Below are positions 1 through 35,980 of a DNA stretch of 35,980 nt, piece by piece. The translations under genes and the position numbers were made by a program. This stretch comes from a virus. The stretch's first letter is position 1. Every line of letters begins with the position of its first letter. The notes under the pieces were generated by a model. It did no database searches, was not told the origin of the DNA, and saw only the letters and a list, made by a program, of their open reading frames with translations. The stretch is from positions 1-35,980 of IMG/VR virus record IMGVR_UViG_3300045738_000171; one strand, 5' to 3'.

Positions 1-1659
1 TTTACCAAAGCCGAAAAAGCCCGTCACTGCTTCTTTCGCCCCGCCGAGCGCACCCGTTACAGCTTCACCCGCTGCGCCAAGTTTCTCCTTTACAGCATTA
101 GCAACGGCGGCGGCGGCGGCTTTAACTTCCGCAAGTTTAGATTTCAAGCCGTCCACAAGCCCACTAACGATATTTGAACCGATAGACAACATTTCTGCGG
201 GAAGGCCCGTGAATGCCTCAACTATGGCATCTGCTATTTCTACAGCCTTGGTTTTTACAGCTTCAACGGCACCAGTTATCGCCGTTATCATTTCATCGAA
301 TGACGCCTTTACGGCCGCTAAAGGAGCGCGAAGTGAAACCCCAAAATTATATAATGCCCAAAACGCCGTATCCAGCCATCCCGCCACGGTATCCCATGCG
401 GTTTTCAATGCCTTCAGCACATCAATCACAGTGTCAACAGCATCCTTGAACGAGGCCCATGATGAATTTGCTTTTTCGATAAAGGCAGGAAACTCAGCTT
501 TTGCCTTTTCAACCCACTCCAAGAATTTATCAAATGCGGGCATTAATGTATTCTCAAAGTAGGTGGCCATACTTGCGGCAACCTCTTCAATATTTGGTAT
601 TTGTTCAACAAGTTTTTCAATCGCCGGAACTATATACACAAGCAATTTGTCGCCAAGTTCTGTGGCGGCAATCTTCACTTTATTTAATGCCGTCCAAAAC
701 CTATCAGAAAGGCTCGCCTGTATTTTTCCAACAGCAGAATCTGTTTCACCTGTGCGCGTTCCCATGTCTTTCATTGTGTCATTAAATGTGGACATATCAT
801 CATTCAGCAGCGCCATAATAGCAACGACAGCCTCTTGCGATCCGAATAGTTTCGAAAGTTCTTCCGCCGAGCCGCCTGTTGCAGTGGCTAAAGACCCCAA
901 GAACCCGCCAAGCCCCTGAGCTTCCAATGCAGCCGCGCTGAAATCAAGGCCCAAAGCATCCGCCGCTTTACCAGCGTCTTTTGTGGGTTTCAAAACGCCC
1001 GCTAGAACCTGCTTTAAGCCCGTTACACTCTCAGCCGTGGATATGCCGAGTGTTGTCATGGTGGCAACGGCTGCGGCAACCTCATCAAAGCCAAGGCCCA
1101 CGGCTGCGGCAACTGGCAGAACCTTACCAAGCGACGAACCAAGCTCGCCAATTGTGGTTTTACCAGCCTTCATCGCAACAAAAAGAACATCACTGGCATC
1201 TGCCGCCGTCATACCAGAACTGGCGTAGACGTTTATCGCAGAACTAAGAACATCTACCGCCGTCGTAATGTCAGTAACGCCGCCTTTTGCTAGTTTGTTG
1301 GCACTTTCCATTAAAACAGCAGCGGCCTCAACGTTTTCAGAACCCGCCGAAATCGCTTGATAGAAACCTTTAACTTGTTCAGTGGCAGACGTGCCAAAAG
1401 CCTCGCCCAAATCAAGAGCGTGGCGTTTAAGCGCATCCATTTCTTCGCTAGTGCCTTCTAGAAGCGTTGATGTCTCCGCAAGTGCTGCGTCAAGGTCTAA
1501 AGCCAGCTTAACACCGACAACACCGAAACCAATCATTGCCGTCGCAACCGCTTTTGCTGCGCCCGTGGCGAATTTCGCAACAGAAGCCCTCGCGCGGCCC
1601 ATCCCTTTCTCTAGATCTTTGGTGTTAGCCCCGATCTTTACATTCAACTTAGGCAGCAT
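1..1659 (-). CDS. Tail tape measure protein, N-terminal part (cut by window edge)
   Basis: The frame is open for 553 codons from ATG 1659 to the left edge. The protein sets tail length and is threaded inside the tail tube; in this family (TP901-type, TIGR01760) the N-terminal domain is followed by membrane-active and helical segments. Visible: a basic start (MLPKLNVKIGANTKDLEKG), an Ala/Gly-rich hydrophobic stretch at about residues 30-50, the conserved series with GTSATEQVKGFYQAISAG and a GVTDITTAVDVL-type segment, and Ala/Lys/Glu-rich helical repeats at the end. The start overlaps the frameshifted tail chaperone end (stop at 1649-1651) by 11 bases, which is typical of chaperone/tape measure pairs. 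The C-terminus is absent here; a matching tail end lies at 35794-35980. Confidence 0.92.
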   Translation of the reverse strand, partial: MLPKLNVKIGANTKDLEKGMGRARASVAKFATGAAKAVATAMIGFGVVGVKLALDLDAALAETSTLLEGTSEEMDALKRHALDLGEAFGTSATEQVKGFYQAISAGSENVEAAAVLMESANKLAKGGVTDITTAVDVLSSAINVYASSGMTAADASDVLFVAMKAGKTTIGELGSSLGKVLPVAAAVGLGFDEVAAAVATMTTLGISTAESVTGLKQVLAGVLKPTKDAGKAADALGLDFSAAALEAQGLGGFLGSLATATGGSAEELSKLFGSQEAVVAIMALLNDDMSTFNDTMKDMGTRTGETDSAVGKIQASLSDRFWTALNKVKIAATELGDKLLVYIVPAIEKLVEQIPNIEEVAASMATYFENTLMPAFDKFLEWVEKAKAEFPAFIEKANSSWASFKDAVDTVIDVLKALKTAWDTVAGWLDTAFWALYNFGVSLRAPLAAVKASFDEMITAITGAVEAVKTKAVEIADAIVEAFTGLPAEMLSIGSNIVSGLVDGLKSKLAEVKAAAAAVANAVKEKLGAAGEAVTGALGGAKEAVTGFFGFGK

Positions 1660-2181
1660 TGGCTCGATCCATCCATTTCTTAAATCGTCGCACCTCGGAT
1701 TGGCTCAACTCTTTAGTTTTTTGGGGCTGTTCTGAACCCACCAACCACCAGAAATGCCGTGGCTTCATTTTCCAAAACTCCGAAGGGGCTATGTTATGCT
1801 GCTTTACAGCCAAAATATAGCAAGACCTTACGAAGCCTTGGTCTTTTTTCCGCTTTCTTCTCCGTCCGATTCCGGCGCGCCATCCATTAGGATAGAAATC
1901 AAGGAAGCAATCGCCTCCGCAATCATCAATTCGCCGCCGTCATGATCGCCCTTCATTTGGCCCATCATTTCGGAATGAATTTCGCGCGGAGTTGTATTAC
2001 CTCCGGCAAAGTTAATCATTTCTGCATAGCAGCGAGCCAATTTGTGAAACTTTGGCTTGTTGCCCATTTCAGCAAGTTCGGCGAGCGTTACGATTTCTTC
2101 GATACGCTCACCAACATCAAATGCCTCGGTTTCGTTGATGGTTAGGGTCTCGCCCTTCCATTCAATTTTAATGGCTTTCAT
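1649..2181 (-). CDS. Tail assembly chaperone, -1 frameshift fusion (gpGT-like)
   Basis: Reading the 117-residue upstream frame to the heptamer A AAA AAG and slipping one base back gives a 177-residue fusion: 113 residues of the first frame plus 64 new ones, ending at TAA 1649-1651. The extension carries the motif IAPSEFWKMKPRHFWWLVG, which resembles the short alphaproteobacterial tail chaperone family (TIGR02216/PF09550, SPxxFWxMTPxE). It has no good start of its own, so a frameshift explains it best. Lambda G/GT uses the same logic: the fused form recruits major tail protein onto the tape measure protein. The end overlaps the tape measure start by 11 bases. Frameshift efficiency cannot be judged from sequence. 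Confidence 0.8.
1828..2181 (-). CDS. Tail assembly chaperone, unshifted product (gpG-like)
   Basis: A 117-residue acidic, mostly helical protein lying between major tail protein and tape measure protein, the standard place for tail chaperones. It begins MKAIKIEWKGETLTINETEA and ends in a charged tail (ESGKKTKAS) encoded at the slippery site. No enzymatic motif is visible. Seven bases separate the start from the stop of the major tail protein gene upstream. In siphoviruses the short form coats the tape measure protein while the rarer fused form docks tail tube subunits; this division of labour is inferred from the family. Confidence 0.82.
   Translation of the reverse strand: MKAIKIEWKGETLTINETEAFDVGERIEEIVTLAELAEMGNKPKFHKLARCYAEMINFAGGNTTPREIHSEMMGQMKGDHDGGELMIAEAIASLISILMDGAPESDGEESGKKTKAS
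1843..1849 (-). promoter_or_regulatory. Programmed -1 ribosomal frameshift slippery site
   Basis: On the minus strand the zero-frame codons GGA AAA AAG give the canonical X XXY YYZ heptamer A AAA AAG, the same as E. coli dnaX. It lies five codons before the zero-frame stop (1828-1830). Slipping -1 opens a 64-codon frame with recognisable chaperone sequence. I did not find a convincing downstream pseudoknot by eye. Confidence 0.8.
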
Positions 2182-2188
2182 GGATCAC

Positions 2189-2581
2189 CTATATTGCTGC
2201 GGTATAAGTGAATGTTCCCGAACTTTGAAGTGTAGCTGTGAATGTAACAGCCCCGTCATGCTCGCCGCTTTCCTCGTAACTTGCAAGGAAGAAGTTGCCA
2301 GCAATATCGCCACCGTCTGCGAAGTCCAAAGTGCAGTCCGTCAAAAGCAATGCGGTATCAGCCGCCAACGCTTTTCCACGAAACACCTTATCATCCCAAA
2401 CACCGGAAATAGAAAGGTCCATTGAGCGCTGCCCCGAAAAGCTGCCAAGCTCACGAAATCCACCGCTTGCAATATCGGTAATATCAACGGGGGAATTATC
2501 AATCGTCATGCTGTTAGCACGCGCTCCCGCGATTGCTGTGGCGGCAATCTTGATTAGTAATCCACGTCCTGTATCAGCCAT
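2189..2581 (-). CDS. Major tail protein (TP901-1 family)
   Basis: 130 residues with the typical opening of TP901-1/TIGR02126 tail tube subunits: MADTGRGLLIKIA, then IAGARANSMTIDNSPVDITD and WDD.VFRGKAL, ending in a beta-rich FTATLQSSGTFTYTAAI. It polymerises into the tail tube around the tape measure protein. It sits between the DUF3168 tail terminator gene and the chaperone, exactly as expected. A 47-base gap separates it from the upstream gene, and the start is preceded by an AGGAGAAACC-type ribosome binding site. Confidence 0.92.
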   Translation of the reverse strand: MADTGRGLLIKIAATAIAGARANSMTIDNSPVDITDIASGGFRELGSFSGQRSMDLSISGVWDDKVFRGKALAADTALLLTDCTLDFADGGDIAGNFFLASYEESGEHDGAVTFTATLQSSGTFTYTAAI

Positions 2582-2628
2582 TGGTTTCTCCTAAGTTTGA
2601 CTTGTGCGTTTATAACATTTTTTGTGCG

Positions 2629-3042
2629 CTATGAAAAGGTGTATGTAATTCGGAACGATAACACGGCGCGCTTCGTGTGTCCGTCAGGGTCGGAAAGATA
2701 GTTTGCAGATTGTTGAACGGTCATTACATGATCGGAGTTTTCAATCGTTAAACCGCGATGATGCAAGGCAAACCATATTAATTCGCCTATTTCCTTTACT
2801 TCAATAAGATTATTACTGCGTGACCATACATCAATCTGGCATAATGCTTCCGCGCCGAAATCCGTCTTGGTATCCCACGGCGTTATATTATCCCGACCGA
2901 TTGTAATATATGGAAAACCATCATCTTCTTCTGGCTTTGCGGGTTGCTGCACGTCAGCATAAACGCCAACAACCGCCGCTGCGACATCAATATCGCCCGT
3001 TAGTTTTAAGTATAGCGCACGTTGTAAGGCATCTGCGTTCAT
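2629..3042 (-). CDS. Tail terminator / tail completion protein (DUF3168)
   Basis: 137 residues from ATG 3042, which overlaps the stop of the gp10-like gene as ATGA and has GGAG nine bases upstream. A longer in-frame start at 3117 exists but would run far into the previous gene and is rejected. The pattern ALYLKLTGD, YITIG, DFGAEALCQIDVWSRS and DPDGHTKRAVLSFRITY is the DUF3168 (Gp17/TrP1-like) family, which caps the tail tube at the head-proximal end. Neighbours (gp10-like upstream, major tail protein downstream) agree. Confidence 0.85.
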   Translation of the reverse strand: MNADALQRALYLKLTGDIDVAAAVVGVYADVQQPAKPEEDDGFPYITIGRDNITPWDTKTDFGAEALCQIDVWSRSNNLIEVKEIGELIWFALHHRGLTIENSDHVMTVQQSANYLSDPDGHTKRAVLSFRITYTFS

Positions 3043-3470
3043 GGCATTGATCTCCGTATAGCTGTTTCCATTCTTCTGCGATATTTCGGGAGCATTTCTT
3101 CTACAGCAGGAACCCACGCGGGGCGGGGCTCGATGTCCATTGTTCCGAACTCCAAATATGGCCCGTATTCAGCCACCGTGAAAACCGAAACTGCGAGTTT
3201 GCCAGCCTTCTTAAAATCAACTGTCCCAGCCAGCCTTCCTGTGTCGGTCATTGGGGCTTCACCAGCAGCAGAGGCTTGATGTGCAATAGTTCCACGACGA
3301 TATATTGCGCCTGTCGCTGGCCCATGATTATACCGCTTTATAATATCGCCACGTAATTCAAGGCCCGTGGCAGATAGAGCCTTGTCAACATGCGCCTCGG
3401 CTTCCTTGGATAATCTGCTTAACACTCTGGCCAGTTTTGCTTCGCCTTCAATCGAGATTGTTACACTCAT
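3039..3470 (-). CDS. HK97 gp10-like head-tail/tail completion protein
   Basis: 143 residues. The C-terminal signature YGPYLEFGTMDIEPRPAWVPA is the hallmark of the HK97 gp10 family (PF04883), and an RRGTIAHQASAAGEAP loop precedes it. The family joins tail to head or closes the tail. It overlaps both neighbours by four bases (ATGA type), so it is translated in a chain with the head-tail adaptor and the DUF3168 gene. Confidence 0.88.
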   Translation of the reverse strand: MSVTISIEGEAKLARVLSRLSKEAEAHVDKALSATGLELRGDIIKRYNHGPATGAIYRRGTIAHQASAAGEAPMTDTGRLAGTVDFKKAGKLAVSVFTVAEYGPYLEFGTMDIEPRPAWVPAVEEMLPKYRRRMETAIRRSMP

Positions 3471-3814
3471 ACCGCCGCCCCGCCATCCAGATCAATCACC
3501 AACCAGCGGTCCTGAAGTTCTAAATTGTTGATAAAACGAATATTGTGGCTTCTTGTTCTGATAACAACCCTATCGCTTTCCAGTAAGCCGGAGAAATAAC
3601 GCACCGTAATCCGCCATTTAGTTCCGGCCTCGATGCGCTCACTAGCGTATCGCTCGCCTCCACTGAGGGCTTTGACGTGTGCTTGTGTAGGTGCGCCGCT
3701 AATCGCCGCCCACGCCTCTGTGTAGCCGCCAGCACCGTCGCTAACCTTTGTTGCCCGTTGAAACGTAATGGGTTCTCGAAGCATTCCAGCATTCATGTCA
3801 CAGCATTTATTCAT
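3467..3814 (-). CDS. Head-tail adaptor (SPP1 gp16 / Phage_H_T_join type)
   Basis: 115 residues with the classical order of PF05521: MLREPITFQRATKVSDGAGGYTEAW near the N-terminus, then ASERIEAGTKWRITVRY and a C-terminal half containing RFINNLELQDRWLVIDL. It forms the stopper ring below the connector. The track start (3814) overlaps the previous stop as ATGA but has no clear ribosome binding site; internal ATGs at 3793 and 3784 are possible starts that would trim the unusual MNKCCD leader. Confidence 0.85.
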   Translation of the reverse strand: MNKCCDMNAGMLREPITFQRATKVSDGAGGYTEAWAAISGAPTQAHVKALSGGERYASERIEAGTKWRITVRYFSGLLESDRVVIRTRSHNIRFINNLELQDRWLVIDLDGGAAV

Positions 3815-4491
3815 ATTTCATGAGCTTTATAAGTATTCAAGATAGATATTACGCCACTTTGTGACATTGCTTGTCCCATATCACAGCCATCGCCACGGTG
3901 AGCATACAAATACGCTGCTAGTTGTTTAACTGCTCGCTTCAAAGGGGCCGGAACATCGGAAGCACTGGAGCCATAGCCGGATATATATATAATTTCAATC
4001 GCATTATTTGCCCGCATTGCAATTGGCCAAACGGCCCCGCGTTGCAATGTTATGCGCCCCGGCATTTGCTGTGTATCAATATCAAATACATCGGCAACTG
4101 TAACCGCCGAAGAAGTACCGTCCTCATCATAAACCGTAACGCTGGTAATAGATTGAAGAGGGTATTTTGGCAATTCAACATCGACTAAGTGCGGAGCGGC
4201 ATAAATGCTATTGATGTGGCCTTGCCGCACACCATCCCACCATCGTTCTTGACCATGCGGCCATGAGTCAAGCGTTAAGGTCCAGCTTTGGGTAAGCATT
4301 GCCATGCCTATATGATCCTCGATCATCTGACGGGCTTCGGCAAGTAAATCAAGCAAGTAAATGTCGTCACCAGAACCATCAAGCCGCATGTGTTCTTTCA
4401 ATTCGTTAAGAGTTACTGGCTCAACTGTTGGTTCCGTTAATATACGGTTGCCGCGATGCTGGTGTAGGTGGATGGTTTGGCGAATACTCAT
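3811..4491 (-). CDS. Head-tail connector (gp6-like / phiE125 gp8 family)
   Basis: 226 residues. The segments EPVTLNELKEHMRLDGSGDD, LLAEARQMIEDHIGMAMLTQSW and YISGYGSSASDVPAPLKRAV match the gp6-like connector family (TIGR02215), which forms a ring under the portal. The C-terminus contains a helical QLAAYLYAHRGDG stretch. It overlaps the downstream adaptor by four bases and lies in the usual order capsid, connector, adaptor, gp10, DUF3168. Confidence 0.88.
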   Translation of the reverse strand: MSIRQTIHLHQHRGNRILTEPTVEPVTLNELKEHMRLDGSGDDIYLLDLLAEARQMIEDHIGMAMLTQSWTLTLDSWPHGQERWWDGVRQGHINSIYAAPHLVDVELPKYPLQSITSVTVYDEDGTSSAVTVADVFDIDTQQMPGRITLQRGAVWPIAMRANNAIEIIYISGYGSSASDVPAPLKRAVKQLAAYLYAHRGDGCDMGQAMSQSGVISILNTYKAHEI

Positions 4492-4808
4492 GCTAAATCC
4501 CTTTCAACAATAAGCAAATCATAACCGCTATTCGGGAATGTTTCAACAGAAGCATCAGAAGCAATAACTTCGAACTCGTAATAATAATTGCCAACGCTAA
4601 TCGTTCCGTCAAACGTATATGAAACAATGCCAGACGCGGCGGTCACAATGGTTGCGGCGGCATCAATTTGACTGACCCCTTGCCGATTGCTGACGTGAAT
4701 AGTCACAGCCGCGCCCGTTAAATTTACAGCATCACCATCAGCGTCTTGCAGGGTTTGCTGCAAAGTCGGGGAAGTGTCGTTGCTCTTGATGTAAAAAGTG
4801 TTAGCCAT
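4488..4808 (-). CDS. Small structural protein with Ig-like fold, BppU N-domain-like
   Basis: 106 residues, beta-rich and almost free of charge clusters. The start MANTFYIKSNDTSPTLQQTL followed by GDAVNLTGAAVTIHVSN and GNYYYEFEVIASD resembles the small immunoglobulin-like domain found at the N-terminus of baseplate protein BppU (PF10651) and in stand-alone form in many phage structural clusters. It overlaps the connector gene by four bases and the upstream repeat-bearing gene by eight. Probably a virion accessory protein; exact role unknown. Confidence 0.55.
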   Translation of the reverse strand: MANTFYIKSNDTSPTLQQTLQDADGDAVNLTGAAVTIHVSNRQGVSQIDAAATIVTAASGIVSYTFDGTISVGNYYYEFEVIASDASVETFPNSGYDLLIVERDLA

Positions 4809-5028
4809 TGCTCACCGTCCTATTTTGCGAGGATACAGAATTGGATGCGTTGCTACTGTATGCCCGTATAATTGTTGCGACTTCCATTAAAATCGAAAAC
4901 CCGCTTTCTGTTAAAATCGAAAACCCGCTTTCTGTGAGTAATGAAGTCTCGTAGGTTACTATTGGCGAAGATATAGCAATTGTTGTGTTAATGCTCGCTG
5001 TAAGCGCAGATACGTTTAAGCTATCCAT
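4801..5028 (-). CDS. Small protein with tandem TESGFSIL repeats, unknown function
   Basis: 75 residues, no recognised family. The centre holds two near-perfect copies of an eight-residue unit (LLTESGFSILTESGFSIL) encoded by a 24-base perfect direct repeat in DNA. A related unit occurs in the tail-tip protein at 34557-35177. The N-terminal half is Ser/Thr/Ile-rich and the C-terminal part Ser/Asn-rich. It is coupled to its neighbours (TAATG overlap upstream, eight-base overlap downstream), so it is probably a real virion-associated protein. Confidence 0.6.
   Translation of the reverse strand: MDSLNVSALTASINTTIAISSPIVTYETSLLTESGFSILTESGFSILMEVATIIRAYSSNASNSVSSQNRTVSNG
4890..4937 (+). repeat. 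24-base tandem direct repeat inside small structural gene
   Basis: Two adjacent copies of a 24-base unit starting ttaaaatcgaaaacccgctt, one directly after the other. Because 24 is a multiple of three, copy number changes keep the frame and add or remove eight residues. Boundaries are given to within a few bases. Confidence 0.8.
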
Positions 5029-5240
5029 TATTTATTCCTCTTCCTGCGCTTGGTTTCCGTTGGAAGCGTGATCTTCGTCTCTTTAACTGGATTAAACATT
5101 GCCTGTGCAGCGTGATCTGCAATCGCCCATTCCGCTACCTGACCTTCAACAATCATTCCTTCATCGAATATCACAACCGTGTGACCAGCAGGGGCGCACT
5201 TATAGCCCCCTTGTTTCGTTATTTTTGCCCGCTTAATCAT
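5028..5240 (-). CDS. Small basic hypothetical protein in the head gene cluster
   Basis: 70 residues. It starts MIKRAKITKQGGYKCAPAGH, has a central VVIFDEGMIVEGQVAEWAIADHAA segment and ends in a basic tail (KRRKRNK). I do not recognise a family with certainty; small proteins of this kind between the major capsid protein and the connector are common in siphoviruses. Its start overlaps the stop of the 170-residue upstream gene by one base and its stop overlaps the next start (TAATG), so it is translated in the chain. Confidence 0.6.
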   Translation of the reverse strand: MIKRAKITKQGGYKCAPAGHTVVIFDEGMIVEGQVAEWAIADHAAQAMFNPVKETKITLPTETKRRKRNK

Positions 5241-5752
5241 TATGCAGACCGAGCAATGATGGCAATCTGATAAGTGGCAGAAGCACCGGAACTGTTCGCA
5301 ATCCGAAGAATGTCGCCAGTACCAGCGACAACAGTGCCAATTCCAGCCGCATCGCCCGCTGCAAGCATAAATACGCCCGCTGGTTTGATTGGCCCAATGG
5401 TATCAGTCGCGCCTAGAAAGCCGATAAACGGGTTAGACCCAGCGCCTATGGTTAAATCAGTGCTGTTTGCAGTTCCAGAAATAGGCCCGTTGATTATCAT
5501 AATTGCCACGATTTCAGCCGCAGCGATAGTAACACCGAAAGCATCAGTCAAAACACCGGACAAGTCGATGTCATCGTTTGCGCCCGTGGTAACAGTCCGT
5601 TCGTCGGCATAAATCAAATCAGCTTTGTTCGCTGTTGTACCGTCTGTTAGCCTTTGGATTTTCTCGATGGTTGGCGTGAATTTATCAGTAAACGCATTGC
5701 CGCCAGTTTGACTAGCTACAATTTTAGCTGTGAATGTTGCTTGTAGTGTCAT
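5240..5752 (-). CDS. Beta-rich hypothetical virion protein
   Basis: 170 residues, low charge, rich in Ala, Gly, Thr and Ile. Visible segments are FTPTIEKIQRLTDGTTANKADLIYADERTV, GANDDIDLSGVL and a C-terminal GDILRIANSSGASATYQIAIIARSA. The composition and alternating hydrophobic pattern suggest a beta-sandwich such as a capsid decoration or tail/fibre base protein. It is preceded by GGAGAAGATC and a 56-base gap with a hairpin. I cannot assign a function. Confidence 0.65.
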   Translation of the reverse strand: MTLQATFTAKIVASQTGGNAFTDKFTPTIEKIQRLTDGTTANKADLIYADERTVTTGANDDIDLSGVLTDAFGVTIAAAEIVAIMIINGPISGTANSTDLTIGAGSNPFIGFLGATDTIGPIKPAGVFMLAAGDAAGIGTVVAGTGDILRIANSSGASATYQIAIIARSA

Positions 5753-5777
5753 GATCTTCTCCTGCTAAATTCAGATA

Positions 5778-5799
5778 TGGGGCCAGTTTCCCAGCCCCA
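5778..5799 (-). terminator. Intergenic hairpin, possibly a partial terminator or RNA stabiliser
   Basis: On the minus strand TGGGGC and GCCCCA can pair across a ten-base loop between the genes ending at 5809 and starting at 5752. There is no clear U-tract after it, so a processing or stability role is as likely as termination. Confidence 0.35.
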
Positions 5800-5808
5800 C
5801 CTCAAAAC

Positions 5809-6252
5809 TTAGGTTCGTGCTACAGAAGTGCCGTTGAACGTAGTAGCTGCACGATGTGGTTTGTTTAGAACCGCCACAACGTGAATTTCAGCACTGGAGC
5901 CAGTGGTGCCCGTAACGGTAACGCCAACATAGCGATTACTGCCCTTGTAGCCAAAGCCGCCGAGCATCACGTCATCATTCGAATCAGTTGCTTCTGTGAA
6001 AGTTACGTTTCCGTCAACCTCATCACCCACTGCAACAGTCGAGGAGGCCGCATCAGTCGTATCTGCGCTTTCCTGTAGTGTGACAGTATAGCCGGAAGCC
6101 GTACCCGCGTCAGTGACGGTCCCATTGAGAACCGCAATAGTGCAAGCATCGAATCCGCGCGTGTCCACATAAGCGGACGTTGCAGGTGTAGTTCCAGAAA
6201 CAGCGACGGTTCCAAGGTGAACCACCTGTTTATTATTTAGCATATCACGCAT
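5809..6252 (-). CDS. Small beta-rich virion protein, decoration/minor capsid candidate
   Basis: 147 residues directly downstream of the major capsid gene. Features: MLNNKQVVHLGTVAVSG start, YVDTRGFDACTIAVLNGTV, then GYTVTLQESADTTDA and YVGVTVTGTTG. The repeated short beta strands with Thr/Gly/Ala loops and the position next to the capsid gene fit a head decoration protein or a lattice-like accessory subunit, but no specific family is recognised. It has a plausible ribosome binding site (AAGGAA) and hairpins on both sides. Confidence 0.65.
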   Translation of the reverse strand: MRDMLNNKQVVHLGTVAVSGTTPATSAYVDTRGFDACTIAVLNGTVTDAGTASGYTVTLQESADTTDAASSTVAVGDEVDGNVTFTEATDSNDDVMLGGFGYKGSNRYVGVTVTGTTGSSAEIHVVAVLNKPHRAATTFNGTSVART

Positions 6253-6288
6253 CTCTATATTCCTTATATCGGCGTGGAAAGGGAAACA

Positions 6289-6303
6289 GGGCCATTACAG
6301 CCC
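6289..6303 (-). terminator. Weak hairpin with pyrimidine tail after the major capsid gene
   Basis: On the minus strand GGGC and GCCC pair across a seven-base loop a few bases beyond the capsid stop, followed by TGTTTCCCTTT. The stem is short; it may act as a leaky terminator that lets the downstream genes be made at lower levels than the capsid protein. Confidence 0.3.
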
Positions 6304-6311
6304 CGTCATTA

Positions 6312-7622
6312 TTAGGCTTTGAAGTTAACCAGTTTCATGCTTTCAAAGTTAAGCACATCGCCGCCAACCCGTTTAGTGGTGTAGAATTCCACGTAAGGTT
6401 TTGCCGAATACGGGTCACGCAGTGTGCGAATGCCCATACGATCAACAATCTGGTAAGTCGCGCGCATATCACCAACGGCGATAGACAGCGAACCAGTTGC
6501 AGGATCAGCCATATCCTCGAAAGAGGCTAGGGGATAACCCAAAATCGACGCAGGTTGACCAGCAGCAATACCCGGCGACCAAAGATAAGCACCATCGCTA
6601 TCTTTAAGTTTCCGTGTAAGTTTTGCTGTGGCGCGGTTCATAAACCACGTTGCGTTCGCACGATACTGCGCTTTAAGAGCATACAAAGCGTTGATAAGAA
6701 CATCGCCGCCATTAGGTGCAGCGGCAAATGCGCCGTTTACGCCTGTGTCATATTGCTCAATTGCGCCAATCTCGAATGTGCCAGCCGTAGCGCGGTCAGC
6801 ATATGTCAAGAAGCCACGAGGTTTGTTGATACCATTACCAGTGCAGAAAGCAGAGGATTCGGTGCGCCCAAATTGATCGGCAACACGTTCAGCAAGCCAT
6901 GACTCGATGTTCATTTCTGCATCATCAAGAATTTTCTGCGTTGCTTTTGGCTTCGCGGAAAGTTCATGTACAGGAATGCGCCAAGCGCCAAGCTCTGGCG
7001 TATCAGTGGTTGCGCGTGTGGCAGTTTCACCAACCCACGAAGCAGAAGCCTCGTCAGTGTCAAACAAACCCTCTAGCGCATCAGTTCCGATAGCCTGAAT
7101 TGAAGCATACGCACGCATTGGCGATGTTTCATATACCTGCTTAACAATGCGACCAGACATATCAGGATGAACAACGTATCCACCATCAACATCAGAACCA
7201 ACCGACAGTGCTTTAACTTCGTCGGCATTCAGCGCACGATCATCCTTGCGTAGATAGCGGTCAAACGCTGCCTTATATCCGCGCATTTCATCATGGCTAT
7301 ATTCAGCCACATCAGAACCGCGACGGCGTGCAACAGAGCTTGCCCATTTAAGAGCTTTCGCATCAACATCAACTTCATTGCCGCTTTCATCTGTGACAAT
7401 ACGTGTTTGACGCTTTTGCGAAAGTTCGAATTTATCCAGACGGTCTTGCGACTTTTGCATGTCTTCGTTAATTTTATTCAGCTTGTTCTCTGTTAGAGGA
7501 TCAGCAGAACCTTTTTCTTCAATCTCTTTAAGACGAAGATCGTTAGCCTCCTTAAAGGCTTCAAAACCAGTGCTTACGGATTCAACCGCTTTGCCTAGTT
7601 CTTTCATATCTAGCTCAGACAT
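6312..7622 (-). CDS. Major capsid protein, HK97 family
   Basis: 436 residues. An N-terminal coiled-coil scaffold-like delta region (about residues 8-70, rich in Lys/Glu/Leu) is followed by the HK97 fold: GSDVDGGYVVHPDMSGRIV near residue 141, TDEASASWVGETATR, FCTGNGINKPRGFL, and C-terminal VGDMRATYQIVDRMGIRTLRDPYS. It corresponds to PF05065/TIGR01554. The protease encoded just upstream would remove the delta domain. Start ATG 7622 overlaps the protease stop by eight bases. Confidence 0.97.
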   Translation of the reverse strand: MSELDMKELGKAVESVSTGFEAFKEANDLRLKEIEEKGSADPLTENKLNKINEDMQKSQDRLDKFELSQKRQTRIVTDESGNEVDVDAKALKWASSVARRRGSDVAEYSHDEMRGYKAAFDRYLRKDDRALNADEVKALSVGSDVDGGYVVHPDMSGRIVKQVYETSPMRAYASIQAIGTDALEGLFDTDEASASWVGETATRATTDTPELGAWRIPVHELSAKPKATQKILDDAEMNIESWLAERVADQFGRTESSAFCTGNGINKPRGFLTYADRATAGTFEIGAIEQYDTGVNGAFAAAPNGGDVLINALYALKAQYRANATWFMNRATAKLTRKLKDSDGAYLWSPGIAAGQPASILGYPLASFEDMADPATGSLSIAVGDMRATYQIVDRMGIRTLRDPYSAKPYVEFYTTKRVGGDVLNFESMKLVNFKA

Positions 7623-8274
7623 TTAATTTCTCCTGTAATTGAGCGAGTTGGGTTTTAAGGGCTTTCATGCCCTCTGTATCAACCTCATCAACTACATCGT
7701 CCCGATGCACCGTTAGGCCCGCGAAACCATCGGCGGCAACCGCTTTGGCTTCTTTTTGAGAAAAACCAGCGTCCCGCAAGGCTTTCTCGAATTCTCGTAT
7801 TGTCTTGATCGACTTTATATCTGTGATTTTCGCATCTGGCAACATGGGAAAAGTTACCAGTGAAATCTCGAACAGATCAAGTTCGTATAGTTTGCGAACA
7901 TTGCCATCACCCTCGAATGATGCCTCAACGGTGCGATACCCTATGGACATGCTATCAATCGCGCCCGCGCGCATGAGGGCCATTGCCTCTGCGCCTTGCT
8001 GAACGTCCTTGAGAATGCGGCCCTTAACAAATAGCCCGCGTTCATCTTCGCGTATTTCATCCCATACGCCGATTGGGTCGGCCATATTGTGCTGCCATAA
8101 CAGTTTGACTTTGCGCCCACTGCCTAGCGATTTGGTGAATGCGCCACGTTCTACAACGTCCATGCCCTGATCGACAACGCCGAACACTGAGGCATAGCCC
8201 TCGAACACACCATCTTTGTCAGGCTCGCGCTTAAACTCGAATGGTGCAGATAAATGTTTTATTTCATTTGGCAT
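7615..8274 (-). CDS. Prohead maturation protease, HK97 family (U35)
   Basis: 219 residues. The catalytic pattern of PF04586 is present: GYASVFGVVDQGMDVVERGAF near residues 27-46, His62 in LLWQHN, Ser110 in AIDSMSIGY, and the acidic residue of LFEISLVTFP near 136. It cleaves the scaffold segment of the major capsid protein during maturation. The C-terminal tail after about residue 155 is helical and probably self-cleaved. Located between the Mu F-like gene and the capsid gene, as usual. Confidence 0.95.
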   Translation of the reverse strand: MPNEIKHLSAPFEFKREPDKDGVFEGYASVFGVVDQGMDVVERGAFTKSLGSGRKVKLLWQHNMADPIGVWDEIREDERGLFVKGRILKDVQQGAEAMALMRAGAIDSMSIGYRTVEASFEGDGNVRKLYELDLFEISLVTFPMLPDAKITDIKSIKTIREFEKALRDAGFSQKEAKAVAADGFAGLTVHRDDVVDEVDTEGMKALKTQLAQLQEKLNV

Positions 8275-8291
8275 GTCTTGTCCTTTTTCGC

Positions 8292-8320
8292 ATAGTACAC
8301 TTTTTCGGCCCTTTTGAAAA
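8292..8320 (-). promoter_or_regulatory. Candidate sigma70-like promoter ahead of protease and capsid genes
   Basis: On the minus strand TTTTCA and TACTAT are separated by 17 bases in the gap between the Mu F-like gene and the protease gene. It could boost expression of the protease and capsid genes inside the late operon. It rests on hexamer match only. Confidence 0.3.
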
Positions 8321-8323
8321 CAA

Positions 8324-9091
8324 TTAATCTTTTACGATGTGCGAGACGGCACATCTACAGTTTATTATATTACCCGATGACCCATTTGGATCGCCGGGGT
8401 ACATTAGTCGTTCACCGCCCACATTAAAGGCCATGTCCATATCTCTTACCTGCCCATCTGCTGCGGAATGGGCTGGGCGTGTGCGTTCACTATTCGCTGA
8501 TACCCACTCCTTTTGCAGAACTAGCCCTGTGGCCCTTGCCGCTTGGTCTGCGCCTACGTTTGCAGCCCCATGTGTTTCTGTTCTTGCGATAAGATTGGCC
8601 CGTATCCGTGTGATTGCTGGCAATGCCTTGCTTATATCACGCGATATTTGTGCAACACCTAATCCCTCGGCCTGTCCTGCAATGATCTGGTTAACAATCT
8701 GCGTGCGTGTTGTTTCGGATACTGACGTGATGCGCTTGCGTATGCCTTCGCTCTGAATGTATTCCGTGGCAATTCTCTCAAAGAATTCCGAAAACCCCAG
8801 TTTGGTTTCAACTATTAGACCCAAAGCCTTGCCTTGATCTAGTATACGCTCGCCAAATACTTCGATAGATACAAGCGCAAGGGCTTTGTATATCGCTGTG
8901 ATGCTCTGTGTGTGGTTTCTAGGCTGTGCGGGTGCGGAGCCTGTCGCCTTAAACGACTTTAGCATTTCAACAGATGCGCGGTTTATCTCTGCGCGAAACA
9001 ACCGCCCAAACCTACGCTCTAGCAAGCCTATCAGCCGTTCCTGCCGTCGCTGTTCGCGTTGCCTGTCCTTATCGTTAATCCTTTGCGTCAT
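8324..9091 (-). CDS. Head morphogenesis protein, Mu F / SPP1 gp7-like
   Basis: 255 residues. The C-terminal domain has the Phage_Mu_F pattern: RANLIARTETHGAANVGADQAA, KEWVSANSERTRPAHSAADGQ, and NIINCRCAVSHIV with the conserved NCRC. The N-terminal 100 residues are basic and helical. Family members bind the portal and are minor head proteins injected with or placed on the DNA. The start overlaps the portal stop by 17 bases. Confidence 0.9.
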   Translation of the reverse strand: MTQRINDKDRQREQRRQERLIGLLERRFGRLFRAEINRASVEMLKSFKATGSAPAQPRNHTQSITAIYKALALVSIEVFGERILDQGKALGLIVETKLGFSEFFERIATEYIQSEGIRKRITSVSETTRTQIVNQIIAGQAEGLGVAQISRDISKALPAITRIRANLIARTETHGAANVGADQAARATGLVLQKEWVSANSERTRPAHSAADGQVRDMDMAFNVGGERLMYPGDPNGSSGNIINCRCAVSHIVKD

Positions 9092-10352
9092 ATCCCGCTA
9101 TCTTCGCTAGTGATTTTTCGTCCATACCGCCTAAATCAATCGGGTTGGTGGCATCCTGCAAGGAAATCAGGGATGATGTCCGCATTGCATTTATCATAAT
9201 TGTATCGCCGCCATCAATAGGTTCAAACCCCTTCAATTTTCTGCGTTCATTGATTGTCAGGTCCGATGATGCGTCGGCCATTTCCCAGAGTTTAGAGCGC
9301 TTGTCGGCAATAGCGGGTATTTTGTCCAAGTTTGGCTTTATAACAACATCACCGAACTGTGGTCCTAACCAATTAGACAGGCTGGAACCAATAAGGCCCA
9401 CCATAGGGATAACAGTATCCTCCCAAAACGATAGCCGAGCCTCGGCGTAATTCGAATATGTGTTATCGCCGGGAATACCTATAAGCTGCGGTGGAACGCC
9501 AAAGGCCAACGAAACATCGCGCGCGGCTGTATTCTTGCCCTCGATAATGCCCATATCCGTAGGTGAAAGCCCCATCTGCTTCCAATCAAGCCCACCTTCA
9601 AGCAACATTGGTCGCCCAGCATTGCTTGCGCCTGAATATTGCTCCTCGATCTGTGCCTTTAAACGGTTAAAATTCTCATCGGACATTGCCTGCCCTTCGC
9701 TTGATACCAAAGCACCAGATGGCCGCGCACTATTCTGCAACAAAGCCTGCATCCACGCCATGCTTTCGTTGTGCTGGTCAATGGCAAAAGCACCCGCCTC
9801 GATAGGGCTTTGCCCATACCAATCATCGACAGGGTTGAATAGCTTGATGTGGTTTATTTCACTTTCGCCAGTGTTGGGATTAACTTCCCACATAGTTTGC
9901 TTTTGGCCGACTGAATAAACATAGGCGCGAGGCATTCCGTTGTTCGATGGAATGATCTTCATGCGATCTGGGCGGTGCGTGTATAACTCCGCAGGGTTGC
10001 CGCCAACCATTACAGCCTCGTCATACATATTGCCGGAAATCATCAGGTAAGCAACGCTGGCAGTCATAAACTCCACGCCGCTTTGCATTGGGTTTGGGTT
10101 CGCCAGCAATTCAAGCAATGGTGAATCGTTTACCTGCGTATCGCCACGCCATGCTTCCCACTCAATCGACGCAACGGCCTCGGCCACGCGATTAATGGCT
10201 TGATACGCTACTACGTTTTTACCATAACCCTCAACAGCAAATGCCTTGTAGTCCCTATTTGACCACACTGGTTGTCCCGGATTTAACATAAGCGACTTAC
10301 CGACTGCGCTTTCTTTTGTTTCTGTTCTGCGAAAGAATTGGGGTAATTTCAT
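9075..10352 (-). CDS. Portal protein, HK97 family
   Basis: 425 residues from ATG 10352 (MKLPQFFRRTETKESAVG). The frame stays open to 10412 and in-frame ATGs at 10382 and 10364 would overlap the end of the HNH gene; none has a strong ribosome binding site. The portal fold signature is clear: AYQAINRVAEAVASIEWEAW, LANPNPMQSGVEFM, LMISGNMYDEAVMVGG, HRPDRMKI, MLLEGGLDWKQMG and LAFGVPPQLIGIPGDNTYSNYAEA (PF04860/TIGR01537). The dodecameric ring sits at the packaging vertex. The N-terminus has probably been affected by insertion of the HNH gene. Confidence 0.94.
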   Translation of the reverse strand: MKLPQFFRRTETKESAVGKSLMLNPGQPVWSNRDYKAFAVEGYGKNVVAYQAINRVAEAVASIEWEAWRGDTQVNDSPLLELLANPNPMQSGVEFMTASVAYLMISGNMYDEAVMVGGNPAELYTHRPDRMKIIPSNNGMPRAYVYSVGQKQTMWEVNPNTGESEINHIKLFNPVDDWYGQSPIEAGAFAIDQHNESMAWMQALLQNSARPSGALVSSEGQAMSDENFNRLKAQIEEQYSGASNAGRPMLLEGGLDWKQMGLSPTDMGIIEGKNTAARDVSLAFGVPPQLIGIPGDNTYSNYAEARLSFWEDTVIPMVGLIGSSLSNWLGPQFGDVVIKPNLDKIPAIADKRSKLWEMADASSDLTINERRKLKGFEPIDGGDTIMINAMRTSSLISLQDATNPIDLGGMDEKSLAKIAGYDAKD

Positions 10353-10353
10353 A

Positions 10354-10911
10354 TCATATATGTCCATGATTGGCGTGATATCCATACTTCTTATTTGCGG
10401 ATATTCTCGCATCTATAGCCTGATCTTTTTTGTCAAAAGTTCCTAGCCAAACCTGTTTTCCATCATGCGCTATATACGCAGACCAGTTGCCACTAGGCAA
10501 TATACGCACACCCATAGCTCCGCTGGTATTATTTGATGGCACTTTTCTGTTCCTAGCATTTTCTGTAGGTGTTACTTCATATAGATTTATCAATCTATCA
10601 TCATCGTTTACGCCGTTGTCATGGTCTATATCCATGCCATCCTCAGGCCACCTATTATTCGATATGGCCCAAACTATCACATGCCTGCAATAATTTTCTC
10701 CAAATATCTTTCCGTGATGATAGCCTTTACTGTTTTTTGCTGTGAATGCTTCCGCACCAGCGAATCTAGCATTCCAGCTATTGCACGATCTACTATCATC
10801 AAACATTTCGCATGGACGCTTCAACCAAAAAATACGCCCACTGGTTTCATCAACTTCCAATACCGATGACAGTGTCGCTATATTTATCATTCTGTTCCTA
10901 GCCTTAATCAT
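10354..10911 (-). CDS. HNH endonuclease with AP2-type DNA-binding domain (homing-like)
   Basis: 185 residues. An HNH_3-type core (HVIVWAISNNRWPEDGMDIDH, NLYEVTPTENARNRK) is followed by an AP2-like domain (SGAMGVRILPSGNWSAYIAH, then GKQVWLGTFDKKDQAI). This two-domain build is typical of free-standing phage homing endonucleases. It sits between terminase and portal genes, which are normally adjacent; its ATGA start overlaps the terminase stop and its end abuts the portal start. A role in genome packaging, as known for some terminase-linked HNH proteins, is the alternative. Confidence 0.88.
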   Translation of the reverse strand: MIKARNRMINIATLSSVLEVDETSGRIFWLKRPCEMFDDSRSCNSWNARFAGAEAFTAKNSKGYHHGKIFGENYCRHVIVWAISNNRWPEDGMDIDHDNGVNDDDRLINLYEVTPTENARNRKVPSNNTSGAMGVRILPSGNWSAYIAHDGKQVWLGTFDKKDQAIDARISANKKYGYHANHGHI

Positions 10912-12353
10912 AGCGCCCTTATCTGCGGTGTGACCGCACTACCCTGTAAAATATCAACTATGGCGTCGATAGTAGGATCGACCTGATCATCATGCGCTCC
11001 ATCGGGGAAGGCTGGGAACTCTGACAAGTAATCAGACAGCCACGACGCTTGCTCTGGTAATAACACATTTCCACTTTCGATGAAAGGTGCAGCGTCATAT
11101 GCCCGCGTGACCTTATCAATATTGCGCTGGATACCGATCATCGGCAAGCCCTCACGCTTTAGCGTTTGAATCAATCCAGTGCCGCTTACTTTATCCTCGA
11201 CCTTGAATGCCCGAAGCGTGCCCATGCCCACAACATCCCTATGCTTGGCCCAAAATGCCCTTGCGTGCGTTAACAATTCAGGGGCTTCCCACTTGCCGCG
11301 TATCTGATCGAGCAACACGGCCTGCCCTGACCTTGACCTACCCCAGCACTGCATTACCGAATAGTCATTTATCTGTTTTGTTTTTTGCGCCGTATCCGCG
11401 TATATTTGCCGCCACTCTATAGCGGGTGGCACGCGGTAATAGCTCCACCACGCATCCTTAAAAATATTGCCGCCAGTAATAACGGGATTTTGCTGGTAAA
11501 GCGCCTCCCAACTAGCTTGCGCCATGCCTGATTTGATTTCATTCAGAAAATCTATCGGCTTATGCTCAGGGAATAGCGCTTCGCCAGCCGACCTATGGGC
11601 CTCGTCGTGTTCAGCTATGGCTGGGTGTTTCACGACTTTAATATTGTTCATGTTTTTCTGCATACGCCCGAATGGATCGTCAACATGCCAGCGCGTCATA
11701 ATCCCAAGCAACCCCGCTTTTTTCGATGATCTTGGTAAAAATACGTCCGTCAGCCAATCATATGTTCGATCACGAATTACTTTACTGTTGGCCTCTGCCC
11801 TGTCTTTTATAGGGTCATCAAGAACACCCAAGTCCAGCCCCTCGCCGTTGACTGATCCGTTGACCGTTACGTTCCTAAAATATCCGCCCATGCCCACAAA
11901 CTCCAGAATTTCGCGGTTGCGAAGAGATTGTTGGCTTATGGTTACCGAGTTTTTCTCGCTTATGCGTGTGCTTGGGAATGTGGCCTTGTATTTTTGCTTA
12001 TCAAACATGCGCTGCAATTCCAAATTCGCGCGTATTCCGAGCCTCTCAGATACCGACGCATAAATCACCTTTAATTCGGGATGCTTCCCACATACCCATG
12101 CGATGAAGTCCACAATCTGCATACTTTTACCATGCTGCGGCGGGGCTTGAATAAGAAGTTTAGGCCGCTTGCCAGCGATCAAGTCTTCATAAAATGTCTG
12201 TAATTCTTCGGCAATCTCCCGCTGCCACCAACCAATGATGAGGTCTGGATGCACATACTGCCTGAATGCCCAATAACTCCGCCGCGCTTGGATTTGCATG
12301 GCCGATTCAAGGAAATCAAGGTCACTCTTCGAGAAGTTTGTCTGACAGCCCAC
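10908..12353 (-). CDS. terL: Terminase large subunit
   Basis: 481 residues. ATPase domain: Walker A QAPPQHGKSM at about residues 69-78, a GLDLGVLDDP Walker B-like segment near 172-181 and RWHVDD near 221-226. The C-terminal nuclease domain contains IYADTAQK, DYSVMQCWGRS and the late DDQVDPTIDAIVDIL acidic cluster, as in the Terminase_6/TIGR01630 group. It translocates DNA into the prohead and cuts concatemers. The start is GTG at 12353, overlapping terS by 32 bases; an ATG at 12299 is an alternative without a better ribosome binding site. Confidence 0.93.
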   Translation of the reverse strand: MGCQTNFSKSDLDFLESAMQIQARRSYWAFRQYVHPDLIIGWWQREIAEELQTFYEDLIAGKRPKLLIQAPPQHGKSMQIVDFIAWVCGKHPELKVIYASVSERLGIRANLELQRMFDKQKYKATFPSTRISEKNSVTISQQSLRNREILEFVGMGGYFRNVTVNGSVNGEGLDLGVLDDPIKDRAEANSKVIRDRTYDWLTDVFLPRSSKKAGLLGIMTRWHVDDPFGRMQKNMNNIKVVKHPAIAEHDEAHRSAGEALFPEHKPIDFLNEIKSGMAQASWEALYQQNPVITGGNIFKDAWWSYYRVPPAIEWRQIYADTAQKTKQINDYSVMQCWGRSRSGQAVLLDQIRGKWEAPELLTHARAFWAKHRDVVGMGTLRAFKVEDKVSGTGLIQTLKREGLPMIGIQRNIDKVTRAYDAAPFIESGNVLLPEQASWLSDYLSEFPAFPDGAHDDQVDPTIDAIVDILQGSAVTPQIRAL

Positions 12354-12741
12354 GGCGCTCTAGCTCTTCCAATAGTTGTTCCTCGGTTAATGTCTTATTA
12401 GCAGACATAGAGCCATCGGATGATGTATGATCTGTTTCTACCCTATCCCGCCAATCTTCTTTGAAGCGGTTCTTCATTTGGAATATGTATGAAGTGGCAT
12501 TAAACCCACTGCTTTCGAATGTCGCAAAACGGCCCTTACGCTCCCACCAAGCTTGAGCGTGTTCCAATCCTCTTTTTATGGCGGCGGAAAATTCCGGCTT
12601 TTCCTTGCGCCATTCTTTCACCGTATCTCGATCAACGCCTATTTCAACAGCCATTTCAGCAAGTGTTTTCCCATCCTTGCCGCACGCAATAACTTGCTCG
12701 CACATTTCCGGTTTATATTTCGTGGGTCTACCCGCTGGCAT
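12322..12741 (-). CDS. terS: Terminase small subunit
   Basis: 139 residues. The N-terminal helix-turn-helix is clear: MPAGRPTKYKPEMCEQVIACG, KTLAEMAVEIGVDRDTVKEWRKEKPEF, followed by a helical AWWERKGRFATF...MKNRFKEDWRDR region and an acidic C-terminal helix. It recognises the packaging site and loads the large subunit. It is the first gene of the late block, preceded by AGGGAAT and a candidate promoter, and follows a transcription terminator. Confidence 0.88.
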   Translation of the reverse strand: MPAGRPTKYKPEMCEQVIACGKDGKTLAEMAVEIGVDRDTVKEWRKEKPEFSAAIKRGLEHAQAWWERKGRFATFESSGFNATSYIFQMKNRFKEDWRDRVETDHTSSDGSMSANKTLTEEQLLEELERRGLSDKLLEE

Positions 12742-12767
12742 AGTTATTCCCTAAAGCTATTTATCAC

Positions 12768-12796
12768 AAAGTAACAGCGTTTATATGTTTATGCAA
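12768..12796 (-). promoter_or_regulatory. Candidate late promoter ahead of terminase genes
   Basis: On the minus strand TTGCAT and TACTTT lie 17 bases apart, about 30 bases before the terS start and just after the terminator of the preceding operon. The hexamers are modest matches to sigma70, so a phage activator may be required. Confidence 0.3.
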
Positions 12797-12804
12797 GGTT
12801 AACA

Positions 12805-12844
12805 AGAAAAAGCCCCGACGCGGCCGTAAAGCAACACGTCGGGG
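12805..12844 (-). terminator. Intrinsic terminator at end of the 17083-12896 operon
   Basis: On the minus strand CCCCGACG (12844-12837) pairs perfectly with CGTCGGGG (12820-12813) across a 16-base loop, followed by CTTTTTCTT. This is a standard rho-independent terminator for leftward transcription and separates the replication/modification operon from the terminase genes. A second, smaller hairpin (GCCCA/TGGGC, 12851-12866) lies just before it. The 154-base gap 12742-12895 holds these elements and the candidate promoter. Confidence 0.85.
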
Positions 12845-12895
12845 TAGGTGGCCCACATTACTGGGCTAGGGAGGTAGTAACGCTTTATTGCATAC

Positions 12896-13240
12896 TTAAT
12901 CCTCGTAGCCAATATATAAATACGGGCCTTTTGGTTTTATTTTCGTCACATTAAACACCTTGGATTCAAGTGCGGCCATTAGCTTTTTGATGTGGGAGTC
13001 TCTGCGTTTAAGTTTTGCCTTTAATGACTTATTCTCCTTTCTCGACAAATCGGAACTGAGTTCTAAGCGACGTTGCTCTCTCTGCATCGACATTGCTTTA
13101 CCGCGCCTGTCGCTGGAGGCACTCCAATCTTCAAAGATTTCTCTGGTTTCTTTTTGTGCCGCCTCCGTTTTGATGATTGCAGCATTATACATATCCAAAT
13201 ACTGCTTAGAGGTTCCAGCATTATGTGTAAGTTCCACCAT
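12896..13240 (-). CDS. Coiled-coil hypothetical protein
   Basis: 114 residues, strongly helical and charged, with a probable coiled coil at about residues 25-90 (Lys/Arg/Glu-rich, including QREQRRLELSSDLSRKENKS). The C-terminus is FNVTKIKPKGPYLYIGYED. No family recognised. It is the last gene of its operon, followed by the terminator, and has a GGAGGATAGAAC ribosome binding site. Confidence 0.65.
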   Translation of the reverse strand: MVELTHNAGTSKQYLDMYNAAIIKTEAAQKETREIFEDWSASSDRRGKAMSMQREQRRLELSSDLSRKENKSLKAKLKRRDSHIKKLMAALESKVFNVTKIKPKGPYLYIGYED

Positions 13241-13384
13241 TTTGTTCTATCCTCCATTGTTAAGTTGAGGCGCGATGGAAATTACTCAGGGTTCCCTCAA
13301 ACCTTGAAATCTGCGGCCATATCCAGCAGATGTTTTCCGCGCCTCATCAATGCCACCCCGTAGGGAAGCATTCAAAAGGTGTGG

Positions 13385-13612
13385 TTAACTGTGAGCATTA
13401 TTTAGATTGCGCTGGAACTCGCCGTTACGTCCAAATACTTTGATAAGATAAATTCCCCCAGCCATTGCGCGAGCCTCTTTTATGGCGCTGGACTTTCTGT
13501 AGTTGTACTGAGCACCATCAAGAACATTACCCTCTGAGTCATATTCCATCGTTACCCATCCGTTCTTTGGGTCCGAGAAGAATACTTCGATGTGATCTAC
13601 TGCGGCTTCCAT
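13385..13612 (-). CDS. Small hypothetical protein, possibly DUF2188-like
   Basis: 75 residues: an FFSDPKNGWVTMEYDSEGNV beta hairpin, a helix YRKSSAIKEARAMA, and a final strand YLIKVFGRNGEFQRN. This strand-helix-strand order resembles DUF2188 (PF09954), though the match is by eye. Its leader (AAACGGGAGATAGAAG before ATG) is identical to that of the 89-residue gene upstream, and the bases after the two stops are also alike. Confidence 0.6.
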   Translation of the reverse strand: MEAAVDHIEVFFSDPKNGWVTMEYDSEGNVLDGAQYNYRKSSAIKEARAMAGGIYLIKVFGRNGEFQRNLNNAHS

Positions 13613-13633
13613 CTTCTATCTCCCGTTTGTTTG
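13610..13633 (-). repeat. Duplicated leader/ribosome binding site, copy 1
   Basis: The bases before ATG 13612 (AAACAAACGGGAGATAGAAG on the minus strand) recur exactly before ATG 13943. GGGAG is the ribosome binding site. Confidence 0.75.
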
Positions 13634-13673
13634 TGTTGTCGCAGCCCCGTAGGGCTACGCTCAAAATTAGAAG

Positions 13674-13943
13674 TTAAACGCGACCCATCATCTCAAAACA
13701 CTTCCTTGCGCTAGTTGCAGGAATATATTGGTCGCCAAAACCTAGTGGGTAGTACAAGAACCATTCGTTGCGAGCACCGCCAGAAGCCTTACCACCTACA
13801 ACACTGAATGTGTCGCCAGCTTCGGTTAAGCCTTCCCAAGTACCGTTAGAAACTTTAGTGATTTCTTGGAAGCTGACCGTGTCCCAGATTGCGCGTCCGT
13901 TAACTACTACTGTGTCTAGTTTGCAGATTGTGATGGTGGTCAT
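13674..13943 (-). CDS. Small hypothetical protein, beta-rich
   Basis: 89 residues, no family recognised. MTTITICKLDTVVVNGRAIW, then VSFQEITKVSNGTWEGLTEAG and NEWFLYYPLGFGDQYIPATSA. Mixed strands with one late helix (RKCFEMMGRV). It is headed by a 70-base leader that is also found, nearly identical, before the plus-strand gene at 20044, so its expression is probably controlled from its own promoter. Confidence 0.6.
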   Translation of the reverse strand: MTTITICKLDTVVVNGRAIWDTVSFQEITKVSNGTWEGLTEAGDTFSVVGGKASGGARNEWFLYYPLGFGDQYIPATSARKCFEMMGRV

Positions 13944-13964
13944 CTTCTATCTCCCGTTTGTTTT
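13941..13964 (-). repeat. Duplicated leader/ribosome binding site, copy 2
   Basis: Second copy of the leader described at 13610-13633, directly before ATG 13943. Confidence 0.75.
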
Positions 13965-14020
13965 GCTTCTATACCTTTAATATATACACCGTGTCGGAAT
14001 ATATAATATGACAGATTGTC
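13951..14020 (-). promoter_or_regulatory. Shared ~70-base leader/promoter element, minus-strand copy
   Basis: Read on the minus strand this stretch aligns without gaps through its first 54 bases with 19969-20022 on the plus strand. Conserved blocks are CTGTCATATT, CG, TGTATATATT and AAGGTATAGAA, with equal spacing, and both end in CAAACG plus a ribosome binding site. It is non-coding in both places, so a common promoter or operator is the simplest reading. Exact -35/-10 hexamers are unclear. Confidence 0.65.
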
Positions 14021-14029
14021 GCAGGCGTA

Positions 14030-14341
14030 TCACGGCTTGATACGCGCACCCTCGATAACGCTCTTACCCCACGCCCTTGCTTCGGATACACTGCGGAGAG
14101 TTGTGTAGCATCCCTGCCATCCGGCTTGAAAATCCTTCTGGGTCTTTGTATACGGTGCAGGGCCGTTTTTAATCTCGATCAAGTGTGACTTACCAGCGTA
14201 TCCAACCAAAGCGTCAACGGGTGTATCTAGTGGGTATATCGTGAAACCCAGCATCCTAAGCACCACGAATATCTCTGGCTCGTTCGCATCTCGTTTATTT
14301 CCGTATCTAGCTAGTGCCATCGCTCTACCTTTTGTATCCAT
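14030..14341 (-). CDS. Putative VRR-NUC-like / resolvase-like nuclease
   Basis: 103 residues. Pattern of a small PD-(D/E)XK nuclease: EPEIFVVLRMLGFTIYPLD, then DALVGYAGKSHLIEIKNGPAPYT with the acidic D and E-x-K motif (D43, E-I-K about 56-58), followed by KTQKDFQAGW and a helix. Such proteins occur in phage replication clusters and may resolve branched DNA or nick. The start overlaps the Mom-like gene by 17 bases; an internal Met at residue 8 is possible. Confidence 0.65.
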   Translation of the reverse strand: MDTKGRAMALARYGNKRDANEPEIFVVLRMLGFTIYPLDTPVDALVGYAGKSHLIEIKNGPAPYTKTQKDFQAGWQGCYTTLRSVSEARAWGKSVIEGARIKP

Positions 14342-15113
14342 CTGTTAATGTATTGGGCATATCGTCATTGTCCCGCTTGGGATAGGGTTTTAACAAGTGA
14401 CTTATAGATAATCTATTTTCTTTTTTTTCGCGCTTACTCCCAATAAATGCGAAATATCTACCCTTAGAGTTTTGCTTAATCTTTTTGACATCTGGATAGC
14501 GTTTTTTGATCTCATCAAGATTTGTGGTTCCGAATTTTTGCCTCATATTTCGCGCCCCATACATTTTCCCATTTACCACCCACGCATCACGGTCACCTTT
14601 TTTACTGTTTACATTTGGGTTAGCGTCGCGCATTGACCCAACATAATCAAACCCACACGCTTGGTATATTGTGCCGATTTCTCCCGCTAAATCATCAACG
14701 GTTGATGTTACTACCTTATATTTTTCTGGAAGCATTTTCATTGATCGCCTAATAAGTTTACTTGCGCTGTGTGGATGCGCCCAGTGGACGCACGCACCCC
14801 GACTTAACAATATTATTTTTCCCGTGTAATCATACTTATCCCATCGCCCCAAGTTTTCTATGTACTCCGGCCCATATACAACAACACCTGCGCAGACGTT
14901 ATCAAAGAATATCCCAAAATAATGCCAGTTAACCGCCGATAGGCAACCGAGCCACTCGTATTCCTTGATGATTGCAAGGGCTGTTTCCCTTGTTGTTTCC
15001 CTAACAACGGCATTGCTTATATTGGTGTTTATGTCGGCCCAGTAGTCACCAAAAAGGTCCGCCGATTTTTCCGCAGCTTTTTTATCACGAACTATTTTTT
15101 GGTGGGCCTTCAT
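14325..15113 (-). CDS. Mom-like DNA modification protein (GNAT-like fold)
   Basis: 262 residues. The central part matches the Mom family: IIKEYEWLG, HYFGIFFDNVCAGVVVYGP (residues about 64-82), ILLSRGACVHWAHPHSASKLIRRS pattern (101-124), and GTIYQACGFDYVGS (147-160). Phage Mu Mom converts adenines to a methylcarbamoyl form that blocks restriction enzymes. The C-terminal 90 residues are basic (NMRQKFGTTNLDEIKKRYP, many Lys/Arg) and may bind DNA. ATG overlaps the stop of the DnaA-like gene (ATGA). Chemistry in this phage is inferred from family only. Confidence 0.75.
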   Translation of the reverse strand: MKAHQKIVRDKKAAEKSADLFGDYWADINTNISNAVVRETTRETALAIIKEYEWLGCLSAVNWHYFGIFFDNVCAGVVVYGPEYIENLGRWDKYDYTGKIILLSRGACVHWAHPHSASKLIRRSMKMLPEKYKVVTSTVDDLAGEIGTIYQACGFDYVGSMRDANPNVNSKKGDRDAWVVNGKMYGARNMRQKFGTTNLDEIKKRYPDVKKIKQNSKGRYFAFIGSKREKKENRLSISHLLKPYPKRDNDDMPNTLTDGYKR

Positions 15114-15322
15114 TCAACCCTCCGCTGTTCAAGTCGTTTAATGGACCATAGCACAGAACTGGCATCGGCAAAACCAACCTCATGTGCCACTACTTTAATA
15201 AACATCCCCTCGCTGCGCATTAGTTTACAAGCAAGCCCTTTACAATCTGCCGCCCTGTCTGTGCGTGATGTGGGCCATTCTGTGAATCCGTAAACGGCCA
15301 TTGCTGTTTGTTTAGCGGTCAT
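15110..15322 (-). CDS. Mini protein resembling DnaA domain IV (helix-turn-helix)
   Basis: 70 residues. The second half, GMFIKVVAHEVGFADASSVLWSIKRLEQR, follows the pattern of the DnaA C-terminal DNA-binding domain (sLxeIGraFggRdHsTVlhAikKIe), with the DASSVLWSIKRLE helix matching the DHTTVLHAIRKIE signature. No ATPase domain. It could bind the host or phage origin, or be a regulator. It is coupled to both neighbours by four-base overlaps. The assignment is by pattern only. Confidence 0.5.
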   Translation of the reverse strand: MTAKQTAMAVYGFTEWPTSRTDRAADCKGLACKLMRSEGMFIKVVAHEVGFADASSVLWSIKRLEQRRVE

Positions 15323-15720
15323 TCTCTTTCCTCTGGCTTATGGTTGAATGATTTCACCTTTAGGCTTCCACCCCAACCAACACGTTCCATTTCAGCCTGT
15401 CGAAACTCTGCGCTTGCCACTTCGCGGGGTTGTGCCTCTGGTTCTGGCAGCTTTGGCGTAGATGCAAGCAGCTTAGAACGGGCGGCGTTTATCTCGACTT
15501 TCACCTGTTGCTCGTTTGTCGCGTCCTTGGGTTTTCGTGCCATAATCGCAGCGCAAGCGTTTTGCACTTCTTCTAGGCGAAAGGGGCTTAGAACATTACA
15601 CCAGTCTTTCGTCAGTCGGTCTTTCATCGCAGATGACATTTGCGACCAACCGAAGCGATCCAGCTTTGTAGATACAGCCTCCAATTCAAAAGCCACCAGA
15701 CTTCGGTGCTTCTTCAGCAT
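15319..15720 (-). CDS. Possible replication/helicase-loader-type protein
   Basis: 133 residues from ATG 15720, chosen because AGGAT lies six bases upstream; a longer frame to 15801 would overlap the DUF1376 gene by 116 bases. The helical core LTKDWCNVLSPFRLEEVQNACAAI with a preceding RFGWSQMSSAMKDR resembles proteins downstream of DUF1376 genes in proteobacterial phages that stand in for helicase loaders. The C-terminus is Pro/Glu-rich (TPKLPEPEAQPREVAS) and probably disordered. Function inferred from context. Confidence 0.5.
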   Translation of the reverse strand: MLKKHRSLVAFELEAVSTKLDRFGWSQMSSAMKDRLTKDWCNVLSPFRLEEVQNACAAIMARKPKDATNEQQVKVEINAARSKLLASTPKLPEPEAQPREVASAEFRQAEMERVGWGGSLKVKSFNHKPEERE

Positions 15721-16444
15721 ATCCGATCCTAAGTGCTCGCTCGCGGGCCTCATCGAATTGAGCATCGCCCCGCGTTTGTCCGTGGTTAATTCCGTTCCCA
15801 TTGCTTTTCCCTTTCGTGTTTCGTCTAATCCAGTTGCGCCATGTGGCTTCCCAATTCAGTTTCGTGCCACGTTGTCCACCTACGCCGATCCAGTAATCTT
15901 TGAACTGGTCAGCCTCGAAGTATGCGTTGCGTCGGCTAGTCCCGCTGCTGATAGCCCACACTATCCACTCTTGGGGAGCAACCCAATCATCAGGAAGTCT
16001 TGTAGCTTTTTTTGTAGATACTTTAGTATCTCTTTTACCTACCTCTAACTCTGGTTCTAACTCTAACTGCTCTAGCGAATTACTACCGTTCGCTAGGGTC
16101 GCTTTATTATTATTCAATGCCTTAGCCCTACCGCCACGCGCCCCATTGTGTCGGTTAACTTCCACTTTGGCGACAGCACTTGCGTGTTCTTCGGCCAATC
16201 TTTCGTTTATAATGTGTCCGTCTTTGACCACAAATTGATCCTTTATGGATAACCAGACGCGGGGCCATGACCTGCCACATCGAGCAATGCGCCGCATCTT
16301 CACCTCGTTATCTGGGAGGCTTCCCCCCTTTTTCCACATGGCTAGAATTATCAGCATATACGCGCCGAACTCCACGGCATCCAAGTCTGTGGTATCTGCA
16401 ATGAAATCAGAAACCCATAGCTGCATAAAAGGTGTCTTGCTCAT
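15686..16444 (-). CDS. DUF1376 (YdaU-like) replication-associated protein
   Basis: 252 residues. The N-terminal FMQLWVSDFIADTTDLDAVEFGAYMLII followed by MWKKGGSLPDNEVKMRRIARC is the DUF1376/PF07120 domain, found in phage replication modules and related to DnaD/replisome-organiser domains. A low-complexity linker (about 105-140) leads to a C-terminal part with ADQFKDYWIGVGGQRGTKLNWEATWRNWIRR, a segment widely shared with phage replication initiators and helicase-loading proteins. ATG overlaps the previous stop by four bases. Confidence 0.85.
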   Translation of the reverse strand: MSKTPFMQLWVSDFIADTTDLDAVEFGAYMLIILAMWKKGGSLPDNEVKMRRIARCGRSWPRVWLSIKDQFVVKDGHIINERLAEEHASAVAKVEVNRHNGARGGRAKALNNNKATLANGSNSLEQLELEPELEVGKRDTKVSTKKATRLPDDWVAPQEWIVWAISSGTSRRNAYFEADQFKDYWIGVGGQRGTKLNWEATWRNWIRRNTKGKSNGNGINHGQTRGDAQFDEARERALRIGYAEEAPKSGGF

Positions 16445-16923
16445 TTGTTTCCCCGCAAGAATATAGAGCCATCTATTGTCAAAACGTAGGTTTTAGTAAC
16501 ACCGCCCGTCTCGCCAGATGTATAACCAAACTCGCGGAGGTATCCATCCCTAACTCGCCGCATAATTCGCGCGCGGGCTGCTGTTCTGGTTATGCCGATT
16601 ACTTTGGATAATTTGCGCGAATTTGTGCCGTTACCTTCAGCACTGCGCAGAATAGTAATGGTGCTTATAAGGTCTCGACTGCGAATAGCCTCGGTTTTCG
16701 GGGTAACACAGTAGCCCAAGGTTTTGGGAAAACGTTTTTCTTTTTTGCAGAACATCGTTTGACCAAATTCGTTAGGTTTCATAGCGGCCATCATCATCAA
16801 CGCGCCGAATCGGGCCTCAATGCGCGGAGTCATTATCTTTGGACCTAGGTTGTAGCCGTTGGCACTTAGATATTTATCGGTGTTGAATAGCACCATTTCA
16901 ATTTGATCCATCGCTCGGTCCAT
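16441..16923 (-). CDS. Winged-helix hypothetical regulator
   Basis: 160 residues. The C-terminal half reads as a winged helix: a NSRKLSKVIGITRTAARARIMRRVRDGYL helix-turn-helix and the wing YTSGETGGVTKTYVLTIDG. The N-terminal half is helical and Met-rich (GALMMMAAMKPNEFG). No specific family recognised. It overlaps the Cro-like gene by 26 bases and is the second gene of the leftward operon, where a phage regulator is expected. Confidence 0.6.
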   Translation of the reverse strand: MDRAMDQIEMVLFNTDKYLSANGYNLGPKIMTPRIEARFGALMMMAAMKPNEFGQTMFCKKEKRFPKTLGYCVTPKTEAIRSRDLISTITILRSAEGNGTNSRKLSKVIGITRTAARARIMRRVRDGYLREFGYTSGETGGVTKTYVLTIDGSIFLRGNK

Positions 16924-17083
16924 TCAATAAATACGCGCTGATTTGCTCTTGAATTGCTCGAATAACATTGCCATCCCCAGTTCGCAGTTTTCCTAGTGTT
17001 GGTCGGGATATACCCGTTTTTTGGTGGACCACGAATGTAATGCGGTCCTCAAGTGCTTCAGATATTTGTTTGCGTGTTAGCAT
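16898..17083 (-). CDS. Cro/CI-like helix-turn-helix regulator
   Basis: 61 residues: LTRKQISEALEDRITFVVHQKTGISRPTLGKLRTGDGN contains an HTH (TGISRPTLGKLRTG) of the Cro/C1 class. It is the first gene left of the divergent promoter region, the usual position of a phage repressor or Cro. A GAAAGGAAAA ribosome binding site precedes it. It lacks any dimerisation or protease-sensitive domain, so it is more Cro-like than CI-like. Confidence 0.7.
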   Translation of the reverse strand: MLTRKQISEALEDRITFVVHQKTGISRPTLGKLRTGDGNVIRAIQEQISAYLLNGPSDGSN

Positions 17084-17119
17084 TGTATTTTCCTTTCGTT
17101 AATTATGCCGCAACCATAC

Positions 17120-17184
17120 AGGGTAAATAGCTTTACGCAAGTGCTAATTTAATTGTTGACTAGATAGCCATATTACATTAACTA
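17120..17184. promoter_or_regulatory. Divergent promoter region between leftward and rightward operons
   Basis: The 131-base gap 17084-17214 separates divergent genes. On the plus strand TTGACT (17156-17161), 17 bases, then TAACTA (17179-17184) form a good sigma70-like promoter, with GGAGG at 17203-17207 before ATG 17215. On the minus strand TTGCGT and TATGGT, 16 bases apart, face the Cro-like gene. Between them TAGC...GCTA (about 17128-17146) is an imperfect palindrome that could be an operator for the Cro-like protein. Confidence 0.6.
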
Positions 17185-17214
17185 TATTGTTACGAAACAA
17201 ATGGAGGTAACGAA

Positions 17215-17577
17215 ATGACAACTGTATATAGAACCTACGCACCATCCGGCGATGTAGATCATCCGAAATTCGGTGACCTGATAGAGTGGATCGACAACGA
17301 TGGCATTGATGTGACTCGCGTTGCAAAGATTGAATACGATGGCGATGTAGACTGGGACGAAGATATGATGCAGGCATCCGGCAAGCTGCTATTCGCTGTT
17401 GACTATACCAAATTCGTCGCTGGCTGGCTTCGTTCATGTTGGGAAGATAACGACGACATGCTTGAAAACAACCCGCATGAACTTGTCTACAAATACGAAA
17501 ACGTGGACCAGATGCGACAAGAACGCATGGACCTAATCGAAGAAGAACGCGGCAGACCGTCGTATGGTGGTGTGTGA
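17215..17577 (+). CDS. Acidic hypothetical early protein
   Basis: 120 residues, rich in Asp/Glu (DGDVDWDEDMM, CWEDNDDMLENN), no recognised family. It is the first gene of the rightward early operon behind the best promoter in the window and a perfect GGAGG, so it should be strongly expressed early. First early genes of this kind often encode host-takeover or anti-defence proteins, and strong acidity could mimic DNA; both are inference. Confidence 0.65.
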   Translation: MTTVYRTYAPSGDVDHPKFGDLIEWIDNDGIDVTRVAKIEYDGDVDWDEDMMQASGKLLFAVDYTKFVAGWLRSCWEDNDDMLENNPHELVYKYENVDQMRQERMDLIEEERGRPSYGGV

Positions 17578-17756
17578 TGAGCAGACCAGACCTACAAAAA
17601 AAGCTATTGAAGCTGTTAAAAGACATGCGGAGGGCGGCGGAAGTAACCGCTAATGGTTCTCCTAGTGTCGAGGGATATGACTTTTACAACGGTCGAGCAA
17701 CGGCGTTTGCAGACTGCATACGTGAACTTGAAAAAGCTATTGAGGAGGCGAAATGA
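17577..17756 (+). CDS. Small helical hypothetical protein
   Basis: 59 residues from ATG 17577, which overlaps the previous stop (TGATG); a GTG one codon earlier is also in frame. Helical and charged (PDLQKKLLKLLKDMRRAAEV; ADCIRELEKAIEEAK) with a central NGSPSVEGYDFYNGRATA turn. The layout is like small helical phage proteins that end in an ADCIRELEKAI-type helix. Coupled to the annealing protein gene by ATGA. Confidence 0.6.
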   Translation: MSRPDLQKKLLKLLKDMRRAAEVTANGSPSVEGYDFYNGRATAFADCIRELEKAIEEAK

Positions 17757-18421
17757 TGAACAACATGAACATTTGGGATGCGGTTAGCACAACCGATCCA
17801 GATAGAACAAAGCGCGTTAATCAGCGTGGTGGTTTTACGGCTATTGACGCTAGTTATCAAATCGAAATGGCGACAAGGCAATTCGGCCCGATTGGTATTG
17901 GGTGGGGATACTGTGCCAAATACGATGTTATCGGCGAACTTGTTTTTGCGTATGTAACGATGTGGCATGGAGACAGGGAAAACACATTTGGTCCTATCGC
18001 TGGTTGCGCCCAATTGACGGGGAATAGGACGGACCACGACGCACCTAAGAAAGCTATGACCGATGGTATTACAAAGGGTCTTTCACAGCTTGGATTTAAT
18101 GCCGACGTATTCGCTGGTAAATTTGATGATAATAAATACATCGAAGACCTACGCAAGGAAAAACGCGGGGCTGCTGGTGCGGGAATGACACAAGCCAGAA
18201 CTGACGCTGTTCTGGACTCCCTGCCAAAAGATGCAAGCCCGCGAGATAAAGCCGCTGCATTTGCCGAGGCAATCATTGTGGACATTAATAAGGCCAAAAC
18301 CGCCAAAGGTGTAGGCAATGCTTGGAATAAATGGCAGAAACATGTTACATTATTGCAGGAAAAACACTCTGATTTATATTCAAATGTGTTTGATGCATGG
18401 GAAGCGGCAGGTAGAGAATGA
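17753..18421 (+). CDS. Putative single-strand annealing protein (Rad52/Sak3-like)
   Basis: 222 residues. The N-terminal half, with AIDASYQIEMATRQFGPIGIGW, then DAPKKAMTDGITKGLSQLGF and NADVFAGKFDDNKY, follows the pattern of phage Rad52-superfamily annealing proteins: a beta core, then the helix with K-K-A-x-T-D. The C-terminal half is a helical, variable tail. It would pair single strands in recombination-dependent replication together with the SSB encoded 700 bases downstream. The family call is by pattern and position; ERF-type is the alternative. Confidence 0.6.
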   Translation: MMNNMNIWDAVSTTDPDRTKRVNQRGGFTAIDASYQIEMATRQFGPIGIGWGYCAKYDVIGELVFAYVTMWHGDRENTFGPIAGCAQLTGNRTDHDAPKKAMTDGITKGLSQLGFNADVFAGKFDDNKYIEDLRKEKRGAAGAGMTQARTDAVLDSLPKDASPRDKAAAFAEAIIVDINKAKTAKGVGNAWNKWQKHVTLLQEKHSDLYSNVFDAWEAAGRE

Positions 18422-18588
18422 CACATGAATGCGAACAATGCGGCGATGACCAGCTTGATAATGATCTTCTGCATCCAAACGGATATTGTGAAACATGCCA
18501 TTCGAATATGAGTAGCTACGATAAATATGTGGAGGTCGCGCAGCCTGTTTTTCCACTGCGCAGGGCGGAGAATAATGGCCAAGATTAA
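18418..18588 (+). CDS. Small zinc-ribbon-like protein (56 residues)
   Basis: 56 residues: start MTHECEQCGDDQLDNDLLHP, then NGYCETCHSN. Two CxxC pairs (CEQC, CETC) are spaced like a zinc ribbon. ATG overlaps the annealing protein stop (ATGA), and the end overlaps the DUF1367 start at 18575. Small phage zinc proteins of this type are usually of unknown function; a role with the recombination or replication proteins is inferred from position. Confidence 0.6.
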   Translation: MTHECEQCGDDQLDNDLLHPNGYCETCHSNMSSYDKYVEVAQPVFPLRRAENNGQD

Positions 18589-19006
18589 GTTCACTAAAGT
18601 TTCCGGCATATTAGCTCCGTTCGGTCCAGAAGCAGAGGCGTGGATGAATGCGACTAAAGCAGATCAGGTTATTGAGGTGGAGGCAACACGGCCAAGGAAC
18701 AGCGCATTCCACCGCAAATATTTTGCTCTGCTAAATTATGCTTTTGAGAATTGGGATATACCAGAAACAGACGGGGCCAAGAATTTCAACCGATTCCGCG
18801 ATGACATAACGATTCTCGCGGGATTTTATGAAAAACACTACCGCGTTGATAGATCGGTGCGTATCGAGGCTCAATCAATCAGCTTCGCTAAGATGGAGCA
18901 AGCAGAGTTTGACGCGCTGTATAGCAAGACACTCGATATTCTGCTGGCGAGGATACTACCCAGCCATACAGAAGATGATATTAATCAAATAATGGCGTTT
19001 ATGTAA
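18575..19006 (+). CDS. DUF1367 phage protein
   Basis: 143 residues from ATG 18575 (GGCGGAG upstream); an in-frame GTG at 18527 would overlap the zinc protein more. The segment RPRNSAFHRKYFALLNYAFENW is the core of DUF1367 (PF07105), followed by FRDDITILAGFYEKHYRVD and a helical C-terminus. This family is common in the recombination regions of lambdoid and other phages near NinB-like genes. Molecular function is not known. Confidence 0.8.
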   Translation: MAKIKFTKVSGILAPFGPEAEAWMNATKADQVIEVEATRPRNSAFHRKYFALLNYAFENWDIPETDGAKNFNRFRDDITILAGFYEKHYRVDRSVRIEAQSISFAKMEQAEFDALYSKTLDILLARILPSHTEDDINQIMAFM

Positions 19007-19028
19007 ACTAAAACAGAAGGGAAATGAC

Positions 19029-19097
19029 ATGACATCTGAGAAAATAGAGGCCGTATTAAACGCGGTATTCAAAAAATGCATTGGAGAGTTACAATGA
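19029..19097 (+). CDS. 22-residue leader peptide coupled to SSB
   Basis: ATG at 19029 after AGAAGGG, reading MTSEKIEAVLNAVFKKCIGE and two more residues. Its stop TGA overlaps the SSB start ATG (ATGA). It may be a real micro-gene or a translational coupling device; length gives little statistical support. Confidence 0.4.
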   Translation: MTSEKIEAVLNAVFKKCIGELQ

Positions 19098-19474
19098 AGA
19101 ACATAACAATTCTTGGCGGAGTGAGCAAGAAGCCTGAAACGCGGACAACACAATCAGGCCAGAAAGTCACAGGCTTTTCCATCGGCGTTGATGATGGATA
19201 CGGCGACAAAAAGCGCACAATCTGGTTCGACGTTTCGTTCTGGGGTAAGCGCGGCGAGGTAATCGCGCAACACGTAAACAAAGGCGACAAGTTGTGCGTC
19301 TCCGGCGATCTGTCAACCCGTGAATATGAAGGCAAAACTTACCTAACGCTGAACGGTAACGATTTCTCGTTCGCTGGCAGTAAGGGCGGAGGGCAAAATA
19401 ATGATGAGTATCGCCCACAAAACGCGGCGCCCACTGGCGGCGGTGGAATGCCAGAGGATTCGATTCCCTTCTAA
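19094..19474 (+). CDS. ssb: Single-stranded DNA-binding protein
   Basis: 126 residues. An OB-fold of the bacterial SSB type: MKNITILGGVSKKPETRTTQ, GFSIGVDDGYGDKKRTIWFDV, FWGKRGEVIAQHVNKGDKL and VSGDLSTREYEGKTYLTLN. A Gly/Asn/Pro-rich linker ends in the acidic tip EDSIPF, the tail used to recruit replication and repair proteins. The start is ATG 19094, not the upstream in-frame ATG at 19076. Overlaps the next ATG (TAATG). Confidence 0.93.
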   Translation: MKNITILGGVSKKPETRTTQSGQKVTGFSIGVDDGYGDKKRTIWFDVSFWGKRGEVIAQHVNKGDKLCVSGDLSTREYEGKTYLTLNGNDFSFAGSKGGGQNNDEYRPQNAAPTGGGGMPEDSIPF

Positions 19475-19638
19475 TGACGGTAACAGAACACGACGCGCTC
19501 GCCGTAATCAAGTGGCTGCGAGCGTGTCGAACCAAGAAGCAATTAGCGAAGCTGTGGACCGATGAGCTAACCAACTACAGCAAGGAATTGCCGGGGGTTG
19601 TCGCGGCAAAGGATAGACTGAAAGGGAAGCTGAAATGA
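19474..19638 (+). CDS. Small helical hypothetical protein (54 residues)
   Basis: 54 residues: MTVTEHDALAVIKWLRACRT, KKQLAKLWTDELTNYSKELP, then GVVAAKDRLKGKLK. Highly helical and basic. Overlaps the SSB stop by one base and the next ATG (ATGATG), so it is part of the coupled chain. No family recognised. Confidence 0.55.
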   Translation: MTVTEHDALAVIKWLRACRTKKQLAKLWTDELTNYSKELPGVVAAKDRLKGKLK

Positions 19639-19964
19639 TGGACCCGAAGCCCGTCAAACGCCGCAAGAGCCGCAAGAAGTCCAGCGACGGCATATCATAC
19701 ATGTTGCGAGTTAAAGAGCTAGGCTGCGTTGTCTGTGGGGCTTGGGGCCCAAGTGATGCCCACCATGTTCACAGCGACCATTTCGGAAGGCCAAAGTCCA
19801 GCGACTTCGCAACGATTCCGCTTTGCAAGCAATGCCATCAAACTGGCGAATACGCATTTCACCGCAGGCAGGCCACATGGGAAGAACGGAACTGCAAAGA
19901 TTACGCCTTCATCCCCGAAGCGCTGCAATCCGTATACGGCGACAGATGGAACATCGACCACTAG
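19635..19964 (+). CDS. HNH-like zinc nuclease (DUF968/DUF1364 type)
   Basis: 109 residues. CVVCG, then AHHVHSDHFGRPKSSDF, then PLCKQCHQTGEYAFH: two CxxC pairs enclosing the HH motif, typical of the small phage HNH-like proteins of the DUF968/DUF1364 (YbcO, Ref-like) groups that sit in recombination clusters. The N-terminus is highly basic (KPVKRRKSRKK). Likely a nickase or branch-specific nuclease acting with the annealing protein; which group fits best is not certain. Confidence 0.75.
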   Translation: MMDPKPVKRRKSRKKSSDGISYMLRVKELGCVVCGAWGPSDAHHVHSDHFGRPKSSDFATIPLCKQCHQTGEYAFHRRQATWEERNCKDYAFIPEALQSVYGDRWNIDH

Positions 19965-19968
19965 GTGC

Positions 19969-20038
19969 GACACTCTGTCATATTTTATCTTTCGCGCAAT
20001 TGTATATATTGAAGGTATAGAAAAAAACAAACGAGGTA
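19969..20038 (+). promoter_or_regulatory. Shared ~70-base leader/promoter element, plus-strand copy
   Basis: Aligns with 13951-14020 of the minus strand. It fills the gap between the HNH-like gene and the gene at 20044, one of the few real gaps in the early operon. Blocks CTGTCATATT, TGTATATATT and AAGGTATAGAA are identical with equal spacing. Confidence 0.65.
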
Positions 20039-20043
20039 ACACA

Positions 20044-20223
20044 ATGGAACAACGCATAGAAATGAGGCTCTGCCGGATGGCTGGCAAGAAGTCTGAACAC
20101 GCTGAACTTGTGGCCCGCATCAAAGCGCGTCAGTCTGGGCATGATGCCGTTGCGGGAATGCAAGCGCAATTGGTTGTGTTGACAAATGAAATCTTGAAAC
20201 TGGAGCTTGGACAATGTTCATAA
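20044..20223 (+). CDS. Small helical hypothetical protein (59 residues)
   Basis: 59 residues from ATG 20044 (GAGG upstream): MEQRIEMRLCRMAGKKSEHA, then ELVARIKARQSGHDAVAGMQ and a coiled helical end. Basic, no family recognised. First gene after the shared leader element, so probably the head of a separate transcript. Confidence 0.55.
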   Translation: MEQRIEMRLCRMAGKKSEHAELVARIKARQSGHDAVAGMQAQLVVLTNEILKLELGQCS

Positions 20224-20399
20224 CTAAATCAAAAGACAGAAACACAAAGTTATTTGCTCCGGCGCTGCGGGATTATTTCGCTGCGCAGGCTTTGGTTGGG
20301 GTGATTTTGCACCCAGACACAGAGTTATCCAGTATGGCGGAGGATGCTACATGGGCATACGAATACGCCGACGCAATGATGGAAGCGAGGGCAAGATGA
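20214..20399 (+). CDS. Small conserved-type hypothetical protein
   Basis: 61 residues: a KLFAPALRDYFAAQALVGVI helix, a short TELSSMAEDATWAYEYADAMM segment and a basic end. Overlaps the previous gene by ten bases. Proteins with the DYFAAQAL...AYEYADAML pattern recur in alphaproteobacterial and gammaproteobacterial phages; function unknown. Confidence 0.65.
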   Translation: MFITKSKDRNTKLFAPALRDYFAAQALVGVILHPDTELSSMAEDATWAYEYADAMMEARAR

Positions 20400-20479
20400 A
20401 AGAGAAACTTTTCATAGCTGCGGCGGCGGTTTGCTGTTGGTCTATTTTCTATTTGATTCCGTTGGGAGTGGTGGTGTGA
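20396..20479 (+). CDS. 27-residue membrane micro-protein
   Basis: Begins MKEKLFIAAAAVCCWSIFYL with a basic start and a single hydrophobic segment. ATG overlaps the previous stop (ATGA) and its own stop overlaps the next GTG (GTGA). Plausible membrane micro-gene in a coupled chain; very short. Confidence 0.4.
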   Translation: MKEKLFIAAAAVCCWSIFYLIPLGVVV

Positions 20480-20646
20480 CAATATTCTGGTTCGCGTTTT
20501 GTATGATACCCGATCCAAGCATGGGCGATTTGCCTTACCGCTTGGCATCGTGTCAATACGTTAATCAAGCAGATTGCGAGGCGGTTTTTGACGAATGTTA
20601 TGAGGGCCGCGTTCGCACACCAATTTTCAGGAGGAATAATGAATGA
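20476..20646 (+). CDS. Small Cys-containing hypothetical protein (56 residues, GTG start)
   Basis: 56 residues from GTG 20476: TIFWFAFCMIPDPSMGDLPY, then RLASCQYVNQADCEAVFDEC. A hydrophobic start followed by four spaced cysteines suggests a secreted or membrane-anchored small protein with disulphides. The GTG is chosen because it overlaps the preceding stop; the in-frame ATG at 20431 would overlap the micro-protein. Confidence 0.5.
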   Translation: MTIFWFAFCMIPDPSMGDLPYRLASCQYVNQADCEAVFDECYEGRVRTPIFRRNNE

Positions 20647-20945
20647 TCATTAACTATAAATTACTTAATAGAGTCCGCGATAGGGCGGTGCTTGCCACGA
20701 TGGGGGTTAATCCAATTAAGGTTGATCGTGTTTTTCGTGGAACCAACGAGGAGCTTGAATTTCTTTCGGAGTTCATAAAGTATGTTCGCGAACACGAAGA
20801 ACAGGCTGCAACTCTGGATACAGCCGCGCTGCTGATTGCGGAGCGTGATGCAGAATTAATAGACCTCCGCGAAAGCATAAAGGCTTCGGGTCTTATTTCA
20901 ATGGGCGTGGGTGAACGACGAGACCCAGAGGGGGATCAAGAATGA
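20643..20945 (+). CDS. Helical hypothetical protein
   Basis: 100 residues: MIINYKLLNRVRDRAVLATM, GTNEELEFLSEFIKYVREHE and a coiled-coil-like LIAERDAELIDLRESI stretch. No family recognised. ATGA-coupled at both ends (GGAGGAATAATGA ribosome binding site). Confidence 0.6.
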   Translation: MIINYKLLNRVRDRAVLATMGVNPIKVDRVFRGTNEELEFLSEFIKYVREHEEQAATLDTAALLIAERDAELIDLRESIKASGLISMGVGERRDPEGDQE

Positions 20946-21166
20946 CTGAAGAACCATTAGAGACGCAGATAGGCGGCGAGCATTACAAAAACCTAATAAT
21001 ACAGCCGATTGAATATATGTTGGCTAACAATCTTGGATATGTTGAAGGTGCTGTTGTTAAGTACGTCACCCGCTGGAAAAGCAAAGGTGGGGTGGAAGAT
21101 TTAGAAAAAGCCAAACATTTGCTTGATATATTAATTAGACATGAAACGGAGTCTATTGCCACATAG
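20942..21166 (+). CDS. DUF3310 protein
   Basis: 74 residues. GGEHYKNLIIQPIEYMLANN followed by NLGYVEGAVVKYVTRWKSKGG and VEDLEKAKHLLDILI is the DUF3310 (PF11753) signature, common in phage nucleotide metabolism and early regions and sometimes annotated as nucleotide kinase-like without direct evidence. Ends the first part of the early operon; a candidate promoter overlaps its stop. Confidence 0.9.
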   Translation: MTEEPLETQIGGEHYKNLIIQPIEYMLANNLGYVEGAVVKYVTRWKSKGGVEDLEKAKHLLDILIRHETESIAT

Positions 21167-21195
21167 TTGATTTCATTGCCGATAAGTGATATTAC
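21167..21195 (+). promoter_or_regulatory. Candidate promoter for metallophosphoesterase and membrane cassette
   Basis: TTGATT (21167-21172), 17 bases, TATTAC (21190-21195), in the 56-base gap before ATG 21223, with GGAG before the start. A modest sigma70 match that would allow the downstream cassette its own transcript. Confidence 0.35.
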
Positions 21196-21222
21196 TTAAA
21201 TCAAGTTGAATTGGAGAATGTT

Positions 21223-22437
21223 ATGACACCCAAACAACAAGCAGCGCTTGACGCTTACGCTAGGTACGGCTCATATCAATTAGCCGCCGACGCGCTAACC
21301 ATTAGCAAATCAACAATCCAACAGTTATGCAAAATGGGGCGGGCATCCCAAAATGATGACCCGCTAATAAAATCAGCGTCGCAGGCTTTGGGCCTTAATG
21401 ATACCACCAACGCGCCGTTTTTCTGGGCCAAGTCACACGAACCCGACGAGCATGGGTTAACTTATTCCATGATGGTTCGAAACCCCGCATGTGGCAATGA
21501 AGCGATAGCGTTTACAGATATAGTCCGAGATTCCTTAGAAGATTATAAACCCCTAGACCGTAAATTATTTGCACCCCGAATTAACATCAACAAAAAGGGC
21601 GACAAGCTGCTTGTGCTTGATTTGGCAGATGTCCACTTCGGCAAATTATGCACCACGGAAGAAACTGGCCACAAATATAATATCGAGGTTGCTAGACACA
21701 GAGTTATTGAGGGCACTAGGGCGCTACTCCGAAGATCGGATGATATAGGCCGCATCTTATTTGTTATGGGTAACGACATTCTGCACACAGAGGATGGGAA
21801 GGCCAGCACCGCCGGAACACCACAAGATAGCGATGGTTCATACTTCACCGCGTGGAGGGCCGCGCAGCACGCCAGTAATGACGCTATAGCTGAATGTGCA
21901 GCCGTTGCTGATGTTGACCTTATCCACTGCATGTCAAACCATGACTGGCGATCAGGGTGGGCACTATCGCAAACAATATCCGCCGCAATGTCTGGACATA
22001 AAGGCGTAAGAGCGACGCCCTACAATATGTCGGAAAAGCATTTGAAGTTTTACGGATACGGACGGAATGGGCTAATGCTAACGCATGGCGACGGGGCGAA
22101 AGAGGAAGCACTAACAAGCCTATTCCTAAGACAAGGGAAACACCTAGTTAATAAATGTGACCTGCTTTATGCGTATCTCCACCACTTCCATCACAAGAAA
22201 CGCAAGCGCCGTGGAATTGATGTTTTTGAATCCGAAAAAGACCATACCGCATTCACTCAAATAAACACTGGCGCTGCGAGAGTGGAGGGCGGCGATATGA
22301 TGGCTGAATATGTTAGAAGTCCAAGTGACCCAGATGGATGGCACGACAGGAATGGCTACATAAATAGACAGGCTGTGGAGGCGTTCATGCACTGTCCACA
22401 CGAAGGGCAAAAAGATAGATTTACGGAGTGGTTTTAG
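21223..22437 (+). CDS. Metallophosphoesterase (calcineurin-like) with N-terminal helix-turn-helix
   Basis: 404 residues from ATG 21223 (GGAG upstream). N-terminal HTH-like segment (AARYGSYQLAADAL-type, residues 5-40), then the two-metal phosphoesterase motifs: D133/D136 and H138 in VLDLADVHFGK, GND at 183-185, NHD at 239-241, HGD at 288-290 and HHFHH at 320-324. Phage members of this group are often near replication genes and annotated as DNA repair exonuclease or phosphatase; the substrate is unknown. It sits 14 bases ahead of the membrane cassette and may share its transcript. Confidence 0.85.
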   Translation: MTPKQQAALDAYARYGSYQLAADALTISKSTIQQLCKMGRASQNDDPLIKSASQALGLNDTTNAPFFWAKSHEPDEHGLTYSMMVRNPACGNEAIAFTDIVRDSLEDYKPLDRKLFAPRININKKGDKLLVLDLADVHFGKLCTTEETGHKYNIEVARHRVIEGTRALLRRSDDIGRILFVMGNDILHTEDGKASTAGTPQDSDGSYFTAWRAAQHASNDAIAECAAVADVDLIHCMSNHDWRSGWALSQTISAAMSGHKGVRATPYNMSEKHLKFYGYGRNGLMLTHGDGAKEEALTSLFLRQGKHLVNKCDLLYAYLHHFHHKKRKRRGIDVFESEKDHTAFTQINTGAARVEGGDMMAEYVRSPSDPDGWHDRNGYINRQAVEAFMHCPHEGQKDRFTEWF

Positions 22438-22451
22438 CAAAGGAGAGTAAC

Positions 22452-23222
22452 ATGTTCACTGGCTTGAAAATAATATATGTTGAAATCCGTGTGATGTTGG
22501 CGATATTTTTAATCGCAACAGGTGCATTAGTAGGCGGAATGATTTACGCAGGACACGCTTTTACGGCAGAAGAAGTCGAGGAAGTAGAAACGGGGCTTGT
22601 ATTTACCAAGCTGTCCGAAACTCTCTACAGCATGACAGGCGACGTAGGATTTGGAGATTGCGAACGTATAGCGCCGCTGCTTCCGTCAGATGGGTCGGTG
22701 TTTACGTTGATTCTAGAAAGCCCCGGAGGTTCGCTTGCAGATGGAAGTTGCCTAGCCTCACATATCAAATTGCGGAACGCCGTTACAGTGGTTCGCGATA
22801 GTGCGGTGCTTGGCCCGGAGGGGCAGGTTCTCTATCAGCCAGACGCAGATGGTGACGGCAAGGTTATCTGTGCAAGTGCTTGTTCGTTGATGTTTCTCGG
22901 CGGCGATCAGCGGTATTTAATGGGAGGAAACGTATGGTTCGGAATCCACGGGCCTAGAACACCTGACCCAGAGGGAATAGCACCAGCCGCGCTTGAGGCC
23001 AGCGCATACCGCACTGCTGCGGCGCTGTTGCTTCTACTTAAAGATTTGGGCATAGATGATGATGGCGTGAGGTTGGCGTTCATTCAGATACCGTCGAACA
23101 GTATGTACTGGCTGAATCCAAAGGATTTCAGGTCAATGCCAGGGCTGATAAGTCTAGCTACTCATTATGTTGATTTTCACGGGTTTACAGCACAGAACCC
23201 ACTAGCAACAGTAGGAGGATAG
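22452..23222 (+). CDS. Membrane-anchored ClpP/crotonase-like serine protease (COG3904-like)
   Basis: 256 residues from ATG 22452 (AGGAGAG upstream). One N-terminal membrane segment (about 12-36, VMLAIFLIATGALVGGMIYAG) then a ClpP-like domain facing the periplasm: LILESPGGSLADGSCLASHI (86-105) and KVICASACSLMFLGG with Ser142 as likely nucleophile, then His166 in WFGIHGP. Cys140 and Cys144 flank the serine, as in periplasmic COG3904 proteins. Could cleave membrane or periplasmic peptides. First of six coupled membrane-cassette genes. Confidence 0.75.
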   Translation: MFTGLKIIYVEIRVMLAIFLIATGALVGGMIYAGHAFTAEEVEEVETGLVFTKLSETLYSMTGDVGFGDCERIAPLLPSDGSVFTLILESPGGSLADGSCLASHIKLRNAVTVVRDSAVLGPEGQVLYQPDADGDGKVICASACSLMFLGGDQRYLMGGNVWFGIHGPRTPDPEGIAPAALEASAYRTAAALLLLLKDLGIDDDGVRLAFIQIPSNSMYWLNPKDFRSMPGLISLATHYVDFHGFTAQNPLATVGG

Positions 23223-23223
23223 G

Positions 23224-24246
23224 ATGCTTCGTTCTTTTTTCTTTAGCAAACGATACGGACCTTACGCTTGGATAATGCTGGCTATACTGCTGGGGATTAG
23301 CTGGTATACGGTAGAAATCCTAGTAGTATATAATACATGGAACCGCGAAATCATGGACGCGCTGGAAACGCTACAAGAGGAACGATTCTTCACACTGTTC
23401 GTCGGATGGGATGTTGAGCGAATATGGAACCTTGTTACGTTAAACAAAGATTCGATCAATTCAGTACCAAGTTTTATAGAAATTGTGGCCCTCTATACAC
23501 CTATCGCAGTGGGAGGTTCGTGGTTGACAGCAAGATATACTTTCAAATGGAGAGAAGCGAACACACTTTATTATTTGAAGCGTTGGGAAAAGAGTAAGAT
23601 AAAAATCGAGGGTGCAAGTCAACGTATGCAAGAAGATTTAATGATGTTTGGTGACATTTTGCAAGGGCTTGTAACTGGTTTGTTTTCCGCCATTCTTGTT
23701 TTGTTCGCCTTCATTCCAATACTCTGGGGACTGTCTGAAGCATTGCCAATTTGGGGCGGAGAAATTATCGCCGGATTCCTCGTTTGGGTTGCGCTGATTA
23801 TGTCATTAGGTGGCACGTTTATTTCGATATTCTTAGCTTGGCCTTTGAAAAGGTTTGAAGTGTTGAATCAGATTGTCGAGGCGGTTTTCAGGAAGCGTTT
23901 AGTATTATCAGAAGATAGCTTCGCGGCGCGGGCCTACGATGAACTTGCTGATATGTTTGATGCTGTGCGTAAAAGCTACTACCGCCTTTTTAATTGGTGG
24001 ATGGGTTTCTCCACTTTTCAGCAGGTCTTCGGATTCTTATTGGGTAACGTCGCATTATTTGCCCTAGCCCCGGCCTACTTTGCTCAAATGATAACGCTTG
24101 GGGTCTTGTTTCAATGTCTTAACGCATTCTCGCGTGTGGATAATTCACTTGGATTTTTCATAGATAGATGGCAATCTGTGGTCAAACTGACTGCGGTGGT
24201 TTCGCGGATTAAAACCTATGACCGCGCATTGAAGGAGTCTGAATAA
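23224..24246 (+). CDS. SbmA/BacA-family inner-membrane transporter
   Basis: 340 residues, six to seven membrane segments. The match to SbmA/BacA (PF05992) is strong: TFKWREANTLYYLKRWEKSK, IEGASQRMQEDLMMFGDIL (about 128-146), LVLFAFIPILW, NQIVEAVFRKRLVLSEDSF (215-233), and DAVRKSYYRLFNWWMGF (246-262). E. coli SbmA has 406 residues; here the N-terminal extension is shorter. SbmA/BacA use proton motive force to import peptides and related antibiotics, and BacA matters in rhizobial symbiosis. Its stop overlaps the next ATG (TAATG). I know of no characterised phage copy. Confidence 0.88.
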   Translation: MLRSFFFSKRYGPYAWIMLAILLGISWYTVEILVVYNTWNREIMDALETLQEERFFTLFVGWDVERIWNLVTLNKDSINSVPSFIEIVALYTPIAVGGSWLTARYTFKWREANTLYYLKRWEKSKIKIEGASQRMQEDLMMFGDILQGLVTGLFSAILVLFAFIPILWGLSEALPIWGGEIIAGFLVWVALIMSLGGTFISIFLAWPLKRFEVLNQIVEAVFRKRLVLSEDSFAARAYDELADMFDAVRKSYYRLFNWWMGFSTFQQVFGFLLGNVALFALAPAYFAQMITLGVLFQCLNAFSRVDNSLGFFIDRWQSVVKLTAVVSRIKTYDRALKESE

Positions 24247-24677
24247 TGGTTTTTTGGAAACTATGGACCCTATTCGTTGCAATCCTAACAGGCTTGGGAG
24301 CGGCATGGCACTTTGGTTACGTTTCATACGTTCTTGAAAATGACGTGACCCGCCTGTCGGTGATTATCGCCGCTGTATTTTTCGGGGCATCCGCTTGGGT
24401 GGGTGTGCTTGCTGTGAAGGGTAAGCAGCCCACGACGATGCTTTATTTTATCGCGGGATCTTGCACTAAGCTGGGACTGTTGGGAACGGTAGGCGGGCTT
24501 ATGATAATGATGAGCGCCAATTTTACCGATATAGATAACCCTGACGTGGATATGATAGAGGGAGTTATAACCTCTATGATTTCCGGCATGGGTACAGCGA
24601 TGCTAACGACGCTCGTCGGTATTATGGCGGCGATGTTGCTTGAAATGCAGCTTGTTCTTTTAGAGGATAAGCCATGA
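24246..24677 (+). CDS. MotA/TolQ/ExbB-like proton-channel protein
   Basis: 143 residues, four membrane segments (about 5-28, 37-57, 64-89, 106-137). The third and fourth carry the MotA/TolQ/ExbB signature: CTKLGLLGTVGGLMIMM (73-89) and VITSMISGMGTAMLTTLVGI (107-126), where the LGLLGTVxG and AMxTTLxG motifs line the channel. Shorter than TolQ/ExbB (about 230-245), with almost no cytoplasmic loop. It pairs with the Asp-bearing single-span protein encoded next and should form the five-to-two stator. Coupled at both ends. Confidence 0.8.
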   Translation: MVFWKLWTLFVAILTGLGAAWHFGYVSYVLENDVTRLSVIIAAVFFGASAWVGVLAVKGKQPTTMLYFIAGSCTKLGLLGTVGGLMIMMSANFTDIDNPDVDMIEGVITSMISGMGTAMLTTLVGIMAAMLLEMQLVLLEDKP

Positions 24678-25264
24678 GGAAAACGGAGAATAACACTTCC
24701 TTTCTGGATTTGCTGCTTATTCTTGTCGTCATGTATGGGGCTATGCTTATTCTAGCATTGCCGTTTCTCAATCCCATAGCAGACGAAGGTGTTGTTACGC
24801 CCGATGGGCTTGTTATGATTACCCTGCGCTGGCCCAATGGTTCGGTTAAGGATATGGACCTCTGGGTTAAAGGCCCAGATGGAACCGTTGTTAGCTATCA
24901 GCGCAAGGATGGGCGGTATATTCTGCTGGACAGGGACGATCTAGGTTCAGCTAACGATTCTATTATCGTGGACGGTATTGTTAAAATCATTCCCCGAAAT
25001 CTTGAAACCGTGATGATAACAGATTTGCAGGACGGTGAATATGTGGTGAACGTGCATCACTTTTCCGGCGTAGCGGGCGAGGTTGAGGTGACGGTGGAGG
25101 TTACGGGATTAATGCCGTATCGGATTTGGTTCACGGGCGACGCAACGCTTTCGTCGCGGCAGGAATTAACAGTCGTCAGCTTCACCGTGGAGGGTGGTCG
25201 TATTACAGACGTTAGGACTGATTTGCAAGTCAGGCTTAGATCAGCAGGAGGGTCTGTGCCATGA
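24674..25264 (+). CDS. MotB/ExbD-like single-span protein with periplasmic beta domain
   Basis: 196 residues. One membrane segment (SFLDLLLILVVMYGAMLILALPFL, about 9-32) with Asp12 at its start, the position of the proton-carrying Asp of MotB, TolR and ExbD. The periplasmic part lacks the usual peptidoglycan-binding domain; it reads DMDLWVKGPDGTVVSYQRKD...LLDRDDLGSAND, a DUF2135-like beta sandwich, ending ELTVVSFTVEGGRI. So a stator B-unit with an unusual ligand domain. ATGA overlap with both neighbours. Confidence 0.75.
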   Translation: MRKTENNTSFLDLLLILVVMYGAMLILALPFLNPIADEGVVTPDGLVMITLRWPNGSVKDMDLWVKGPDGTVVSYQRKDGRYILLDRDDLGSANDSIIVDGIVKIIPRNLETVMITDLQDGEYVVNVHHFSGVAGEVEVTVEVTGLMPYRIWFTGDATLSSRQELTVVSFTVEGGRITDVRTDLQVRLRSAGGSVP

Positions 25265-25698
25265 TTGAATCATTAATCATTTCACTCGCCGCGCTGGTTG
25301 TCATCTTAGCATTCCTGATGTATCATTCAGGTGCGCCAGCCATCTTGAAGCTCACGGTTTTCCCTGCACTTATCGCTGCGATTATACTAGGAACAGTGGT
25401 TTACAAAGATCGGCTCGGCGCACCTATCAACGCTTATCCCAAAGGAGAATTTTTGTATGTGTTCCACCAGTCAGGCCAATCTGGGGAGGTGATTTATCTC
25501 TGGGTGTGGACCGCTGATCGAGGTCAGCGGTTGCACACCTTTGATTATGATCGCCAAACAATGGAAGAACTAGAGGAGGCAAAGGGCCGTGCTGAAGATG
25601 GTCAGGAATACGGCCAATTCACAGCGAACACTGAGAGCGGATTTGATTACGAACAAGCCGATGAACCACATGAACCACGGGAAGGATTTGAGAAATGA
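25261..25698 (+). CDS. Two-span membrane protein of unknown function
   Basis: 145 residues. Two hydrophobic segments (about 3-21 and 28-47) followed by a soluble part with GEFLYVFHQSGQSGEVIYLWVWT, and a very acidic C-terminus rich in Glu/Asp (LEEAKGRAEDGQEYGQF...EPHEPREGFEK). No family recognised. It lies between the stator pair and ClpP with ATGA overlaps at both ends, so it probably belongs to the same assembly. Confidence 0.65.
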   Translation: MIESLIISLAALVVILAFLMYHSGAPAILKLTVFPALIAAIILGTVVYKDRLGAPINAYPKGEFLYVFHQSGQSGEVIYLWVWTADRGQRLHTFDYDRQTMEELEEAKGRAEDGQEYGQFTANTESGFDYEQADEPHEPREGFEK

Positions 25699-26309
25699 GC
25701 TTGATACATATACCAAAGAGGAAAGAGCCAACACCACCACCCCCAATGCCTACACCCCCACCAGCACCATATAAACTGGGGGAGGCTTCATATGAAGATG
25801 GTGATTTACACCTAAGCACGAAATTCGAAAATACAGAGATAATTCCGCTGGTTCAGGCAATAATTGATTATAACAAGAAGCCCGAAGATAAGCGGCCCGA
25901 AGTAATACGCATTTTTATTAATAGCGGCGGCGGTGAAGTTTCAGCGTGTCTACACTTGATTGACATTATGAAGCAGTCGGCCATCCCCGTTCACACATAC
26001 GGTATGGGTCTGGTTGCTAGTTGCGCGTTTATGACGCTAATGGCTGGCGAGAAACGATTTGCCACGCAAAACACGCTGTTGATGTCTCACCAATATTCGG
26101 GTGGGTCTGGTGGCAAGGAACATGAATTGCAGGCAAGCCAGCGCCGGATGGAGATTATTTCTTTTCAGCTAATGGACCACTACAGAAAATGCACAGGAAA
26201 AACTGAGAAATACATCCGTAAACATTTGCTGCCCGCAAGTGATGTATGGCTAACAGCCGCCGAATGTGTTACGCATAATGTTATAGATGAAGTCATCAAA
26301 ACATATTAG
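25695..26309 (+). CDS. clpP: ClpP-family serine protease
   Basis: 204 residues. A Pro-rich N-terminal 25 residues (PKRKEPTPPPPMPTPPPAP) precede the ClpP fold: IRIFINSGGGEVSACLHLID (71-90), nucleophile Ser109 in GLVASCA, His132 in MSHQYSGG, and Asp183 in SDVWLTAAE; the triad spacing fits ClpP. No Clp ATPase is encoded, so it may degrade small peptides or use a host chaperone. The Pro-rich tail is unlike ordinary ClpP propeptides and could contact a partner in the cassette. ATGA overlap with the upstream gene. Confidence 0.88.
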   Translation: MSLIHIPKRKEPTPPPPMPTPPPAPYKLGEASYEDGDLHLSTKFENTEIIPLVQAIIDYNKKPEDKRPEVIRIFINSGGGEVSACLHLIDIMKQSAIPVHTYGMGLVASCAFMTLMAGEKRFATQNTLLMSHQYSGGSGGKEHELQASQRRMEIISFQLMDHYRKCTGKTEKYIRKHLLPASDVWLTAAECVTHNVIDEVIKTY

Positions 26310-26317
26310 GAGATCAA

Positions 26318-26413
26318 ATGAAGTGGTATAACGAACAGACAAGGGGCGTAAAGCTGATGATTGCCTTCGTTGTTATCGTCATCGTTGCAGAGGGTATAAA
26401 ATATTTAGCCTGA
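26318..26413 (+). CDS. 31-residue single-span membrane micro-protein
   Basis: Reads MKWYNEQTRGVKLMIAFVVI and VIVAEGIKYLA, one hydrophobic segment after a polar start. AGGAG five bases before ATG 26318, nine bases after clpP, and its end overlaps the convergent Rz1-like gene by nine bases. A good ribosome binding site and membrane composition support it; function unknown, possibly the last part of the cassette. Confidence 0.55.
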   Translation: MKWYNEQTRGVKLMIAFVVIVIVAEGIKYLA

Positions 26414-26623
26414 ACAAGCCCCGTCGAATCCAGAAATAACCGCCACGCCCGCTTCTTGTGAGCGTGGCCCACCATCTTCTATCAGCGCCACGTTTAGTGC
26501 GTCAATGTCGTCGTCTAGTTCGTCACAGATTCCTGTCTGACTTACGGTCGCGCAACCACTCACTAGGAGTAAACTCAGCAGCATCAGACTGCGAATCTTC
26601 AATGTTTTCCCTTGTGTCCACAT
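26405..26623 (-). CDS. Rz1-like outer-membrane spanin lipoprotein
   Basis: 72 residues with a lipobox (LLLSLLLVSGCATVS pattern). The signal region MKIRSLMLLSLLLVSGC would also be produced from a TTG at 26602 with AAGGGA upstream, so the true start may be 26602. The gene begins inside the i-spanin gene in another frame, the classic nested Rz/Rz1 layout. Outer-membrane lipoprotein spanins fuse the two membranes in the last step of lysis. The mature part is short and acidic rather than Pro-rich. Converges with the early operon end. Confidence 0.7.
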   Translation of the reverse strand: MWTQGKTLKIRSLMLLSLLLVSGCATVSQTGICDELDDDIDALNVALIEDGGPRSQEAGVAVISGFDGACSG

Positions 26624-26750
26624 AATCTTTATGGTCCTTTTTGACCTGTTTGGTTTTCTGCATAGACATGCCCTGCATCACAGCAGCGCCCAGCGCAGCC
26701 ACGAATCCAAGCGCAGCGATTAAATACAGTTTCAGTTTACCGAATATCAT
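26523..26750 (-). CDS. Rz-like inner-membrane spanin
   Basis: 75 residues: N-terminal membrane segment LYLIAALGFVAALGAAVMQG (about 8-27), then a charged helical region (MSMQKTKQVKKDHKDYVDTR, continuing ENIED). This is the i-spanin design. It contains the start of the Rz1-like gene out of frame and overlaps the holin-like gene stop by four bases. Shorter than lambda Rz (153) but in the range of small phage spanins. Confidence 0.65.
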   Translation of the reverse strand: MIFGKLKLYLIAALGFVAALGAAVMQGMSMQKTKQVKKDHKDYVDTRENIEDSQSDAAEFTPSEWLRDRKSDRNL

Positions 26751-26959
26751 TTTATTGCCTTGGATGTTATCATTCTCAGCATACTGTTACCAAAAACCGT
26801 TATCAGCGTGAGCACAAGGGCTGCTGTGGTGGCTTGAGCGTCTGTTAGCCCTAATTGGTCCGTAAACTGCATTGCCGCCCCAGACAGGCTTACAATGAGC
26901 GTTGTCAGGTTGAACCACAAAGTTTTTGATTGATACCAGCGTTTAGAAAAGTCCTGCAA
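26747..26959 (-). CDS. Putative holin or small membrane lysis protein (TTG start)
   Basis: 70 residues from TTG 26959, chosen because GGAGG lies six bases upstream; the long frame from 27106 would overlap the endolysin by 164 bases and is rejected. Two hydrophobic segments (LWFNLTTLIVSLSGAAMQF and TTAALVLTLITVFGNSMLRM) with a DQLGLTDAQA turn fit a class II holin. Lies between endolysin and spanins. Confidence 0.6.
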   Translation of the reverse strand: MQDFSKRWYQSKTLWFNLTTLIVSLSGAAMQFTDQLGLTDAQATTAALVLTLITVFGNSMLRMITSKAIK

Positions 26960-27548
26960 AGAACGCCTCCACTTCGTCAAAGAACAGCGCAATGGCTGCG
27001 ATAAGGGCTGCAATAGGTAGCCAAGCGGCGGGAACGCCTTCACGCGCCCCGCCAGAGCCAGCGGTTGTTTCATAAAAATGCGTCGGCAGTGATGCATCTG
27101 CAACATTCATTTGGAAATATACAGCCTCACTTGCACGTCGATTTATCAAACCTTGGCTCACAACCTTTTTACCATTAACCGTGATTTTGTTCCACATCAA
27201 TATTGCCTGTGAGGCTCCATTTTTATCGCCCTTGTTAAATTTACGCGCCGCCGTTGAACCCTCAAATGCACCAACGCCGATGTTGTGGGTTAGACTTACA
27301 AACCCGCCAAATTCATGGTTTGTCATTTGCTTTTTAATAACACGCGCAACGCAGGCGGCTGCAATGCCTAGATCATCAATTAGAAGTTTCGCCGCCCCGT
27401 AATCAGTTATTTCCATGCCAGCGTAAACGCCTTTTGTGTGGCCGAAGCCTATCGTCCATATGCCCGCGCTGTCCGTATACGCCTCAAGCCGAAGCCCCTC
27501 GAATTGCTTTATGAGGTTAACCGTTGCTGAAGTTAATTCGTTTTTCAT
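26943..27548 (-). CDS. Endolysin, GH24 (T4 lysozyme-like) with C-terminal membrane segment
   Basis: 201 residues from ATG 27548 (GAGGGGG six bases upstream); the frame opens further to 27569. Catalytic triad with T4 lysozyme spacing: Glu17 (KQFEGLRLEAY), Asp26 (DSAGIW) and Thr32 (TIGFGHT). PF00959 muramidase, cleaves peptidoglycan. After the enzyme a GSGGAREG linker leads to a hydrophobic C-terminus (AWLPIAALIAAIALFFDEVEAF), a possible membrane anchor. No N-terminal signal-anchor is seen. Overlaps the holin-like gene by 17 bases. Confidence 0.9.
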   Translation of the reverse strand: MKNELTSATVNLIKQFEGLRLEAYTDSAGIWTIGFGHTKGVYAGMEITDYGAAKLLIDDLGIAAACVARVIKKQMTNHEFGGFVSLTHNIGVGAFEGSTAARKFNKGDKNGASQAILMWNKITVNGKKVVSQGLINRRASEAVYFQMNVADASLPTHFYETTAGSGGAREGVPAAWLPIAALIAAIALFFDEVEAFFAGLF

Positions 27549-27736
27549 AGTCGCCCCCTCAGATAGCATTGATATACGTGGTCTCTTTCTTTACGCCGAA
27601 ATACGCAATCAATCAATCGCATCTGGACCGCTGCGGTATATGATCCGCGAGTCCACGCTTTGAAAAGGCGGGAGCAATATGTCTCCCCCAAACTGCCGAA
27701 TGTTAAAAAATTAAGCAATCGGCTGGTGAAAATCAT
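27545..27736 (-). CDS. Small basic hypothetical protein in lysis cluster
   Basis: 63 residues: LLNFLTFGSLGETYCSRLFKAW, then an AAVQMRLIDCVFRRKERDHV segment. The pattern of a GETxxSR motif and a late DHxxxxY resembles a small phage protein found near endolysin genes. It overlaps the upstream membrane gene (ATG 27736, stop 27733) and the endolysin start by four bases, so it fills the otherwise empty 184-base gap. No function assigned. Confidence 0.5.
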   Translation of the reverse strand: MIFTSRLLNFLTFGSLGETYCSRLFKAWTRGSYTAAVQMRLIDCVFRRKERDHVYQCYLRGRL

Positions 27737-27921
27737 TCCTCTAGCGTCCTTTTTTTGATTTGTATCTCAAGCCATTTATTTCGAATGGTCAGCACAATAA
27801 CCACAAGACCTAGGCCCATGACCAAGATTTGATAACTCGGTTGTAATATGCCGAGCCATATGGGGTTTGATACCGCTGCGCCGCCCAGTAGATACGGAGC
27901 TACCTCTTGTCCTGTAGTCAT
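27733..27921 (-). CDS. Small membrane protein, holin candidate
   Basis: 62 residues. One long membrane segment (QILVMGLGLVVIVLTIRNKW, about 31-47 plus flanks) with a less hydrophobic first part (APYLLGGAAVSNPIWLGILQ) and a charged tail (IQIKKRTLEE). Size, topology and position just before the endolysin support a holin or antiholin. GAGGAACACGAAT precedes the ATG. Confidence 0.5.
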   Translation of the reverse strand: MTTGQEVAPYLLGGAAVSNPIWLGILQPSYQILVMGLGLVVIVLTIRNKWLEIQIKKRTLEE

Positions 27922-27968
27922 ATTCGTGTTCCTCTATGTCCGCGTTAGCGGGACTGATTTAGTCATAG

Positions 27969-28223
27969 TTAAAATTCAATAAGCGTAACGCTGCAACCCG
28001 ACACCGTAGCTAATGCGTCAGCCGCTTCGACTGTTCCATGTCCTTGGCTGTCGTATGCTTCCTTGAGTAGCCCAGCACCTAAAGCCGCCGCACATCCAGC
28101 CAATGGGTTTCCCGTGATTTCTGTGACGACTGCTGAGATAGTAGCGCCCACAACGAAATGACTGACCTTATCCTGAGCGCATCCGGCGGTGAGTATTAAG
28201 AGGGATGCTGCTAAAAGCTTCAC
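27969..28223 (-). CDS. Small lipoprotein (YfiM/DUF2279-like)
   Basis: 84 residues with signal peptide and lipobox (MKLLAASLLILTAGC, Cys15). The body DKVSHFVVGATISAVVTEIT and GHGTVEAADALATVSGC resembles the YfiM/DUF2279 group of small phage and bacterial lipoproteins (HFxxGAxxS pattern). May be a lysis accessory or superinfection exclusion lipoprotein; inference from context. Overlaps the upstream gene (ATGA). Confidence 0.6.
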   Translation of the reverse strand: MKLLAASLLILTAGCAQDKVSHFVVGATISAVVTEITGNPLAGCAAALGAGLLKEAYDSQGHGTVEAADALATVSGCSVTLIEF

Positions 28224-28471
28224 GGCAATTCACGAGCAGCTTTAGCCGCTGCGAAGTCCAGCTTAACCTGTGCAGTCCATGTGGCCGTGGCGATTGCTTG
28301 CACCTTTGGGGACTGTGTTGCTGCATCTTCGTCAGGCTGAATAACATGCCTGTGATATGAGCGTGAGATTTCTACTCCGTCACGTTCAATCACGGTGGCA
28401 GTACGGATTTGGATTGTACCGTCTGCCATGATTTCGATGCGGTCTTCTTCTGTGCGTTCTGTAAGTGCCAT
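28220..28471 (-). CDS. Conserved-type protein next to tail fibre genes
   Basis: 83 residues: MALTERTEEDRIEIMADGTI, RTATVIERDGVEISRSYHRH and a C-terminal ATWTAQVKLDFAAAKAA helix. Proteins with this RTATVIERDGxEISRSYHRHV pattern are common beside fibre genes in marine phages; role unknown, possibly a fibre chaperone. AGGAG upstream. Confidence 0.7.
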   Translation of the reverse strand: MALTERTEEDRIEIMADGTIQIRTATVIERDGVEISRSYHRHVIQPDEDAATQSPKVQAIATATWTAQVKLDFAAAKAARELP

Positions 28472-28496
28472 TTTCTAGGCTCCTTTATTAAATGTC

Positions 28497-28520
28497 TATT
28501 CTAAGAATCCACTTAGAATA
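28497..28520. terminator. Nine-base-pair stem-loop between fibre gene and lysis genes
   Basis: TATTCTAAG and CTTAGAATA form a perfect AT-rich stem with a six-base loop in the 63-base gap. There is no U-run afterwards in either direction, so it may be a weak terminator, an attenuator or an RNA processing site. Confidence 0.45.
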
Positions 28521-28534
28521 AGTAATCTTCTACG

Positions 28535-30118
28535 TTAAACTGAATATGTAACTGTTCCAAAGTATATGGAGTTAGCATCTGGGTCATTCATTGCAACCGT
28601 AGATGAATTGCTAACTGGCTGTTGACATCTTAATGATGAAGTGAGTACTTGCACAAACGGCTGAAGTGTAAATGGCGCATTGTACGGCACGAGTTTTCCG
28701 TAAGCATCTGAACTTGTATTTGCAAAAGGTATACCTGTGATGGACGGGTTTCCAGATGCCGTTCCTTTAGTAAATCCACTCAGTCTTATATCCCAATGAA
28801 GTGTGACCATTCTGCCAACTTTCGTATATCTACCAGTTTGTGTACTAAATGTAATGACTGAATCGCCGGGTGTTTCGTAGGTCATAACAGGTGTCCAAGT
28901 CCCAGTCTCATAGTCATCCAGCTTATTAGCCGCCGCAAAACCGCCTAACTGTATACTTGCCGCAGAAGGACCAAAGGTGAGGCACGAACTACCCGCTGAC
29001 ATTATGTATCCATTTTGGCCAGTTGCAGCATTAACCGTGATGCCGGATGCGTGAACGCCAACATGGTTGGTTGAGTAGTCCCCAGCGGCGGTTGTAGTCA
29101 AACTGCTAACACGCGCCTTGCCTGATACATGCAGTGGAACCGTAGGCGAACTCGTCCCGATCCCGACGTTGCCTGACGAGTCGATGCGCATACGTTCTGC
29201 AACAGAGCCGCCAGTAGGAGATGTTCCAAAGGTTAAATCGTCTTTTCCGTTTTGGTCGTCCGCTGGTCTAACTGTTCTTATGAATGCGCCGCCCCAGTTA
29301 CTGACACTTTCGTCTCTAAAGAAAATCTCGTTGCTAACATCTCCAGCGTCACCATTTACAGCTGACCCGTACATATGTAAAGTACCTGCTACTCCTCGCG
29401 TAGTGTTGCCGTCATTAATTTGAAGGTCAGCACTAGGCGAATTCGTCCCAATACCAAAGTTGCCCGACTTATCAACAGAAACCAAAGGTGCGTCAACATT
29501 AGTAGTGCCAATAACAAAGTTATCTGTCGCATCATCGTGACCGATAGTGTACTGCGCTACACCGTTATTGAAGAACTTAATCTCGGTGTCTGAACCCGTA
29601 GCCGCATCTAGTCTAATACGTGTATCGCCGGATGTTGCTTTTAGGTCAAGAACCTCGGCGGGGTCCATCCCGATCCCGACGTTGCCCGAACTGTCTACAG
29701 TTACCCGTGTAGTACCATTTGTAAGAAGATTAAGAGGCTTGCTTGTGAGTGAGCCAACCTGAAACGACGTGGGTGTGTCGTACACCATAGACTCACGTGA
29801 TCCCGCCCTGCCTAGCTCAATAGCCGCTACGTTAGTTCCGCTGGAGTTAATCATAAATGCAGTTTCACCAGATGCAGAACTTACGCCCATAGTTGTACCC
29901 GAATATGCTCGGCTGAAAACATCGGGTGACGAAGTGCCGATACCCACACTGCCAGTTGTGCTTAACGTGATGAGGTTCTGTGCAACAGCCTCGATCAATT
30001 CCGCCCGTGTCATGCGTTTGGTTTCTACGCCCGACGTATCAACAATCACGAACTCGTCATCGGTTGCAGAAGCTGCGCCTGTTAATGCTATGAGGTCTGA
30101 TATTTTTGAGTCAGCCAT
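28535..30118 (-). CDS. Tail fibre protein with GNVGIG repeats
   Basis: 527 residues. N-terminus MADSKISDLIALTGAASATD then FVIVDTSGVETKRMTRAEL, typical of phage fibre attachment domains, followed by four copies of a DSSGNVGIGTSSP-like repeat (near residues 58, 145, 215 and 315) that build a beta-helical shaft, and a C-terminal domain with DYETGTWTPVM, RYTKVGRMVTLHWDIRL and YVGTVTYSV-type end. No intramolecular chaperone (S74) is seen. Probably the receptor-binding fibre; ends the structural part of the late operon. Confidence 0.82.
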   Translation of the reverse strand: MADSKISDLIALTGAASATDDEFVIVDTSGVETKRMTRAELIEAVAQNLITLSTTGSVGIGTSSPDVFSRAYSGTTMGVSSASGETAFMINSSGTNVAAIELGRAGSRESMVYDTPTSFQVGSLTSKPLNLLTNGTTRVTVDSSGNVGIGMDPAEVLDLKATSGDTRIRLDAATGSDTEIKFFNNGVAQYTIGHDDATDNFVIGTTNVDAPLVSVDKSGNFGIGTNSPSADLQINDGNTTRGVAGTLHMYGSAVNGDAGDVSNEIFFRDESVSNWGGAFIRTVRPADDQNGKDDLTFGTSPTGGSVAERMRIDSSGNVGIGTSSPTVPLHVSGKARVSSLTTTAAGDYSTNHVGVHASGITVNAATGQNGYIMSAGSSCLTFGPSAASIQLGGFAAANKLDDYETGTWTPVMTYETPGDSVITFSTQTGRYTKVGRMVTLHWDIRLSGFTKGTASGNPSITGIPFANTSSDAYGKLVPYNAPFTLQPFVQVLTSSLRCQQPVSNSSTVAMNDPDANSIYFGTVTYSV

Positions 30119-30447
30119 TATTTAAATCCTTCTGCGTTATTCCGAATGCGTTTTTTGAATTGCGTTGGCGTTAGATTTGGGTTATTAACCCTGGCCAGCT
30201 TAAACACCTCAATAGCCAAAGCCCGAAGCAATGATCTGCCTTTATCTATCTGTGATACAAGTGCGTCTAGTTCAGCTTCAAGTTCAGCTTGTGTTGGGGT
30301 GTATGCAATCCAGTTTGCGCCATCCCAAGTGTCTAGTCCGTTGATAGGGGCTGGAACGCTGATAGCCCCATCGGGGGGTTCTGCCCCATCACCAAACCCA
30401 CCAAGGTATTTTCCGCTTTCATTAACGTAATGTTTAGTCGTACTCAT
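30118..30447 (-). CDS. Fibre-associated protein, possible fibre assembly chaperone
   Basis: 109 residues from ATG 30447, which overlaps the upstream stop (ATGA). N-terminal HYVNESGKYLGGFGDGAEPP and DTWDGANWI beta part is like the fibre-binding face of tail fibre assembly proteins (DUF4376-type); the C-terminal half is a helix (LEAELDALVSQIDKGRSLLR). It lies between two fibre genes. Confidence 0.65.
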   Translation of the reverse strand: MSTTKHYVNESGKYLGGFGDGAEPPDGAISVPAPINGLDTWDGANWIAYTPTQAELEAELDALVSQIDKGRSLLRALAIEVFKLARVNNPNLTPTQFKKRIRNNAEGFK

Positions 30448-31364
30448 GCCCACGCCCTCACATATAAATCCCATTTACTGTTAGTAAGATGTGCTTCTGT
30501 TCCACCACCCTTTTGACCAACAGTAAAGACCGTACCCGTATCTGTGAAATAAAAATAAACATTTGTAGCATCCCAACTCAGTGCGTTGAAGGCGTCGTAT
30601 GCAGCCGTGGTCGCAGACAGTGAGGCTTGGACCACGTCCCCGATAGAGTAACCACCATCAGCAGCGGTGCATTTTAGCCAGAAGGTTACCAACTGTGGTT
30701 CGACCCCCAAGCCGTGAGCCATTGTCGCCGTACTACTGGTGGTTATTGTCTGTCCTGTACTTTCGTAGGATAATGTGAAGACACTAAGAGCCTCAATAGC
30801 CGCCTTAACCCCAACAACATCAGGGAACTTGTCAGCACTCGTTCCCGCTTCCGCTTCGGCTATAGTGGCCTTTTCCACAATGCCCTTAACCGATGTAGTT
30901 GCATCTGGTTCATCACCCGTATTCGTTCCGCTAGTATTCGCGAGCCGTGTTTCCTCTGCGGCAATGTCTACACCGTCAACCGTTCCGGTAACTGTGATAT
31001 TACCAGTAACAGCTACATTACCAACAGTCGTAACAACACCAGTATTTGATATTGAAAGGATTGTTGCGCCAGCCGAACTTTTTAATGTAATACCAGCCGT
31101 TGATGCGGCCTGAATTATATTCGAACGAATTTCCCAACGATCATTTGTCAGGTCTATAGCGGCTATGGTAATCCATGCCGAGTTTGTATCATCGCGGATT
31201 TTCAATAAGTTCAGCGTGGTATCGTGCCAGAACTGGTAGGCAAACATCGTTGATGGTTCTGTTGCGCCGCTGTTATTCGATGCCAACGCTTGCAACGCGC
31301 CATTCAAATCCACCCTAGTATTGGGGAAGGTCTGGTTCGCAATTGTGAAATCATTCTGTGACAT
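30444..31364 (-). CDS. Tail fibre/tail-tip protein
   Basis: 306 residues. Opens MSQNDFTIANQTFPNTRVDL with FAYQFWHDTTLNLLKIRDDT, a widespread fibre N-domain; the middle has VTVTGNITVTGTVDG repeats, the end an EPQLVTFWLKCTAADGGYSI beta domain and SKWDLYVRAWA. It should sit between J-like tip and the distal fibre. Its ATG overlaps the J-like gene stop by one base. Confidence 0.8.
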   Translation of the reverse strand: MSQNDFTIANQTFPNTRVDLNGALQALASNNSGATEPSTMFAYQFWHDTTLNLLKIRDDTNSAWITIAAIDLTNDRWEIRSNIIQAASTAGITLKSSAGATILSISNTGVVTTVGNVAVTGNITVTGTVDGVDIAAEETRLANTSGTNTGDEPDATTSVKGIVEKATIAEAEAGTSADKFPDVVGVKAAIEALSVFTLSYESTGQTITTSSTATMAHGLGVEPQLVTFWLKCTAADGGYSIGDVVQASLSATTAAYDAFNALSWDATNVYFYFTDTGTVFTVGQKGGGTEAHLTNSKWDLYVRAWA

Positions 31365-34153
31365 TAAATAACTTTCCCGTATCCGCGTGCTATATAATCA
31401 AAGGTTCTGCTAATGCTCGCCGCTGCACTATCCTTGAAGTGGATTGTAAAGCCCGCCGCACTCTTGCTTGTAATATCATAATAATCGCCCGTTGTCATGC
31501 CTTGTGCAGAAATACCCACACCTAACAATGTTTTGAACGCTGGCGAGAATGTTATGATTTTAGCCCCTGCGCCCGAAACAACGTCAGCTTCGGCAATAAC
31601 TCTATCCGGCATATCGACAGAAACACTTAATGTGTTGATCTTTGGTCCCACATTGTTGGACGTTGTAGAAAGAACCGAGCGGAATTTCAAACCCCGTGCG
31701 CTAAAATCCCCAACCGTGAAGTCTTTCCATGCTGACCATGTAGGGCTTATCGTTGTGTCATCGTCAGTCAGTGCGACCTGCATTACGACATTCACATCGG
31801 TAAATTCGCCACCATCAAACAACCCTGCGCGGCTATCGAACAGACCTGTGGCCGCATCGAACAAATCACCCGTCGCATCGTCACGGATAAACTCCACATG
31901 AGCCTGAACGCGGCTTGTATACTTATCACCCAAATCAACCACCGTGGCGAAATCATATGTTCCGCTAGTCGGTGCAGTTGATGTGTCGGTTATTTTTAGC
32001 GTTCCGGTGTCAACGATCAGCCCTGATTTTGTCCCCGTAAACCCTGTGCTTTCCGTTACAGTTTGAACAGCGTTCAAGCCTTCCACCGCCGAGATGTTCG
32101 TAATGATGCTTGAAGGCGTGACGGATTCATTGCCAACCTTATCAACGGCCCTGATAAAATAAGTCCCGTCACGATACGGCAGAGCTATGCTGGTGGCTGG
32201 CCTTGGCACTTTAGGCGCTACCGTCGACGCTGCACTGTAAGCCCCGCCAGCGGTCACAGGGGCGTGTCTGATAACGTAATAGGATAAATCTAAATCAGTC
32301 ACAGCATCCCAAGTTAAATGCGCCATGCCGTTCAGAACATTGATGTCAAAATTCGTCACGTTGTTAGGCGGGTCAGCAAATGCCGTCACCAAATAATCAT
32401 CCGTCTGGCTCCAATCACCCCGCACGCCGAACGAGTTGATAGTTCTTGCACGAATATCGTATGTGGTATCTTCCACATCAAGCAATTCAAACCGCTTGCC
32501 TGACGCAACCCCTAAGTTTGTCCAATCACTATCGGCTGATTTCCGCGCTTGCACCTCGAATTGTTGCACAAAACCAGCTACCGACGATGTAACATCGACA
32601 ATCAAAACACCCAAAACCTTCTCGTTTATCGAGCGCAATTCGTTGGTGATGGCCGTTCCTGCCGCTGCGGTGATGAATGCGTCGGGCAGGTTGGTATTGT
32701 TTAACACGAACGCCGCTTCGTCCGCGCTCCAATCGAATACGCTGCTTGATATTTCGCGCAATATAAGTTCAACAGTCGGCTCGCCCTCCGCACTCATAAC
32801 GAATTTCCAACCAACACACTCAAACTCTTTTGTCGTCCATCCGAAACGCTCGTAAGTGAATTGGATGTTGTCCCCAGTTTCCACGTCGAAAGCACTCATA
32901 CCAAACACCGCTGTCACGGTTATCTGTTCGCGGTTTCTGTATAGAGAAATCTTGGCAATGCGTTGCGCCATAGCACCGGAACCAGTGAAGGGCAGATTCA
33001 AATCAGCCGCGTTTGCAAAACCATTATCTTCGGTCAAGAATGTTGCGCTTTCAATGGGCGGATAATCGGTTTCTTTCCAGTTTGTTTCTGCACCACTAAA
33101 CAAACCCCGCACCGAGTTGAAGTTTACCGAACGTGCGTGGCGTGGCGATACTTTAATGCTTGAACGCAGGTCATCTTCGTCTAACGTTTTAGTGGCTGCT
33201 GTATAAACGCCCGGAAACGCCTTCCATTCTCCTTGCCCGTAGATAAGATAACCCGCCATTGCCGCACTTAGGCTGGCGATAATCCCGCGCGGGGCTGTTG
33301 TGGTGGTAAATGAACCATTAACCGTGTATCGGTTTTCAGTGCCACCAGCGGCCAAGGACACGCTTTCATCACAAGCATTTGCGGCAACTGAGTAATTCGT
33401 ATCATCCACATTGTTGGCCTTTAAGCCATAACTTGATGTAATATAATCGCGCATACACAGCGCAGCATTGTCAGTCCATACTGTTAGTTCTGTGCGCGGG
33501 TCATATACTTTCTTGCCGCGAATTTTGGCCGTAATAACCGGAACGCCGCGAGGGAATGCATCACGATCAAATAAAAACCGCCCATATATATAGCAGATAC
33601 CGTTGCCAACGTGTGCGCTTGTCCATAACCCATCGCTTTCGGCCACAAGGTCCGCATCTGCTGTTGTTTGATCGCCAAGGTGGGTTTTAATGCGTGCTTT
33701 GCCCACCCATTTCGACGGTGCTGTTATCTCGCCGGAGCCGTCAAGCGTTAATGCTTCGTCATCAAAGTAGACTGTTTCGATTGCATCACATTCATGCCCT
33801 GCCATTGCAACGCATCTATGCATATATTTATTACCATCGGTCACTTCGTCGTAGAATATTGCCCCGCCAACGACGGTGCGCCCGTATATAATCGCATGTG
33901 GATTTGCCGCTCCGCGTGGATTGTTTTGATAACTCACGTCCACACTAGCTTTTGAGGTTGTAAGCGGTGAGCCACTTACTTTAGACGATGAAATCAAAAC
34001 CAGAGCAACCGCACCCACCGCTAAAGCTGCGCCAGAAACTGAAGTTAGCATAACAGCAGCTAGAGGCCCGTGTGTGCGCGGGTCGCGTAAAGCATGGCCT
34101 GCACTGAACCGTTGACCGTCTGTATGTCCACCATAAATCATACGTGCCACCAT
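31364..34153 (-). CDS. Host-specificity/tip attachment protein (J-like) with FN3 domains
   Basis: 929 residues. Hydrophobic N-terminal stretch GPLAAVMLTSVSGAALAVGA, then the J-like core (NPHAIIYGRTVVGGAIFYDE, YMHRCVAMAGHECDAIE, VTAVFGMSAFDVETGDNIQF). The C-terminal third has fibronectin-III-like domains (NVTNFDINVLNGMAHLTWDA; YYVIRHAPVTAGGAYS) and a final beta region with DYIARGYGKVI. It forms the tail tip hub and central fibre that touches the host. It overlaps the peptidase gene by 16 bases. Confidence 0.85.
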   Translation of the reverse strand: MVARMIYGGHTDGQRFSAGHALRDPRTHGPLAAVMLTSVSGAALAVGAVALVLISSSKVSGSPLTTSKASVDVSYQNNPRGAANPHAIIYGRTVVGGAIFYDEVTDGNKYMHRCVAMAGHECDAIETVYFDDEALTLDGSGEITAPSKWVGKARIKTHLGDQTTADADLVAESDGLWTSAHVGNGICYIYGRFLFDRDAFPRGVPVITAKIRGKKVYDPRTELTVWTDNAALCMRDYITSSYGLKANNVDDTNYSVAANACDESVSLAAGGTENRYTVNGSFTTTTAPRGIIASLSAAMAGYLIYGQGEWKAFPGVYTAATKTLDEDDLRSSIKVSPRHARSVNFNSVRGLFSGAETNWKETDYPPIESATFLTEDNGFANAADLNLPFTGSGAMAQRIAKISLYRNREQITVTAVFGMSAFDVETGDNIQFTYERFGWTTKEFECVGWKFVMSAEGEPTVELILREISSSVFDWSADEAAFVLNNTNLPDAFITAAAGTAITNELRSINEKVLGVLIVDVTSSVAGFVQQFEVQARKSADSDWTNLGVASGKRFELLDVEDTTYDIRARTINSFGVRGDWSQTDDYLVTAFADPPNNVTNFDINVLNGMAHLTWDAVTDLDLSYYVIRHAPVTAGGAYSAASTVAPKVPRPATSIALPYRDGTYFIRAVDKVGNESVTPSSIITNISAVEGLNAVQTVTESTGFTGTKSGLIVDTGTLKITDTSTAPTSGTYDFATVVDLGDKYTSRVQAHVEFIRDDATGDLFDAATGLFDSRAGLFDGGEFTDVNVVMQVALTDDDTTISPTWSAWKDFTVGDFSARGLKFRSVLSTTSNNVGPKINTLSVSVDMPDRVIAEADVVSGAGAKIITFSPAFKTLLGVGISAQGMTTGDYYDITSKSAAGFTIHFKDSAAASISRTFDYIARGYGKVI

Positions 34154-34560
34154 ATATCTGCTGAAATAATCGGGTTAAAAACCAGCCCGCCAACATCAAC
34201 GAACGCTGCTTTATTGTTTAGAGTAACACCCAAAGCGTAACCCGTGAACCCGTCGTCAATTTCGCGCGCAACGATAGAACCGCGCGGGGGAAAGCCCTCA
34301 CCACGCTTTAACCTAGTGTCCACCATATCCAAAGGCCCATCATAATCACCAGCCGCCAAACGCTGCCGGAAAAACTTCACTGCTTCTTTTGATGTTGATA
34401 CTTCTCCGCACCAATCATCGCAAAAACCCCTACTCGTCTGCGCTACAACCGCGCCATTTGCGAACGTGACGCAATCGTTGCCACCCCATTCAAAGGGCTT
34501 GTGACGATGCGCCTCTATATATTCGCCGAGCCTATATTCCCAGCCTTCCGCGCGTCTCAT
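34138..34560 (-). CDS. NlpC/P60-like tail peptidase (DUF6950 type)
   Basis: 140 residues from ATG 34560 (ATGA overlap with upstream stop, GGTGGAG before it); frame opens to 34572. KPFEWGGNDCVTFANGAV places the nucleophile Cys30 in the NlpC/P60-like motif. The usual His is not evident in GYALGVTLNNKAAFVDVGG, so catalysis is uncertain. In Rhodobacter-type transfer agents and phages a peptidase lies at this same place between the hub proteins and degrades cell wall on entry. Confidence 0.75.
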   Translation of the reverse strand: MRRAEGWEYRLGEYIEAHRHKPFEWGGNDCVTFANGAVVAQTSRGFCDDWCGEVSTSKEAVKFFRQRLAAGDYDGPLDMVDTRLKRGEGFPPRGSIVAREIDDGFTGYALGVTLNNKAAFVDVGGLVFNPIISADIWWHV

Positions 34561-35177
34561 TCTCCACCCCAATTTCTTAAATCGTCGCCAAGTGTGGCTA
34601 CAAAACTGAAGAAATCATCGCCGGGATAGCGGGATTTTTGACTCTGATCGGAATAGAACCGTTGAACTGGGCGATCTAATGTCGCTAGTTCATTTTCCAC
34701 AGCAACCGATATGATCGAGGTTCCGGCGCTTTCATCCATTTCCATTGCATCAATAAAGCCTGAAAACAGTATTGATGTGGATGACGAACCATTAAAGCCC
34801 CACCGCACCACGCAAGAACGGCCTTGGAATGGCTCCGAAAGGGCAAGCGATACAAGCGAGGATGGAACGCCCGAAAGTGTGACCGTCATTCCGCGCGATA
34901 CTACTTGCGAGGTTTCTTCAGCTTCCGAGACCCCCAACAAATTACCAACGCCAGTATATATTTGCGAGGTGGTTTGTTCTAGCAGAATGTTTGACCCGCT
35001 TTCTTGTAGCAGAGTATATCCGCTTTCAGTTAACAACGCATCGTGGATTGTATAATCGCCAATACCATTCCACATATATAGATTGCCGCTGTCGAACTCC
35101 ATTTCCACAAAGATCAGGGGTTCGAATACTTCGGCTTGCATTGCGTCCAGAAATGATTGGGGAACATTGCGGCCCAT
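34557..35177 (-). CDS. Tail-tip protein (DUF2163-like position) with TESG repeats
   Basis: 206 residues. NVPQSFLDAMQAEVFEPLIF then DSGNLYMWNGIGDYTI, a LLTESGYTLLQESGSNILLE repeat segment (about 48-67), FQGRSCVVRWGFN and LFSGFIDAMEMDESAG, ending RPVQRFYSDQSQKSRYPGDD. Fits the second tail-tip gene of the GTA-like series (gp13, DUF2163-like) by position and fold cues. The repeat unit recurs in the small head-cluster protein at 4801-5028. TAATG-type one-base overlap with its neighbour. Confidence 0.7.
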   Translation of the reverse strand: MGRNVPQSFLDAMQAEVFEPLIFVEMEFDSGNLYMWNGIGDYTIHDALLTESGYTLLQESGSNILLEQTTSQIYTGVGNLLGVSEAEETSQVVSRGMTVTLSGVPSSLVSLALSEPFQGRSCVVRWGFNGSSSTSILFSGFIDAMEMDESAGTSIISVAVENELATLDRPVQRFYSDQSQKSRYPGDDFFSFVATLGDDLRNWGGE

Positions 35178-35797
35178 TAGATAGCCTCCACAATACCAAA
35201 CGTAATTCCAAAAATAGAAGCGTTGTTAACAGACCAGTCCATAATGGGTTGGTCTAGCCTAAAGCGGCCCTTTGCGGCAGTCACAACCACCGTGGCGTTA
35301 TCTGCGGGGCTTTCGCGCAGGTTGGGCCATATGTCCACTGTAACCTCGCCAGAAGCGTTTGTGTCGGCATCCTTTACAACTTTATGAAGTCGCGTAGCTG
35401 AACCCGTCCAAAGCTGGATGAAATCGCCCGCCTTTAGATAACCTGTGGTGCTGACTGTTCCGCCGTCAATGGCCAGTGTGGACCCCGTTTGTGATGCGCC
35501 GAAAACAACAGGCGTGCCACCAGCCGAACCGCGAGGCGTTAAGGCTTCGGGCGGTGTCATTAGAAATGTTCCGTTACGCCCGTCAAGTTGCAATAAGAAC
35601 CCGATCCATTCTTCGGCACTGGCACGCTTCATAGGCGGCAAGGATATATCAGCCTCCCACCGTTGCCCTTGATGTCGTATGACTTGTTGAACGAATGTTG
35701 TAGGGGATTGCGTGAGAACGTCGGCACGAACTGCGCGCCAGTTTATATCCATCACGCCCGTGACGCTTGGGAATGTCAGTGGATAAGTTATCGTCAT
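35177..35797 (-). CDS. Tail-tip / distal tail protein
   Basis: 206 residues. MTITYPLTFPSVTGVMDINW start, VIRHQGQRWEADISLPPMKR then SAEEWIGFLLQLDGRNGTFL, GSTLAIDGG and YLKAGDFIQLWTGSATRLHK. This pattern occurs in alphaproteobacterial siphophages directly after the tape measure gene, the place of Dit or the GTA gp12 protein. ATG 35797 overlaps the preceding stop by four bases. Confidence 0.75.
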   Translation of the reverse strand: MTITYPLTFPSVTGVMDINWRAVRADVLTQSPTTFVQQVIRHQGQRWEADISLPPMKRASAEEWIGFLLQLDGRNGTFLMTPPEALTPRGSAGGTPVVFGASQTGSTLAIDGGTVSTTGYLKAGDFIQLWTGSATRLHKVVKDADTNASGEVTVDIWPNLRESPADNATVVVTAAKGRFRLDQPIMDWSVNNASIFGITFGIVEAI

Positions 35798-35980
35798 CCG
35801 AATGCCCCTCTGCGTTGTTCGTCTCGGATTGCGGCAAGCATCATATTTTTAAGCTGCGGAGAGCGCTTGGCTAAGATGCGGTCAAGGTCGCCTTCGCCTA
35901 TCGCGTTTATTGTTACGGTTTGATTCACCATCACGCTGTTGCTATTTGCTGCCCCGTTGGGAATAATTGTGCCGCTAACC
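35794..35980 (-). CDS. C-terminal end of a tail protein, probably the tape measure protein (partial)
   Basis: 61 codons open at the right edge, ending TGA 35794-35796. It reads VSGTIIPNGAANSNSVMVNQ, then VTINAIGEGDLDRILAKRSP and a basic helix ending RRGAFG. A tail-tip gene normally follows the tape measure gene, and the N-terminal part of a tape measure gene runs off the left edge in the same orientation, so the two are probably one gene. Direct joining of the edges puts a stop in frame, so some bases are missing between them. Confidence 0.65.
   Translation of the reverse strand, partial: VSGTIIPNGAANSNSVMVNQTVTINAIGEGDLDRILAKRSPQLKNMMLAAIRDEQRRGAFG

Follow-up and report, generated by a model that had tools for sequence, protein, structure and literature searches.

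A conserved three-gene stator-type block in phages and its linkage to an SbmA/BacA transporter and ClpP-type proteins

The window analyzed here is the 35,980-nucleotide stretch formed by positions 1 to 35,980 of the IMG/VR virus record IMGVR_UViG_3300045738_000171. All seven open reading frames that the original prediction had placed in one operon are present on a single strand (Table 1). The memClpP/SbmA junction has a gap of 1 base, the SbmA/MotA junction is TAATG as had been described, and ATGA junctions are found at MotA/MotB, MotB/two-span protein and two-span protein/ClpP, giving three where four had been claimed. The Pro-rich stretch taken for a tail of ClpP sits at the N-terminus of the protein, and the 31-residue peptide counted as an operon member is missing from the corresponding site in both L002 and L017, the nearest relatives, and is therefore not a conserved component. 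The six-gene order of the window is repeated in L017, with 37–59% identity per protein. Relative to L002, dN/dS is ~0.1 for SbmA, memClpP and the two-span protein, and identities between the proteins of the two viruses are very uneven (49–93%), so that modules have been exchanged. A promoter and terminator scan was uninformative, with counts close to those of shuffled sequence. The cassette adjoins a convergent endolysin/spanin cassette, with the endolysin and Rz-like genes on the opposite strand. The existence of the operon is confirmed, and its genes are associated beyond chance.

Table 1 Genes of the operon in the window, with the basis of each assignment
Feature	Positions	Strand	Basis
memClpP, membrane ClpP-like protein	22452-23222	+	no Pfam hit; conserved residues in relatives
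SbmA/BacA transporter, 340 aa	23224-24246	+	Pfam SbmA_BacA
MotA/ExbB/TolQ-core subunit, 143 aa, four apparent TMs	24246-24677	+	Pfam MotA_ExbB
MotB/ExbD-like subunit	24674-25264	+	Asp12, predicted model; no Pfam hit
Two-span third subunit (TM2)	25261-25698	+	always third gene; predicted model
ClpP-family protease, Pro-rich N-terminal extension	25695-26309	+	Pfam CLP_protease
31-aa membrane peptide, accessory or chance ORF	26318-26413	+	open frame

The MotA-like subunit of the window matches Pfam MotA_ExbB (PF01618) at 2.5e-7, with 30.9 bits versus a curated cut-off of 22.9, and its profile matches the structures of ZorA, PomA, MotA, TolQ and ExbB. Glycines in its transmembrane segments (TMs), G77, G80, G84, G114 and G125, are conserved in 76–77 of 79 sequences, and the pore-lining threonine of TM4, T122, is kept in 76. 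The MotB-like subunit has a single N-terminal TM (helix 8–32 in the predicted model, pLDDT 89) carrying a proton-binding-type aspartate, D12, that is present in all 73 members. Together, the invariant MotB aspartate and the TM4 threonine of MotA indicate a working channel and not a decoy.

The periplasmic domain of the MotB-like subunit is, in the predicted model, a TerD-like beta sandwich in place of the peptidoglycan-binding domain found in MotB and ZorB, with TerD-fold matches at Z scores of 10.0–11.7 over 120–136 residues and the next match at 6.6. Its invariant acidic set (D60, D62, D88, D89, N94 and E111) probably forms a metal site. The likeness is confined to the fold: the exported, membrane-anchored phage domain differs from TerD in having no detectable sequence homology to it, and TerD family membership was rejected (hhalign probability 0.8%). 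PF02342 (TerD) is not among the Pfam hits of the MotB-like proteins and occurs in none of seven triad-bearing genomes; a DUF2135 match in the L017 protein was sub-threshold. Neither the window protein nor any of the 73 members has an ExbD, TolR or MotB Pfam match, and no OmpA-family match was found among them. Of the stator and SbmA families named in the original prediction, profile searches recovered MotA and SbmA and left the MotB-like protein without a family match. Solved-structure searches with MotB, TM2 and memClpP gave no matches.

The third subunit, TM2, is predicted to consist of two TMs joined by a K/R-rich hairpin and followed by a periplasmic beta3-alpha domain (model pLDDT 86). 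The window protein has no Pfam family match, and a fold search with TM2 returned no meaningful match. In one marine clade, represented by 13 contigs from 11 datasets, TM2 carries an entire phage lysozyme as a fusion partner, with Pfam E values of 1e-47 to 6e-50 and the catalytic E-D-T residues retained. The net charge of the TM2 loop (+2.1) and the lysozyme fusion both place the TM2 C-terminus in the periplasm. ClpP lies upstream of MotA in 12 of the 13 fusion contigs, and the 13th ends before MotA. A general link between the stator genes and lysozyme was examined and set aside, the fusion being confined to this clade and a lysozyme match being absent from 13 of the 19 triad contigs tested. 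Of 79 dereplicated viral loci, 23 have an endolysin domain no more than ~6.8 kb from the triad, counting the fusions; those of rhizobial phages are mostly 3–6 kb upstream on the same strand.

MotA, MotB and TM2 form a fixed triad, intact in essentially all of the >200 loci recovered, which comprise >150 viral contigs, rhizobial phage isolates and one clade of proteobacterial chromosomes. The window MotA alone, used as a pattern query, found no viral relatives, and these were recovered with the MotB profile; the MotB-like proteins match only PHROGs of unknown function, and hardly any PHROG is matched by the MotA proteins. The triad is intact in 27 of 27 matching rhizobial phage isolate records, and where a locus is flanked by sequence on each side, the genes stand in the order MotA-MotB-TM2 almost without exception. 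The two-span protein is the obligate third gene of the stator core. This core is far wider in distribution than the SbmA/ClpP combination, being carried by many phages, including marine, rhizobial and temperate ones, and by rhizobial genomes in apparent prophages. Its neighbors vary: gyrase, sigma-factor and recombination genes in Pootjesviridae, a secreted trypsin-like protease in a rhizobial clade, and PQQ dehydrogenases and a lipoprotein in bacterial chromosomes. Many triad viruses have no recognized hydrolase or SbmA within reach. No SbmA or Clp genes were recognized near the bacterial triads, so the basic role of the triad need not involve peptides. In phage 16-3, the triad lies at 22.65–24.51 kb, with the late genes on one side and xis (31.7 kb) on the other, in the arm that also holds immX; the annotated holin is far away at 59.8 kb. 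The region of 16-3 holding the triad has been called silent (PMC10460002), which argues against an essential role in lysis.

The remaining genes of the window operon encode a transporter and two ClpP-type proteins. SbmA matches Pfam SbmA_BacA over residues 14–336 (1.3e-61, 209 bits, over the cut-off) and aligns to the solved SbmA structure 7p34 (1e-39), retaining the IEGAxQRxQED motif. It scores under the equivalog cut-offs of NCBIfam PRK12369 (4.7e-71, 240 of 385 bits) and PRK11098 (180 of 492 bits). ClpP lacks a signal peptide, matches Pfam CLP_protease at 2.1e-26, over the cut-off, and has its catalytic Ser109, His132 and Asp183 conserved in the window, L002 and L017; several lineages of viruses have it next to the stator genes. 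memClpP has no Pfam or NCBIfam ClpP match up to E 10. Its predicted layout is a cytoplasmic N-terminus, one TM and an export-side domain, and a GG loop, Ser and His, in that order, together with four Cys are invariant in 47 of 47 relatives, consistent with a putative membrane-anchored periplasmic ClpP-like serine protease using a Ser-His catalytic pair.

The original prediction that the stator pair, SbmA/BacA and the two ClpP-type proteins would form a conserved neighborhood is borne out among relatives of the window SbmA, and the recurrent linkage and the profile matches of SbmA and MotA run counter to the refuting outcomes named there. That prediction had overlooked the third stator subunit, the wider distribution of the core, the lysozyme fusion and the TerD-like sandwich. 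In 60 of the 61 loci of this group memClpP immediately precedes SbmA, and the pair stands beside the triad in 30 of the 61, in two gene orders that both occur in two separate supported clades. Around 24 of the 61 contigs show no triad, and most of these are fragments. In L030, L036, L040 and L298, an SbmA from a different clade immediately follows the triad or comes after ClpS; L298 is a further lineage, in which triad, ClpS, SbmA and ClpP are accompanied by DnaK and Hsp20. The repeated adjacency and these different-clade placements argue for a working link of SbmA with the triad. Large marine phages often carry Clp and chaperone genes, and part of their linkage may therefore be background. 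A search of phage isolates recovered no memClpP. SbmA occurs in three isolate records, which were excluded from the analysis: a 7 kb fragment without annotation and two Acinetobacter records of 254 kb, the latter possibly host DNA.

Comparison with known systems shows a shared core and divergent surroundings. As in Zorya, a MotA/ExbB/TolQ channel subunit is paired with a one-TM, Asp-bearing partner, and ZorA ranks with the top matches of the phage MotA subunit in both structure and family comparisons. The contrast with Zorya drawn in the original prediction nevertheless holds, with no long ZorA tail, no OmpA-type ZorB and no Zorya nuclease or helicase match. The 143-residue phage protein matches only the core of the 461–699-residue ZorA models, the phage system adds a third, two-span subunit and is phage-carried, and ZorC/D/E-type partners have no match among the operon proteins. 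Zorya and other defense families were rejected as the identity of the operon. The channel core, TM aspartate and TM4 threonine are shared with ExbB/ExbD, TolQ/TolR and MotA/MotB, and an inner-membrane proton motor would be expected. Unlike these, the phage A subunit is very short, the B subunit carries the TerD-like beta sandwich in place of an ExbD/TolR or OmpA-like domain, and no TonB, TolA or Pal gene adjoins the block; TolA, TolB and Pal genes were absent from the operon and the adjoining genes searched. The window SbmA resembles the short form of SbmA/BacA (PRK12369) in its full-length family match and motif, and differs in being phage-borne, below the equivalog cut-offs and preceded by memClpP. 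TM2-lysozyme, like signal-anchored phage endolysins, holds an entire T4-type lysozyme at the membrane, but it is encoded in a stator operon, as third subunit, and has two TMs and a further domain. Literature searches found no described phage stator/SbmA/ClpP system of such make-up, and to our knowledge the described proton-driven stators belong to cells (motility, Ton, Tol, gliding and Zorya).

The reading that we favor, with somewhat less than even confidence, is a phage proton-driven envelope machine serving accessory host-envelope remodeling and salvage during infection and not essential lysis. On family resemblance, the MotA- and MotB-like subunits would assemble into an inner-membrane rotary stator, with protons passing via MotB D12 and the TM4 threonine of MotA. 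Proton flow would drive a periplasmic part, made up of the TerD-fold domain of MotB and the periplasmic domain of TM2, which may act on peptidoglycan and periplasmic proteins. Exposed material would then be cut by the linked partner hydrolases: memClpP in the window, the secreted trypsin-like protease in rhizobial phages and the TM2-fused lysozyme in the marine clade. SbmA could import the resulting peptides on the same proton gradient, for degradation by cytosolic ClpP, with ClpS in other phages.

Lysis control is an unlikely alternative, in which the stator senses the proton gradient and keeps a membrane-tethered hydrolase inactive until collapse, or weakens the wall ahead of the holin. The TM2-lysozyme fusions, the endolysin domains near the triad and the convergent lysis cassette beside the window operon would fit this role, but endolysin and Rz-like genes are already present on the opposite strand of the window, most triad contigs tested have no lysozyme match, the Pootjesviridae triad has quite other neighbors, and the 16-3 block lies in a genetically silent arm distant from the annotated holin. 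We think it more doubtful that the motor and periplasmic proteases alter the envelope so as to bar other phages or bacteriocins, one of the roles suggested in the original prediction. ZorA, the closest profile match of the MotA core, belongs to an anti-phage system, and the triad occurs in temperate phages and apparent rhizobial prophages and shares the 16-3 arm with immX; however, many large marine carriers show no sign of the lysogeny genes examined, there is no receptor-modifying or nuclease partner, and SbmA import and ClpP fit poorly. Less probable again is that SbmA, memClpP and ClpP take up and break down peptides of host or foreign origin for defense or nutrition, with an independent stator that merely shares the operon. 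memClpP-SbmA is indeed the tightest pair, lacking a nearby triad in about half of loci, and most viruses have the triad without SbmA, yet the repeated adjacency in two orders and two clades and the different-clade SbmA genes placed after the triad or ClpS speak against independence.

It is very improbable that the small MotA and MotB act as decoys, disabling a stator of the host or of a defense system (Zorya, Tol-Pal or ExbBD) through mixed assembly: the tail-less short core and its profile similarity to ZorA would suit a decoy, but the invariant proton-path residues, conserved periplasmic domain, obligate third subunit and presence of the same triad in bacterial chromosomes do not. Least probable of all, a collection of unrelated accessory genes at an insertion spot would agree with the varying gene content and module exchange between phages but is already contradicted by the linkage counts (60/61 pairing, 30/61 triad adjacency) and the near-universal triad order across diverged contigs.

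The triad, peptide importer and two proteases in the window's group suggest a virus-built machine acting on the host cell envelope. It is possible, and we propose it more cautiously than the envelope machine itself, that the block encodes a molecular motor of a new, viral class: three subunits would form a rotary complex that is driven by protons and placed by phages in the host inner membrane for mechanical work on the envelope, with swappable lysozyme, trypsin-like and ClpP-like heads, peptide recovery through SbmA, ClpS and ClpP, and a domesticated bacterial branch. The stator genes described here are widespread in phages, with a constant third subunit and partners that are exchanged. Some of their carriers are in culture, the classic phage 16-3 among them, so the stator is open to testing now. 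If the proposal is true, viruses would exploit the host proton gradient through a motor of their own to work on the envelope, and a function would be assigned to many unannotated phage genes.

The window is a tailed-phage record from IMG/VR, 35,980 bases long, with recognised terminase, portal, head and tail genes, and the cassette is positioned at the end of its run of replication and recombination genes. The original prediction of seven coupled genes is borne out by seven nearly gap-free ORFs on one strand; of the junctions it described, the single TAATG was found, together with three ATGA overlaps rather than four. SbmA/BacA (1.3e-61), ClpP (2.1e-26) and MotA_ExbB (2.5e-7) passed the Pfam cut-offs, and the remaining cassette proteins gave no Pfam family matches. 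The 31-residue peptide is missing from the window's two nearest relatives.

Features of the cassette region in the window
Feature	Position	Strand	Remarks
Mre11-type exonuclease (phrog_704)	21211-22437		directly upstream of cassette
Cassette	22452-26413	+	seven ORFs
Convergent lysis cassette	26405-27569	-	right after operon; endolysin (phrog_7, 1e-47), TM protein, Rz-like spanin, small Rz1-like lipoprotein

By sequence and predicted structure, the block of MotA-like, MotB-like and two-span (TM2) genes encodes a stator. The MotA profile matches structures of ZorA, PomA, MotA, TolQ and ExbB, and the proton-path residues are retained: MotA TM4 Thr in 76/79 and the MotB TM Asp12 in all 73 diverged members. 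The MotB model (pLDDT 89) comprises a TM helix followed by a β-sandwich, whose closest structural neighbours are TerD-family proteins (Z 10.0-11.7; next row only 6.6). Since sequence comparison with TerD gave no match, the likeness is one of fold, and membership of the TerD family was rejected. The invariant MotB residues D60, D62, D88, D89, N94 and E111 suggest a putative metal site. TM2 is predicted to have two TMs and a small β3-α domain, and the net charge of its hairpin, approximately +2, places the C-terminus outside.

These three genes are the core of the system. A MotB profile search recovered loci on 81 viral contigs and a further 46 in genomes, with the order MotA, MotB, TM2 in every locus having sequence on both sides; in a later scan of 77 further loci TM2 was present in all and MotA in 75, the other two stopping at a contig edge. 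The viral contigs are mostly fragments, related ones are not independent of each other, and "marine" or "rhizobial" for uncultured contigs is a label from gene content and relatives. Against GenBank phages, both the window MotB-like query and a second, marine one returned 27 records, all from Rhizobium or Sinorhizobium phages. These include temperate ones (16-3, where the gene is p040) as well as phages of 68 kb and of 150-170 kb, with Pootjesviridae represented. In some rhizobial phages the block is broken up by small ORFs or by homing endonucleases (HNH and Seg-like enzymes in L008 and L011), and homologues of the Mre11-type exonuclease, a cluster of 33 loci, lie just downstream of the triad in rhizobial phages. 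Triads also occur on contigs assigned to Harrisonbacteria and Kaiserbacteria genomes (L137, L141), which may be binned virus contigs.

The gene most closely linked to SbmA is that of the membrane-anchored ClpP-like protease (memClpP). A scan of viral contigs using an SbmA alignment found 460 encoding SbmA, and among the best 80 of these the window's clade accounts for 61 (54-92% identity). Within this set, memClpP directly precedes SbmA in 60/61 loci, the exception starting at a contig edge, and the triad lies within 8 kb in 31/61: 18 downstream, 12 upstream and one, in the window's nearest relative (L002), on the opposite strand approximately 6 kb off. Six other loci of this clade carry the triad farther away on the same contig. 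The second clade among the best 80 of 460 (19 loci, L202-L204 and L206-L221; 34-36% identity) has neither memClpP nor triad nearby; in L203, SbmA sits between tail-type genes. In 47/47 relatives memClpP retains its Gly-Gly loop, the Ser-His catalytic pair and four Cys, consistent with a disulfide-bonded periplasmic protease. In 42 loci a small unannotated protein of 82-100 residues (e.g. L150:6732-6998) with one apparent TM and conserved Cys is encoded, in every case directly upstream of memClpP.

Partners vary among lineages. ClpP adjoins the stator block in several, with ten label changes on a quick maximum-likelihood tree that includes two SbmA-linked clades. In rhizobial phages the triad is preceded by the gene of a secreted Trypsin_2 protease, and some large marine phages have ClpS immediately 3' of TM2. 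A different SbmA (322-323 residues), accompanied by no memClpP, directly follows TM2 or ClpS in four other large phages (L030, L036, L040, L298), and L298 encodes DnaK, Hsp20, MotA, MotB, TM2, ClpS, SbmA and ClpP within approximately 8 kb. Bacterial triads, mostly from Gamma- and Betaproteobacteria, group into a single main clade (support 100) that branches within the viral triads, with a lipoprotein and often a PQQ dehydrogenase downstream; in L098-L127 these and a solute-binding protein lie approximately 1-3 kb downstream. PQQ dehydrogenases depend on Ca or lanthanides, a property that may fit the putative metal site of the MotB domain.

A role of the stator block in lysis is favoured by one marine clade (13 contigs, 11 datasets) in which TM2 is fused to a phage lysozyme that is complete and has its E-D-T residues intact, ClpP lying upstream of MotA in 12/13 and the last being cut off before MotA, and by endolysin genes near the triad in 23/79 dereplicated viral loci. 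In 16-3, however, the block falls in the so-called silent arm, with the late genes on one side and xis on the other, and because of this location it is probably dispensable for plaques; "silent" derives from classical mapping as cited by PMC10460002, not from deletion of triad genes. The analysis establishes the gene linkage, family assignments, proton-path residues and lysozyme fusion. In our reading the triad would be an envelope machine powered by protons, with hydrolases that can be exchanged, whose subunits would assemble and may rotate; in the window's group it would be joined by a peptide-recovery line, with peptides the presumed substrate and salvage a possible outcome.
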